Source of the DNA: Gemmatimonadota bacterium
GTDB taxonomy: Bacteria > Gemmatimonadota > Gemmatimonadetes > Gemmatimonadales > Gemmatimonadaceae
Reading direction: 5' to 3'
NCBI GenBank assembly: GCA_016194585.1
Contig: JACQBG010000038.1
Coordinates: 1 to 45,882 of the forward strand
Length of the DNA: 45,882 bases
This document shows positions 1 to 45,882 of this stretch, in pieces. The notes beneath the pieces were generated by a model that worked only from the letters and a program-made list of their open reading frames with translations, ran no database searches and was not told where the DNA came from. Every line of letters begins with the position of its first letter. Within the stretch, counting starts at the first letter, position 1. Made by a program: the position numbers and the translations under genes.

Positions 1-353
1 TCGCGCTCATGGTCGGCGGCATCGGCGTGATGGCGATCATGATGGTGTCGGTCACGGCCCGCACCCGCGAGATCGGCGTGCGCAAGGCGCTGGGCGCCAC
101 GCGGCGCGACATCCTGCTGCAGTTCCTCGTCGAGGCGGCGACGCTCACCGGGATCGGCGGGCTGCTCGGCATCGGCGTCGGGCTCGTCGCCGGCCGCGGC
201 GTGACCGCCCTGATGAACGTGCAAGCCGACTTGCCCTGGATGTACACCGGCATCGCCGTCGCCGTGTCGATCGCCATCGGGCTCGTCTTCGGCGTGGTGC
301 CCGCCCGGCGGGCGGCGCGGCTCGACCCGATCGAGGCGTTGCGCTACGAGTAG
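1..353 (+). CDS. ABC transporter permease, MacB/FtsX type (C-terminal fragment)
   Basis: The reading frame is open from the window edge (frame starting at base 3) to TAG at 351-353, so the gene's 5' part lies outside. The visible ~117 residues are the C-terminal half of an FtsX/MacB permease domain. A cytoplasmic loop reads [20 protein letters not shown], two to three hydrophobic membrane segments follow, and the end has the typical [17 protein letters not shown] form. MacB-like permeases work with an ATPase and usually a periplasmic adaptor to export peptides, lipids or small molecules, and they sit in the inner membrane. The substrate cannot be inferred. The ATPase gene is probably upstream, outside the window. 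Confidence 0.9.
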
Positions 354-360
354 CGCAACG

Positions 361-420
361 CAGGGGGAGGGAAAGGGGGAGGGGGAGGGTGCTACGGCAG
401 GGGGAGGAATGAGGGGCAGA
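361..420. repeat. G-rich low-complexity tract, inverted copy of 1557-1594
   Basis: This purine tract, made of runs of GGGGGA, begins 7 nt after the permease stop. The segment 361-390 is nearly the reverse complement of the C-rich tract at 1557-1594. Several G-runs of 4-5 make it a potential G-quadruplex. The rest of the gap to 533 holds no recognisable gene. The base pattern suggests a dispersed intergenic repeat, not a classic terminator. Confidence 0.6.
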
Positions 421-533
421 GGACAGGGGCGCGACCACGACCGGCGGGTGCGCCCCCGTTTCCTCGCCTGTGCCCTGCCCTGTGCCTTAGTCCAGAATGG
501 CGCTGGTGTCCGGGAACGAATGAATCGCGAGAG

Positions 534-1166
534 CTACTGCGCAGAAGTGGCAGCGGCTGGCGTACGCCACCCGCTTCTCGCATACGAGAGCGCGAGCAGC
601 AGGAATCCGAGCATCAGACCGACACCACTGCGGCCATCCCATACCGACCACTGCTGCCCGAAGATGAAGAGCGTGCCCAAAGTGTACGTCACGGCGAGCC
701 CTCGTACGGCCCCACGGCCGCCAGGGGAAGCAAGCCAGTCACGCGCGGTCCAGAGGAAGACTGCCAAGACCAGCGCGAATACGGCATAGACGCGAAGAAC
801 GCCGTACACCGCCCACGGTGCGCGCGCGATGCCGAAGCCTTCGAGCAACTCGCGCGGCTTCACCAACGCGGCGCAGCCGAGCCCGAAGAGCATCAGCACA
901 TTCGAGTGAATGACCGAGCGAAGATCGAAAGGGGGCCAGGCAGCGGCAGTGGACTTCATTCTGCTTCTCCGTTTCAAGGTCCATATCAGCGCGATTCCTC
1001 CGACCGACCACCGCAGCTTGCGCCATCCCCCGTTGATGCTGTGCGCCTCGGCGCTCAGGGCGTCCACCCACTCGCGCCCCTCGGGGCCGACGCGCGAGGC
1101 CAGCCAGCCGACGAGCTGTTGGGCTGCGGATTCCGCTACGTCATCGAGTAGACGAGGGATGGACAT
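534..1166 (-). CDS. PadR-linked membrane protein of unknown function
   Basis: The product is 210 residues. Residues 1-65 are soluble and helical and contain W..AL.AE and a K/R-rich junction. About four hydrophobic membrane segments follow (roughly 85-105, 120-142, 152-170, 175-195). The ATG at 1166 overlaps the PadR stop (TGATG), and a GTG at 1169 gives a GTGA overlap, so the two genes are translationally coupled. In Acidobacteria and Gemmatimonadota, PadR regulators are commonly paired with membrane proteins or permeases carrying a short helical N-terminal prefix, and the N-terminus here resembles such prefixes. I do not recognise a named family. A sensor or transport-accessory role is possible but not shown. 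Confidence 0.7.
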   Translation of the reverse strand: MSIPRLLDDVAESAAQQLVGWLASRVGPEGREWVDALSAEAHSINGGWRKLRWSVGGIALIWTLKRRSRMKSTAAAWPPFDLRSVIHSNVLMLFGLGCAALVKPRELLEGFGIARAPWAVYGVLRVYAVFALVLAVFLWTARDWLASPGGRGAVRGLAVTYTLGTLFIFGQQWSVWDGRSGVGLMLGFLLLALSYARSGWRTPAAATSAQ

Positions 1167-1486
1167 CACCGAAAGCCTTCAGCAGTCCGCAGCTGGCCGG
1201 CACCTCGCCCGCGCGCGCCTTCCGCAAGTTTCGCCCGCGCAGCCTTCGCTCCCTTCCCGGTCAATCGATACGTGTGTCGCGCCGGACGCCCAGGCAGTTC
1301 CGGCTCCGCCCATTTCGTCTCGAGCCACCCCTGATCGGCGAGACGCACGAGGATCGGGTAGAGCGTGCCCGACTTGAGGCCCGCGAGCTGACTGAGCGCA
1401 TACCCGTAGTGCCACGACCGCGGCGCCTCAAGTAGCAGTTCGAGCACGGCGAGCGTCTGCGGCGACGTGTTGGGGATACGAGGCAT
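1166..1486 (-). CDS. PadR family transcriptional regulator
   Basis: The product is 106 residues, a typical short PadR. A winged helix covers most of the protein: TLAVLELLLEAPRSWHYGYA is followed by LKSGTLYPILVRLADQGWLE (recognition helix and wing) and ends with YRLTGKG. PadR proteins are dimeric repressors that usually control a neighbouring membrane protein or transporter and themselves. The ATG at 1486 was chosen because the conserved domain begins there; the frame stays open upstream but runs through the low-complexity C-rich tract. The gene is the first of a two-gene unit with the membrane protein. An AT-rich stretch just upstream (1487-1512) is the likely promoter and operator. Confidence 0.9.
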   Translation of the reverse strand: MPRIPNTSPQTLAVLELLLEAPRSWHYGYALSQLAGLKSGTLYPILVRLADQGWLETKWAEPELPGRPARHTYRLTGKGAKAARAKLAEGARGRGAGQLRTAEGFR

Positions 1487-1556
1487 GGCAAACTCTACAT
1501 ATTCGGTATTTGAAGCGCAAGAGCCGGCAAGCGGACAGGGAAGGGAGAGCGATGGC

Positions 1557-1594
1557 TCCCCCTCCCCCTCCCCCTTTCCCTCTCCCTCCCCCTG
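1557..1594. repeat. C-rich low-complexity tract, inverted copy of 361-390
   Basis: This is a pyrimidine tract of CCCCCT units. Its core reads as the reverse complement of 361-390, including the shared break CTTTCCCT. It lies between the PadR promoter region and the end of the M28 peptidase, so the PadR/membrane pair is bracketed by inverted low-complexity tracts. Confidence 0.6.
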
Positions 1595-1596
1595 GC

Positions 1597-1620
1597 CGTT
1601 GCCACCTACTGCTGGCAACG
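1597..1620 (-). terminator. Possible hairpin terminator of the M28 peptidase gene
   Basis: CGTTGCC (1597-1603) and GGCAACG (1614-1620) form a perfect 7-bp stem with a 10-nt loop. The stem spans the TAG stop of the peptidase gene at 1606-1608. No U-tract follows (the next bases on the minus strand are the G-rich tract), so intrinsic termination is uncertain. Confidence 0.4.
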
Positions 1621-3318
1621 CCCTTTAGGATCCGGCTTCGGCTTGTCGACGAGCGGCCGGTGGTCGAGATCCGCCACCCGCACCGCCATGTCGTACATCA
1701 GGTTGCCGACGCGCGCCATGTGATCGTACGCGATGTACTGCGGCTCGTCGGTCACCTGGTGGTAGTCGCCGTGGAGTCCGGTCGTCGCGAACACCACCGG
1801 GATGCCGTAGCGCGCGTAGTTGTAGTGGTCGCTGCGGCAGTAGATGTTCTCGGGATGCCCGTTCGCGTCGAACTGATAGTCGAACCGGAACGGCATCTTC
1901 TGTGCCTTGTTGACCGTCTCCATCAGGTCGCCGAGCTCGGTGGAGAGGCGCCGCGAACCGACGAGTTGCAGATAGTCGGGGCCGCCCACGGGGAGGTCGC
2001 TCTTCTCGCCGCGACCGACCATGTCCATGTTGAGCTGCGCGACGATCGAGTCGCGCGGCACCGGCGGGTGGTCCGTGACGTACTGCGAGCCCCAGAGCCC
2101 GTTCTCCTCGCCGACATGCCACACGAAGAGCAGCGACCGCTTCGGGCGCTGCGCCTTGGGGAGCTTCGCGAACCGCTCGGCGATCTCGAGCACCGTCACC
2201 GTACCCGATCCGTCATCGTCGGCACCGTTGCTGATCGAGTCGAGGCGCACCGGGCGCAGCTTGCGCACGCTGTCGAGGTTGATGTGGATGTTGCGCACCG
2301 CCTCCATCTGTTCCGGCGACGGCTGCTGCCCGCGCGAGAGCATCCCGGTGATGGCGTACCGCGCCTCGTTGTAGAGGTGCAGCGAGTCGTGATCGACCGG
2401 CGTGCCGGCGCGCATGCCGATGTGGTCGTTGTGCGCGCCGATGGCGACGTACTCCCCCTTGAGCTTCGGGTCGCTCCCCTGGAGGATGCCGACGACGTTG
2501 CGCGCCGGCACCGGCGCCTCATCCATCTTGAGCGCCGCCTTGATCGTCCGCCCGGCCATCCCCTTGGTCGCCTGCGACACGGGCACCCCAAGCAGCGCCT
2601 CGGCCGCCTTGGCCGTGATGCTGAGCGTCATGGCCACCGACGGCGCCGGCGTGAGCGCGCCGAGGAAAGTCATCCCCTGCCCCGGACGCGGCCGCCCGGT
2701 GACGGCCAGTTGCGGCGGGAGCTGCTCCCCGACGACCGTCGCGATGCCGGCGGCCTCGGCGAGCGCCGCCGCCGCGCCGCCACCGCGGCCGCCGAACGCA
2801 CCGAAGCGACCACCGCGGCCGCCGCCCGCCGGCGCGGTCATCACGACGAGCTTGCCACGCACCTGCTCCGCCGTGAGCGGATTCGCCGTGTCACCCTGCG
2901 GCCCGCCGAAGATCACCTCCGCACCGTCGATCGGTCGCGGCTCGCCACGGCCGCCGCCGGCGGCGAAGTCCTTGCCGTAGGCGAGCGTCGTGCCTCCGAC
3001 CGTGATCGTCGAGCTGGCGTCCATCCAGCGCTGTGCGACGGGCACGTTCTGGAAGAACCCGCCATTGTCGCCGGCGGGCTTGAGCCCGAGCCGGCGGACC
3101 TGCGCCTCGATGTACACCGTCGCCTTGAGGTGTCCCGGCGTGCCGGTCTGGCGCCCCATCATGGAGTCGTCGGCGAAGATGTACAGCCGGGTCATGAGGT
3201 CGGCCGCCGTGATGGCCGCGGTGGTCGGCGACGGCGTGTGCTTCAGGGGCAGCGCCTGCTGCGCGAGGGCCGCGACCGGGAACAAGGCGAGCGCGCCGAG
3301 CATACGTGTGAACGACAC
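1606..3318 (-). CDS. Secreted M28 family zinc metallopeptidase with PA-like domain
   Basis: The product is 570 residues from a GTG at 3318. That start was chosen because GGAG lies 8 nt upstream and it gives a clean signal peptide (cleavage after ALAQ, ~20); an ATG at 3303 is the alternative. The M28 catalytic set is complete: H296 and D298 (GAHNDH), D368 (GADDDGSG), E404/E405 (HVGEENG), D432 (MDM) and H498 (CRSDHYN). Residues ~105-270 match the position of the protease-associated domain found in many M28 enzymes. They contain an unusual Gly/Arg-rich run (165-181). The family consists of periplasmic or extracellular aminopeptidases and carboxypeptidases that feed on peptides. The substrate is unknown. 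Confidence 0.93.
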   Translation of the reverse strand: MSFTRMLGALALFPVAALAQQALPLKHTPSPTTAAITAADLMTRLYIFADDSMMGRQTGTPGHLKATVYIEAQVRRLGLKPAGDNGGFFQNVPVAQRWMDASSTITVGGTTLAYGKDFAAGGGRGEPRPIDGAEVIFGGPQGDTANPLTAEQVRGKLVVMTAPAGGGRGGRFGAFGGRGGGAAAALAEAAGIATVVGEQLPPQLAVTGRPRPGQGMTFLGALTPAPSVAMTLSITAKAAEALLGVPVSQATKGMAGRTIKAALKMDEAPVPARNVVGILQGSDPKLKGEYVAIGAHNDHIGMRAGTPVDHDSLHLYNEARYAITGMLSRGQQPSPEQMEAVRNIHINLDSVRKLRPVRLDSISNGADDDGSGTVTVLEIAERFAKLPKAQRPKRSLLFVWHVGEENGLWGSQYVTDHPPVPRDSIVAQLNMDMVGRGEKSDLPVGGPDYLQLVGSRRLSTELGDLMETVNKAQKMPFRFDYQFDANGHPENIYCRSDHYNYARYGIPVVFATTGLHGDYHQVTDEPQYIAYDHMARVGNLMYDMAVRVADLDHRPLVDKPKPDPKGRCQQ

Positions 3319-3522
3319 GAATCGGTCTCCGTGGGGTATGGAGTTCAGGTGCGCCTGGCGCACCGGAGGACGTCTGGAATGAGGTACGTTCGAGCGGGCG
3401 GACCGTTGGGGATATCCCACACCCGTGTCACGCTGGGTGCTAACGTTTCCGGCGCCCAAGCCGTTATTACGTGGTCGCGGCCAGCCGCCGCGCCTTTCAC
3501 GCAGTCCTACGGAGGATGGAGC

Positions 3523-3900
3523 ATGAGGAAGTTTCTTGCGATTGCCGCGATGTCGTTGGTGATGGCGGGTACGGCTGCCGCGCAGGGCGGTGGCGGCGGG
3601 ATGGGTGGCATGCAGATGGATCCGGCCCAGATGCAGCAGCGCACCTTCGACCGTCTCTTCAAGGACATCACCGTCACCGACGCGGTGAAGACGAAGGCGA
3701 TGGACATCATCAAGAAGCACCAGGGCGAGATGGCCGCCATCGATCCGCAGGCCGCCGATCGCCGTGACCAGATGATGCACCACCGCACGGCGATGCACAC
3801 CGAGCTCAAGGGGCTCCTCACGAGCGACGCCGACAAGGCGACGTTCGACAAGAACGCCGCGGCCCCGATGGGCCGCCGTGGCGGCGGACCGCCCCGCTAA
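3523..3900 (+). CDS. Small secreted Spy/CpxP-like protein
   Basis: The product is 125 residues. A ribosome binding site GGAGG at 3511-3515 precedes ATG 3523. Residues 1-21 are a signal peptide (MAGTAAAQ). A Gly/Met-rich linker (22-35) is followed by an all-helical region with TVTDAVKTKAMDIIKKHQGEM and a second helical hairpin containing LLTSDADKATFDKNAAA, which resembles the LTxxQ repeats of Spy/CpxP periplasmic chaperones. The end is Gly/Arg/Pro-rich. It is divergent from the M28 peptidase across a 204-bp gap that contains a 7-bp hairpin (3348-3364) and the palindrome GGGATATCCC (3409-3418). Family assignment is tentative. A periplasmic chaperone or stress role is inference. Confidence 0.75.
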   Translation: MRKFLAIAAMSLVMAGTAAAQGGGGGMGGMQMDPAQMQQRTFDRLFKDITVTDAVKTKAMDIIKKHQGEMAAIDPQAADRRDQMMHHRTAMHTELKGLLTSDADKATFDKNAAAPMGRRGGGPPR

Positions 3901-3940
3901 GGGACAGCACGTCCGCGAAGCGCGAGCCGCTTCGACGCGA

Positions 3941-3975
3941 GAGGCCGACGGGCGACTGCCCGCCGGCCTCTTTCG
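3941..3975 (+). terminator. Intrinsic terminator after the Spy-like gene
   Basis: A 13-bp stem (3941-3953 with 3958-3970) has one A/C mismatch, a 4-nt loop GACT and a short T-run at 3971-3973. It lies 40 nt after the stop at 3900. It may also stop the converging SDR transcript, which ends at 4040. Confidence 0.75.
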
Positions 3976-4039
3976 CGTCCGGTCGCGCGGCACGCGCGTC
4001 GGTGCACGCGCGCCGGTGCATGCGCGCCTCGCGGCGCCG

Positions 4040-4846
4040 TCACTTCCCCCGCGCCGTCGCCTTCGCCGCCATGCCGTCGATGAACGCGGGCGCGACGAGT
4101 TTGAGCCAGAGCCCGATCTTCCCCCGCAGCGTCATCACCAGCTCGCGCCGGCGCGCCGCCGCCGCCGCGATCGCCGCGCGAGCGCAGACGTCGGGCGCCA
4201 TCGCCGCCTGCAGGTCGATCGGCACGTGCCCCAGCGGCGCGCCGCTCGCGCCAAGGTTGCGCCCCTGCGCCCCCGTGCCGACGAACCCGGGATCGACGAG
4301 CGTCACGCTCACCCCGCTCCCCCGCAACTCGATGCGCAGCGAGTCGAAGAAGCCGGCCATCGCGTGCTTGCTCGCCGCGTAGCCGCTGCGCAACGGCACC
4401 CCCGTGCGCCCGGCGAGGCTCGAGATGCAGAGGATGCGCCCCCGCGACGCCGTGAGGTGCGGCAGCGCCGCGACCGTGCAGTACACGGCGCCGAGGTAGT
4501 TCACCCGCATCACGCGCTCGAAGATCGAGAGGTCGGCGACCTCCGTCACCTTGGCCCACATGCCGAGTCCGGCGTTGTTGACGAGCATGTCGAGGCGGCC
4601 GTACTTATCGAACGTTCGTTCGACAAGGGCGCGGCACGACGCGGCGTCGCCGACGTCGGTGGCCACGACGAGCGCCTCCCCGCCGGCCGCCACGCAGGAG
4701 CGCGCCACGCGCTCGAGCTCCTCGGCACGGCGCGCCGCGAGGGCGAGCCGCGCCCCCTGCGCCGCCAGCTGCAGCGCCAACTGCTCGCCGATCCCCCCCG
4801 ACGCCCCGGTGACGATCACCACCTGGCCGCGGAAGGGCGCGCTCAT
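4040..4846 (-). CDS. Short-chain dehydrogenase/reductase (SDR)
   Basis: The product is 268 residues, a classical SDR. The Rossmann motif TGASGGIG lies at ~12-19 and NNAG at ~90. The catalytic set is Ser in ISSLAG and YAASK (YxxxK). The C-terminal ~60 residues, with a hydrophobic helix (LKLVAPAFIDGM), resemble membrane-associated SDRs that act on lipids or retinoids. The ATG at 4846 overlaps the RidA stop (ATGA). Coupling to RidA suggests a joint metabolic role, but the substrate cannot be named. Confidence 0.9.
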   Translation of the reverse strand: MSAPFRGQVVIVTGASGGIGEQLALQLAAQGARLALAARRAEELERVARSCVAAGGEALVVATDVGDAASCRALVERTFDKYGRLDMLVNNAGLGMWAKVTEVADLSIFERVMRVNYLGAVYCTVAALPHLTASRGRILCISSLAGRTGVPLRSGYAASKHAMAGFFDSLRIELRGSGVSVTLVDPGFVGTGAQGRNLGASGAPLGHVPIDLQAAMAPDVCARAAIAAAAARRRELVMTLRGKIGLWLKLVAPAFIDGMAAKATARGK

Positions 4847-5223
4847 TCGTCGGTCGCCGCGATGACCTGCACTTCGATCTGGTAGCCGTAGTGCAGGTCG
4901 TTCACCGGCACGACGGCGCGCGCCGGACGGTGTCCGCCCATGATGCGCGTGTAGGCGGCGTTCACTCCGCCCCACAGTTCGCCGTCGCTCACGTAGATCG
5001 TCACCTGCAGCGCGCGATGGAGCCCGCTCCCCGCGGCCTCGAGGATGGCCTGCACGTTGCGGAACACCTGCTCGGTCTGCTCCTCGATGGTGCCGACGTG
5101 GTGCGCGGCCTGCCCGGGGGCCATGGGGAGCTGGCCGCTGACGTACACGAGGCCGTTGTGGACGACGGCCTGGGAGTAGTGGCCGCCGGGGGTGGGGGCG
5201 TGTCCTGTCTCGATGAATCGCAT
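4843..5223 (-). CDS. RidA family (YjgF/YER057c/UK114) enamine/imine deaminase-like protein
   Basis: The product is 126 residues, the usual length. It has the family trace: GHYSQAVVHNGLVYVSGQLP near residues 14-34, then EQTEQVFRNVQAILEAAGS, VTIYVSD, and a C-terminal strand. The canonical Arg (in R.AV.V) appears as RPARAVVPV, and E120 follows at the end of IEVQVIA. RidA proteins hydrolyse reactive 2-aminoacrylate and other enamines made by PLP enzymes. It is first in a two-gene unit with the SDR, with a 4-bp overlap. Subfamily specificity is uncertain. Confidence 0.93.
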   Translation of the reverse strand: MRFIETGHAPTPGGHYSQAVVHNGLVYVSGQLPMAPGQAAHHVGTIEEQTEQVFRNVQAILEAAGSGLHRALQVTIYVSDGELWGGVNAAYTRIMGGHRPARAVVPVNDLHYGYQIEVQVIAATDE

Positions 5224-5310
5224 AGGACCAGTGGGAGTGGGAGGTGGCGTTGCCGAGAACTTAGCGCGGGCGTTCGATCGTCGCTCGGGGCCGACGCGGC
5301 GTCAGGGGAG

Positions 5311-5377
5311 CGCGTGAGGCGTGAGGCGGCTGGCATCGGCGCTGGCCGCCTCACGCCTCACGCGCCCGCCTCACGCG
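5311..5377. repeat. 20-bp perfect hairpin built of GCGTGAGGC repeats
   Basis: Arms 5311-5330 and 5345-5364 are perfectly complementary over 20 bp with a 14-nt loop. Each arm contains two tandem GCGTGAGGC (or its complement), and a further complementary copy lies at 5368-5376. The structure sits in the divergent region between ridA and bshB1. Confidence 0.85.
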
Positions 5378-5411
5378 CCCTCAGTTCTCGCCCAAGGGCG
5401 GGCGGCGCCCC

Positions 5412-5423
5412 TATCTTTCCCCC
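5412..5423 (+). promoter_or_regulatory. Putative -10 element of a leaderless bshB1 transcript
   Basis: TATCTT at 5412-5417 is followed by 6 nt and then the ATG at 5424, so transcription would begin at or next to the start codon. There is no Shine-Dalgarno sequence. No clear -35 is visible. Confidence 0.45.
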
Positions 5424-6140
5424 ATGCCCTTAGACGCGCTAGCAATCTTCGCCCACCGCGACGACGCGGAACTCACTTGCGGCGGCACCCTCGCCAAGCT
5501 CACACGGCTCGGCCACAAGGTCGGCATCGTCGACCTCACGCAGGGGGAGATGGGGACCCGCGGCTCGGCCGCGATGCGCGCCGAGGAGGCGAGCCACGCG
5601 GCGGCCGTGCTCGATATCGCGGTGCGCGAGAACCTCGGCCTCCCTGACGCGGGGATCACCAACACCCCCGAGACGCGCGCGCTCGTGGCGAACGTCATCC
5701 GCCGCCTCCGGCCTCGCCTCGTGATCACGCACGCGCCGCGCGGGCGGCATCCCGACCACAAGGCCACGCAGGCGCTGGTGCGCGACGCCTGCTTCGTCGC
5801 CGGGCTCGCCAAGGTCGCGCCGGAGCATCCGCCGCATCGCCCGCTCAAGATCCTCCACGCCATCGCGTTCCGCGAGGACTACGCGAAGCCGACGTTCGTC
5901 GTCGACATCTCCGACGACTTCGAGACGAAGCTGCGCGCCATCCGCTGCTACGGCTCGCAGTTCGACGGCGCCACGCAGGCCGGGGAGATCTATCCGAACG
6001 GCGAACCGCTGTACGACCTCGTGCGCCACCAGGCGGCGCACTACGGCGCGCTCATCCGCTGCCGCTACGGCGAGCCGTTCTTCACCTTCGAGACGATGAA
6101 GGTCGACGACCCCATGTCGCTCGACGTCGCCACGCTCTAG
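5424..6140 (+). CDS. bshB1: Bacillithiol biosynthesis deacetylase BshB1
   Basis: The product is 238 residues, normal for this LmbE/PIG-L zinc deacetylase. The zinc and catalytic site is AHRDDAE (H11, D13, D14, E16), with R in place of the usual P, plus HPDH. GEMGTRGS and the C-terminal RYGEPFF signature separate BshB1 from other PIG-L enzymes. It removes acetyl from GlcNAc-malate to give GlcN-malate, step two of bacillithiol synthesis in the cytoplasm. BshA and BshC are not in the window. It lies 12 bp upstream of the tryptophan dioxygenase gene in the same direction and probably shares its transcript. Confidence 0.93.
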   Translation: MPLDALAIFAHRDDAELTCGGTLAKLTRLGHKVGIVDLTQGEMGTRGSAAMRAEEASHAAAVLDIAVRENLGLPDAGITNTPETRALVANVIRRLRPRLVITHAPRGRHPDHKATQALVRDACFVAGLAKVAPEHPPHRPLKILHAIAFREDYAKPTFVVDISDDFETKLRAIRCYGSQFDGATQAGEIYPNGEPLYDLVRHQAAHYGALIRCRYGEPFFTFETMKVDDPMSLDVATL

Positions 6141-6152
6141 CCCACTCCCCCC

Positions 6153-6902
6153 ATGTCCGACGTCAACTACGGCTCCTATCTCGCGCTGGACGACCTGCTC
6201 GCGCTGCAGCGGCCCCGTTCCACGCCGCAGCATCCCGACGAGCTGCTGTTCATCGTCGTGCACCAGGCGAGCGAGCTCTGGTTCAAGGTGATCCTGCACG
6301 AGTTCGAGTCGCTCGTCGCGCACCTCGCGGCGGGGAGCGCGCCGCTGGCGCTGCAGTCGATGAAGCGCATCAACGGGCTCGTCGGCATCGTGAGCAACGA
6401 GCTCTCGGCGCTCGACACGCTGCCGCCGCAGCGGTTCGCGCAGTTCCGCGGTTATCTCGGCGCCTCGAGCGGATCGCAGAGCGTGCAGTTCCGCGCCATC
6501 GAGGCGGTGAGCGGATTGCGCGGCGAGCACTTCATGCACGCCATCACCGAGCACGGGCCCATCCCGCCGCTCGTGCAGCGCGCGCTCGACCGGCCGACGC
6601 TGCAGCAGCTCTTCCTCGACATGCTGGCGTCGAACGGCGTGCGGCTCGAGCAGGTGTACGCCGACGACCGGCACGCGACGTATCAGCTGCTCGCCGAGGC
6701 GCTGCTCGAGTACGAACAGGGGTTCGCGCGGTGGCGCTTCCTGCACGTGCAGCTCGTGGAGCGCATCATCGGCCCGGGCACGGGCGGCACCGGCGGCACG
6801 CTCGGCGCGCGCTATCTGCAGAAGACGATCAGCCAGCGGTTCTTCCCCGACCTGTGGTCGGTGCGGGCGAAGTTCTTCGGGGGCGGGGCCGCGACGCCGT
6901 AG
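6153..6902 (+). CDS. kynA: Tryptophan 2,3-dioxygenase
   Basis: The product is 249 residues, slightly shorter than typical (~270-290). The heme enzyme opens the indole ring of tryptophan to N-formylkynurenine, the first step of the kynurenine route. Diagnostic segments are ELLFIVVHQASELWFKVIL (active-site His), the proximal heme ligand His in RFLHVQLVERIIG (~198) and GTGGTGGTLGARYL, the equivalent of GTGGSSG. The FPDLW.VR motif near the end is also conserved. No formamidase or kynureninase gene is adjacent. Confidence 0.96.
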   Translation: MSDVNYGSYLALDDLLALQRPRSTPQHPDELLFIVVHQASELWFKVILHEFESLVAHLAAGSAPLALQSMKRINGLVGIVSNELSALDTLPPQRFAQFRGYLGASSGSQSVQFRAIEAVSGLRGEHFMHAITEHGPIPPLVQRALDRPTLQQLFLDMLASNGVRLEQVYADDRHATYQLLAEALLEYEQGFARWRFLHVQLVERIIGPGTGGTGGTLGARYLQKTISQRFFPDLWSVRAKFFGGGAATP

Positions 6903-6903
6903 C

Positions 6904-6932
6904 GCGGCGGCGGCCCGCCGGCCTGCCGCCGC
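6904..6932. terminator. Hairpin between convergent kynA and CPBP genes
   Basis: GCGGCGGC (6904-6911) pairs perfectly with GCCGCCGC (6925-6932). It starts 2 nt after the kynA stop and touches the stop of the converging gene. There is no T-run, but a bidirectional stop is plausible. Confidence 0.5.
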
Positions 6933-7618
6933 TACGGCAGCCCCAGCCGACGGGCCCGGTTCCCGGCGAGGATCCCCGCCGCGACGTCGTACACGGCGTG
7001 CACCGCCATCGCGAGGACGAGCGTCCCCGTGTGCCATACGAGGGCATGCATCACGAGCGCGATGGCGAACACCGCCACGGCGCTCTTCCGGCCCTGCGCG
7101 GCGTGCGCCGCCGCGAAAGCGAGCGCCATGACGATGGCCGCGATCTTGGGCGCGCCGGTGGCGTGCCAGAGGATCTGCATCCCCACGCCGCGGTAGACCG
7201 TCTCCTCCGACACGCCGGCCACGATGGCGACGGCCACGAACAGGGCGCGTTCGAGCGTCGTCCGCGGCATCCATGAGAAGACGGCGAGGCGCCGCTCCTC
7301 GTCGGCGTCGCGCGTCCATCGCAGCAGCGCCCGGATGGCAAACAGCGCGCCGAGCGCCGCCACGGCCAGCGCCACCTCGCGCGCGCCGACGGGCGGCGTG
7401 GCGAAGACGTCGAATCCGAACGAACGTCCGACAGAGAACGCGATGCCGAACAGCAGGGTGAGCGAGAGCAGCGATTGGGCGAGCATGCTCACCCGCGATG
7501 GCATCGCGCCCTGCGCCCGGAGTTGCCGCACGCGCCCGGCGGACCGGAGCGCCATCACCGGGATGACGACGATGGTGGCGACCGCAAAGAGCAGACTGGG
7601 CCAACCGGGGAGGTGCAT
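6932..7618 (-). CDS. CPBP family intramembrane metalloprotease
   Basis: The product is 228 residues with about six membrane segments. The CPBP (Abi/CAAX-like) motifs are present: EETVYRG (EExxxR) at ~140-146, a His in [10 protein letters not shown] and a C-terminal HAVYDVAAG (HxxxD/N). In eukaryotes the family cleaves prenylated CAAX proteins. In bacteria the substrates are mostly unknown, with roles in bacteriocin immunity and protein secretion. The gene is monocistronic and convergent with kynA. ATG 7618 is the first plausible start before a hydrophobic segment. Confidence 0.88.
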
Positions 7619-7728
7619 GTCGGGACTCGGCTCCGGCGCTTGACGGCGCGGCCACGCGGCGATTGGTTCGGCGGGTGGCGGAATGTCGGCCGAGCGCGGC
7701 CGCGCGTCCAGTCCCTCGAGCCCCTTCG

Positions 7729-8640
7729 ATGCCCGAACTCCCTGACGTCACCGTGTACGTCGAAGCGCTCGAGCGCCACGTGGGCGGTCGCGTGCTCGAA
7801 CACGTGACGGTGGTGAGTCCGTTCGTGCTGCGCAGCGTCGAGCCGCCGCTCGCGGCGCTCGAGGGTACGCGCGTCACGGGGGTGCGGCGCATCGGGAAGC
7901 GCATCGTCGTCGGGTTCGAGGGTGACCGGTTCCTCGTGATCCACCTCATGATCGCCGGCCGGCTCCGCTGGCACGCCAAGGCGCCGAAGCTGAACCGCCG
8001 CCTCGCGCTCGCCGCGTTCGCGTTCGACGCGGGCACGCTCGTCCTCACCGAGGCGGGAACAAAGAAGCGCGCCTCGATGCACGTGTGCGCCGGCGAGGAC
8101 GCGCTCCGCGCCTTCGACCGCGGGGGCCTCGAAGTGCTCGACGCGCCGTTCGAGGCGTTCGACGCGCGGCTGCGGAGCGAGAATCACACGCTCAAGCGCG
8201 CCCTCACCGATCCACGGCTCTTCAGCGGCATCGGCAACGCCTATTCCGACGAGATCCTGCACCGCGCGCGCCTCTCGCCGCTGCAGCTCACGTCGAAGCT
8301 CGACGGTCCCTCGAGCCAACGGCTCTTCGAGGCGGTGCGCGCCAGTCTCACGGAATGGACGGCGCGACTCCGCACCGAGGTCGGCGCCGGTTTTCCGGAC
8401 AAGGTCACGGCGTTCCGCGACGGGATGGCCGTGCACGGCCGGTTCCGCCTCCCCTGCTTGGACTGTGGCGCGCCCATCCAGCGCATCCGGTACGCCGACA
8501 ACGAGACCAACTACTGTGCAGCCTGCCAGACGGGAGGGCGGCTGTTGGCCGACCGCGCCATGTCGCGGCTGCTGAAGCAGGACTGGCCCCGCTCGCTCGA
8601 CGAGATGGAGCGCGACGACGCCCTGCGCGCCGAGGGGTGA
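7729..8640 (+). CDS. mutM: Fpg/Nei family DNA glycosylase
   Basis: The product is 303 residues. The mature enzyme must begin MPEL, with Pro as the catalytic nucleophile and Glu next, which fixes the start at 7729. The helix-two-turn-helix [18 protein letters not shown] and the C-terminal zinc finger (CLDC...CAAC) are intact. The enzyme excises oxidised bases such as 8-oxoguanine or formamidopyrimidines and nicks the site. Divergence from canonical MutM ([15 protein letters not shown], 303 residues) leaves a Nei-like specificity possible, so the symbol is tentative. It is followed by iscS with a 41-bp gap. Confidence 0.88.
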
Positions 8641-8669
8641 GGTCGGGGGACCCCCGCTTCCGGGTCGGC

Positions 8670-8681
8670 TATATTTCGCAC
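8670..8681 (+). promoter_or_regulatory. Putative -10 element of a leaderless cysteine desulfurase transcript
   Basis: TATATT at 8670-8675 lies exactly 6 nt before the ATG at 8682. There is no Shine-Dalgarno sequence. This is the same geometry as for bshB1 and the aromatic leader. Confidence 0.45.
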
Positions 8682-9839
8682 ATGGCCAGTCCCATCTATC
8701 TCGACCACGCCGCGTCGACCCCCGTGCGCCCCGAAGTGCTCGAGGCGATGCTGCCGTACTACAGCGTCCGCTTCGGCAACGCCTCGAGTACGCACCGCTG
8801 GGGGCGCGAGACGCGCACGGCAGTGGACGAGGCGAGGGAGCGCGTGGCCGCGTGCCTCGGCGCGCACCCGGACGAGATCTGCTTCACCTCGGGCGGCACC
8901 GAGGGGGACAACCTGGCGGTGCTCGGCGCGTGGCGTGCCACGCGCGCGTCGGGACGACGCGCGGTCGCCGCGAGCCCGATCGAGCACAAGGCCGTGCTCG
9001 GCGCGATGCACGAATGCGCCAAGGAAGGGGCGGAGGAGCGAGTGCTCGCTGTCGACGCGACGGGAACCGTGGACCTCGCCGCCGCGCGCGAGCGCATCGG
9101 CACCGACACGGCCGTGGCGAGCGTGATGTGGGTGAGCAACGAGATCGGCACGATCCAGCCGATCGCCGAGCTCGGCGAGCACGCGCGCTCGGTCGGCGCG
9201 ATCTTCCATACCGACGCCGTGCAGGCGTTCGGCAAGATCGGGATCGACACGCGCACGCATCCGTACGACCTGCTCACCGTGAGCGGCCACAAGTTCGGCG
9301 CGCCCAAGGGCGTGGGCGCGACGTTCATCCGTCGCGGCGTCACGCTCGAACCGCTGTTCTACGGCGGCTCGCAGGACCGCGGGCGCCGCCCGGGCACGGA
9401 GAACGTGGCCTTCACCGTCGCGCTGGCCACGGCGATGGAGCTCACGCTCGCCGAGCACGAGCGCGAGGGGGCGCGGCTCAAGGCGCTGCGCGACCGGCTC
9501 GAGCGCGCCATCGTCGCGGCGATCCCCGACACGGTCGTCTTCGGCCGCGGTGCCGCGCGCGCGCCGCACATCCTCAACGTCGCCGTGCCCGGGGTCGACA
9601 GCGAGTCGCTCCTCATGGCGCTCGACCTGCAGGGGGTCGCCTGCTCCGGCGGCTCGGCGTGCCAGAGCGGGAGCATCACGCCGTCGTACGTCATCCTCGC
9701 GCTCGGCGTGGGCCACGAGATCGCCGCCGGCGCGATCCGCATGAGCGTCGGCGCGCTCTCGACCGACGCCGACATCGACCGCGTCGCCACGCTCTTCCCG
9801 CAGCTCGCGCTCAAGGCGCGCGAGCTCGCGTCGGCGTGA
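8682..9839 (+). CDS. iscS: Cysteine desulfurase (NifS/IscS family)
   Basis: The product is 385 residues. The PLP enzyme takes sulfur from cysteine as an enzyme-bound persulfide. It has YLDHAASTP at the start, PLP Lys204 (SGHKFGAPKG), RPGTEN, and the mobile-loop Cys327 in CSGGSACQSGS. It is followed 43 bp downstream by mnmA, which needs persulfide sulfur for 2-thiouridine. The pairing therefore points to tRNA thiolation in the cytoplasm, although supply to Fe-S clusters is also possible. The symbol follows the family; NifS or YrvO naming would be equally valid. Confidence 0.95.
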   Translation: MASPIYLDHAASTPVRPEVLEAMLPYYSVRFGNASSTHRWGRETRTAVDEARERVAACLGAHPDEICFTSGGTEGDNLAVLGAWRATRASGRRAVAASPIEHKAVLGAMHECAKEGAEERVLAVDATGTVDLAAARERIGTDTAVASVMWVSNEIGTIQPIAELGEHARSVGAIFHTDAVQAFGKIGIDTRTHPYDLLTVSGHKFGAPKGVGATFIRRGVTLEPLFYGGSQDRGRRPGTENVAFTVALATAMELTLAEHEREGARLKALRDRLERAIVAAIPDTVVFGRGAARAPHILNVAVPGVDSESLLMALDLQGVACSGGSACQSGSITPSYVILALGVGHEIAAGAIRMSVGALSTDADIDRVATLFPQLALKARELASA

Positions 9840-9882
9840 CCGTGATGACCATTCGCGGCGCACGCGGCGCGGCGTGGTAACG

Positions 9883-10995
9883 ATGCATCGCCCCACGAAG
9901 CCGCGCGTGCTCGTCGCGATGAGCGGCGGCGTCGACTCGAGCGTCGCCGCAGCGCTGCTCGTGCGCGAGGGGTGGGACGTCGTCGGCGTGACGATGAAGC
10001 TGTTCGAGGACGGCCACGCGCTCCCCGACCGCCCCTGCTGCTCGCTCGACAGCACGAGCGACGCGCGCCGCGTGTGCGAGAAGCTCGGCGTGCCGCACTA
10101 CGTACTCAACATGGTGGACCACTTCGGCCGCGACGTCATTCGCGACTTCGTGGCCGAGTACGCGCGCGGCCGCACGCCCATTCCCTGCGTGCGGTGCAAC
10201 ACGTTCACGAAGTTCAGCGACCTCGTGGCGAAGGCCGACGGCATCGACGCCGAGTTCGTGGCCACCGGGCATTACGCGCGCGTCGTGGACGGCGAGCTGC
10301 ACCGTGGCGCCGACGACAACAAGGACCAGACGTATTTCCTCTGGGGCATCGACCGCTCGGTGTTGCGACGTCTGCTGCTCCCGGTCGGCACGATGACCAA
10401 GGTGCAGACGCGGGCCATCGCCCGCGACCTCGGCCTGCCGCGCGTCGCCGACAAGCCGGAGAGCCAGGAAATCTGCTTCGTGCCCGACGGCGATTACGTG
10501 ACGATCCTGCGGCGCGAGCTGCCGGCCGATGCGCCGGCGCTCTCACGCGGCGCCATCGTGACCGTCGACGGCACGGTCGTCGGCGAGCACGACGGATTCG
10601 CGCAATTCACGATCGGGCAGCGCCGCGGGCTTCCCGGCGGCCACGCTGAGCCGCTCTTCGTCGTCGCGCTGCGGCCGGAGACGCGCGAGGTGGTCGTCGG
10701 TCCACGCGAGGCACTGCTCGGCCACTCCGTCGCGGCCCGCGAGGTGAACTGGCTCGTCGGCGAACCGCCGCGCGTGGGCGACACGGTGCAGGTGCGCGTG
10801 CGGCATCGGGCGCCGCTGGTCGAGGCCCGCGTCGTGCGGTTCGACGGTGGCGAGATCGAGTTGGCGCTCGCGGCGCCCATCTCGGCCATCGCGCCGGGGC
10901 AGTCGCTCGTGCTCTACGACGGCGAGCGTGTGCTGGGCGGCGGGTTCATCGAGGCGGCGCGGAGTATCGAGCCGCAGCACGCGGCGCGGTCCTGA
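9883..10995 (+). CDS. mnmA: tRNA 2-thiouridine(34) synthase MnmA
   Basis: The product is 370 residues, the normal length. The ATP-binding PP-loop SGGVDSS is at 14-20. The catalytic Cys105 (PCVRCNTFTKF) and Cys198 (ESQEICFVPDG) form the persulfide pair. HYARV and the C-terminal beta-barrel (GQRRGLPGG) are conserved. It adds sulfur to U34 of Lys, Glu and Gln tRNAs using the neighbouring desulfurase. An in-frame GTG at 9874 is an alternative start; ATG 9883 fits the family. Confidence 0.97.
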   Translation: MHRPTKPRVLVAMSGGVDSSVAAALLVREGWDVVGVTMKLFEDGHALPDRPCCSLDSTSDARRVCEKLGVPHYVLNMVDHFGRDVIRDFVAEYARGRTPIPCVRCNTFTKFSDLVAKADGIDAEFVATGHYARVVDGELHRGADDNKDQTYFLWGIDRSVLRRLLLPVGTMTKVQTRAIARDLGLPRVADKPESQEICFVPDGDYVTILRRELPADAPALSRGAIVTVDGTVVGEHDGFAQFTIGQRRGLPGGHAEPLFVVALRPETREVVVGPREALLGHSVAAREVNWLVGEPPRVGDTVQVRVRHRAPLVEARVVRFDGGEIELALAAPISAIAPGQSLVLYDGERVLGGGFIEAARSIEPQHAARS

Positions 10996-11022
10996 TTGGT
11001 TTCCCAACCCCGGGAGGGTGCG

Positions 11023-12249
11023 ATGGTGTCGGGCATTCGCGCGTTCGCCTCTACGGCGGGCGTTCTGTCTCTGCTGGCGGTCTCTTCATCGCGGCCGGCC
11101 GGCGCCCAGCGTCCGGCCGCCGCCCGGCGTCCCGCGCCCGCAGCCGCCGAGCGCCCGTACTTTCCCGAGCGCTTCGACTGGCAGCACAAGACGCCGGCGG
11201 AGGCCGGCATGGACGCGGCGACGGTGGACGACGCGGTCAAGCTCGCCATCGCGTATGAGAGTTCGTCGACGAAGGACCTGACGATCGACCTGGCGACGAC
11301 GTTCGGCGCCCGCGAGCCCTACGACACGCCGATCGGGCCGGTGAAGGCACGCGGCGCGGCGAACGGCCTCATCACCCGCCACGGCTACATCGTCGCCGAG
11401 TGGGGCGATCCGAAGCGCGTGGACATGACGTTCAGCGTGACCAAGACGTTCCTCACGACCACGATCGGGCTCGCCTGGCAGCGCGGACTCATCCACGACG
11501 TCATGGACTACGCGCGCGACTACATGCCGCCGGGCGTGGACCTGTTCGACGCGCCGCACAACCAGAAGATCAAGTGGGACGACCTGCTGCGGCAGACGAG
11601 CGACTGGCAGGGGACGCTCTGGGGCAAGCCCGACTGGGCCGATCGGCCCGAGGGCGCGAAGCCGTCGGACTGGCCGAACCGCGAGTTGCATGAGCCCGGC
11701 ACGCACTACAAGTACAACGACACGCGCGTGAACGTGATGGCGCTCGCCGCGCTCGAAGTGTGGCGGCGGCCGCTCCCCGACGTGCTCCGCGACGAGATCA
11801 TGAACCCGATCGGCGCGTCGTCGACGTGGCGCTGGTTCGGCTACGACAACTCGTGGGTCGAGATCGACGGCCAGAAGATGCAGTCGATGACGGGGGGCGG
11901 CCACTGGGGCGGCGGCATGTTCATCGACGCCTACGACATGGCGCGGTTCGGCTACCTGTTCCTGCGCAACGGCACGTGGAACGGCCGGGAGATCGTGTCG
12001 CCCAAATGGATCGCCATGGCGCGCACTCCGGGCCCGGCGAACAAGGACTACGGATTCGCCAACTGGTTCCTCAACACCGATCGCAAGCCGCTGCCATCGG
12101 CGCCCGAGAGCAGCGTCACCTTCCGCGGCAACGGCCAGAACATCATCTACATCGACTGGGACCACGACATCGTCGCCGTCATCCGGTGGATCGGCACCAC
12201 CAAGCAGCTCGATGAGGTGATCGGGAAGATCGTGGCGGCGGCGAAGTAA
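11023..12249 (+). CDS. Secreted serine hydrolase, beta-lactamase/class C family
   Basis: The product is 408 residues. GGAGGG at 11013-11018 lies 4 nt before ATG 11023 (7 nt before GTG 11026). A signal peptide ends near AGAQ (29), followed by an Ala/Pro/Arg-rich linker. Ser138-Val-Thr-Lys141 is the SxxK catalytic motif. At the YxN position the protein has Y231-N-D. The GGGHWGGGMFIDAYDMARFG block is typical of the esterase/peptidase branch. Likely activity is hydrolysis of esters or D-amino-acid peptides in the periplasm. Antibiotic resistance should not be assumed. Confidence 0.88.
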   Translation: MVSGIRAFASTAGVLSLLAVSSSRPAGAQRPAAARRPAPAAAERPYFPERFDWQHKTPAEAGMDAATVDDAVKLAIAYESSSTKDLTIDLATTFGAREPYDTPIGPVKARGAANGLITRHGYIVAEWGDPKRVDMTFSVTKTFLTTTIGLAWQRGLIHDVMDYARDYMPPGVDLFDAPHNQKIKWDDLLRQTSDWQGTLWGKPDWADRPEGAKPSDWPNRELHEPGTHYKYNDTRVNVMALAALEVWRRPLPDVLRDEIMNPIGASSTWRWFGYDNSWVEIDGQKMQSMTGGGHWGGGMFIDAYDMARFGYLFLRNGTWNGREIVSPKWIAMARTPGPANKDYGFANWFLNTDRKPLPSAPESSVTFRGNGQNIIYIDWDHDIVAVIRWIGTTKQLDEVIGKIVAAAK

Positions 12250-12264
12250 GAGCCGTCACACCAC

Positions 12265-12283
12265 GCGCCGCCAGCGGCGGCGC
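12265..12283. terminator. Hairpin between convergent hydrolase and dnaJ genes
   Basis: GCGCCGCC (12265-12272) and GGCGGCGC (12276-12283) form a perfect 8-bp stem with loop AGC, midway between the two stops. There is no T-run on either side. Confidence 0.45.
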
Positions 12284-12299
12284 TCCGAGGCGGCGGGGC

Positions 12300-13427
12300 T
12301 CAGTACTCGAGTCCCGCTGCCTTCGCGAATTCCTTCATCAGTCGCTCGGCGTCGGCGGAGAGCTTGGCCGGTACCATCACCTCGATCTCGACGATCAAGT
12401 CGCCGTGCTTCCCTTCCTTCTTGATGCCGTGCCCGCGCACGCGGAATCGCTTCCCGGTGGGCGTGCCGCCGGGGATCTTGATCGACACGCGCTTCTCGTC
12501 GAGCGTCTCGACGCTCACCTTCGAGCCGAGCGCCGCCTGCGCGACGTTCACCGGCGCCTTGGCGATGAGGTCGAGTCCTTCGCGCGACCACATCGGGTCG
12601 TCCTTCACCTGGAAGGTGACCATCACGTCGCCATTCGCGCCGCCGCGATGGCCGCGGCCACCCTGCCCCTTCAGCCGGATCTTCGACCCGGTGTCGACGC
12701 CGATCGGTACGTTGATGAGCAGCTTCTTGTGTGAGCGCTGTTCGCCCGCGCCGCCGCAGGTGCCGCACTTCTCGCTCGGCACGCTCCCCTTGCCGAGGCA
12801 CGCCGGGCACGGACGATTGACGGCGAAGCCACCCTGTCCGAACGAGATCGAGCCGCGCCCGCCGCATTCCTGGCACACGGTGATCTTCGCCCCCTTCGCC
12901 GCGCCGCTGCCGCGGCAGGTGCCGCACTCCTCGGTGACGTCGAGTTCGATCGGCACCTTGCCGCCGAGCGCGGCGACCTTGAACGGCACCTCGAGCGTCG
13001 TCTCGACGCTCTGTCCCTGCTCCGGCCCGCTGGGACGTTGTTGGCGCGCGCCGGCGCCGAACATCGAACTGAAGAGGTCGCCGAGTCCGCCACCGAGCCC
13101 GCCGATGTCGAACTCGTCGAACTTGTAGCTCGCGCCCGGCCCGCCCGGCGGCGCGCCGCCACCGCGCGGCGCGCCGCGGCCGCCGCGTGGCGCGAACCCC
13201 TCGAACGCGCCGAGCCGGCGCATCTCGTCGTACTGCTTGCGCTTCTTCTCGTCGCCGAGCACCTGATATGCCTCGGAGATCTCCTTGAAGCGGTCGGCGG
13301 ACTTCGTCGCCCCCTTGTTGGAGTCCGGGTGGTGCTCCTTGGCGAGCCGGCGATACTGCTTCTTGATCTCGTCCGCGGTAGCCGAGGACGGGACGCCGAG
13401 CACGCTGTAGTAGTCTTTCTGGGCCAT
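12300..13427 (-). CDS. dnaJ: Chaperone protein DnaJ
   Basis: The product is 375 residues. The J domain (1-70) has HPD at 33-35. A Gly/Phe-type region (~75-140) contains FDIGGLGGGLGDLFSSMFG. Four CxxCxGxG zinc repeats follow (CGTCRGSG, CQECGGRG, CPACLGKG, CGTCGGAG), then the C-terminal substrate domains. It stimulates DnaK ATPase and delivers unfolded clients. It lies 16 bp downstream of grpE in the same operon. dnaK is not in the window. The start at 13427 gives the canonical MAQKDYYSVLGV. Confidence 0.97.
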   Translation of the reverse strand: MAQKDYYSVLGVPSSATADEIKKQYRRLAKEHHPDSNKGATKSADRFKEISEAYQVLGDEKKRKQYDEMRRLGAFEGFAPRGGRGAPRGGGAPPGGPGASYKFDEFDIGGLGGGLGDLFSSMFGAGARQQRPSGPEQGQSVETTLEVPFKVAALGGKVPIELDVTEECGTCRGSGAAKGAKITVCQECGGRGSISFGQGGFAVNRPCPACLGKGSVPSEKCGTCGGAGEQRSHKKLLINVPIGVDTGSKIRLKGQGGRGHRGGANGDVMVTFQVKDDPMWSREGLDLIAKAPVNVAQAALGSKVSVETLDEKRVSIKIPGGTPTGKRFRVRGHGIKKEGKHGDLIVEIEVMVPAKLSADAERLMKEFAKAAGLEY

Positions 13428-13443
13428 CGGCGTCAGCGCCCGC

Positions 13444-14025
13444 TCAAGCCGACGCGCCGTCGCCCGCCGGCGCCGACCACTGCTTGACGACGACCCGCGC
13501 GGGACGCAGCAGCATCCCGTTGAACACATAGCCCACCTGATACACCTGCGCGACGAGGTGGTCCTCGTCGGCGCTCGCCGCGGGCATCGTGCTGATCGCC
13601 TCGTGCACCGCGGGATCGAACGGCTCGCCGGCCGGATTCACCAACTCGAGGCCGTGCCCGGCGAGCGACTTCAGCAGCTTCTTCTCCACCATCTCGGCAC
13701 CCTGCACCACCGCGGCGCACTCCACCTGCGACGGGTCGACGTGCGCGAAGCGGCCGAGGTCGTCGAGCGGATCGAGGATGCCGCGGATCAACAGCTCCAT
13801 CCCCTTCAACTCGGCGCCTTGCCGTTCGCGCACCGTGCGCTTGCGGAAGTTGTCGTACTCGGCGGCGAGGCGGAGATACTTGTCCTTCTGCTCGGCGAGC
13901 TGGCTATCGAGCGCGCCGAGGATTGCCGCCGCGTCGGCGGCGCCTTCGGCCACGGGGATGGCGTGATCGAGGTCGGCGCCGTCGGGGCGCGGATCGGGCG
14001 TGGTCGGATCGGTCTGGTCGGTCAT
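13444..14025 (-). CDS. grpE: Nucleotide exchange factor GrpE
   Basis: The product is 193 residues. An acidic disordered N-terminus is followed by the long dimerisation helix (LAEQKDKYLRLAAEYDNFRKRT) and a beta domain with FDPAVHEAIS and a VGYVFNGMLLRPARVVV end, all GrpE signatures. It releases ADP from DnaK. It is first of a grpE-dnaJ pair. The upstream region (14026-14100) has a dyad and direct repeats but no CIRCE element. Confidence 0.97.
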   Translation of the reverse strand: MTDQTDPTTPDPRPDGADLDHAIPVAEGAADAAAILGALDSQLAEQKDKYLRLAAEYDNFRKRTVRERQGAELKGMELLIRGILDPLDDLGRFAHVDPSQVECAAVVQGAEMVEKKLLKSLAGHGLELVNPAGEPFDPAVHEAISTMPAASADEDHLVAQVYQVGYVFNGMLLRPARVVVKQWSAPAGDGASA

Positions 14026-14045
14026 CGTCTCTAAAGTTCGTCGTT

Positions 14046-14075
14046 CGGAGTGACTCCGGGCAACTATAGGGCAAC
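14046..14075. promoter_or_regulatory. Dyad and 11-bp-spaced direct repeats upstream of grpE
   Basis: CGGAGT-G-ACTCCG (14046-14058) is a perfect dyad. It is followed by GGGCAAC TATA GGGCAAC (14058-14064, 14069-14075), a direct repeat with an 11-bp period. On the minus strand the repeats precede the grpE start by 33-50 nt, where a promoter or operator is expected. The function is not known. Confidence 0.4.
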
Positions 14076-14255
14076 CGGCGTGCCGCGCGCCGTCTGCCGA
14101 GTTGTCAGCCCGGAGCGTCCCTGAGGGCACTACGGTCGGGGAAGGCGGCTGTTTCGGCGGAGGGCGCCCCCTGCAATTTCGGCCGCTCGACACGAGATTG
14201 TGTGGGTTCGCGCAGTCCGACCCCCGCCACCTGGACGCCCCCGATGCCGCCGTTC

Positions 14256-15176
14256 ATGAGACTCTCCTCGCGCCTCCTCACCGGGTTGGCGTTCGTCACG
14301 TCGCTGGGCCTCGCCCAGGGGAACGCCGCCGCGCAGGGCGACCCCGCACTCGACTTCGTGCGCCAGGCGCGCCAGCTCAACAACCAAGGGAAGTTCGACG
14401 ACGCCCTGGCCCTCTACGAGAAGGCGGAGAACCTCTCGCCGAACCTGTACGAGATCCACGCCGGCATGGGCGTGACGCTCGATCTCAAGGGGCAGTACGA
14501 GGAGGCGCGCAAGCACCTCGCCCGGGCGATCGAACTCGCCTCGGCGCAGCAGAAGGACGGCGCCCTCCGCTCGATGGCGATGTCGTACGCGTTCGAGAGG
14601 AAGGGGCGCGAAGCGGAGAAGTACGCGTCGCAGGCCTACGACAACCGGCTCGCGACCAACGACTTCAACGGCGCGGCCGAGGTCGCGAACGAACTGGCGC
14701 GCATCCTCATCGAGTCCGACGACCTCGACGGCGCGGCGCGCTGGTACGCGAAGGGGCACACGACGGCGCTGCGGCAGACGGCGCTCACCGATTCGGCCAA
14801 GGACCTGTGGGAGTTCCGGTGGCTGCACGCCGAGGCGCGCATCGCGGCGCGGCGCGGCAAGCCGGCCGAGGCGCAGGCGAAGGTCGCCGCCGCCAAGGGA
14901 GTGATCGACCACGGCCGCATCCCCGACCAGGCGCGCTTCCTCCCCTACCTCACCGGCTACGTGGCGTTCTACGGCAAGGACTACAAGGGGGCGCTCGAGG
15001 CGTTCCAGAAGGCCGACCAGCGCGACCCGTTCATCCTGAGCCTCATCGCGCAGTCGTACGAGCACCTCGGCGACAAGGCGCAGGCCACCGAGTACTGGCA
15101 CAAGGTGCTGGCGTTCAACCAGCACAACCCGACCGGCGCGTTCTCGCGGCCGCTCGCCGTGCAGCGGCTCAAGTAG
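14256..15176 (+). CDS. Secreted tetratricopeptide repeat protein
   Basis: The product is 306 residues from ATG 14256. That start was chosen for a compact signal peptide, MRLSSRLLTGLAFVTSLG, ending AAAQ; ATG 14244 is also possible, and neither has a good Shine-Dalgarno. TPR units are visible: ARQLNNQGKFDDALALYEKA, MGVTLDLKGQYEEARKHLARA, YVAFYGKDYKGALEAFQKA and AQSYEHLGDKAQATEYWHKV. The middle is less regular and helical. It is probably a periplasmic scaffold of unknown partners. Its stop overlaps the converging cinA stop region by 8 bp. Confidence 0.85.
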   Translation: MRLSSRLLTGLAFVTSLGLAQGNAAAQGDPALDFVRQARQLNNQGKFDDALALYEKAENLSPNLYEIHAGMGVTLDLKGQYEEARKHLARAIELASAQQKDGALRSMAMSYAFERKGREAEKYASQAYDNRLATNDFNGAAEVANELARILIESDDLDGAARWYAKGHTTALRQTALTDSAKDLWEFRWLHAEARIAARRGKPAEAQAKVAAAKGVIDHGRIPDQARFLPYLTGYVAFYGKDYKGALEAFQKADQRDPFILSLIAQSYEHLGDKAQATEYWHKVLAFNQHNPTGAFSRPLAVQRLK

Positions 15177-16428
15177 CGAGCGCGCGGCGGAGGGCGTTGA
15201 GCGCCGTCTGGGCGGCGCGCTCGCGGATCTCGGCGCGGTCGCCGATGAGGTTCGCCGTGAAGGTCTGCGCGTCGTCGCCGATGGCGACGGCGAAGCAGAC
15301 ATGACCCACCGGCTTCTCCGGCGTGCCGCCGCCGGGGCCGGCCACGCCGGTGACGGCGATCGCCACGCTCGCGCCCAGCCGCTCCCGCGCGCCGAGCGCC
15401 ATCTCGCGCGCCGTCTCCTCGCTCACCGCGCCGTGCGCCGAGAGCGTCGCCTCGCGCACGCCGAGCTGTGACTGCTTGACGGCGTTCGCGTAGGCCACCA
15501 CGCCGCCGAGCAGCACGTCGCTCGACCCGGGGATGGCGGTGAGCCGCGCGCCGAGCAGCCCGCCGGTGCAGCTCTCGGCGAGGGCGAGCGTGAGATGGCG
15601 TTCGCGCATCGTCTGCAGCACCACGGCGGCGAGGTCGTCGACGCCTTCGCCGTAGACGACGGGCCCGATCCGTTCGCGCAGCGCGGTCGCGCCCCGCGCG
15701 AGCAGCGCGTCGGCCTCGGCGGCGGTGCGTCCGCGCGACGTGAGGCGCAAGTCCACGCCGGACGTCTGCGGGAGGTACGCGAGCGACAGGCCGAACGGCG
15801 CCTTGGCGAGTTCGCCGAGCTTGTCGGCGAGCGCCGACTCGGCGATGCCGGTGGTGCGCAGCGTGCGGGAGCGGATGACGGTCGGCGCGGAGGTGGCTGC
15901 GGCGAGGCGCGCTTCGATGCGCGGCATCAGCGCGTCGGCGAGCATGCCGCGCATCTCGCGTGGCACGCCGGGGAGCATCGCCACCCAGCGGCCGCGCGCG
16001 TCCTCGAGCCAGATACCCGGCGCCGAGCCGTGGTTGTTGACGAGGATCTCGCACCCTTCGGGGATCATCGCCTGCTGGAGGTTCGACTTGGGGAGTTCGC
16101 CTCCCCAGCCGCGCTTCAGCCAGCGCGCGCGCAGGCTCTCGACGATCGCCTCGTCGAGGCGCATCCCGCGTCCGAACAGCGCGGCGATGGCCTCCTTGGT
16201 CATGTCGTCGGCGGTCGGCCCGAGCCCGCCGGTGGTGATCACCGCGCCGGTGCGGTCGAGCGCCTCGCGCACGGCGGCGGCGATCTCCGACGCGTCGTCG
16301 CCGCACGTGGAGCGGCGGACGATGGCGACGCCCCGCGCGGCGGGCGCGCGCGCGAGGTGCGCGGCGTTGGTGTCGACGGTGAAGCCGAGGAGCAGTTCAT
16401 CACCGATCGTCACGACTTCTATCTGCAT
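15169..16428 (-). CDS. cinA: CinA: nicotinamide-nucleotide amidohydrolase / ADP-ribose pyrophosphatase-like protein
   Basis: The product is 419 residues and is full length. The N-terminal MoaB/MogA-like (COG1058) domain, ~1-170, has GDELLLGFTVDTNAAHLA and TTGGLGPTADDMTKEA. The C-terminal PncC amidase domain, ~260-419, has ESCTGGLLGARLTAIPGSSDVLLGGVVAYAN and GVAGPGGGTPEKPVG. It returns nicotinamide mononucleotide to NAD synthesis and cleans damaged dinucleotides. It lies 55 bp after pgsA on the same strand, and a hairpin repeat (16464-16491) fills that gap. Confidence 0.95.
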   Translation of the reverse strand: MQIEVVTIGDELLLGFTVDTNAAHLARAPAARGVAIVRRSTCGDDASEIAAAVREALDRTGAVITTGGLGPTADDMTKEAIAALFGRGMRLDEAIVESLRARWLKRGWGGELPKSNLQQAMIPEGCEILVNNHGSAPGIWLEDARGRWVAMLPGVPREMRGMLADALMPRIEARLAAATSAPTVIRSRTLRTTGIAESALADKLGELAKAPFGLSLAYLPQTSGVDLRLTSRGRTAAEADALLARGATALRERIGPVVYGEGVDDLAAVVLQTMRERHLTLALAESCTGGLLGARLTAIPGSSDVLLGGVVAYANAVKQSQLGVREATLSAHGAVSEETAREMALGARERLGASVAIAVTGVAGPGGGTPEKPVGHVCFAVAIGDDAQTFTANLIGDRAEIRERAAQTALNALRRALAT

Positions 16429-16463
16429 CGAACGCGACCGCTGCGGGTGTGTCGTGGCCCGTT

Positions 16464-16491
16464 GACGGCGAACCGTGGACGGTTCACCGTC
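16464..16491. repeat. Imperfect hairpin of ACGGT-type repeats between pgsA and cinA
   Basis: Arms 16464-16476 and 16479-16491 pair over 13 bp with one mismatch and a 2-nt loop. The hairpin overlaps the last codons of pgsA. The word ACGGTtcAC resembles the tract at 35890-35933, suggesting a dispersed intergenic repeat that may also terminate or stabilise the pgsA message. Confidence 0.6.
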
Positions 16492-17197
16492 CAGGACTCG
16501 CCTTCGCGGTGAACACATGCCCGAACCGCAGCACGTACACCGCCATCGAGTAGATGGTGAGCGCGACGCTGGCGATCATCGAGATGGCGCCGACGGCGCC
16601 CGTGAACACGGAGAAGAAGTCCCAGCCGAAGCGGTCGCGCGTGTCGGCCGCGTCGGCGGTGGCGACGAAGAACCAGAAGAACGCGGCGCCGATCCAGATG
16701 AGCTGGAAGATCGTCTTGAGTTTCGCCGAACCGATGGCGGCGATCACCACGCCGCGGCGCGCCGCCATCTGCCGCATGACCGTCATGGCGAGCTCGCGCC
16801 CGAGCACGATGAAGGCGACCCACCAGGGAAACGGCAGCGTCCACGTGGTGTTGGGCAGGGCGAGCACGAACGGATAGTGCGCCATCACGTCGCGCGGCGG
16901 CACGTACTGGGTGAGCCAGCGCAGCAGTGGGTCGGACTCCGGCGCCTGCAGGTAGAACATCGGAACGAAGGTGCCGAGCAGGAGAAGCTTGTCGGCCAGC
17001 GGGTCGAGCATCTTCCCCAGGTCGGTGACCATCCCCATCGTGCGCGCGAGCACGCCGTCGTAGTAATCGGTGACGGCGACGAGCAGGAAGAGCACGAACG
17101 CGGCGAGCCGGTACCCCGGGTCGGCCTGCAACGGCAGCCAGACGAGCAGCGGGGTGAAGAGGATGCGCCCTACGGTGAGCCAGTTGGGGAGGTTCAC
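16484..17197 (-). CDS. pgsA: CDP-alcohol phosphatidyltransferase, probable PgsA
   Basis: The product is 237 residues. The GTG at 17197 was chosen because it gives the family N-terminus (V/M)NLPNWLTVGRI, 14 nt after the mglA stop, although no Shine-Dalgarno is visible. The catalytic motif D-YY-DG-VL-AR...G-KML-D-PLA-D is complete at ~45-70. Several membrane helices follow. The family makes phosphatidylglycerol phosphate from CDP-diacylglycerol and glycerol-3-phosphate at the inner membrane. Extra length compared with ~180-residue PgsA comes from a loop (LQAPESDPLLRWLTQYV) and an extended C-terminus. Another alcohol acceptor cannot be excluded. Confidence 0.88.
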   Translation of the reverse strand: MNLPNWLTVGRILFTPLLVWLPLQADPGYRLAAFVLFLLVAVTDYYDGVLARTMGMVTDLGKMLDPLADKLLLLGTFVPMFYLQAPESDPLLRWLTQYVPPRDVMAHYPFVLALPNTTWTLPFPWWVAFIVLGRELAMTVMRQMAARRGVVIAAIGSAKLKTIFQLIWIGAAFFWFFVATADAADTRDRFGWDFFSVFTGAVGAISMIASVALTIYSMAVYVLRFGHVFTAKASPGR

Positions 17198-17211
17198 GGC
17201 GGAGGCCGGCG

Positions 17212-17889
<678 letters not shown>

Positions 17890-17901
17890 GGCTGTGTCTC
17901 C

Positions 17902-18390
17902 TTATCCGAACAGCTTGTCGATCTCATCTTCGGCGCCGGCCAGGAGGCCGGGAGCCTGCGGCTGCCCCGCCGCGCCACGCGAGAACACCTGCTCGAAGAG
18001 TCTGGTGAGTTCGTGCACCGTTTCCTTCAGCTTGAGGCGCACGAGCCCGAGGGTCGTGCGGTTGTCGAACAGCGCGACGAGGATCACCCGGCGCGCGACG
18101 TCCGCGAGGTACATCGATTCCTTCTCGCCCTGATGGAACAGCGAGTTGAAGTCCTGCTCGCCGATGAGCTTCGCCAGCTGGTCGTTGGCGCTGAAGTCCG
18201 CCGCCGTCAGCGTGGCGAACGCCGTCGGGTCGAAGTCCGGCTGCTCGCCCACGGTGGCGACGAGCTGCCCCGTGCGGTCGACGAGCAGCGCGCACCGCGC
18301 GTTGCTGTCGTGGAGGAACTTCTGGAGCGTCTGCGTGATCGCTCCGAAGTCGTCTTCGGTGAAGGACCAGCTCGCGGAGCCGACGCTCAT
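17902..18390 (-). CDS. mglB: Roadblock/LC7 domain protein, MglB-like GAP
   Basis: The product is 162 residues. A roadblock/LC7 fold covers ~10-130 (FGAITQTLQKFLHDSNARCALLVDRTGQLVATVG, then FNSLFHQGEKESMYLADVARRVILVALFD, NRTTLGLVRLKLKE). An acidic C-terminal tail ends in EDEIDKLFG. MglB dimers activate GTP hydrolysis by MglA, and the adjacent mglA supports the assignment. The tail is similar in position to the C-terminal extension of MglB that helps nucleotide exchange. Confidence 0.9.
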   Translation of the reverse strand: MSVGSASWSFTEDDFGAITQTLQKFLHDSNARCALLVDRTGQLVATVGEQPDFDPTAFATLTAADFSANDQLAKLIGEQDFNSLFHQGEKESMYLADVARRVILVALFDNRTTLGLVRLKLKETVHELTRLFEQVFSRGAAGQPQAPGLLAGAEDEIDKLFG

Positions 18391-18415
18391 GCAGTGCGCA
18401 TCCGTTTGAAGGGTC

Positions 18416-19006
18416 TCACGTCATCGCTCGCCGCGCCGCGAACGCCTGCGCGATCGTCACACCGTCGGCGTATTCCAGGTCGCCGCCCACCGGCACCCCG
18501 CGCGCGATCCGGCTGACCGTCACCCGGGCCGGCGCGAGCTGCTCCTGAACATACAGCGCCGTCGCGTCACCTTCGAGCTTGGGGTTGGTCGCGACGATCA
18601 CCTCCCGGACCCCCCCGGCCGCCACCCGCCGCACCAGCGCCTCCACCGTCAGCTGCTCCGGTCCCACCCCGTCGAGGGGCGACAGGCGCCCCCCGAGCAC
18701 ATGGTAAGTGCCGCGGAACTCCCCGGTGCGCTCGATGGCCGCGATGTCGCTCGCCTCCTCCACGACGCAGATCAGTGCCGGGTCCCGTCGCGGGTCGGCG
18801 CAGACACCGCACACCGTCCCTTCGGTCAGATTGTAGCACCGCTCGCAGGGATGCACACGCTCCACCAGCGTCGCCAACACCTCGGCCAACCGCTTGCTCT
18901 GCTCCGCCGGCTGCTTGAGCAGGTGATACGTGAGCCGCAACGCCGACTTCCGCCCGATCGTCGGCAGGCGCGACAACTCCGTTACGAGGTCGTCGATGGC
19001 CGACAC
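18416..19006 (-). CDS. recR: Recombination protein RecR
   Basis: The product is 196 residues, the normal length. An HhH-like N-terminus (LSRLPTIGRKSALRLTYHLL) is followed by a C4 zinc finger (CERCYNLTEGTVCGVC) and a Toprim domain (LICVVEEASDIAAIERTGEFRGTYHVLGG). It works with RecO and RecF in loading RecA at gaps. It starts 1 bp after the ebfC stop in the dnaX-ebfC-recR order found in very many bacteria. Confidence 0.97.
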   Translation of the reverse strand: MSAIDDLVTELSRLPTIGRKSALRLTYHLLKQPAEQSKRLAEVLATLVERVHPCERCYNLTEGTVCGVCADPRRDPALICVVEEASDIAAIERTGEFRGTYHVLGGRLSPLDGVGPEQLTVEALVRRVAAGGVREVIVATNPKLEGDATALYVQEQLAPARVTVSRIARGVPVGGDLEYADGVTIAQAFAARRAMT

Positions 19007-19007
19007 G

Positions 19008-19331
19008 CTAGAACGGCAGCTTGAACGGTAGCGGCAGGTCGAGCCCGCCGGTCACCTTCCCCATCTCCTGCTGCGCCGCCTCGGACGCCTTCTTCTGGGC
19101 ATCGCTGACCGCCGCCGCCACGAGATCCTCGAGCATCTCCACGTCGGCCGGGTTCGCGACGCTCGGGTCGATCGACACGCGCTTCACCTGCCCCTTGCCG
19201 TCGGCCTCGACCTTCACCATCCCGCCGCCGGCGGCGCCGACCACGGTGACGTGCTCGAGCGCGTCCTGCATCTGTTGGATGCGGGCCTGCATCTCCTGCA
19301 CCTGCTGCGCCATCTTGAGGAAGTCCACCAT
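19008..19331 (-). CDS. ebfC: YbaB/EbfC family nucleoid-associated protein
   Basis: The product is 107 residues from ATG 19331; a TTG at 19340 would add three. A coiled helix (KMAQQVQEMQARIQQMQDAL) is followed by the conserved strand region VTVVGAAGGGMVKVEADGKGQVKRVSIDPS. It binds DNA as a dimer and affects nucleoid structure and gene expression. Its position between dnaX and recR is conserved across bacteria. Confidence 0.95.
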   Translation of the reverse strand: MVDFLKMAQQVQEMQARIQQMQDALEHVTVVGAAGGGMVKVEADGKGQVKRVSIDPSVANPADVEMLEDLVAAAVSDAQKKASEAAQQEMGKVTGGLDLPLPFKLPF

Positions 19332-19399
19332 CCCAGCCAACCGCCAAGTCGAAGTGGTGAAGTAAGTTACGCCACTCGCGCAGGCGGTGGCAACAGCGC

Positions 19400-21271
19400 T
19401 CAGTCGAGCAGCCTGAGGTCGAGGAGATCCACCGCCGCGTCGAGCACGGGATCCCGCTTGCGGAGCATCGCCACGCGGTTCGCGATGACGTCCTCGGCGG
19501 TGAGGCGCGAGGAGCGCGCCTCGCCGGTCAGCTTCACGCCGATGCGCGTCGCCCCGTCGAAGATCGAACGCACGGCCTTGAGGATGACGTCGTGGCTGCT
19601 CTCGATGGCGGAGCCGAGGGCTTCGGAGCTCACGCCGATCGTGATGACGCCGGCGGCGGTCACGGCCAGCGGGGCGCCTTCGGCGAGGGCGCTCGCCACG
19701 ACGCCACGGCCCGCGGCCCGCACCGCCTCGACGACGTCGTCCCAGTGCTCCGAGAGCCGGTTGATGTCGAGGGGCTGCTGTTTGCGCGCCGCGGGCGCGG
19801 CGTCGGCGATGGGAGCCGCCGATCGCGCCGATCCGTGGATTCTGGAACCGCTTGCCCCTTCACGCACTCGTGGCGGCGGGATCTCCGCTGGTTGATCCGA
19901 TCGAGAATGAACTTCGCCTGGAACCGACGACGCGCTGTTCGCACGCGCCCCTGCCGTATCCGCAATCACCTGCGAGCGCCCCGCATCGACGGGCCGCGGC
20001 AGCCCCGCCCCCGGCGCTGCGCCCGCCGCGCGCACCGGTGGCATCTGAGGCCCGCTGTCGGAGAGCATCCCGGGCCGCGCCCCTTCGGCCGCGGCCCGTC
20101 GCGTGCCGCCCCCGCCTGCGGGCAGCGCAGGCGCCGCACCGCCGAGCCCGCGGAGCATCTCCTCGAGGTCGAGGGTGCGGTCGAGCAGGGCGAACCGAAC
20201 GAGCAGCGTCTCGAGCAGCATCTGCGGCTGGCCGCTGCGGCGGAAGTGCGGCTCGATCTCGACGATGAGCGTGAGCATCCGCAGCAGGTCGCCGCTCGTG
20301 AACTTGTCCTTGCGCGCCTCGAGTTCGCGGCGCAGATGCTCCGAGAGTTCGGGCACGCCGCCACCAAGGACGATCGCGAGCTGGGCGCGCAGCACGTCGC
20401 CGAAGCCGGCGAGGAGCAAGCCGAAATCGACGCCGAAGTCGGCGAGGCGGGCCACGGCCGTGAACACGTCCCCGGCGCGTCGCTCGCCGACGATGTCGAG
20501 CAGGGCGACGTACTCGTCCTCGTGCACGAGGCCGAGCGCGTCGCGCACCCGCTGGGTCGTGACCGCGCCATCGCCGAGCGAGAGCACCTGGTCGGTGAGC
20601 GAGAGCGCGTCGCGCATCGAGCCGTCGGCGGCGCGCGCCAGCATGCCGAGCGCGTCGTGGTCGGCCTCGATCCCCTCGGCCTTCAGCACGGCAGCGAGGC
20701 GTTCGCGCACGTCGGCCGGGCCGATGCGCTTGAGGTCGAACCGCTGCACGCGCGAGAGCACGGGGGAAGCGCTCTGTGCGATCTTCTGCGGCTCGGTGGT
20801 GGCGAACACGAACACGACGCGCGGCGGCGGCTCCTCGAGGATCTTCAGGAGCGCGTTCCACGCCTCGCGCGTGAGCATGTGCGCTTCGTCGATGATGTAG
20901 ACCTTGTGGTGGTCGGGGCCGCTCGGCGCGTACATGGCGCGCTCGCGCAGGTCGCGGGCGTCGTCGACGCCGCGGTTCGAGGCGGCGTCGATCTCCACCA
21001 CGTCGAGGCTCGCCGAGCCGCTCCAGATGCGCGTGCACGATGCGCACTCGCCGCAGGGCTCGCGGTCGTCGCGCCGGTTCTCGCAGTTCAGGGCCATCGC
21101 GAGGACGCGGGCGAGGGTCGTCTTGCCGGTGCCGCGCGGCCCGCAGAACAGATAGGCGTGCGCGATGCGGTCGCTCGCGATCGCGTTGCGCAGCGTGGTC
21201 GCCACGTGCGACTGCACGGCGACGTCGGCGAAGCGCTTGGGGCGGTACTTCCGTGCGAGGGCGAGCGACAT
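19400..21271 (-). CDS. dnaX: DNA polymerase III subunit gamma/tau
   Basis: The product is 623 residues. The AAA+ clamp-loader domain has GPRGTGKTT (~45-53), a zinc module (C..C..C..C within LNCENRRDDREPCGECASC), the Walker B-like IIDEAHML and the sensor region ATTEPQKI. A low-complexity Ala/Pro/Gly linker lies at ~390-500. The C-terminal tau-like domain (~505-610) begins LDINRLSEHWDDVVEAVR and would contact polymerase. The start is divergent from the aromatic operon. A -10-like TAAATT sits 7 nt before the ATG. Confidence 0.97.
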   Translation of the reverse strand: MSLALARKYRPKRFADVAVQSHVATTLRNAIASDRIAHAYLFCGPRGTGKTTLARVLAMALNCENRRDDREPCGECASCTRIWSGSASLDVVEIDAASNRGVDDARDLRERAMYAPSGPDHHKVYIIDEAHMLTREAWNALLKILEEPPPRVVFVFATTEPQKIAQSASPVLSRVQRFDLKRIGPADVRERLAAVLKAEGIEADHDALGMLARAADGSMRDALSLTDQVLSLGDGAVTTQRVRDALGLVHEDEYVALLDIVGERRAGDVFTAVARLADFGVDFGLLLAGFGDVLRAQLAIVLGGGVPELSEHLRRELEARKDKFTSGDLLRMLTLIVEIEPHFRRSGQPQMLLETLLVRFALLDRTLDLEEMLRGLGGAAPALPAGGGGTRRAAAEGARPGMLSDSGPQMPPVRAAGAAPGAGLPRPVDAGRSQVIADTAGARANSASSVPGEVHSRSDQPAEIPPPRVREGASGSRIHGSARSAAPIADAAPAARKQQPLDINRLSEHWDDVVEAVRAAGRGVVASALAEGAPLAVTAAGVITIGVSSEALGSAIESSHDVILKAVRSIFDGATRIGVKLTGEARSSRLTAEDVIANRVAMLRKRDPVLDAAVDLLDLRLLD

Positions 21272-21278
21272 TGCCTCG

Positions 21279-21308
21279 AATTTAGCGCACGCCCGGCCTT
21301 GCGGTCAG
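21279..21308 (-). promoter_or_regulatory. Putative dnaX promoter
   Basis: Minus-strand CTGACC (21303-21308), an 18-bp spacer and TAAATT (21279-21284) resemble -35 and -10 hexamers. Only 7 nt separate the -10 from ATG 21271, so a leaderless start is possible, although an AGG sequence also lies just before the ATG. Confidence 0.45.
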
Positions 21309-21357
21309 GGTCGCGCCCCCTTGACGGCGCGCGCCGCAGCCCGCTAACCTGACCGCA
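21300..21357 (+). promoter_or_regulatory. Promoter of the aromatic operon within a 10-bp inverted repeat
   Basis: TTGACG (21321-21326), an 18-bp spacer and TAACCT (21345-21350) form a plausible sigma-70-like promoter. The start would fall at about 21357, the first base of the leader peptide ATG. TGCGGTCAGG (21300-21309) and CCTGACCGCA (21348-21357) are perfect inverted repeats flanking it. The left copy overlaps the predicted dnaX -35 and the right copy overlaps this -10, as operator half-sites might. Confidence 0.55.
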
Positions 21358-21446
21358 TGCCGACGCGCCGCGCGTATTACTACGCCACGTATTACTTCCG
21401 CCCCCAACCACGGGTCGCGGCGGTAGACGTTCGCGCGCACGCCTAG
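21357..21446 (+). CDS. Tyr/Phe-rich leader peptide of an aromatic operon attenuator
   Basis: This is a 29-codon ORF, ATG 21357 to TAG 21444-21446. Residues 7-14 read YYYATYYF, five Tyr and one Phe in eight codons. It lies directly upstream of an intrinsic terminator and genes for DAHP synthase, chorismate mutase and prephenate dehydrogenase, whose end product is tyrosine. By analogy with trp, phe and his leaders, ribosome stalling at uncharged tRNA-Tyr (and tRNA-Phe) would let the nascent RNA form an antiterminator. The start codon is at the predicted transcription start, so the leader may itself be leaderless. The ORF, codon cluster and terminator are visible; the regulation is inferred. Confidence 0.85.
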   Translation: MPTRRAYYYATYYFRPQPRVAAVDVRAHA

Positions 21447-21485
21447 CGGCGCACCGACACTCTCCGCAATCGCCGAAGCCCGTGG
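21408..21485 (+). promoter_or_regulatory. Antiterminator pairing of the Tyr attenuator
   Basis: CCACGGGT at 21408-21415, inside the leader ORF 10 nt after the Tyr/Phe codons, can pair with GCCCGTGG at 21478-21485 (7 Watson-Crick pairs plus one G-U). The second segment is the left arm of the terminator, so the two structures exclude each other. The first segment has the same core sequence as the terminator's right arm. CCGCC (21398-21402) and GGCGG (21419-21423) could form a competing hairpin that hides the first segment. Confidence 0.7.
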
Positions 21486-21505
21486 ATGATTCCACGGGCT
21501 TTTCT
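21476..21505 (+). terminator. Intrinsic attenuator terminator
   Basis: AAGCCCGTGGA (21476-21486) and TCCACGGGCTT (21491-21501) form a perfect 11-bp stem with loop TGAT and a T-rich tail (21500-21505). It lies between the leader peptide stop and the DAHP synthase start, so it can only act on the operon's own transcript. Confidence 0.92.
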
Positions 21506-21540
21506 CGTTCCCCCCGCTGCTTCGTTCCGAGGACCCAGTC

Positions 21541-22602
21541 GTGATCATCATCGCCCGCACCGCCCTGCCCGGCCCCGAGCTCGACGGCATCCGCGAGTTC
21601 GTGGAGCGCCATGGACTGCGCACGCACGTCTCGCACGGCACCGACCGCACCGTCATCGGCTGCGTCGGCGACGCGCGCGCGATCGACCCGCACGCGGTGC
21701 GGGCGCTCCCCGGCGTCGAAGAGGTGATCCCCGTCCGCAAACCGTACCGGCTGGCGTCGCGCGAGTTCGTCGCCGGGCGCACCGTCATCCCGCTCGGCGA
21801 CCGGCGCGGCACGCTGATCGGCGGGCCGCAGCTCGTGGTCGCCGCCGGGCCCTGCTCGGTGGAGGGGCGTGCGATGCTGCTCGAGACCGCGACGGCGGTG
21901 CGCGCGAGCGGCGCCCGGATGCTCCGCGGCGGCGCCTTCAAGCCACGCACCTCGCCGTGGGTGTTCCAGGGACTCGGCGTGGAGGCGCTCGAACTGCTCG
22001 CCGAGGCACGCGCCGCCACGGGGCTCCCGGTCGTGACCGAGGTGATGGACCCGCGGCAGGTGGAGCTCGTCGCGGCGCACGCCGACGTGCTGCAGATCGG
22101 CGCGCGCAACATGCAGAACTACGCACTGCTCGCCGAGGTGGGCCGCGTCCGGCGCCCCGTGCTCCTCAAGCGCGGACTCTCGGCGACGGTGAGCGAGCTG
22201 CTGCTCGCGGCGGAGCACGTGATGGCGCAGGGGAACCGCGACGTCATCCTCTGCGAACGCGGCATCCGCACGTTCGAGACGGCGACGCGCAACACGCTCG
22301 ACGTGGGCGCGGTGGCGGTGCTGAAGCTCGAGACGCACCTCCCGGTGATCGTCGACCCGAGCCACGCGGCTGGGCGCGCCGACCTCGTGGCGCCACTGGC
22401 GTTCGCCGCGGTCGCGGCGGGCGCGGACGGGCTGATCGTCGAGGTGCACCCGCGGCCGAGCGAAGCGCGTTCCGATGGCGACCAGAGTCTCACGCCGGCG
22501 GTGTTCGACGACCTGATGCGCGCCCTCGCGCCGTTCGCGGCGGCCGCGGGGCGCACGCTCGACGACGAGGCGCCGCGCGAGCCGCGGGCGCGCGTCGCGT
22601 GA
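21541..22602 (+). CDS. aroF: 3-deoxy-7-phosphoheptulonate (DAHP) synthase, type I-beta with regulatory domain
   Basis: The product is 353 residues from GTG 21541, with GAGGA at 21529-21533 seven nt upstream. Residues 1-70 form the ferredoxin-like domain seen in Thermotoga-type enzymes, where Tyr binds for feedback inhibition. The barrel follows, with AGPCSVE, the [17 protein letters not shown] phosphate/PEP site, [14 protein letters not shown] and VDPSHAAGR. It joins PEP and erythrose-4-phosphate, the first step of the shikimate pathway. It is the first structural gene after the attenuator and shares a 4-bp overlap (GTGA) with chorismate mutase. Confidence 0.96.
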
Positions 22603-22886
22603 CGGCCGCACGGCAGGCCGACCCGGTGCTGGCGAAGCTGCGCGCCGACCTCGAGGTGCTCGACGGCGAGATCGTGCGGCTCGTCGCCCTGCGTGTCGAG
22701 ACGGCGCGCGCGATCGGCGCGCACAAGCGCGCCGCGGGCGTGCCGACGCTCGACGCACCCCGCGAAGCCGCGGTCATCCGCCGCGCCGCCGCCGCGGCGC
22801 GCGACGCGGCACTGCCGGAGGAGCCCCTGCGTGCGATATTCTGGCAGCTGGTGGAGCTCTGCCGTCGCGCACAGGAGGAGGTTTGA
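22599..22886 (+). CDS. aroQ: Chorismate mutase, AroQ class
   Basis: The product is 95 residues from GTG 22599, which overlaps the DAHP synthase stop. It is an all-helical AroQ fold: [30 protein letters not shown], then [12 protein letters not shown], and [13 protein letters not shown] at the end. Catalytic Arg, Lys (IGAHK), Asp/Arg-Glu (DAPRE) and Gln are present. It converts chorismate to prephenate. In related organisms this domain is fused to DAHP synthase and regulates it; here it is a separate, translationally coupled gene. The symbol is generic for the AroQ fold. Confidence 0.92.
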
Positions 22887-23794
22887 TGCTGGAGAACGAC
22901 ACGGTCGCCATTCTCGGACTCGGCCTCATCGGCGGCTCGCTGGCGCGCGACCTCTCCCAGCGCGGGGCTCGCGTGCTCGGCTACGACACCGACCCCGCGG
23001 CGATCGTCGAGGCCCGGAAGGCGCGCGCGATCCGGGCCGCGATCGGGGAGGACTTCGAGGCGCTGCGCACCGCCACGATCGTGGTGCTGGCCGTGCCGGT
23101 GGACGTCGCCCCCGCCCTGCTCGAGCGGGCGTCGCACTTCCTCGACGCTGCCGAGCTCGTGACCGACGTCGGCAGCACCAAGCTCCGCATCGGCGCGGAG
23201 GCGTCGCGCGTGGGCGTGCGCACGCGATTCGTCGGATCGCACCCGATGGTCGGCGACCACCGGGCCGGCTTCGGCGTGTCGCGCATGGGGCTGTTCAGCG
23301 GCGCGCGGGTGTATCTGTGCCCGTCCCCCCAGTCGGAGCCGGCGGCGAAGACGAAGGCGCTCGAGATGTGGCACGCCGTGGGCGCCGACGTGCGGTGGAC
23401 GACGCCGGAGCGGCACGACGGCGAGGTCGCGTTCACGAGTCACATGCCGCACCTCGTCGCGGCGGCGATCGCGCGCACCATCGAACACGCGGGGCACGAC
23501 GCCACGGCGCTGGGGCCGGGCGGACGGTCGATGACGCGGCTCGCGGAGTCGTCGCCGGCGATGTGGCGGGCGATCGTCGCGACGAACCACGAGGCGATCG
23601 CGCGGGCGCTCGACGCCTGCATCGTCGAGCTCGAGACGGTCCGCGACATCGTCGGGCGGTGCGACCAGGACGCCGTCGTGCGGCTGTTCACCGAGGCCGG
23701 CGCGTGGAGCGAGCCGCCGGAGACCCCGTCGCCCGCCACGAAGCGCGCGGCCTCGCGGGCAGCGAGGGGTACGGATCCCGCCGCGGCGAAATAA
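22886..23794 (+). CDS. tyrA: Prephenate dehydrogenase
   Basis: The product is 302 residues. AGGAGGAGG at 22873-22881 precedes ATG 22886, which overlaps the chorismate mutase stop (TGATG). The NAD(P) motif GLGLIGG is at 11-17. VTDVGSTK, GSHPMVGDHRAG and the catalytic His in FTSHMPHLVA are TyrA signatures. It converts prephenate to 4-hydroxyphenylpyruvate, the committed step to tyrosine, which fits the Tyr-rich leader. The C-terminus is Pro/Ala-rich and there is no ACT domain. It could also accept arogenate. Confidence 0.95.
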   Translation: MLENDTVAILGLGLIGGSLARDLSQRGARVLGYDTDPAAIVEARKARAIRAAIGEDFEALRTATIVVLAVPVDVAPALLERASHFLDAAELVTDVGSTKLRIGAEASRVGVRTRFVGSHPMVGDHRAGFGVSRMGLFSGARVYLCPSPQSEPAAKTKALEMWHAVGADVRWTTPERHDGEVAFTSHMPHLVAAAIARTIEHAGHDATALGPGGRSMTRLAESSPAMWRAIVATNHEAIARALDACIVELETVRDIVGRCDQDAVVRLFTEAGAWSEPPETPSPATKRAASRAARGTDPAAAK

Positions 23795-23835
23795 GCGCGG
23801 GGGGGCATCCGGCTCCGCCGGACGACCCCCCGCGC
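23795..23835. terminator. Long hairpin shared by tyrA and the SRP RNA gene
   Basis: Arms 23795-23813 and 23817-23835 pair over almost all of 19 positions with a 3-nt loop. The hairpin starts directly after the tyrA TAA and ends 2-3 nt beyond the 3' end of the SRP RNA on the other strand, so it probably terminates both. Confidence 0.8.
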
Positions 23836-23837
23836 CA

Positions 23838-23939
23838 GTGTCCCAGGCCTGACGGTGCGACGTACGACATCGCGTACCGTTGCTTCCTTTCGGACCTGGC
23901 GGAGTTGGCGCGCGGGCGCCCACCGGGACCTGGGACACC
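23838..23939 (-). ncRNA. ffs: Signal recognition particle RNA (4.5S, small bacterial type)
   Basis: The minus strand contains CCAGGTCCGAAAGGAAGCAA (core at 23881-23896), the conserved domain IV apical loop of SRP RNA with a GAAA tetraloop. The two ends pair as GTGTCCCAGG with CCTGGGACAC, closing a single rod of about 100 nt, the size of 4.5S RNA. It binds Ffh and targets nascent membrane proteins to FtsY. A -10-like TATATT on the minus strand (23943-23948) lies just upstream. The exact ends are estimated from the stem. Confidence 0.95.
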
Positions 23940-23942
23940 AGA

Positions 23943-23948
23943 AATATA
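23943..23948 (-). promoter_or_regulatory. Putative -10 element of the SRP RNA gene
   Basis: TATATT on the minus strand lies 4-7 nt before the predicted RNA 5' end. It coincides with the AT-rich tail of the preceding aminotransferase terminator hairpin. No convincing -35 is visible. Confidence 0.45.
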
Positions 23949-23950
23949 AG

Positions 23951-23982
23951 CGGGGGGCCGCGCCAAGTGGAGCGGCCCCCCG
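23951..23982 (-). terminator. Terminator of the Tat-exported aminotransferase gene
   Basis: CGGGGGGCCGC (23951-23961) and GCGGCCCCCCG (23972-23982) form a perfect 11-bp stem with a 10-nt loop. On the minus strand the tail is CTTATATTTC. It lies 30 nt after the stop at 24012. Confidence 0.8.
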
Positions 23983-24011
23983 TCTCGTCCCGGCCCGCCG
24001 GGCGCGGCGCG

Positions 24012-25169
24012 CTACGCGAGGATCGGCTTCAGGATCTCGACGGCGCGCTGCATCTCCGCCATCGTGCCGACGGAGAGGCGCAACTGCGTGTTGAGCGGCG
24101 GGAACTGGCGCCCCACGGCGACCCCCTTCCGGAGCGCATCGGCCTTGAACGCCTTCACGTCCTTGCGGATGTCGATCATCAGGAAGTTCGCCTCCGACAC
24201 GCCGACGGCGTAGCCGGCGCCTTCGAAGAACTTGCGCGTGAACGCCTTGGCCTCGCGGTTCTTCTTCTGCTCGTCGGCGATGTGCGCCTTGTCGGCGACG
24301 GCGACGGTGGCGCCCGCCAGCACGAGCTGGTTCACCCCGGAATCGAGGATCCACGGGCTCAGCTTCGCGAGCGCCTCCGGACGCCCGACGGCGTAGCCGC
24401 AGCGCATGCCGGCCATGCCGAACACCTTCGACATCGTGCGCGTGACGATGACGTGCGGGTTCTGCATCGCGAGCGGGATCGCCGTGGCGTACGTCGGATC
24501 GTCGACGTATTCGTGATACGCTTCGTCGACGAGGACCGTCGTCTCGGGCGACGTGCGGCTCACCTGCTCGATGAACTGGGCTACCGCCGCCTTGCCGTGC
24601 ACCGTCGCCGTGGGGTTGTTCGGGTTGCAGAAGTAGACGAGCCCCGCTCCCTTCGCCGCGTCGGCCATCGGCTGGAGGTCGAGCCGGAGCTTCGCGTCGA
24701 CCGGCACGGCACGCACCGGCGTGCCGAGGAACTTCGCGTAGTTCTGCGACGACTCGAACGTCGGCGACGCGACGACGAGCGCCCGGTCCTTCGAGGTGAG
24801 CGCCTGCACGGTGATGCGCAGCAGCTCGCCGCTGCCGCAGCTCAGCAGCACGTTCTCGCTCTTGATGCCGTGGGTCTTCGCGATCGCCTCGCGCAGCGCC
24901 TCCTCCCCCTTGAACGGGTAGCGGTTCGCCTCGGCGAACGCCCCGCGCATCGCCTCGAACACGCGCGCGCCCGGCCCGTTCGGGTTCTCGTTGCTGTCGA
25001 TGCGGATGACGCCTGGCGCCGACGCGGCCATGCGGTCGGCGCGCCGTCCGGTGCTCGACTGGAACGCGTAGAGCGCTTCGCGCCCGCGTCCCTGCACGAG
25101 GGGAAGGGCGATGACGCCGGCGCCGCCGGCACCGAGGGACGCGAGGAACGCACGACGTGAGACGGGCAT
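24012..25169 (-). CDS. Tat-exported class I/II PLP aminotransferase (HisC-like)
   Basis: The product is 385 residues. The N-terminus MPVSRRAFLASLGAGGAG is a twin-arginine signal (SRRxFL). The rest is a fold-type I aminotransferase close to histidinol-phosphate aminotransferase: SNENPNGPG, YFCNPNNPTA, VDEAYHEYV, PLP Lys248 in TRTMSKVFGMAGMRCGY, and LRLSVGT near the end. Tat export fits, because the cofactor is inserted before transport of the folded enzyme. A TATCTT box and a CGGAG site lie upstream. The amino acceptor is unknown and a role in histidine synthesis is unlikely for an exported protein. No his genes are nearby. Confidence 0.9.
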   Translation of the reverse strand: MPVSRRAFLASLGAGGAGVIALPLVQGRGREALYAFQSSTGRRADRMAASAPGVIRIDSNENPNGPGARVFEAMRGAFAEANRYPFKGEEALREAIAKTHGIKSENVLLSCGSGELLRITVQALTSKDRALVVASPTFESSQNYAKFLGTPVRAVPVDAKLRLDLQPMADAAKGAGLVYFCNPNNPTATVHGKAAVAQFIEQVSRTSPETTVLVDEAYHEYVDDPTYATAIPLAMQNPHVIVTRTMSKVFGMAGMRCGYAVGRPEALAKLSPWILDSGVNQLVLAGATVAVADKAHIADEQKKNREAKAFTRKFFEGAGYAVGVSEANFLMIDIRKDVKAFKADALRKGVAVGRQFPPLNTQLRLSVGTMAEMQRAVEILKPILA

Positions 25170-25265
25170 CGCAGACTCCGGTCGAGGGGACAGCGCCGAA
25201 GATAGCGCGCGAGCGGCGTCACGGCCAACGGGGCGGGCGCGCCATGCGATGGCGCGGCGGGCGGC

Positions 25266-25697
25266 TCAGTCGGCGAGCCCGCGCCCCTGCACCGTCATCA
25301 TCGTCCCCTGCAGCTCGAGCACGTGCGTCTCCGCGCCGTCGGCGGCGACGGCGTGCACGGTGCCGCGGCACACGGTGACCGTGCGGCCGCGGCGCAGCAC
25401 GCGGCCGCGCGCCACGAACCGCACGCCCTCGGCGGGCGCGAGCAGGTTCACCTTGAACTCCACGCTCAGCACGGCCGCGTCGTCGGGCATCAGCGAGAGC
25501 GCGGCGTATCCGCAGGCGCTGTCGGCGATCGCCGCCGAGACGCCGGCGTGCAGGAACCCGTGCTGCTGCACGAGGTCGGCGCGGAAGGGGAGCGTCAGGT
25601 CGACCTCGCCGCCCGCCACATGCGTGAGCTCGGCGCCGAGCAACCGCATGAACGCCTGCTTCGCGAAGCTCGCGCGGACGCGGGCCTCGGCGCTCAC
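25266..25697 (-). CDS. PaaI-type hotdog thioesterase
   Basis: The product is 143 residues from a GTG at 25697 overlapping the rhodanese stop (GTGA). The single hotdog fold has HGFLHAGVSAAIADSACGYAALSLM (HGG-like motif and helix), VEFKVNLLAPAEG and GRVLRRGRTVTVCRGTVHA. It hydrolyses acyl-CoA thioesters in the cytoplasm. The specific acyl group cannot be told. It is the last gene of a rhodanese-thioesterase pair. Confidence 0.9.
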   Translation of the reverse strand: MSAEARVRASFAKQAFMRLLGAELTHVAGGEVDLTLPFRADLVQQHGFLHAGVSAAIADSACGYAALSLMPDDAAVLSVEFKVNLLAPAEGVRFVARGRVLRRGRTVTVCRGTVHAVAADGAETHVLELQGTMMTVQGRGLAD

Positions 25698-26065
25698 GGC
25701 TTGGTGACCGGGCCGCCCTCGGCGTTCCAGGCGCGCCAGCCGCCCGCCATCGAGAAGACGTTCGTGTAGCCCATCTGCTGCAGCGTGTCGCCGGCCAGCG
25801 CCGAACGGAACCCGCCGCCGCAGTAGAGGATGATCTCCGTGTCCTTCTCGGGGATCTTCTTCTCGATGTCTCGTTCGATCACGCCCTTGCCGAGGTGCAC
25901 GGCGCCGCGGATGTGCCCTGCGTCCCACTCGCGGTCCTCGCGCGTGTCGACGAGCACCGCGTCGGGATTGGTGCGCATGCGCTCGCGCGTCTGGTCCACG
26001 GTGACCTCGCGCACACGGCGCTTGGCGTCGTCGACGATCTTCAGGAACGCAGGGGAGTGGTCCAT
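25694..26065 (-). CDS. Rhodanese-like sulfurtransferase domain protein
   Basis: The product is 123 residues. A single rhodanese domain has VLVDTREDREWDAGHIRGAVHLGKG (CH2A) and the active-site loop Cys82 in LYCGGGFRSALAG, ending MGYTNVFSMAGGWRAW. Thiosulfate or persulfide sulfur transfer is expected. It overlaps the thioesterase gene by 4 bp and lies 20 bp after ltaE. No signal peptide is visible, so it is cytoplasmic. Confidence 0.92.
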   Translation of the reverse strand: MDHSPAFLKIVDDAKRRVREVTVDQTRERMRTNPDAVLVDTREDREWDAGHIRGAVHLGKGVIERDIEKKIPEKDTEIILYCGGGFRSALAGDTLQQMGYTNVFSMAGGWRAWNAEGGPVTKP

Positions 26066-26085
26066 CGGCGGGGAAGGTAAAGGGA

Positions 26086-27108
26086 TCAGGAGAGGACGTC
26101 GCGCAGGACCATCGCCGCGCGCTCGACCTGGGCCGGCGTGACGTCGAGGTGCATCACGGCGCGCACGCGCGTGGGGAGCCAGATGGAGACCTTCACGCCG
26201 CGCGCCGCGGCGGCCCGCGCGACGTCGGCGCTGTCGCGCCCGCCGGCGAGGTCGATCATCACGATGTTCGTGTCGGGGCGCACGACGCGCGCGTGTGCCG
26301 CTTCGCCGACGATGGCGGCGAAGCGCGCGGCGTTCGCGTGGTCGTCGCCGAGGCGGTCGTAATGGTGGTCGAGTCCGTAGAGTGCGGCGGCGGCGAGGAC
26401 CCCCGACTGCCGCATGCCGCCGCCGAACCGTTTGCGCGCCTCCCAGGCCCGCTCGATCACGTCGGCGGAGCCGGCGAGCGCCGCGCCGACGGGGGCGCCG
26501 AGCCCCTTCGAGAACGACACCATCGTGGCGTCGGCGAGGGCGGCGAACGCGGGAAGCGGCGTGCCCGTGGCGACGTTCGCGTTCCAGAGGCGCGCGCCGT
26601 CGAGGAGTACGGCGAGGCCGAGCGCGCGCCCCTGCGCGGCGATCGCGGCGAGCTCGTCGACGGGGGTGACCATGCCGCCGGCGCCGTTGTGCGTGTTCTC
26701 GAGGCAGAGCAGCGAGGTGCGCGGCGCGTCGCGGCTCGGGGCGCGTTGGGCCGCGGCGAGAGTCTCGAGCGTGATGCGCGGCGCGCCGCGGATGAGACGC
26801 GGCTGCACGCCGGCCAGCGCCGCGGCGCCGGCCATCTCCCAGTTCACGATGTGCGAGTCCTCGTGCGCGAGGACCTCGGTGCCCGGCTGCGAGAGCGCCC
26901 ACAGGCCGGCCTGGTTGGCCATGGTCCCGGTGGGGAAGAAGAGCGCGCGCTCGGTGCCGAGCATCGCCGCGACGCGCTCCTCGAGCCGGCGCGTCGTCGG
27001 GTCGCCGTCGAGCACGTCGTCCCCCACCTCGGCGTCGGCCATGGCGCGGCGCATGCCGGGGACCGGCTTGGTGACGGTGTCGCTGCGGAGGTCGATCGGC
27101 TCGGTCAT
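26086..27108 (-). CDS. ltaE: Low-specificity L-threonine aldolase
   Basis: The product is 340 residues. The N-terminus IDLRSDTVTKPVPGMRRAMADAEVGDDVLDGDPT is diagnostic. PLP Lys201 lies in MVSFSKGLGAPVG, and ENTHNGAGG and LDGARLWNA are conserved. It cleaves threonine or allo-threonine to glycine and acetaldehyde. ATG 27108 overlaps the upstream YihY gene's stop (ATGA). Confidence 0.95.
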   Translation of the reverse strand: MTEPIDLRSDTVTKPVPGMRRAMADAEVGDDVLDGDPTTRRLEERVAAMLGTERALFFPTGTMANQAGLWALSQPGTEVLAHEDSHIVNWEMAGAAALAGVQPRLIRGAPRITLETLAAAQRAPSRDAPRTSLLCLENTHNGAGGMVTPVDELAAIAAQGRALGLAVLLDGARLWNANVATGTPLPAFAALADATMVSFSKGLGAPVGAALAGSADVIERAWEARKRFGGGMRQSGVLAAAALYGLDHHYDRLGDDHANAARFAAIVGEAAHARVVRPDTNIVMIDLAGGRDSADVARAAAARGVKVSIWLPTRVRAVMHLDVTPAQVERAAMVLRDVLS

Positions 27109-28043
27109 TGGGTGGCGCGGGAGAGGCGTTCCTGCACGCGGTGCTCGTGCACCTGCGACACGAGGGCGCCGATGATGAACATGAGGGCGGCGTAGTACAC
27201 CCAGAAGACCACGACGATGATGGCCGTCATCGTGCCGGTGTACAGCGAGCCCGGGTTGAGCTGGCGGGCGATGGCCGTGAAGGCGCTGCGCGCGAGTTCG
27301 AAGAGGATGCCGCTCGTGAGCGCGCCGATGAGCGCCTGCTGCCACCGCACGACGCGGGCCGGGAGCGTCTTGTAGACGGCGAAGAAGGCCGCGACGAGCA
27401 GCACGAAGGCGGCGACGCGCCCCGCCACGTAGATCACGGGGCGCATCACATACTCGTTGTGCAGCCCCCACTCGCTCAGCACCTCGACGCCGCTCGACCG
27501 GGCGAGCGCGATGTAGGCGCTCACGCCGATCCAGGCGACGACGAGCGCGGCGGTGACCACCGTCGCGCCGACGTCGAACAGCTTGCCGAGCAGGATGCCG
27601 CGGCGTTGCGGCTCGTCGAAGACGCGCGCCAGCACGGCGCGCATCGACGCGAAGAGGCGCGTCGAGAACCAGACGAAGGCGACGGCGCCGAACAGCCCCG
27701 CCTTGCCGCGCGTCCGCACGACGTCGTGGAGCACGGGGTCGAGCAGCGAGCCGTCGCCGCTGAACGTCGTCGGGAAGAGCTGCTGCAGGAAGTCGGCGAC
27801 CGCCGTGTCGGAGGCGTTCGGCGACTTGTTGAGCACGTAGCCGATCGCCGAGGCGAGGAGCAGGAAGAACGGCACGCCGGCGAGCAGCATGTCGAACGCC
27901 ACCCCGCCGGCGAGGAAGAGCACGTCATCGCGCCCGAACTTGTGCCAGATGCGCGACACGTACTCCCATACGACGGCAAGCGGCCCCGGCGCGCGGGACG
28001 CGCGCGCCGGGGCCTCGATGCCTGGCGTCTGGGCAGACGCCAC
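27105..28043 (-). CDS. YihY/BrkB family inner membrane protein
   Basis: The product is 312 residues from GTG 28043. About six membrane helices match the family: FLAGGVAFDMLLAGVPFFLLLASAIGYVL near the start, the AFVWFSTRLFASMRAVLARVFDE stretch, and a C-terminal YTGTMTAIIVVVFWVYYAALMFIIGA. It was once annotated as ribonuclease BN, wrongly. The function is still unclear (virulence factor BrkB, possible envelope or lipid role). It lies 6 bp from the lipoprotein gene and overlaps ltaE by 4 bp, so it is part of a run of minus-strand genes. Confidence 0.9.
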   Translation of the reverse strand: MASAQTPGIEAPARASRAPGPLAVVWEYVSRIWHKFGRDDVLFLAGGVAFDMLLAGVPFFLLLASAIGYVLNKSPNASDTAVADFLQQLFPTTFSGDGSLLDPVLHDVVRTRGKAGLFGAVAFVWFSTRLFASMRAVLARVFDEPQRRGILLGKLFDVGATVVTAALVVAWIGVSAYIALARSSGVEVLSEWGLHNEYVMRPVIYVAGRVAAFVLLVAAFFAVYKTLPARVVRWQQALIGALTSGILFELARSAFTAIARQLNPGSLYTGTMTAIIVVVFWVYYAALMFIIGALVSQVHEHRVQERLSRATQ

Positions 28044-28049
28044 GGACGA

Positions 28050-28955
28050 CTACTGCTCCATCACGATCAGGAACTTCGACGCCGCCCAGAACTTCTCGGC
28101 GTTCGTGATCTTGAGGCCGCCCTTGATGCGGCCGTTCTTGTCGGGTTGCACCTCGAGCCCCGAGACGTCCTGGAGCGACACGAGGTGATAGGTCTTGTCG
28201 GCCTTCGGGAACGCGATCTCGGAGACCTTCGTCTTGTCGATCGCCGTGAAGTCCGACGGCTTCAGGTCGCGCGCCGGCACCTGCGACTTGCCGATGCCGA
28301 GGAGTCCGCCCTTCTGCTCGATGATCTTCTTCTGGAGCAGCTCCTCCTTGGTGCCGAACACGTAGTACACCGTGTTGCGCTCCACGGTGAGCGAGTCCTT
28401 CACCGTCGTCAGCTGTTCCTTCTCCGTGGCCAGCGTCGCCTTCTCCTGCTTGAGGACGACGTTCTCCGCCTTCGCGGCGGCGAGCTGCTCGTTGAGCTGC
28501 GCGATCTCGGCCTTCTGGTTCTCGATGATCGCCTTGAACGACGCGATCGTCGTGTCGTACGCGGCCAGCTGCGCCGTGAGCGACGAGTTGTTCGCCGTCA
28601 TGTCGGCCACGCGCTTGCGGCTCGCCGAAAGGCGCGCCTCGCTGTCGTTGAGCCGGTCGGTCAGCTCCTTGATCTTCGTCTTGATGGCGTCGCGCTGCTG
28701 CGCGGGGGTCAGCGTGCTCTCCATCTCGCCGGCCTTCCCCTGCACCGGCTTGCCCGCGTTCCGGTCGCGCACCTGCGCGAGCTCGGTGTTCACGTCGGCG
28801 ATGAACTGGCTCGTCTGCATCACGTCCTTGAGCAGCGAGTCCTTCTCGGCCGAGATGGCCTGCACCTGCTTGAGCGTCTTCTCCAACTCGGGCTTCGAGC
28901 GGTCGCAGGCGACCACCGCGAGCACGGCGAGCATCACGAACGATCTCTTGAACAT
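28050..28955 (-). CDS. Coiled-coil lipoprotein of unknown function
   Basis: The product is 301 residues from ATG 28955, with GGAGG 7 nt upstream. The lipobox is LAVVAC with Cys17 and Asp at +2, a position that in Enterobacteria keeps lipoproteins in the inner membrane. Residues ~22-190 are a long heptad-type coiled coil (KSELEK-like helices, ...LNEQLAAAKAENVVLKQEKATL). A globular ~100-residue C-terminal domain contains NTVYYVFGTKEELLQKKII and FWAASKFLIVME. It resembles envelope spacer lipoproteins seen in Bacteroidota and Gemmatimonadota. The function is unknown. Confidence 0.85.
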   Translation of the reverse strand: MFKRSFVMLAVLAVVACDRSKPELEKTLKQVQAISAEKDSLLKDVMQTSQFIADVNTELAQVRDRNAGKPVQGKAGEMESTLTPAQQRDAIKTKIKELTDRLNDSEARLSASRKRVADMTANNSSLTAQLAAYDTTIASFKAIIENQKAEIAQLNEQLAAAKAENVVLKQEKATLATEKEQLTTVKDSLTVERNTVYYVFGTKEELLQKKIIEQKGGLLGIGKSQVPARDLKPSDFTAIDKTKVSEIAFPKADKTYHLVSLQDVSGLEVQPDKNGRIKGGLKITNAEKFWAASKFLIVMEQ

Positions 28956-29016
28956 GGTGTGACCTCCGGGGGATTGCTGCGGCGCCGATCGTCGTGGCGG
29001 CGCCGTCCAGTACCGC

Positions 29017-30435
29017 TTACTCGCCAGCGTCCGGATCATCGGGAGCCGCCGCCACGCCGGGGCCCCCCTCCGTCGGCGCCATGCGATGCATCGGCGCCAC
29101 CTTCACATACTTCGCCACCGCGGCGGCGGTTCCACCCACCGCGAGCTGCGTGAACAGGAAGCGGAACTTCTCCTCATAGGCGGTGTCCAACGCCGCCGCC
29201 TCGGCCGGCCCCAGCGACCAGAGCTGCCGCTTGAACGGACCGATCGCCTTCTTGCGGCTCTTGTAGAAGAACTGCTCGTCGGAGTCCGTCGCCTTGCGCT
29301 CCTCGGCCGCGTTCACGCGCAGCCACGCGTACATCTCCTCCCGGAGCGCCGGCGGGAGGTGGTCGTACAGCATGTTCTGGAATCCGGTCGCGAGATGGAT
29401 CTCCGCCGTCTCCGCCTTGGGGAACGCGTTGAACGCGCCGTCGGGGAGCGTGCTCGCGCCATGCTGCACCGCGCCCGCCAACCCGTACTCCGCGCGCGCC
29501 ACCTTGCCGAGCGCGTCGAGCGTGTTGATGTCGAGCTTCACCTCGGCGATCGACCCGTCGGCGAGCACGACGCCGCCGTGCGAGGTGCCGCTCTGCACGC
29601 TGATCTTCGAGAGTCCCACCATCCCCGGCGCCTCGCGCGCCAGCGTGCGCACGTAGCCGTCCATGAACGCCTTCAGCTCCGGCACGGTGGAGTTCGACGT
29701 GCCGACCTCGCCGATCTCGCCGCCGAGGGAGATCGTCACCCCGGCCGGCTCGAGCGAGCGCACGTAGCGCGTGATGTCGACGCCGACCTCGTAGTTGAGC
29801 CGCTGCTGCTCGTCGAGCGTCGCGTGCGACAGGTCGACGAGCGTCGACGTGTCGATGTCGATGTTGAAGAAGCCGGCCGTCACCGCCTCGAGCGCCAGAT
29901 GCTTGACGTTCCCGACCTCCGTCACCGGGTCGGCGGCGTACTTCTTGGCGTTCACCTGGAAGTGGTCGCCCTGGATGAACACCGGCGCCCGGTACCCCTC
30001 GCGCAGCGCCGCGGCGACGACCACGGCCACGTATTCGGCCGGGCGCTGCTCGGTGTACGCGATCTCGGAACGCGCGATCTCGAACAGGAAGGCGCCGGCG
30101 TCCATCGCGATCGCCGTGCGGAAGATCGCGCGGGCGGTGTCGTAGGTGCGTCCGCGCACGTTGATCGCCGGCACGGTGAACCCGCCGCACAGTCCCTTGC
30201 CGCGGGCGATGTACAGGTCGTGGATCGACGCCGACCGCACGCCGGCCGCCTGGCCGAGCTCCCAGATCGCCCACCGCGCGAGCTCCTTCTCCGCGTCGGC
30301 GCCGAACACCGCCTGGCGCACGAGCGCGTCCATCAGCGGCCCCTGCAGCGCCGCGGCGTCGTGAAGGTGCACGTCGCCGTGCGTGATCGTCGCGGCAGGC
30401 GCGAGCAGGGCGTTCAGGGCGGAGAGAGCGGTCAT
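29017..30435 (-). CDS. fba: Class II fructose-bisphosphate aldolase family protein, long form
   Basis: The product is 472 residues, longer than usual (~280-360). Zinc and catalytic motifs are present: FIQGDHFQVNAKKY (Asp/His), FNIDIDTSTLVD, GGEIGEVG, SGTSHGG and VQHGAST (late zinc His). Residues 1-90 and the last ~90 have no counterpart in short class II aldolases and may mark a separate subfamily. It cleaves fructose-1,6-bisphosphate or makes it in gluconeogenesis. Pgi, pyk and tal lie next to it, which supports a central carbon role. Tagatose-bisphosphate specificity is possible. Confidence 0.82.
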   Translation of the reverse strand: MTALSALNALLAPAATITHGDVHLHDAAALQGPLMDALVRQAVFGADAEKELARWAIWELGQAAGVRSASIHDLYIARGKGLCGGFTVPAINVRGRTYDTARAIFRTAIAMDAGAFLFEIARSEIAYTEQRPAEYVAVVVAAALREGYRAPVFIQGDHFQVNAKKYAADPVTEVGNVKHLALEAVTAGFFNIDIDTSTLVDLSHATLDEQQRLNYEVGVDITRYVRSLEPAGVTISLGGEIGEVGTSNSTVPELKAFMDGYVRTLAREAPGMVGLSKISVQSGTSHGGVVLADGSIAEVKLDINTLDALGKVARAEYGLAGAVQHGASTLPDGAFNAFPKAETAEIHLATGFQNMLYDHLPPALREEMYAWLRVNAAEERKATDSDEQFFYKSRKKAIGPFKRQLWSLGPAEAAALDTAYEEKFRFLFTQLAVGGTAAAVAKYVKVAPMHRMAPTEGGPGVAAAPDDPDAGE

Positions 30436-30457
30436 GGATCGGTCGCGAGAGTCACGT

Positions 30458-30479
30458 GCGTGGACGTCCGCCGGCGGAC
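30458..30479. repeat. 22-bp motif shared with 36623-36644
   Basis: The sequence contains the palindrome GTCCGCCGGCGGAC (30466-30479) and matches 36623-36644 at 20 of 22 positions. It lies 23 nt upstream of the fba start. Confidence 0.6.
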
Positions 30480-30556
30480 GGCGCCCGAGCGGGCGCATGT
30501 TGGCCCAGCTTTTCAATTTGCCCGCGTGGCAGGGCTGAATCAACGGCTCCGCACGC

Positions 30557-30583
30557 CCCACCCCGCCCAACCGCGAGGGTGGG
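30557..30583 (-). terminator. Weak hairpin after pgi
   Basis: CCCACCC (30557-30563) pairs with GGGTGGG (30577-30583), 28 nt past the pgi stop. There is no U-tract, so termination is uncertain. Confidence 0.3.
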
Positions 30584-30610
30584 TGACCGTTCAGCGGCGC
30601 CGACGGGGGT

Positions 30611-31963
30611 TCAGACCACCCAGTGGCCGCCTGACGGTGCCGCCGCTCCGGCTGCCAACGAGGCCTTCGCCAGCACCTTGCCGGCCTCGACGCCGGGCTG
30701 GTCGAGGGGGTTCACCCGGTAGAGCGCGCCGGCGTAGATCGTGGCGTGCATGAGGAACATCAGCAGCGAGCCGACCCCCTGCGCGTCCACCCGGTCGAGG
30801 GTGATCGTCTGGTTGGGGCGTCCCGCGCGGGCGAGCGCCTGCGCGGTCGCGGCGCGTTCGGCGTCGAGCAGCGCACCGAGCGAGTGCCCCCCCAGATACG
30901 CGAGCTCGGCGAGGTCCGCCGGCGGCGCGGGGATCCTCGCGTCCACGTCGCGCGCCCCCTCGGCGAGGAAGGTGACCGTCTTGTCGGCCGGGCCTTCCAT
31001 GTACAACTGGATCTGGCTGTGCTGGTCGGTCGCGCCGAGCGCCGCGACCGGGGTCGGCCCCACGGACGTCCCTGTCGCGTCGATCTTGCCGAGACTCTCG
31101 GCCCAGAGCTGGGCGAACCAGGGCGCGATGTCGCGCAGCGCGTCGCTGTACGGCATCATCACGTGGATCCCCTGTCCGTGGCGCGAGTGGGCGCGCCACT
31201 GGAGCAGCGCGAACACGCCCGCCGCGTTCACGGCGAGGTTGCTCGACGCGGCGCGCTGCACGATCTCGCGCGCGCCGGCGAGGAGGGCGGTGGTGTCGAT
31301 GCCGACGAGCGCCGCCGGGAGCGTGCCGACGGGGGTGAACACGCTGTACCGTCCGCCGACGTTCGCCGGCACGGCGAACGCCGGGATCCCCTCGCGCGCG
31401 GCGAGCGGGCGCAGCAGCCCCTTGGCCGGATCGGTGACGAACACGAGGTGGCGCGACGGCGCGAGCTTCGCGGCGTCGAGCCGTTCGCGCACGATCAGGT
31501 ACTGCGCCATCGTCTCGGCGGTGCCCCCCGACTTCGAGATGACGAGGAAGAGCGAGCGCGAGAGGTCGAGCGCGTCGAGCCGCGCGACGATCGTGCGCGG
31601 GTCGACGTTGTCGAGCACGTGCAGACGGGGCCGGCCGCCGCGCGCCGCGGCGCCGCGCGCGTTCCAATCGGTGGCGAGGAGAGCCGTGCGCAAGGAGATC
31701 GCGCCCAGCGCCGACCCGCCGATACCGAGCACGACGATGTCGTCGAAGTGCCCGGCGCGCTCGCGTGCGAAGGCGAGCACGCGGTCGTGTTCGCCCGCCT
31801 GCGCGTCGAGCTCGGCGAAGCCGTAGCGGCCGGCGGCGGCGTCGCGGGCGATCGCCTCGTGCACCTGGGAGAACCGGCCGTTCAGTGCCTGCCATTCGTC
31901 GTCGCCGGGGCCGGCGGGGACGTGCGGCGCCATCATGTTCGTGAAGTCGAGATGCAGGGTCAT
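30611..31963 (-). CDS. pgi: Glucose-6-phosphate isomerase
   Basis: The product is 450 residues, the size of short bacterial PGIs. Two SIS folds are visible: VVLGIGGSALGAISLRTAL, VISKSGGTAETMAQYL (phosphate-binding SKSGGT) and FTPVGTLPAALVGID. The catalytic Glu region is GTDQHSQ-like (GATDQHSQIQLYMEG). It interconverts glucose-6-phosphate and fructose-6-phosphate. ATG 31963 overlaps the stop of the upstream MBL hydrolase gene by 4 bp, making it last in a pyk-MBL-pgi unit. Confidence 0.96.
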   Translation of the reverse strand: MTLHLDFTNMMAPHVPAGPGDDEWQALNGRFSQVHEAIARDAAAGRYGFAELDAQAGEHDRVLAFARERAGHFDDIVVLGIGGSALGAISLRTALLATDWNARGAAARGGRPRLHVLDNVDPRTIVARLDALDLSRSLFLVISKSGGTAETMAQYLIVRERLDAAKLAPSRHLVFVTDPAKGLLRPLAAREGIPAFAVPANVGGRYSVFTPVGTLPAALVGIDTTALLAGAREIVQRAASSNLAVNAAGVFALLQWRAHSRHGQGIHVMMPYSDALRDIAPWFAQLWAESLGKIDATGTSVGPTPVAALGATDQHSQIQLYMEGPADKTVTFLAEGARDVDARIPAPPADLAELAYLGGHSLGALLDAERAATAQALARAGRPNQTITLDRVDAQGVGSLLMFLMHATIYAGALYRVNPLDQPGVEAGKVLAKASLAAGAAAPSGGHWVV

Positions 31964-32735
31964 GCGTCCACCGTGACTTGGAGCCCGTCGAACGCGGGCG
32001 CGATGCCGGCGGGGAGTTCCGCCTCCAGCTCCGCGTGCGCGTCGTTGTGGGTGAGATGGGTGAGGAAGGTGCGCTCGGCGCCGACGTGCCGGGCGACGGC
32101 GATCGCCTCGCCGAAGCTGAGGTGCGAGGGGTGCGCGGTGTGGAAGAGCGCGTTGAGCACGAGCACTTTCACGCCGGCGAGTTGCGCGAGCGCGACGTCG
32201 GGCACCGACTTCGCGTCGGTGACGTAGGCGACGGGACCGATGCGGTAGCCGAACACGCGGAACGTGCCGTGCGGTACCTCGACGGGGAGGACGTCGAGGT
32301 CGCCGATGCGGGCGACGCGTCCCGGCTCGAGCACGTGGGCGGCCGCTTCGGGCTTCAGTCCGCCGGGGAGCGGCTGGATGGCGTCGTCGAAGATGTACGT
32401 GAACCGCCGCGTGAGGCTCGCCATCGTCTCGGCGGGTCCGTAGAACGGCAGCTTGCCGGCGCGCTGCGACGAGATCGCGCGGACGTCGTCGAGCCCGTTG
32501 GTGTGGTCGGCGTGGTCGTGCGTGAAGAGCACGGCGTCGACGCGCGCGATGCCGTTGGCGACGAGCTGGAGGCGCAGTTCGGGCGGCGTGTCGATGAGGA
32601 GGCTCGTGCCCTTCGACTCGACGACGGCGCCGACGCGCGTGCGCTTGTCGCGCGGGTCGTTCGAATGACACACGGCGCAGCCGCAGCCGATCTGCGGGAC
32701 GCCGAAGCTGGTGCCGGTGCCGAGGAAGGTGAGCT

Positions 32736-32739
<4 letters not shown>
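31960..32739 (-). CDS. MBL-fold metallo-hydrolase, PhnP-like
   Basis: The product is 259 residues from a GTG at 32739 (GTGA overlap with pyk). MKLTFLGTGTSFGVPQIGCGCAVC with paired Cys, then LLIDTPPELRLQL and the zinc motif THDHADHTNG, places it with the PhnP/RNase Z-like group of cyclic phosphodiesterases. PhnP opens phosphoribosyl cyclic phosphate, but no phosphonate genes are near. Its sandwich position between pyruvate kinase and glucose-phosphate isomerase suggests clearing of a damaged or cyclic sugar phosphate, which is inference. Confidence 0.88.
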
Positions 32740-34139
<1,400 letters not shown>

Positions 34140-34220
34140 GCGGGTCGCTGGACTGGAGGACGGCGATTCTGGGCGGGTTGTTTCGGTCCCGGGATGGCCC
34201 GAACAACGCCGCAGATTGGC

Positions 34221-34235
34221 GCGGATACAACAGGC
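34221..34235. repeat. Left inverted repeat flanking the GxxExxY gene
   Basis: GCGGATACAACAGGC is the reverse complement, with one mismatch, of 34674-34688. Weaker similarity extends about 10 bp outward. It lies 10 nt before the ATG. Confidence 0.7.
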
Positions 34236-34244
34236 ACGAGGCAC

Positions 34245-34661
34245 ATGAAAGGTACCGACCGCGCGCCCTGGACGCACTTCCCCTCCATCGACCTGACGGG
34301 GGTGATCCTCGGCGCATTCTTCAAAGTCTTCAACGCGCTCGGGCACGGTTTCCTCGAGCGCGTGTACGTCCGCGCGCTCGCGCAGGAAATGCGTGAACGG
34401 GGACTTCGCGTCGAACTGGAAGTCCCGCTCGACGTCTACTACGGGGAGCGGTGTGTCGGCACCTATCGAGCGGACTGCGTCGTCCAGCGCCGCGTGATCC
34501 TGGAGATCAAGGCGGTCGATCGGCTGTGCCACGCGCACCAGGCGCAGCTACTCCATTACCTGCGATCAACTCCCATCGAAGTCGGCTTGCTCCTGAACTT
34601 CGGCCCGCGTCCCGAGTTCCGTCGCCTCGCGTTCTCGAACGCGCGCAAGGAGCGGCGATGA
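34245..34661 (+). CDS. GxxExxY family protein (PD-(D/E)XK nuclease-like)
   Basis: The product is 138 residues from ATG 34245; an upstream ATG at 34194 would add 17 residues read from the repeat. The name motif is G35-F-L-E38-R-V-Y41. YRADCVV and ILEIKA (D77, E87, K89) fit a PD-(D/E)XK nuclease core, followed by AQLLHYLR and VGLLLNFGP. Members occur as scattered multicopy genes in soil bacteria, often near short repeats; their role is unknown. It is the only plus-strand gene amid minus-strand carbon genes and is flanked by inverted repeats, which suggests insertion. Confidence 0.92.
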   Translation: MKGTDRAPWTHFPSIDLTGVILGAFFKVFNALGHGFLERVYVRALAQEMRERGLRVELEVPLDVYYGERCVGTYRADCVVQRRVILEIKAVDRLCHAHQAQLLHYLRSTPIEVGLLLNFGPRPEFRRLAFSNARKERR

Positions 34662-34673
34662 TCTCCGGGTAAC

Positions 34674-34688
34674 GCCTGTAGTATCCGC
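34674..34688. repeat. Right inverted repeat flanking the GxxExxY gene
   Basis: GCCTGTAGTATCCGC lies 12 nt after the stop and is complementary to 34221-34235 with one mismatch. The adjoining bases 34685-34700 (CCGCGTGGATCCGCGG) are themselves nearly palindromic. Confidence 0.7.
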
Positions 34689-34717
34689 GTGGATCCGCGG
34701 CGTCGTCGAGGCAACGT

Positions 34718-35842
34718 TCACCCCTTCGCCGGCACCACCTTGCGTCCGAGCGCCGTGGCCTTCGCCTCGAGCCCCGCGATGAGCGTGTCGAAGCTCTTCT
34801 GGAACGACGCCAGCCCCTCCACCAGCAGCTGATCGGTCACCGCTCGCAGGTCGATGCCGACGGCGGCGAGCGCGGCGAGCTGGGCGCGTGCCTCGGCGAC
34901 GTTCGCGTCGACGGTCCGCGCCACGGTGCCGTGGTCGCGGAAGGCGTCGAGCGTCGCCGGCGGGAGCGTGTTCACCGTGTCGGGTCCGACGAGCGACTCG
35001 ACGTACTTCACGTCGGAGTACGCCGGATTCTTGGTGCCCGTGCTCGCCCAGAGCGGACGCTGCACGCGGGCGCCCTTCGCGGCGAGCGCCGCCCAGCGCG
35101 CGCCGGCGAAGCGCTGGCCGAAGAGCGCGTACGCCAGCTTCGCGTTGGCGACGGCGGCCGTGCCGAGCAGCGCCTGGGCCGCCGGCGTGCCGATCTTCTC
35201 CAGCCGCTTGTCGACCTCGCTGTCGACGCGGCTCACGAAGAAGCTCGCGACGCTGGCGATCGACGAGAGGTCGCCCCCGGCCGCGGCGCGATCCTCGAGC
35301 CCCGACAGGTACGCCTCGATGACCCGATCGTGCGCCTCGACCGCGAAGAGCAGGGTCACGTTCACGTTGATGCCGTCGGCGATGAGGCGGCGCAGCGCGA
35401 GACAGCCTTCCGGCGTGCCCGGCACCTTGATCATCACGTTCGGCCGCGCGACCGTCTTCCACAGGCGATGCGCTTCGGCGACCGTCGCGGTCGCGTCGTG
35501 CGCGGCGCCGGGACTCACCTCGATGGAGACGTAGCCGTCCCCGCCCTTCGTGCGGTCATACACCGGGCGGAAGATGTCGCACGCCGCCCGCACGTCGTCG
35601 GTCTCGACGAGTTCGAACCACGCCCACGCCGACCGCTCGCCCGCCGCGTCCTTGAGCTGCGCGTCGTACGCCGTGCCCTGCGCGAGCGCCTTCTCGAAGA
35701 TCGTCGGGTTGGACGTCATGCCGGTGAGCGCATCGTCGCGCAGCCGCCGGACGAGTTCGCCGTCGTGCAGCATCGTGCGGTCGATGTAGTCGAGCCAGAT
35801 GGACTGGCCGGCGGCGTGGAGCGCGTGGAGGGGAGTCGACAT
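34718..35842 (-). CDS. tal: Transaldolase
   Basis: The product is 374 residues, the long transaldolase type also found in Actinobacteria and Cyanobacteria. Motifs are IWLDYIDRTML, TGMTSNPTIFEKA, the Schiff-base Lys in RPNVMIKVPGTPEG, VNVTLLFAVEAHDRVIEAYLSGLE and LWASTGTKNPAYSDVKYVESLVGPDTVNTLPPATLDAF. It transfers a dihydroxyacetone unit between sugar phosphates in the pentose phosphate route. The 199-bp stretch upstream holds the promoter and a GTGCAC repeat tract. Confidence 0.96.
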   Translation of the reverse strand: MSTPLHALHAAGQSIWLDYIDRTMLHDGELVRRLRDDALTGMTSNPTIFEKALAQGTAYDAQLKDAAGERSAWAWFELVETDDVRAACDIFRPVYDRTKGGDGYVSIEVSPGAAHDATATVAEAHRLWKTVARPNVMIKVPGTPEGCLALRRLIADGINVNVTLLFAVEAHDRVIEAYLSGLEDRAAAGGDLSSIASVASFFVSRVDSEVDKRLEKIGTPAAQALLGTAAVANAKLAYALFGQRFAGARWAALAAKGARVQRPLWASTGTKNPAYSDVKYVESLVGPDTVNTLPPATLDAFRDHGTVARTVDANVAEARAQLAALAAVGIDLRAVTDQLLVEGLASFQKSFDTLIAGLEAKATALGRKVVPAKG

Positions 35843-35889
35843 CGGGATCGGGCAGGACGGAGAGTGGGGGTGCGGACGAACAGCAGGTG

Positions 35890-35933
35890 GACGGTGCACG
35901 GTGCACGTGCACGGTGAACGACGCAGGGTGAAC
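35890..35933. repeat. GTGCACGGT-type repeat tract upstream of tal
   Basis: Repeated words ACGGTGCAC and CGGTGAAC fill the segment, which includes the overlapping palindrome GTGCACGTGCAC. Similar words occur in the hairpin at 16464-16491. No gene lies in the 35843-36041 gap. Confidence 0.55.
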
Positions 35934-36041
35934 GGATCACCGAGAACGATGCGCCCCTGACAAAGCTAACCGCTCGAGGCCTCGCGGGGTGCGTCAGCGT
36001 GAAGCCGGCCGCAGTCGACGGTGGCTGCCTCCGTCGCCGCG

Positions 36042-36578
36042 CTATACCGCGCCAGCGATCGTGAGCACCATCAGCGTGTCGAGCTCCGCCTCGCCTCCGA
36101 ACACGAACGGCACCTCGCCGACCGCGACGAAGCCACATTTCTCGTAGAACCGACGGGCACGCGCGTTGTGCTTCCACACGCTCAGCCAGATCGCATCGTG
36201 GCCGGTGAGCGCCGCCCGTGCCACGGTCGCGTCCATGAGGGCCCGCGCGAGACCCTGCCCATGCCATGCCGTGCCCACGTAGAAGCGCTCGAGCTCCACG
36301 GGAGCCCGGGCCGCGACCTCCGGCGGCGCGGCGTGGCGCCGCAGCACGGCGAAGCCCGACCACGCCCCTCCGCGGTCGAGCGCGACGAGCGTCTGCCGCG
36401 CGGGATCGGCCAGGTCGGCGCGCTGGAGCGCCTCGCCGAAGCGCTCGCGCACGTGCCGCGCGAGCCGGGCCGGCTCGTACGTGTCGCCGTAGGTGGCCAG
36501 GAAGATCTCGCGCGCGAACCGGGTGAAGTCCGCGGCGTCGGCCACCGCCGCATCGCGTATCGTCCAGGGGAGTTCCAT
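36042..36578 (-). CDS. GNAT family N-acetyltransferase
   Basis: The product is 178 residues from ATG 36578. The GNAT fold has the acetyl-CoA loop YVGTAWHGQGLARALMD and the late motif NARARRFYEKCGFVAVGEVPFVFG. The N-terminus IRDAAVADAADFTRFAREIFLATYGDTYEP is typical of amine or amino-acid acetyltransferases. The substrate is unknown. It is divergent from serA across 145 bp that contain the shared 22-bp motif. Confidence 0.93.
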   Translation of the reverse strand: MELPWTIRDAAVADAADFTRFAREIFLATYGDTYEPARLARHVRERFGEALQRADLADPARQTLVALDRGGAWSGFAVLRRHAAPPEVAARAPVELERFYVGTAWHGQGLARALMDATVARAALTGHDAIWLSVWKHNARARRFYEKCGFVAVGEVPFVFGGEAELDTLMVLTIAGAV

Positions 36579-36622
36579 CGGCGGGGAAACTAACCTGCCG
36601 ACGGCGTTCGCGGACGTGGCAC

Positions 36623-36644
36623 GCGTGGGCGCCCGCCGGCGGAC
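36623..36644. repeat. 22-bp motif shared with 30458-30479
   Basis: It differs from the copy upstream of fba at two positions and keeps the CCGCCGGCGG core. It lies in the divergent GNAT/serA intergenic region, 45 nt upstream of the GNAT start. Confidence 0.6.
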
Positions 36645-36723
36645 ACCATGGATGCGCGTGACGCCGAACGGATAGATTGCAATTGCCGTCCGCGGGTCCC
36701 GATCTCCCCTGCCCCGTCCCCTC

Positions 36724-38334
36724 GTGCCCCACCGCATCCTCGTCACCGACGAGATCTACCCCCAAGGCGTCGCGCTGCTCCGCGCCGTGCCGGAGTTCGT
36801 CGTCGACGTCTCGCCCACGCTCGCGCCCGATGCGCTGCTCGCGCGCATCGCCGACTACGACGCGATCATCGGCCGCAGCGCGACGCGCATCTCGGCCGAC
36901 CTCTTGCGCGCCGGCACGAAGCTGCGCGTCGTCGGCCGCGCGGGGGTGGGGGTCGACAACATCGCGCTCGACGTCGCGACGGCGCTCGGCATCGCCGTCA
37001 TCAACGCGCCGTCGGGCAACACGATCGCCGTCGCCGAGCTGTTCTTCGCCTCGATGGTGGGGTTGCTGCGCCAGCTGCCGCGCGCCCACCAGTCGTTGCG
37101 CGAGGGGCGCTGGGAGCGCGCCGACCTCATGGGGAGCGAGCTGCACGGGAAGACGCTCGGCATCGTCGGACTCGGCCGCATCGGCAGCGAGGTCGCGCGG
37201 CGGGCGCGCGCGTTCGGCATGGAACTCATCGGCTACGATCCGTACGTGAACGCCGAGCGGTTCGACGGGCTCTACGTGCGGCGCGCCGCCACGCTCGACG
37301 CGCTCCTCGACGCGGCCCAGTTCGTGACGGTGCACACGCCGCTCAACGAAGAGACGACCGGCATGATCGGCGCGCGCGAGCTCGCGCGCCTGCGGAAGGG
37401 CGCCGTCGTCGCCAACCTCGCGCGCGGCGGCATCGTCGACGAGGCGGCGCTCATCGCGGCGCTGCGCAGCGGGCACCTGGGCGGCGCCACCGTCGACGCG
37501 TTCACCAAGGAACCGCTCAAGGGCGACCACCCGTTCCGCGACGTGCCCAACGTGCTCCTCACCCCGCACATCGGGGCGAGCACGGCCGAGGCGCAGCGGA
37601 ACGTGGCCGTGGACGCGTGCGAGGCGGTGCGCGACGCACTGCTCACCAACGAGCTCTCGCGCTCGCTGAACGTCGGGGAGACGGGGGGCGATTGGGCCGC
37701 GCTGCAACCGGCGCTGCTCGTCGCGCGGCGCGCCGTCGCGGTGGCGCGCGCCATGCTCGCCGAGCGCGGCCACCGCGCCATCGACAGCATCTCGTTGCGC
37801 CTCGGCCCCGAACTGATGGCGGGGCGCGGACCGCTGCTCGCCGCCGCCGCCGTCGGCGCGCTCGAAGGGATCGTCGAGCGCGACCGGCTCAACCTCATCA
37901 ATGCGCGCGCCGTCGCGCACGCGCGCGGCATCACGTTGCTGCACGGCGAGCCGGGCGCACCGCCGCACCCGCGCGCGCTCGAGGTGCGTGTCGCCGCGGC
38001 GGGGGAGTCGATGCGCGTCGGCGGCGTCGCGGCGCTCGACACGCCGCCGCGCCTCACGCGCATCGGCGATTTCCACGTCGACGTCGCGCCGCGCGGCACG
38101 CTGCTCGTGCTCACCAACCGCGACGTGCCGGGGGTCATCGGCCACGTGGGCACCGCGCTCGGCAACGCGGCGGTGAACATCGCCGAGTACCATCAGGCGC
38201 GCCTCGCGCAGGGGGGCGACGCGCTCGCCGTCGTCTCGGTCGACGGCCCCGTGGGCGACGACGTCCGCCGCGCGCTCCTCGCCCTCCCCGACGTCCGCAC
38301 CGCGACCGTCGTGCACTTCGCCGGCCCCGCGTGA
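36724..38334 (+). CDS. serA: D-3-phosphoglycerate dehydrogenase (long form with ACT domain)
   Basis: The product is 536 residues from GTG 36724. The catalytic and NAD domains contain GRAGVGVDNIAL, VGLGRIGSEVARR, ANLARGGIVDE and TPHIGAST (catalytic His). An intervening domain spans ~320-450. A C-terminal ACT domain (TLLVLTNRDVPGVIGHVGTALGNAAVNIAEYHQAR) should bind serine for feedback control. It oxidises 3-phosphoglycerate in the first step of serine synthesis. It is first in a four-gene operon with 4-bp overlaps throughout. A TAGATT box at about 36675 is a possible -10. Confidence 0.96.
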   Translation: MPHRILVTDEIYPQGVALLRAVPEFVVDVSPTLAPDALLARIADYDAIIGRSATRISADLLRAGTKLRVVGRAGVGVDNIALDVATALGIAVINAPSGNTIAVAELFFASMVGLLRQLPRAHQSLREGRWERADLMGSELHGKTLGIVGLGRIGSEVARRARAFGMELIGYDPYVNAERFDGLYVRRAATLDALLDAAQFVTVHTPLNEETTGMIGARELARLRKGAVVANLARGGIVDEAALIAALRSGHLGGATVDAFTKEPLKGDHPFRDVPNVLLTPHIGASTAEAQRNVAVDACEAVRDALLTNELSRSLNVGETGGDWAALQPALLVARRAVAVARAMLAERGHRAIDSISLRLGPELMAGRGPLLAAAAVGALEGIVERDRLNLINARAVAHARGITLLHGEPGAPPHPRALEVRVAAAGESMRVGGVAALDTPPRLTRIGDFHVDVAPRGTLLVLTNRDVPGVIGHVGTALGNAAVNIAEYHQARLAQGGDALAVVSVDGPVGDDVRRALLALPDVRTATVVHFAGPA

Positions 38335-39707
38335 GCGCACTCGACCGCGACCAGTCGGTGCGCGAGTCGTACGCCCGCGACGCCTCAGGCCTCTGGCGCG
38401 TCCCCGACGCCGTGGCCCGCCCGGGCGGTGCGCACGAGGTCGCGACGCTGCTGCGGGAAGCGAACGCCGACGGCACCGCCGTCACCGCCGCCGGCTCGCA
38501 GACGAGCACCACCGGCGCGTCGATCACCGACCGCGGCATCGTGCTCTCCACGCGCGCGATGGCGCGCATCCTCGACGTCGACCGGGCGACGATGACGGCG
38601 CGCGTCGAACCCGGCGTGCTGCTCGGCGATCTGCAGCGCACCCTCGCCGCCGATGGGCTCGCTTTCGCCCCCGACCCGACGAGCGATCAGGAGTGCACCG
38701 TGGGCGGCGCCATCGCCTGCAACGCGTCGGGTCCGCGCTCGCTGCGCTACGGCGCCACGCGCGCGCACGTGCGCGCCCTCACCGTCGTCCTCGCGAGCGG
38801 CGAGACCATCGAGGTGCGCCGCCCGCAGGTCGAGAAGAACGCCGTCGGCTACCCGCCGGTGCAGGACCTCGTCGACTGGTTCGTGGGGAGCGAGGGGACG
38901 CTCGGCGTGATCGTCGCCGCCGACCTCGCGCTGATGCCGCGCCCGGCCCGCGAACTCGGGCTCGCCATCCCGCTCCCCGACGAGTCGCGCGCCCTCGCCT
39001 TCGTCGTCGCGGCGCGCGAGAGCGGCGACGTGCGGCCGCGCTGCCTCGAATACTTCGACGCCGAGTCGTTCGCCATCGCGCGCACCGGCGCCGGCGACGC
39101 CACGTGGGGCGCGACCGCCGGCGCGATGGTGTACGCGGAAGAGACGACCGACGGCGAAGACCCGCCGCTCGACGCCTGGCTCGCCCTCGCGGAACGGTTC
39201 GGCGCGCACGACGGCGACGTGCGCGCCTACGAGGGCGACGCGGCGATCCGCGAGGCCCGCCGCCTGCGGCACGCGGTGCCCGCGACGATGCACGAGCGCG
39301 TCGCGCCCTTCCTCGCCGCCGGCGGGCGGCGCGTCTCCACCGACTGGGCCGTGCCCTACCGCCGCGCCGCCGAGGCCGTCGCGATGGCGCGCCGGCATGC
39401 CGCCGACGCGAACGTCGCCCCCGGCATCGTCTACGGCCACCTCGGCAACGGCCACCCGCATCAGAACTTCGTCGCCCACGACCCGGCCGAGGTGCGCGCC
39501 TTCGAAGCCGTCGTCGAACGCACGGTGCGCGACGTGCTGGCGATGGGCGGCACCGTCTCCGCCGAACACGGCATCGGCAAGCTGAAGGCCCGCTGGCTCC
39601 CGCTGCAACTCTCCCCGACGCAGGTCGCGATGCTGCGCGCCATCAAGCGTGAACTCGACCCGCGGGGCATCCTCGCCCCGGGCAACATCCTCGGGAGTGC
39701 GGCATGA
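38331..39707 (+). CDS. FAD-linked oxidase, D-lactate/D-2-hydroxyglutarate dehydrogenase family
   Basis: The product is 458 residues from GTG 38331, overlapping serA (GTGA). The PCMH-type FAD domain is seen in TVTAAGSQTSTTGASI, DPTSDQECTVGGAIACNASGPRSLRYGATRAHV and GSEGTLGVI. The substrate domain has YGHLGNGHPHQNF (metal His) and ends SAEHGIGKLKARWL. The family oxidises D-2-hydroxyacids. Because it is coupled to serA, the likely substrate is D-2-hydroxyglutarate, which SerA enzymes can make from 2-oxoglutarate while recycling NADH. D-lactate or glycolate are alternatives. Confidence 0.88.
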   Translation: MSALDRDQSVRESYARDASGLWRVPDAVARPGGAHEVATLLREANADGTAVTAAGSQTSTTGASITDRGIVLSTRAMARILDVDRATMTARVEPGVLLGDLQRTLAADGLAFAPDPTSDQECTVGGAIACNASGPRSLRYGATRAHVRALTVVLASGETIEVRRPQVEKNAVGYPPVQDLVDWFVGSEGTLGVIVAADLALMPRPARELGLAIPLPDESRALAFVVAARESGDVRPRCLEYFDAESFAIARTGAGDATWGATAGAMVYAEETTDGEDPPLDAWLALAERFGAHDGDVRAYEGDAAIREARRLRHAVPATMHERVAPFLAAGGRRVSTDWAVPYRRAAEAVAMARRHAADANVAPGIVYGHLGNGHPHQNFVAHDPAEVRAFEAVVERTVRDVLAMGGTVSAEHGIGKLKARWLPLQLSPTQVAMLRAIKRELDPRGILAPGNILGSAA

Positions 39708-40357
39708 CCCCGCGATTCAAGTCCGTGGTGCTCGACGTGGACATGACCCTGAGCGGCGTCGAAGGGATCGACTGGCTCGCCGCGCACCGCAACGAGGCGC
39801 TGCGCGCTTTCGTCACCCAGCGCACCGCCGACGCGATGGCCGGCACGGTGCCGCTCGACGCGGTGTACGGCGAGCGCCTCGACTCGGTGGCGCCGACGCT
39901 CGCCGAGCTGCAGACGCTCGGCCTCGCCTACCGCACGAAGCTCGCGCCGCAGGCGCGCGAGGCGGTGCGCTCGCTACTCGACGCCGGCGTGCGCGTCGTG
40001 CTCGTGAGCGGCGGACTCCGCATCGCCGTGCTCGCGCTCGCCGACGCGCTCGGCATCCCGGAGAGCGACGTGCACGCGGTGCAGACGATCCACAACGAGC
40101 GCGGGCTGTACGACGGCTTCGACCACCGCTCGCCGCTCGCGACGCAGGAAGGCAAGCCGACCATCGTCCGCACCCTCGGCCTCCCCGCTCTCGTGCTCGC
40201 CGTCGGCGACGGCAGCACCGACCTCGCCATCCGCGTGGCCGGAGCCGCCGACGCCTTCGCCGCGTACACCGGCTTCGTGCGGCGCGACGCGGTCGTCGCG
40301 GGCGCCGACCACGTGATCGCTTCGTTCCCCGACCTCATCTCCCTCGTGCTCCCATGA
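39704..40357 (+). CDS. serB: HAD family phosphatase, probable phosphoserine phosphatase
   Basis: The product is 217 residues. HAD motifs are DVDMTLSGVEGIDWLA (motif I, DxDxT, with the E and D typical of SerB), VLVSGGLRIAV (motif II), Lys in QEGKPTIVR, and AVGDGSTDLAI (motif III). The ATG at 39704 overlaps the flavoprotein gene by 4 bp, and its TGA overlaps the aminotransferase start. It hydrolyses phosphoserine to serine, the last step of the pathway started by serA in the same operon. Confidence 0.9.
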   Translation: MTPRFKSVVLDVDMTLSGVEGIDWLAAHRNEALRAFVTQRTADAMAGTVPLDAVYGERLDSVAPTLAELQTLGLAYRTKLAPQAREAVRSLLDAGVRVVLVSGGLRIAVLALADALGIPESDVHAVQTIHNERGLYDGFDHRSPLATQEGKPTIVRTLGLPALVLAVGDGSTDLAIRVAGAADAFAAYTGFVRRDAVVAGADHVIASFPDLISLVLP

Positions 40358-41445
40358 CCCGCTTCGGCACCTTCTTCGTCCCCGGCCCCACGGAAGTCCG
40401 CCACGACGTGCTCGCGGCGATGCTCCAGCCGATGATCCCGCACCGGAGCGCCGCGTTCGAGGCGATCTTCGAGCGCACGCAGCGCGGCTTGAAGCACGTG
40501 TTCCGCACGACGCGCCCCGTGTACGTCTCGGCGAGCTCGGGGAGCGGCATGATGGAGGCCGCGATCCGCAACGCGCCCGCCGGCCCGATCCTCTGCCTCG
40601 TCAATGGCGCCTTCTCCGACCGGTTCGCGAGCATCGCCCGCGCCTGCGACCGCGAGGTGGTGGTGCTGCAAGCGGAGTGGGGCGCCGTGCACGACCTCGA
40701 CGCCGTCGACCGCGCGCTCTCGAGCGGACGGTTCGCGGCGATGACGGCCACGCACTCCGAGACGTCGACCGGCGCGCTGAGCGACGTCGCGGCGCTCGCG
40801 AAGATCGCCCACACGCATGGCGCGATGATCCTCGTCGACAGCGTGAGCGGCCTCGGCGGCGCGCCCCTCGAGACCGACGCCTAGCAGCTCGACTTCGCGC
40901 TCACCGGCTCGCAGAAAGCGCTCGCCCTCCCGCCGGGACTCTCCTTCGGCGTGGCGAGCGAGGCGTTCGTGCTGCAGGCGCAGACCGCGCACTCGCGGGG
41001 CCGCTACTTCGACATCGTCGAGCTCGAGGAGTTCGCCCACAAGAACAACACACCGGCCACGCCCGCCGTGTCGCTGATGTACGCGCTCGACGCGCAGCTC
41101 CCGACGATCGTCGCCGAAGGCATCGAGGCGCGCTGGGCGCGGCACGAGCGGATGCGCGAGCTCACCGAGCGCTGGGCCGCGTCGCTCGCCGGCACAAGCA
41201 TCTTCGCCGCGGCCGGCGCGCGCTCCCCCACGGTGAGCGTCATCAAGCTCCCCGACGGCGTGCGCGGCCCCGACGCGGTGAAGGCGATCGCCGAGCGCGG
41301 CATCACCGTGGCCGGCGGCTACGGCAAGCTCGCCGAGACGACGTTCCGCATCGGCCACATGGGCGATCACACCGTCGACGGCGTGCAACGCTGCCTCGAC
41401 GGGTGCACGGGCGCGCTGACGTCGCTGGGGGTCGCCGCGCGCTGA
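40354..41445 (+). pseudogene. Class V aminotransferase (phosphoserine/alanine-glyoxylate type) with in-frame TAG
   Basis: Reading ATG 40354 to TGA 41445 gives 363 codons of a complete fold-type I class V aminotransferase, except that codon 177 is TAG (40882-40884). Upstream are FFVPGPTEVRHDVL, SSGSGMMEAAI and LVDSVSGLGGAPLETDA; downstream QLDFALTGSQKALALPPGLSFG continues with PLP Lys188, to FRIGHMGDHT. Relatives have Trp after ETDA, so TGG to TAG is the simplest reading. The truncated 176-residue product would lack the PLP lysine. The frame downstream is fully intact, so the change is recent, an error, or tolerated by suppression. The operon position (serA, serB) predicts phosphoserine aminotransferase function. 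Confidence 0.85.
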
Positions 41446-41467
41446 GCGACGCGCGCGCCGCGGCCGG

Positions 41468-41503
41468 GAGCGCCGCGATCAGCCGAAGCTGATCGCGGCG
41501 CTC
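41468..41503. terminator. 16-bp perfect hairpin between the aminotransferase and SRPBCC genes
   Basis: Arms 41468-41483 and 41488-41503 are perfectly complementary with a 4-nt loop. On the minus-strand RNA the loop is cUUCGg, the extra-stable tetraloop. The stop codon of the SRPBCC gene (41479-41481) lies inside one arm. It is a probable bidirectional terminator, though without a strong T-run. Confidence 0.7.
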
Positions 41504-41970
41504 GTCGCTTCGCCCGCGCGCGCGCCAAGGAGCAGCTCCGCGACGACGCGCTGCCGGTGGGTGAAGATGCGCCGCAGCTGGCGCCGGATGAGCGGATGCG
41601 CCACCGCAGAGAGCGGCGCGAACGGCAAGGCATAGCGCACCTCGTCGTCGACGCGTACGCCGCCGGCGACTGCATGGAACGTGTGCGTGTGCACCCACTG
41701 CGCGTACGGTCCGCGCAATTGTTCATCCACGAACCGGTGCGGCGGCTCCCACCGCGCGATGCGCGTGCGCCAGCGCATCGGCAGGCCGTACAGACGGATG
41801 GTGTAGTCGATGAGCGTGCCCTCGCCCATCGCGATCGGCGGCGGCGTATCGATGCGGAATCCCAGTTCCGGCGGCGTGATGCGCCCGAGGTTCGCCGCGT
41901 CGGCGAAGAACGGGAAAAGCGCGTTGAGGCTCAGCGGGAGCGTGAGCGACGTCCTGAGGACATATGTCAT
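41479..41970 (-). CDS. SRPBCC superfamily protein
   Basis: The product is 163 residues. The START/Bet v 1-like pattern has [68 protein letters not shown] and [26 protein letters not shown]. Such proteins bind lipids, polyketides or other hydrophobic ligands. It is divergent from a CarH-like regulator and has its own consensus promoter (TGGACA, 16 bp, TATAAT), with the -10 only 6 nt before the ATG. Similar genes are found in CarH/LitR light-response clusters. Its ligand is not known. Confidence 0.9.
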
Positions 41971-41976
41971 CCAGCA

Positions 41977-42004
41977 ATTATATTGACAAAATCGCGTTTG
42001 TCCA
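41977..42004 (-). promoter_or_regulatory. Consensus promoter of the SRPBCC gene
   Basis: On the minus strand TGGACA (41999-42004), a 16-bp spacer and TATAAT (41977-41982) form the best promoter in the window. The start would be at or next to ATG 41970, giving a leaderless message. Confidence 0.75.
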
Positions 42005-42013
42005 GCTTATTCC

Positions 42014-42046
42014 TTGACAACACATGGACAGTATGTAGATTTCGTT
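42014..42046 (+). promoter_or_regulatory. carH promoter with 11-bp operator-like repeats
   Basis: TTGACA (42014-42019) and TGGACA (42025-42030) are spaced exactly 11 bp, with a weaker third copy TAGATT at 42036-42041. The first is also the -35 of a promoter with TAGATT as -10 (16-bp spacer). CarH is known to bind tandem 11-bp repeats that cover the -35 element, so autoregulation is likely. Confidence 0.6.
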
Positions 42047-42060
42047 CAACTTTTAGATAT

Positions 42061-43011
42061 ATGCCGACCACACCCCATCCTCCCGGTTTCTTTCCCGTGC
42101 GCACCGTCGCCGCGCGTACGGGACTGACACCGGATCTGCTCCGCGCGTGGGAGCGGCGCTATGCCGTCGTCGCCCCGACGCGTTCGGCGGGACATCAGCG
42201 CCTCTACAGCGACGCCGACATCGCCCGGCTCACCCTGCTCCGTCTCGCCGTCGAGTCGGGACGCCCGATCAGCCAGGTGGCGCCACTCGAGACCTCCGAG
42301 TTGCAGCGGCTCGTCGAGCGCGACGAGGAGAAGCGACGTCTCGCGTCGTCGCCACCGAGTGCCGCCGTCGCGACGGCCGACGGTGACTCGGTGCTGGCGG
42401 CCGCGCTCGGCGCCGTCGACCGGCTCGACGACGTGGCGCTCTCGACCGTGCTGCGGCGCGCCGCGCTGCTGCTCGGCGTCGACGAGATGCTCGACGGCGT
42501 GCTCGGCCCCCTGCTCTTCACGATCGGCTCCCTCTGGCATCAGGGCGCGCTGCGGCCGGCGAACGAGCACATGGCGACGGCCGTGATCCGCCGCACGCTG
42601 AGCTGGATGATGGAGCACGCCGAGCCCGCGGCGAACGCGCCGGCGGTCGTCGTCGGCACGCCCTCCGGCCAGGTGCACGAGATGGGAGCGATGCTTGCCG
42701 CCGCGGCCGGCGCGTCGGCAGGGTGGCGCGTGGTCTACCTCGGCCCGAACCTTCCGGCGCGCGATCTCGTCGCGGCGGCGAAGCGGGCGAACGCCGCGGC
42801 GCTGGCGCTGAGTCTCGTCTACCCTGTCGGCGACGCGGCGGTGGAGGCGGAGCTCCGCGAACTCCGCGCGGCGCTCCCGAACGTCGTCATCGTCGCCGGC
42901 GGGAGCGCGGCGAACGCGTACGGCGGCGTGCTGGCGGCGATCGGCGCGCTGCGGCCGCGGACGCTCGCCGAACTCCGCGGCTGGTTCCGCGACCGCGTGC
43001 GCGACCGTTAG
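42061..43011 (+). CDS. carH: CarH/LitR-type MerR family B12-dependent photoreceptor-repressor
   Basis: The product is 316 residues. A MerR winged helix (13-80) reads RTVAARTGLTPDLLRAWERRY and GHQRLYSDADIARL. A four-helix B12 cap follows with W159-x9-E169-H170 (WHQGALRPANEH), the signature of adenosylcobalamin light sensing in CarH. The Rossmann-like B12 domain (196-316) has VHEMG with the probable cobalt ligand H206, plus LSLVYP and VAGGSA. In the dark the B12-bound tetramer represses; light breaks the Co-C bond and frees the DNA. It is divergent from the SRPBCC gene. Light control here is inferred from the conserved motif. Confidence 0.92.
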   Translation: MPTTPHPPGFFPVRTVAARTGLTPDLLRAWERRYAVVAPTRSAGHQRLYSDADIARLTLLRLAVESGRPISQVAPLETSELQRLVERDEEKRRLASSPPSAAVATADGDSVLAAALGAVDRLDDVALSTVLRRAALLLGVDEMLDGVLGPLLFTIGSLWHQGALRPANEHMATAVIRRTLSWMMEHAEPAANAPAVVVGTPSGQVHEMGAMLAAAAGASAGWRVVYLGPNLPARDLVAAAKRANAAALALSLVYPVGDAAVEAELRELRAALPNVVIVAGGSAANAYGGVLAAIGALRPRTLAELRGWFRDRVRDR

Positions 43012-44292
43012 CTACATCTTCAGGCCGCGGTCGAGCTCGTCGATGGTCTTCGTCGACGGCGGCCGTTCCTTCTGCAACCGCTTGGCCACCTTCTCCGCCT
43101 GGGCGAGCGCGCGGAGCACGTTCTCGCCGGCGAGCTTGCGCAGGTCGGCGTCGCTCCAGCCGCGACGGATGAGTTCGGCGAAGAGCTGCGGGTAGTCGGC
43201 TTCCGACTGCAGGCCGTCGGGGAGGTCGTCGTCGACGCCGTCGAAGTCACTGCCGATGCCGACATGGTCGGGGCCGGCGACTTTGCGGATGTAGTCGATG
43301 TGGTCGGCGACGTCGGCGATGGTGGCGTGCGGCGCCGGGTGCGCGGCTTCCCACGCCGAGAGTTCGCGGCGGATCGCGGCGCTGTCGGCGCCGAGCCGCT
43401 GCCGGATCGCCGCGGCGAAGGCGCCGCGCTGCTGCGACCAGGCGAAGATCTTCGGCGAATCGAAACCGGGGACGAACGTCACCATCACCACGCCGCCGTT
43501 CTTCGGCAGGCGCTTGAGGATCGAGTCGGGGACGTTGCGCTTGTGGTCGACGAGCGCGCGCGCCGACGAGTGCGAGAAGATCACGGGCGCCTCGGTCACG
43601 TCGAGCGCGTTGCTCATCGTGCCGGGGGAGACGTGCGAGAGGTCGACGAGCATGCCGAGCCGGTTCATCTCGCGCACGACCTCCTTGCCGAAGGGGGTGA
43701 GGCCGCCGTGCTTCGCGCTGTCGAGCGCGGCATCGGCCCAGTCGAGGGTGACGTTGTGGGTGAGCGTCATGTAGCGCGCGCCGAGATCGTAGTAGATGCG
43801 GAGCGCGCCGAGCGAGTTCTCGATGGCGTGGCCGCCCTCGAGGCCGAGCATGGAGCCGACCTTCCCTTTCTTGAAGGCGGCGCGCACCTCGGCCGCCGTG
43901 CCGGCCGTGACGAGCCGCTCGGGATACTTGGCGATGATGCGGCGCGCGATGTCGAATTGCTCGAGCTGGATGCGCGCGTAGCCGGAGTCCTTCACCTCGC
44001 CGGGGATGTAGATGCTCCAGAACTGGCCACCGAGGTGGCCGGCCTTCATGCGCGCGAGGTCGGTCTGGTGCGGGGTCGTCTTGCGGAGGTCGTAGGCGTC
44101 GACGTCGCGCGGCGCCTTGGGGTTCTCGCGGATGGCCCAGGGCAGGTCGTTGTGGCCGTCGACGAGCGGGGTCGTGGCGAGGAGCGCCTTGGCGTGCGCG
44201 AGCGCCTGTTCGTGGGTCGGGGTGGCGGTCTTCTGGGCGGCGAGCGGCGCGGCGAGCGCGACCGAGACGGCGAGTGCGGCGATCAGGCGCAT
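43012..44292 (-). CDS. Secreted membrane dipeptidase, peptidase family M19
   Basis: The product is 426 residues with a signal peptide MRLIAALAVSVALAAPLAAQ. M19 zinc motifs are VDGHNDLPW (HxD), the bridging Glu in GLEGGHAIE, LTHN, VDLSHVSPGTM, FSHSSARALVDHKRN and GIGSDFDGVDDDLPDGL. It hydrolyses dipeptides, including some D-residue or dehydro forms, outside the cytoplasm. Its TAG abuts the carH TAG with no base between the convergent genes. An insertion (~290-330, SQQRGAFAAAIRQRLGADS) is also present in other bacterial M19 enzymes. Confidence 0.95.
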   Translation of the reverse strand: MRLIAALAVSVALAAPLAAQKTATPTHEQALAHAKALLATTPLVDGHNDLPWAIRENPKAPRDVDAYDLRKTTPHQTDLARMKAGHLGGQFWSIYIPGEVKDSGYARIQLEQFDIARRIIAKYPERLVTAGTAAEVRAAFKKGKVGSMLGLEGGHAIENSLGALRIYYDLGARYMTLTHNVTLDWADAALDSAKHGGLTPFGKEVVREMNRLGMLVDLSHVSPGTMSNALDVTEAPVIFSHSSARALVDHKRNVPDSILKRLPKNGGVVMVTFVPGFDSPKIFAWSQQRGAFAAAIRQRLGADSAAIRRELSAWEAAHPAPHATIADVADHIDYIRKVAGPDHVGIGSDFDGVDDDLPDGLQSEADYPQLFAELIRRGWSDADLRKLAGENVLRALAQAEKVAKRLQKERPPSTKTIDELDRGLKM

Positions 44293-44425
44293 GGGCGATG
44301 GCTGGCGAAAGGGACCACGACGGGAGACGGCGGGTATCCAACGAATAACGCACGGCGGCGCAGCGGGCGACAGTGGACCAGCGGTCCGCATTGCCGGCGC
44401 GGGCCTGCCGTCACACATTGGGGGC

Positions 44426-45469
44426 ATGATGCGAACGCTCGCGAAGGTCCTCCTGCTGGTGCTCGCGGCGTCGTCGGTCCGTCCGTCGGAGGCGCTGCGC
44501 GCGCAAGCGGCGCCTCCCAACGTGACCGGCCGGGTGCTCGAGCCGAGCGGCGCGCCGATCGAAGGAGCGGAGGTCGAACTCGAGGGCGTGTCGATCCGCG
44601 CGCGCACCGGCCAGACGGGGGCGTTCTCGTTCAGTGGCGTGAAAGGCGGGGTGCGCCTGCTGCGCGTGCGGCGCGTCGGCTATCTGCCGGTGACGCGCGA
44701 AGTGGCGGTGCGCGACTCGGCGACGACCATCGACGTCGAGATGGTGCACAGCACGCCGATGCTCGACACGGTGCTCGTGCAGGCGAAGGTGCTGGTGCTG
44801 GCAGGGGTGGTCGCCGATTCGGTGGGCAATCCGATCCCCGGCGCGACGGTGGAGATGGTCGGGTCGAGCCACGGCACGACCACCGCCGGCCCCGACGGAT
44901 GGTTCAAGTTCACGGGTTTGCGCACCGGACCGATCGTGCTGCGCGGCATGAAAGCCGGCTGGGCGGCGGGCATGGTGAGCATGCGCTTCGAGGATTCGCG
45001 CGGCGTGGTGATCCACCTCGACCCGCTCGACACGCTCAAGCTGTCGGCCAACCGGGCGCTCATGCTGAGCGGGCTTGGCAACAGCGACGCGCTGGCGTGG
45101 GCGGAGACGCAGATGCGCATCGTGGGGCGCACGGGGCGCGCGACGATCGTCTCTCGCCAGGAACTCGAGCCCTACGACGACCTGCCGCTCGCGCAGGCGA
45201 TCGCCCGCACGGCGACCGGGCAGATGATCTCCATCGACTTGCGCACGGTGTTCGACGAAGCGTGCGTGCTGCTCGACGGGCGGAAGGTCGTCGGCAACAT
45301 CTCGCTCGACGCCTACCGCACGGAGGACGTGGAGTTCGTGGAGCTCTACCCGCCGGGCACGGAGATGACGGGGAGCGTGGCGCGCTACATGCGCGGGGCC
45401 GGCTGCCGTCCGGTCGTGACGTCGGTGCTGCGGCGCGGCATCTTCTACGCCGTGATCTGGATGCGATAA
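44426..45469 (+). CDS. Secreted protein with two carboxypeptidase-regulatory-like domains
   Basis: The product is 347 residues from ATG 44426 (or 44429). A signal peptide ends near ALRAQA (28). The first CarboxypepD_reg-like beta-sandwich reads VTGRVLEPSGAPIEGAEVELEGVSIRARTGQTGAFSFSGV. A linker, MLDTVLVQAKV, is followed by a second copy, LAGVVADSVGNPIPGATVEMVGSSHGTTTAGPDGWFKFTGL. The C-terminal ~130 residues resemble a plug-like segment (QELEPYDDLPLAQAIART, then FDEACVLLDGRKV, VEFVELYPPG). This is common in Gemmatimonadota outer-membrane systems, but there is no beta-barrel. The role is unknown. Confidence 0.88.
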   Translation: MMRTLAKVLLLVLAASSVRPSEALRAQAAPPNVTGRVLEPSGAPIEGAEVELEGVSIRARTGQTGAFSFSGVKGGVRLLRVRRVGYLPVTREVAVRDSATTIDVEMVHSTPMLDTVLVQAKVLVLAGVVADSVGNPIPGATVEMVGSSHGTTTAGPDGWFKFTGLRTGPIVLRGMKAGWAAGMVSMRFEDSRGVVIHLDPLDTLKLSANRALMLSGLGNSDALAWAETQMRIVGRTGRATIVSRQELEPYDDLPLAQAIARTATGQMISIDLRTVFDEACVLLDGRKVVGNISLDAYRTEDVEFVELYPPGTEMTGSVARYMRGAGCRPVVTSVLRRGIFYAVIWMR

Positions 45470-45496
45470 CGCTCGAGCGGAGCGCGGGGTCGTCGC

Positions 45497-45882
45497 TCAG
45501 CCCCGCGCCCGCAGCGCCCGGCCGGCACGCACCGTCGCACGCTCGCCGTCGCGCAGCGCGACCACGCCGTTGACGATCACGACGGGGATCCCCGCGGGAT
45601 ACTGGAACGGCTCGGCGAACGTGGCCTTGTCCTCGACCGTCGCCGGATCGAAGACGACGACGTTCGCGCTCGCGCCGCGGCGCAGCGTGCCGAGGCCGGC
45701 GCCGAGTCCGAGCCGCGCGGCGGGCTGGCCGCTCATCTTATAGACCGCCTGCTCGAGCGTGAGCGCGTGCGTCTCGCGAACGTATCTCGCGAGGATGCGC
45801 GGGAAGGTGCCGAGCCCGCGCGGGTGCGGATGGCCGCGCCGCGCCGGACCGCTCACCGCGAACGCGCCGCCGTCGCTGCACA
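45497..45882 (-). CDS. N-acyl-D-amino-acid deacylase / amidohydrolase (C-terminal fragment)
   Basis: The frame runs off the window's right edge, so only the last 128 residues are visible. They begin CSDGGAFAVSGPARRGHPHPRG and continue GTFPRILARYVRE, LTLEQAVYKMSGQPAARLGL, GTLRRGASANVVVFDPATVEDKATF and PFQYPAGIPVVIVNGVVA. SDGGA..GP..RGHPHPRGYGTFPR is the metal-site and C-terminal signature of D-aminoacylases in the amidohydrolase superfamily. It may be exported, but the N-terminus is outside. With the M19 dipeptidase it suggests use of D-amino-acid peptides. Confidence 0.9.
   Translation of the reverse strand, partial: CSDGGAFAVSGPARRGHPHPRGLGTFPRILARYVRETHALTLEQAVYKMSGQPAARLGLGAGLGTLRRGASANVVVFDPATVEDKATFAEPFQYPAGIPVVIVNGVVALRDGERATVRAGRALRARG

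Follow-up and report, generated by a model that had tools for sequence, protein, structure and literature searches.

The window, that is the whole stretch of 45,882 nucleotides analysed from contig JACQBG010000038.1 of a Gemmatimonadota bacterium, contains a tyrosine operon in which a short leader open reading frame (ORF) and a hairpin are followed, in order, by the genes for DAHP synthase, chorismate mutase and prephenate dehydrogenase. The named records closest to the group of this DAHP synthase are Gemmatimonadetes. The upstream neighbour of the leader, dnaX, is divergently oriented, and the hairpin at 21475–21502 is therefore not the end of another gene's transcription. The leader and the structural genes were located as follows:

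21357–21446, + strand: leader peptide ORF MPTRRAYYYATYYFRPQPRVAAVDVRAHA, 29 codons with the stop codon TAG at 21444–21446; its layout is shared with relatives
21375–21398, + strand: control region, consisting of Tyr7-Tyr8-Tyr9 (21375–21383) and Tyr12-Tyr13-Phe14 (21390–21398), assigned from the sequence and from the match of control residue to pathway across relatives
21541–22602, + strand: aroF-type DAHP synthase, the first structural gene of the operon (Pfam DAHP_synth_1, E 3e-79, plus a ferredoxin-like domain)
22599–22886, + strand: chorismate mutase type II (Pfam CM_2, E 8e-17)
22883–23794, + strand: prephenate dehydrogenase (tyrA), the last gene of the tyrosine operon (Pfam PDH_N, E 1.5e-29, and PDH_C)

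The control codons of the leader, five Tyr and one Phe, stand ahead of a tyrosine operon, and the window has the arrangement that characterises an attenuator, a short ORF with both start and stop codons placed between a predicted promoter and the first structural gene. Just past the end of the operon, and convergent with it, a bacterial small SRP RNA (Rfam RF00169, 50.1 bits) occupies positions 23839–23934 of the minus strand.

A prior reading of this DNA from its letters alone (the sequence-only reading) had proposed a mutually exclusive antiterminator, in which the heptamer CCACGGG at 21408–21414, repeated in the right arm of a terminator at 21492–21498, competes for CCCGTGG at 21479–21485. 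These coordinates proved exact to the base, as did the placing of the upstream copy 10 nt downstream of the last control codon (TTC, Phe14, ending at 21398) and within the coding part of the leader, the stop codon TAG being reached only at 21444–21446. The elements of the two competing structures are:

21408–21415, + strand: 5′ strand of the antiterminator, repeating the terminator right arm and lying within the ORF, supported by covariation with the left arm and by the fold of a transcript that stops just short of the right arm
21418–21424, + strand: second antiterminator strand, CGGCGGT, paired with 21469–21475 in a fold of the window sequence alone
21469–21475, + strand: partner of the second antiterminator strand, from the fold of the window sequence
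21475–21486, + strand: terminator left arm GAAGCCCGTGGA, the segment common to antiterminator and terminator
21491–21502, + strand: terminator right arm TCCACGGGCTTT, followed by the interrupted U tract TCTCGTT

The terminator is a 12-bp hairpin ahead of the first structural gene; its U tract is short, interrupted and weaker than in most relatives, and a generic terminator scan of the window did not call it. When the transcript was folded up to the right arm, the antiterminator exceeded the pairing originally proposed, comprising 8 bp between 21408–21415 and 21478–21485 together with 7 bp between 21418–21424 and 21469–21475. In the masked folding that the sequence-only reading had suggested, the antiterminator formed when the mask covered the first 40 or 50 nt, the terminator alone was able to form under a mask of 90 nt, and once the full right arm of the window was included the terminator was always the more stable of the two. 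As modelled, this succession, with the antiterminator first and the terminator once the right arm is present, is the order expected of an attenuator. The heptamer itself is not rare in so GC-rich a window (12 matches against 10.6 expected), and its significance consequently rests on relatives, which shifted the case to comparative evidence. A chance repeat of the heptamer was considered in its own right: the window alone proves nothing on this point, and the comparative evidence decides against it.

A covariance model (R1) built on 15 aligned leaders ahead of related DAHP synthases matched 153 of the 179 genomes of the host's family at E 0.1, and 184 of the 395 genomes of the phylum at E 0.001; about 170 loci were retrieved and read, yielding a series of approximately 160 leaders. 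In every one of the 119 distinct leaders of the family, the segment most complementary to the terminator left arm lay within the leader ORF, in a scan that also took in the spacer 3′ of the stop codon, where a match was equally possible; in the other families of the phylum the same held for 38 of 39 leaders. The one exception, a pheA leader (L344), pairs through GGGGGCCG/GGCTCCC, and its frame stops after four residues at the start predicted by the model, although the true start may be elsewhere. Typically for leaders of the family, the copy starts about 50 nt past the A of the ATG and about 9 nt past the last control codon, and ends about 25 nt ahead of the end of the stop codon, with the left arm starting about 27 nt past the stop. 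Relatives retaining an intact leader peptide but lacking complementarity between the two segments would have told against the antiterminator: 13 of the 119 leaders were weak in ungapped pairing, yet with gaps allowed each of the 13 still gave a duplex of −10 to −17 kcal/mol. At gathering scores the Rfam leader families (Phe_leader, Thr_leader, His_leader and Trp_leader) gave no match to the window, and nine loci representing the Tyr, Phe, His and Thr versions matched no Rfam attenuator family when all hits of E ≤ 5 were admitted. A search for plasmid-borne relatives of the leader found none, and in the window's own genome the model search scored the aroF attenuator alone, the next match being a plain terminator and the remainder noise-like.

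Selection on the pairing was assessed with 73 distinct triplets of copy, left arm and right arm, in which 87.5% of the cells of the copy:left-arm helix were standard pairs compared with 79.7 ± 0.9% in shuffled sets, the copy register having been picked as the best duplex, a choice that favours pairing and is countered only in part by the slid, permuted and synonymous controls. The covariation check proposed in the sequence-only reading was borne out in the same triplets: both partners differed in 54 cells, compared with 18.5 ± 3.8 after shuffling, the leaders compared being related sequences and not independent. Sliding the register by one base reduced copy:left-arm pairing to about 44%; the terminator helix was 97.7% paired and likewise covaried in relatives. 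Compensating variants of left arm and copy include GAGCCTCCGC with GCGGAGGCTC and AGCTCCCG with CGGGAGCT, and further matched changes are CCCCTGTC with GACAGGGG and CGGCCCGCGG with CCGCGGGCCG. The mean pairing score of leaders with their own left arms was 21.2, as opposed to 18.9 ± 0.3 when left arms were permuted among leaders, and the corresponding RNAduplex energies were −17.75 and −15.76 ± 0.20 kcal/mol. Synonymous recodings of the leaders with background codon usage gave a pairing of 17.1 ± 0.3, the real leaders being better with a pooled z of 12. Moreover, the RNA motif CACGGGCCG encodes Thr-Gly-Arg in the majority of leaders but Arg-Ala or Arg-Val in the rest, among them the leader of the window, and translation of one RNA motif in different frames indicates that the constraint acts on the RNA and not on the peptide. 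Covariation, location within the ORF in relatives and this RNA-level constraint together strongly support, at the level of sequence comparison, the proposed mutual exclusion of antiterminator and terminator.

Two predicted promoter elements precede the leader:

21321–21326, + strand: predicted −35 element TTGACG, from the sequence, with similar hexamers in relatives
21345–21350, + strand: predicted −10 element TAACCT, separated from the leader ATG by 6 nt, a spacing typical of relatives

A generic promoter scan of the window reported no promoter at this site. Among 130 leaders, a TANNNT box lay 6–10 nt before the ATG in 93, with peaks at 6 nt (29 leaders) and 7 nt (33 leaders) and few at other spacings, and 77 of these 93 also carried a TTGACA-like hexamer (at least five of six positions, with a spacer of 15–19). 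No TANNNT box occurred at those spacings before any of 124 downstream genes, and Shine-Dalgarno-like 4-mers were present before 7 of the 130 leaders compared with 47 of the 124 downstream genes. The spacing of the box to the ATG puts the predicted start of the transcript on, or immediately next to, the A of the leader ATG, which would make the transcript leaderless.

The residues encoded by the leaders were compared with the enzymes downstream, counts being means over leader residues 3–18 and downstream genes being assigned by sequence motifs with representatives confirmed in Pfam. Leaders preceding DAHP synthase (63) averaged 3.4 Tyr and 1.5 Phe, those preceding hisG (17) 6.1 His, and those preceding aspartokinase (3) 8.3 Thr. 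Seven leaders of the family ahead of prephenate dehydratase, six of which represent one closely similar type, averaged 3.0 Tyr and 3.7 Phe, but in eight pheA leaders from other families the means were 4.5 Phe and 0.25 Tyr. No Trp version of the leader was detected at any of 30 trpE loci. This tracking of the pathway by the codon cassette is, at the level of sequence comparison, the strongest evidence that the leaders are working attenuators. The His-rich leaders before hisG (L196, L213, L214 and L231 among others) carry a variant module, CCCGTC/GACGGG, and the Thr-rich leaders before aspartokinase (L325, L338 and L340; for example MTSAAICTTCTTTTTTTRVTGRGRECLRR) carry the same module as the remainder, in parallel to E. 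coli thrL.

Phenylalanine 4-monooxygenase converts Phe to Tyr, and the 28 leaders preceding its gene averaged 3.4 Tyr and only 0.07 Phe. The leader was found at 13 of the 30 phenylalanine hydroxylase loci searched. Those upstream of Biopterin_H genes (L146, L150, L167, L190 and L279 among others) are Tyr-rich, nearly Phe-free, and equipped with both terminator and antiterminator; the genome of the window has no Biopterin_H gene. We know of no report of Tyr control of phenylalanine 4-monooxygenase, and the literature searched (full text, with incomplete coverage) contained no attenuator of phenylalanine hydroxylase; the enzyme is probably a new attenuation target.

With the leader ORF, its codon specificity, the terminator and the covarying alternative pairing within the ORF all evident from sequence and comparison, the element of the window is very probably a ribosome-mediated attenuator tuning the aroF–chorismate mutase–tyrA operon to charged tRNA-Tyr (and tRNA-Phe). 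For transcription start, stalling, read-through and the blocking of the antiterminator by a ribosome at the stop codon, we infer the following course. With transcription starting at the leader ATG, the ribosome would load at the extreme 5′ end of the RNA. When Tyr-tRNA is scarce it would stall on the Tyr/Phe codons, leaving 21408–21424 free, and a stall on any control codon except the last ones would suffice to expose the copy; the free segment could then capture 21469–21485, and with it the left arm of the terminator, and read-through by RNA polymerase would follow. When Tyr-tRNA is plentiful the ribosome would proceed toward the stop codon, which lies between copy and left arm, and there should hold the two apart, whereupon the left and right arms would pair and transcription would terminate.

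With a ribosome masking early or middle control codons and the right arm still unmade, the antiterminator had a predicted mean pairing probability of about 0.92. When the mask was placed at the stop codon, folding still predicted the antiterminator in around half of the leaders, and strongly so in the window; since folding alone fails to explain the off-state at the stop codon, that state would rely on steric or kinetic effects. The sequence-only reading had also suggested that a 5-bp hairpin could hide the copy. The complementarity on which this was based, CCGCC at 21398–21402 with GGCGG at 21419–21423, is present, but a protector of this kind is weakly supported across relatives: a 1:2 protector hairpin scored on average 11.4 against 10.0 in shuffled sequences and was singly significant in 7% of leaders, so that the hiding hairpin of the window is a candidate structure. 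A universal 1:2 protector hairpin was rejected on the same weak average; individual leaders in which the hairpin is strong are L114 (CACGGCCCGT/ACGGGCCGTG), L148, L136 and L219.

Several other accounts of the same features were weighed against attenuation by a stalled ribosome. It is improbable that the copy is a by-product of the conserved peptide tail TGRGWRR and no antiterminator, with terminator and leader peptide both real and regulation following some other route: many leaders do have a tail TGR(G)xRR, and the synonymous p-values of single leaders are modest (median 0.19), but the pooled synonymous test, the reading of the RNA motif in different frames (TGR, or RA/RV) and the matching of left-arm variants by compensating copy variants all argue against it. 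Conservation at the peptide level was accordingly ruled out as the source of the copy by the frame shifts and the synonymous recoding. It is very improbable that the leader works chiefly through leader-peptide-dependent or rho-dependent arrest, or in trans as a small RNA, and that the antiterminator counts for little; the strong covariation of the antiterminator and the failure of the peptide tail to be kept in frame oppose this view, even though a ribosome at the stop codon, judged by the fold itself, still permits the antiterminator, and the leaderless attenuator RNA of Sinorhizobium meliloti and its peptide are known to act in trans (PMC7298713).

Scarcely credible is the idea that the terminator is constitutive, or ends the transcription of an upstream gene, and that the leader ORF is an artefact. 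GC-rich DNA does abound in small ORFs and hairpins, and the window contains the heptamer about as often as chance would give; against this, dnaX is divergent, hundreds of genomes share the layout, the control codons match the downstream enzyme, and the promoter elements are tied to the ATG.

Attenuation by a stalled ribosome at this locus can be compared with several established systems. E. coli trpL, pheL and hisL likewise combine a leader peptide, control codons, a terminator and a competing antiterminator, but their left-arm complement lies 3′ of the stop codon (2 nt past it in trpL and pheL). The remark in the sequence-only reading that the location of the copy within the coding part is unlike trp is hence true of trp itself but does not extend to E. 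coli thrL, ilvL and leuL, in which, as in the present leaders, the antiterminator strand follows the control codons but is still within the leader ORF; in thrL, 10 nt at ORF positions 54–64 are complementary to the terminator left arm. The position within the ORF is therefore not new. Aspartokinase lies downstream of E. coli thrL and of the Thr version of the present family alike; the RNA sequences of thrL, ilvL and leuL differ from those of the Gemmatimonadota leaders, and these three attenuators are not known to be leaderless.

The leader peptide of Corynebacterium glutamicum aroR (Phe-Tyr-Phe) controls aroF by ribosome-mediated attenuation (Neshat et al. 2014, as cited in PMC11802643; PMC4046766), and it shares with the present system a Phe/Tyr leader peptide, a DAHP synthase operon and the mode of attenuation. 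It belongs to another phylum and responds to Phe and not to Tyr, whereas the leader of the window is dominated by Tyr (5 Tyr, 1 Phe). The attenuator transcript of S. meliloti trpL (rnTrpL) begins with the ATG of its leader ORF (PMC7298713) and is thus leaderless, as predicted for the present leaders, but it differs in having Trp codons, in preceding trpE(G) and in belonging to the Alphaproteobacteria. The uORFC-13-1 motif upstream of aroF in Acholeplasma, a candidate uORF found only in Acholeplasma and environmental sequences and possessing its own consensus structure (PMC8632094), is similar in that a uORF with Phe adjoins a terminator ahead of aroF.

Classical leader-peptide attenuation has been studied mostly in proteobacteria and actinobacteria. 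The element of the window is ordinary ribosome-mediated Tyr/Phe attenuation of this classical kind, new for the lineage; attenuation in Gemmatimonadota was apparently undescribed before, the literature searched (full text, with incomplete coverage) holding no report of it, and leader-peptide attenuation is extended to this phylum. The surprise lies in phylum-wide leaders, predicted to be leaderless, with swapped control codons rather than in the copy within the ORF. Whether the Gemmatimonadota possess a single leaderless attenuator family, with a fixed module inside the ORF and an exchanged cassette of control codons (Tyr, Phe, His or Thr), re-targeted to several pathways including Tyr control of phenylalanine 4-monooxygenase, is a proposition for which the chances are judged to be about even. 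The leaders constitute a natural series in which the RNA switch is constant and the control codons change from one regulated enzyme to the next, and which makes testable the co-evolution of leader codons and antiterminator, attenuation on leaderless RNAs, and control of phenylalanine hydroxylase by Tyr supply.

Tyr/Phe-rich leader ORFs followed by terminators were also seen within about 260 bases before DAHP synthase genes in Acidobacteriota (L074, L079 and L094), and likewise within about 260 bases in Calditrichota (L049) and Clostridia (L097, L099, L103 and L106). At the Acidobacteriota loci the left-arm complement spans the stop codon or falls just 3′ of it, and a −10-like box is situated close to the leader ATG.

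Follow-up and report, generated by a model that had tools for sequence, protein, structure and literature searches.

A FAD-linked D-2-hydroxyacid dehydrogenase of an uncharacterised clade in a serA-containing operon of Gemmatimonadota

The window, i.e., the whole 45,882-nucleotide stretch of DNA analysed here (assembly GCA_016194585.1, contig JACQBG010000038.1), carries four plus-strand genes with a 4-bp overlap at each junction. serA (36724..38334) encodes a D-3-phosphoglycerate dehydrogenase of type I with a full-length match to TIGR01327. A GTGA stop/start overlap (38331..38334) connects serA to a gene with a GTG start codon (38331..39707). Its 458-residue product, hereafter FLAV, is a FAD-linked D-2-hydroxyacid dehydrogenase that belongs to an uncharacterised clade. 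An ATGA overlap (39704..39707) then leads into a gene for a serB-like HAD-IB phosphatase (39704..40357). The last gene (40354..41445) encodes a class V aminotransferase, serC-like by context, and is interrupted by an in-frame TAG at codon 177 (40882..40884). A sequence-only reading of the window had placed a GlcD/D2HGDH-type flavoprotein between serA and serB with 4-bp overlaps on both sides; this layout was borne out, with the serB product itself scoring below the TIGR00338 cut-off.

SerA scored 518 bits against TIGR01327 PGDH (cut-off, 454). Its 2-Hacid_dh and 2-Hacid_dh_C matches were above the Pfam cut-offs, and its ACT match (22 bits) was below the 27-bit cut-off. The HAD protein was the sole serB match in the genome at E ≤ 1e-5; it reached 67.6 bits against TIGR00338 (cut-off, 144) and 57.5 bits against TIGR01488 (cut-off, 45). 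Despite the sub-cut-off serB score, the place of the gene fits SerB. Both halves of the aminotransferase matched PF00266, and an aminotransferase gene lies beside serA across the phylum sample; no TIGR01364 match (canonical serC) was found in the window's genome. Of 81 distinct aminotransferase sequences aligned, one did not span the TAG site and the other 80 all had TGG there. The L083 aminotransferase has a stop elsewhere within its match.

FLAV has a VAO-type fold composed of FAD_binding_4 (PF01565, 132 bits; residues 25-162, 38403..38816) and FAD-oxidase_C (PF02913, 123 bits; residues 211-453, 38961..39689), both above their cut-offs on the plus strand. The AlphaFold2 model (74 sequences) had a mean pLDDT of 94.4, and its fold matches were D-lactate dehydrogenases (Z 45.2 and 45.1), LctD (44.5), 3pm9 (42.8), and human D-2-hydroxyglutarate dehydrogenase (D2HGDH; 42.5). 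With D-lactate dehydrogenase, LctD, and D2HGDH all at Z 42.5-45.2, the predicted fold does not decide the substrate. E. coli YdiJ is a non-canonical D2HGDH, and the activity spans more than one protein family according to the excerpts of PMC9504171. A YdiJ-type enzyme was rejected, because FLAV scored 115.9 bits against NF049975 (cut-off, 1350) and has 458 residues versus 1018 in YdiJ. A GxGKLK..W stretch of FLAV resembles alkyl-DHAP synthase (E 2e-7 over 64 residues). No paper on the alkyl-DHAP synthase active site was found in the literature search, so nothing was drawn from this likeness; the alkyl-DHAP synthase fold match (Z about 33) ranks far under those of the 2-hydroxyacid dehydrogenases.

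A tree of 39 hand-picked rows (14 of 69 orthologues, 14 of 27 distant members, and 11 references) united FLAV and the distant members in one clade (100/99), apart from the D2HGDH, GlcD, and D-lactate dehydrogenase clades (each 100/100). The branching order among these clades was unsupported. YdiJ and the C12 protein of the window's own genome formed long branches; thus, their positions are unsure. C33, another gene of the same genome, grouped with E. coli GlcD at 100/100. Clustering of FLAV with GlcD, named in the sequence-only reading as a refuting result, was not seen.

Active sites were compared by aligning 69 orthologues with 27 distant members and 9 references, the residue roles being taken from the excerpts of PMC7801405. 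The residues considered in the FLAV substrate domain were R313, R334, S336, H370, H375, H377, N379, E412, H413, and K417. The catalytic/metal residues R313, H370, H377, E412, and H413 (human Arg386, His434, His441, Glu475, and His476) were present in 96/96 clade members. With these five residues and the two-domain architecture of 2-hydroxyacid dehydrogenases, the original call of a D-2-hydroxyacid dehydrogenase stands. In the excerpts of PMC7801405, Lys401 of human D2HGDH is essential for D-2-hydroxyglutarate, binds its C5 carboxylate, and is strictly conserved in orthologues. The corresponding site (S336 of FLAV) was Ser or Gly in all 96 clade members, and the Thr390 site was Pro in 69/69 orthologues. 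At the Tyr432 site (Y368), 58 orthologues had Tyr and 11 had Phe; at the Asn443 site (N379), 67 had Asn and 2 had His. N379 also occurs in the GlcD-like and C12 proteins of the same genome, so it is not specific. Position 334, two residues before the Lys401 site on the same predicted strand of the AlphaFold2 model, was Lys or Arg in 96/96 clade members and in 0/9 references, a difference that may point to an acidic substrate. H375 and K417 were likewise present in 96/96 clade members; the former also occurs in C12, and the latter is Arg in GlcD and C12. These residues lead us to infer that the pocket would accept an acidic side chain, held by another basic residue. Compared with the human/Rhodopseudomonas-type D2HGDH (6lpn and 3pm9), FLAV shares the fold, the catalytic/metal residues, the Asn443 site, and mostly the Tyr432 site, but differs in the Lys401 and Thr390 sites, in the basic residue at 334, and in belonging to its own clade. 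The tree, in which FLAV does not group with 6lpn and 3pm9, and the lack of a Lys401 equivalent led us to reject a canonical D2HGDH, and the D2HGDH identity proposed earlier is not well supported.

FLAV was searched for in 200 phylum genomes, the window's own included. The matches were bimodal, with at least 55% identity in 51 genomes and 29-37% for the other matches listed. By compared positions, serA adjoins FLAV in 47 of the 51 genomes (in G062, the contig edge falls at the serA end); the aminotransferase is within the same cluster in 39, as read off the tables. The exceptions are G057, G188, G044, and G146; in the last, the contig with FLAV is 6.4 kb long, and a partial, diverged SerA lies in another place. 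This gene-neighbour survey thus revealed in relatives the serA linkage on which the sequence-only reading depended. Among the 69 genomes of the family to which the window belongs (f1), FLAV was found in 39 of the 43 that have a SerA of ≥59% identity and in 2 of the 26 that have none, counts in which the genomes are not independent and adjacent genes may vanish jointly through linkage alone. Among 73 distinct FLAV loci, the gap was at most 30 bp in 58 of 64 measurable serA-FLAV junctions, 47 of 55 FLAV-HAD junctions, and 44 of 49 HAD-aminotransferase junctions. Exact 4-bp overlaps were scored in 30/64, 40/55, and 33/49, respectively; these shares are biased upward, and the tightness less so, because the gap script took the start codon closest to a -4 overlap. 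The tight gene coupling at FLAV loci is no chance effect. The link between FLAV and serA is real and old, and the coupling of FLAV to serine metabolism is well supported.

Calling the pairing hard-wired was nevertheless too strong. Three genomes (G057, G188, and G044) have FLAV without a SerA above the model cut-off, and five (G047, G094, and G112 of one genus, G093, and G141) have serA-HAD-aminotransferase without FLAV there. The L087 genome carries serA-HAD-aminotransferase at one site and FLAV at another. Outside the FLAV clade, seven loci (L132-L138) have the aminotransferase gene directly followed by serA without FLAV, with HAD upstream in five. In a SerA tree of 53 rows hand-selected from the loci, 39 of them FLAV-linked, the FLAV-less SerA genes were partly nested among the linked ones, and at least four changes are forced by starred branches; one gain and several losses of FLAV is the simplest reading of this nesting.

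In G057, the window's flanking genes are present on both sides and only FLAV and the aminotransferase lie between them. We take these flanks, named from their translations, to encode MBL, pyruvate kinase, and GNAT proteins, and SRPBCC, dipeptidase, and carboxypeptidase-regulatory-like proteins. In G188, a short ORF lies just before FLAV-aminotransferase; its first 15 codons are like the start of the G182 SerA, and its stop overlaps FLAV by GTGA. All SerA-model matches in both genomes were sub-cut-off, and canonical serC and serB were found in neither, in a search that a SerB of another type could escape. Beside FLAV in G044, neither serA nor HAD nor the cluster aminotransferase is present. The FLAV frame is open at full length in G057 (464 residues), G188 (469), and G044 (459), with the catalytic residues kept; a TGA within the G057 match is the end of the open frame. 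Nei-Gojobori estimates were dN 0.199 and dS 1.47 for G057 vs. L087, dN 0.089 and dS 0.84 for G188 vs. L043, and dN 0.135 and dS 0.62 for the serA-linked pair L017-L043. No sign of relaxed selection on FLAV was seen in these dN/dS-type ratios (0.11-0.22), which come from pairs that span the time before the loss too. The short D-2-hydroxyacid dehydrogenases of the SerA-less genomes are presumably like glyoxylate reductases and not SerA, with sub-cut-off scores, and two of them appear, from N-termini read by eye, to adjoin an icd-like gene.

A coupling of SerA to D2HGDH in Pseudomonas stutzeri was reportedly described by Zhang and colleagues in 2017. As presented in the excerpts of PMC9504171 and PMC8651671, that system shares with the present one a flavin-dependent 2-hydroxyacid dehydrogenase with SerA and the availability of ETF. 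It differs in pairing a type II SerA with a canonical D2HGDH, whereas here the SerA is of type I, the flavoprotein belongs to another clade, and the two share a single coupled operon with serB-like and serC-like genes. The reduction of 2-oxoglutarate to D-2-hydroxyglutarate by SerA, which the sequence-only reading cited, is disputed for type I enzymes. The excerpts of PMC9504171 describe this activity as common to type II SerA and absent in the type I/III enzymes examined, and nevertheless list the human enzyme as active on 2-oxoglutarate; those of PMC8073719 give it as found in the human enzyme and cite its absence for M. tuberculosis and rat. As the literature is divided, this type I SerA may or may not produce D-2-hydroxyglutarate.

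A canonical D2HGDH query at E ≤ 1e-55 matched 4 of the 200 genomes, one alone at 48% identity, and none of the matches was in the window's genome. Most SerA-bearing members of the phylum sample thus run SerA without a canonical D2HGDH. Because canonical D2HGDH is nearly absent, no FLAV/D2HGDH exclusion pattern was found in the sample. ETF genes were present in 18/18 genomes tried, with two such genes in the window's genome (G000); as these 18 include FLAV-less genomes, ETF presence is not discriminating. The presence of ETF genes in the window's genome and the lack of a canonical D2HGDH there at this threshold are in line with the sequence-only reading.

Our preferred reading, held tentatively, is that FLAV oxidises an acidic D-2-hydroxyacid made by SerA, with D-2-hydroxyglutarate as the first candidate. 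FLAV would be a FAD-dependent and probably metal-dependent dehydrogenase of acidic D-2-hydroxyacids, presumably produced in step with SerA, the SerB-like phosphatase, and the SerC-like aminotransferase. SerA may reduce a 2-oxoacid, possibly 2-oxoglutarate, with its own NADH to a D-2-hydroxyacid. FLAV would then re-oxidise this product and so pull the oxidation of 3-phosphoglycerate forward, the electrons probably leaving via the flavin to ETF or quinone. The serA linkage in 47/51 genomes, the co-retention in f1, the catalytic residues, the retained Y368 and N379, the basic residue at 334, the rarity of canonical D2HGDH in the phylum sample and its lack in this genome at the threshold used, the frequent proximity of serA to d2hgdh elsewhere (PMC8651671), and ETF count for this reading. 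The separate clade of FLAV, the changed Lys401 and Thr390 sites, and the type I SerA speak against it. Also against it are FLAV without SerA in three genomes, the loss of FLAV from five serA-HAD-aminotransferase genomes, and the many members of the phylum sample, the majority, that have SerA without FLAV or canonical D2HGDH.

Other functions have to be weighed against the oxidation of a SerA product. FLAV may act on D-2-hydroxyacids broadly, or as a D-lactate-type dehydrogenase, and owe its place in the operon to historical accident or to general clean-up, a rather unlikely account in our view. The best fold matches are D-lactate dehydrogenases, Ser336 is the same as in mouse D-lactate dehydrogenase, and FLAV is retained without serA in three genomes. 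However, the Z scores of the neighbouring families are close, a fold does not assign a substrate, and R/K334 and N379 would suit an acidic side chain. The mitochondrial-type D-lactate dehydrogenase (mLDHD, 8jdc series) has the closest fold (Z about 45) and Ser at the Lys401 site, but its Asn443 site is Ile, its Tyr432 site is Val, and its position 334 is not basic. Strong co-retention with SerA (39/43 vs. 2/26) and tight gene coupling also argue against a chance position. A glycolate dehydrogenase (GlcD) beside serine genes is disfavoured as very improbable: TIGR00387 GlcD was the top NCBIfam match and FLAV shares the domain content and catalytic residues of GlcD, but at 204.1 bits FLAV is far below the cut-off (567.9), as with every NCBIfam model. 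The tree also places it apart from GlcD, no glcE or glcF lies alongside, and C33 already groups with E. coli GlcD; this candidate was rejected on family score and tree.

FLAV could instead supply the aminotransferase directly by converting D-glycerate or 3-phosphoglycerate into hydroxypyruvate or phosphohydroxypyruvate, the flavin replacing NAD at the SerA step. Both substrates are D-2-hydroxyacids, and FLAV has additional basic residues in K417, H375, and R/K334. G057 and G188 have deleted serA and HAD and kept FLAV and the aminotransferase side by side, as the synteny of G057 with the window and the serA-start remnant of G188 attest, and they have no serB match, canonical serC, or SerA above cut-off; FLAV shows no relaxation there. 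Nonetheless, genomes that have neither serA nor FLAV (e.g., L203-L206) also keep such an aminotransferase, so its retention needs no FLAV. FLAV stands alone in G044, the distant clade members adjoin neither serA nor the aminotransferase, and no flavin-linked enzyme of this kind was found in the open-licence literature search. We regard direct supply as unlikely. Its fuller form, in which FLAV is a flavin-linked D-glycerate/3-phosphoglycerate dehydrogenase feeding the aminotransferase and two lineages dropped SerA and SerB for a two-gene serine route, is more doubtful still. If true, the FLAV route would be an energetically favoured alternative to the NAD-linked SerA step.

According to the excerpts of PMC8651671, serA is one of the genes that most often lie next to d2hgdh, so a flavoprotein paired with serA is already known in kind. 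What is new is the clade of the flavoprotein that occupies this place, the apparently complete operon for serine synthesis, and the pattern of losses; no report of a flavoprotein within a serine operon of Gemmatimonadota was found among open-licence papers searched at listing level. Serine synthesis begins with an energetically unfavourable step, and its flavin coupling has been elucidated in Proteobacteria that have a type II SerA (PMC9504171, excerpts). Finding another flavoprotein clade together with a type I SerA in a conserved operon suggests more than one origin of flavin coupling, or of a flavin replacement of the step. Given the natural deletions, FLAV and aminotransferase without SerA on the one hand and SerA without FLAV on the other, the question lends itself to a simple assay and complementation.

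The distant members of the FLAV clade are from Acidobacteriota, Ignavibacteriota, Chlorobiota, Myxococcota, Pseudomonadota, and others. Within the flanks covered, tblastn found no relatives of the operon SerA, HAD, or aminotransferase beside them in any of the 28 distant loci (L084, L085, and L089-L114). ORF listing at 24 of the 28 loci and comparison with the operon proteins revealed no serine gene among the neighbours. Nineteen of the neighbour proteins, inspected by eye, presumably include no serine gene product either. A HAD hydrolase adjoins the FLAV relative in 11 of the 24 distant loci surveyed, all of them acidobacterial records.

In G188, a genome that keeps FLAV (the gene of the FAD-linked D-2-hydroxyacid dehydrogenase) and the aminotransferase gene without serA and the HAD phosphatase gene, a 26-codon open reading frame with a SerA-like beginning lies directly 5' of FLAV (locus L124), and its end overlaps FLAV by GTGA. 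This short frame appears to be a remnant left when serA was deleted, with the start and the coupling preserved. G063, which belongs to the same genus as the window's bacterium, is without the operon; at G063:C5:146953-148961 its canonical serC (TIGR01364, 518 bits) adjoins another D-2-hydroxyacid dehydrogenase gene, and this pair has apparently replaced the serine genes. A second serA copy, without the other operon genes, was observed in G026 (L139, G026:C27:35445-37076), which also has a FLAV-adjacent serA.

The operon's serC-like aminotransferase gene in the window carries an in-frame TAG at 40882-40884 (+), a single-base difference from the TGG of all relatives covering the site. The stop codon is either a recent mutation or a sequence error; if it is real, the strain may require serine or a different aminotransferase.

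L087, whose record bears the title Candidatus Kuenenia stuttgartiensis, contains a FLAV with 71% identity to that of the window; the record is probably a Gemmatimonadota bin under the wrong label. Among the distant FLAV relatives, a HAD hydrolase gene lies directly 3' in the acidobacterial records L089, L090, L091, L100, L102-L105, L109, L112, and L113; the upstream gene common to ten of these eleven loci was read by eye as uvrB.
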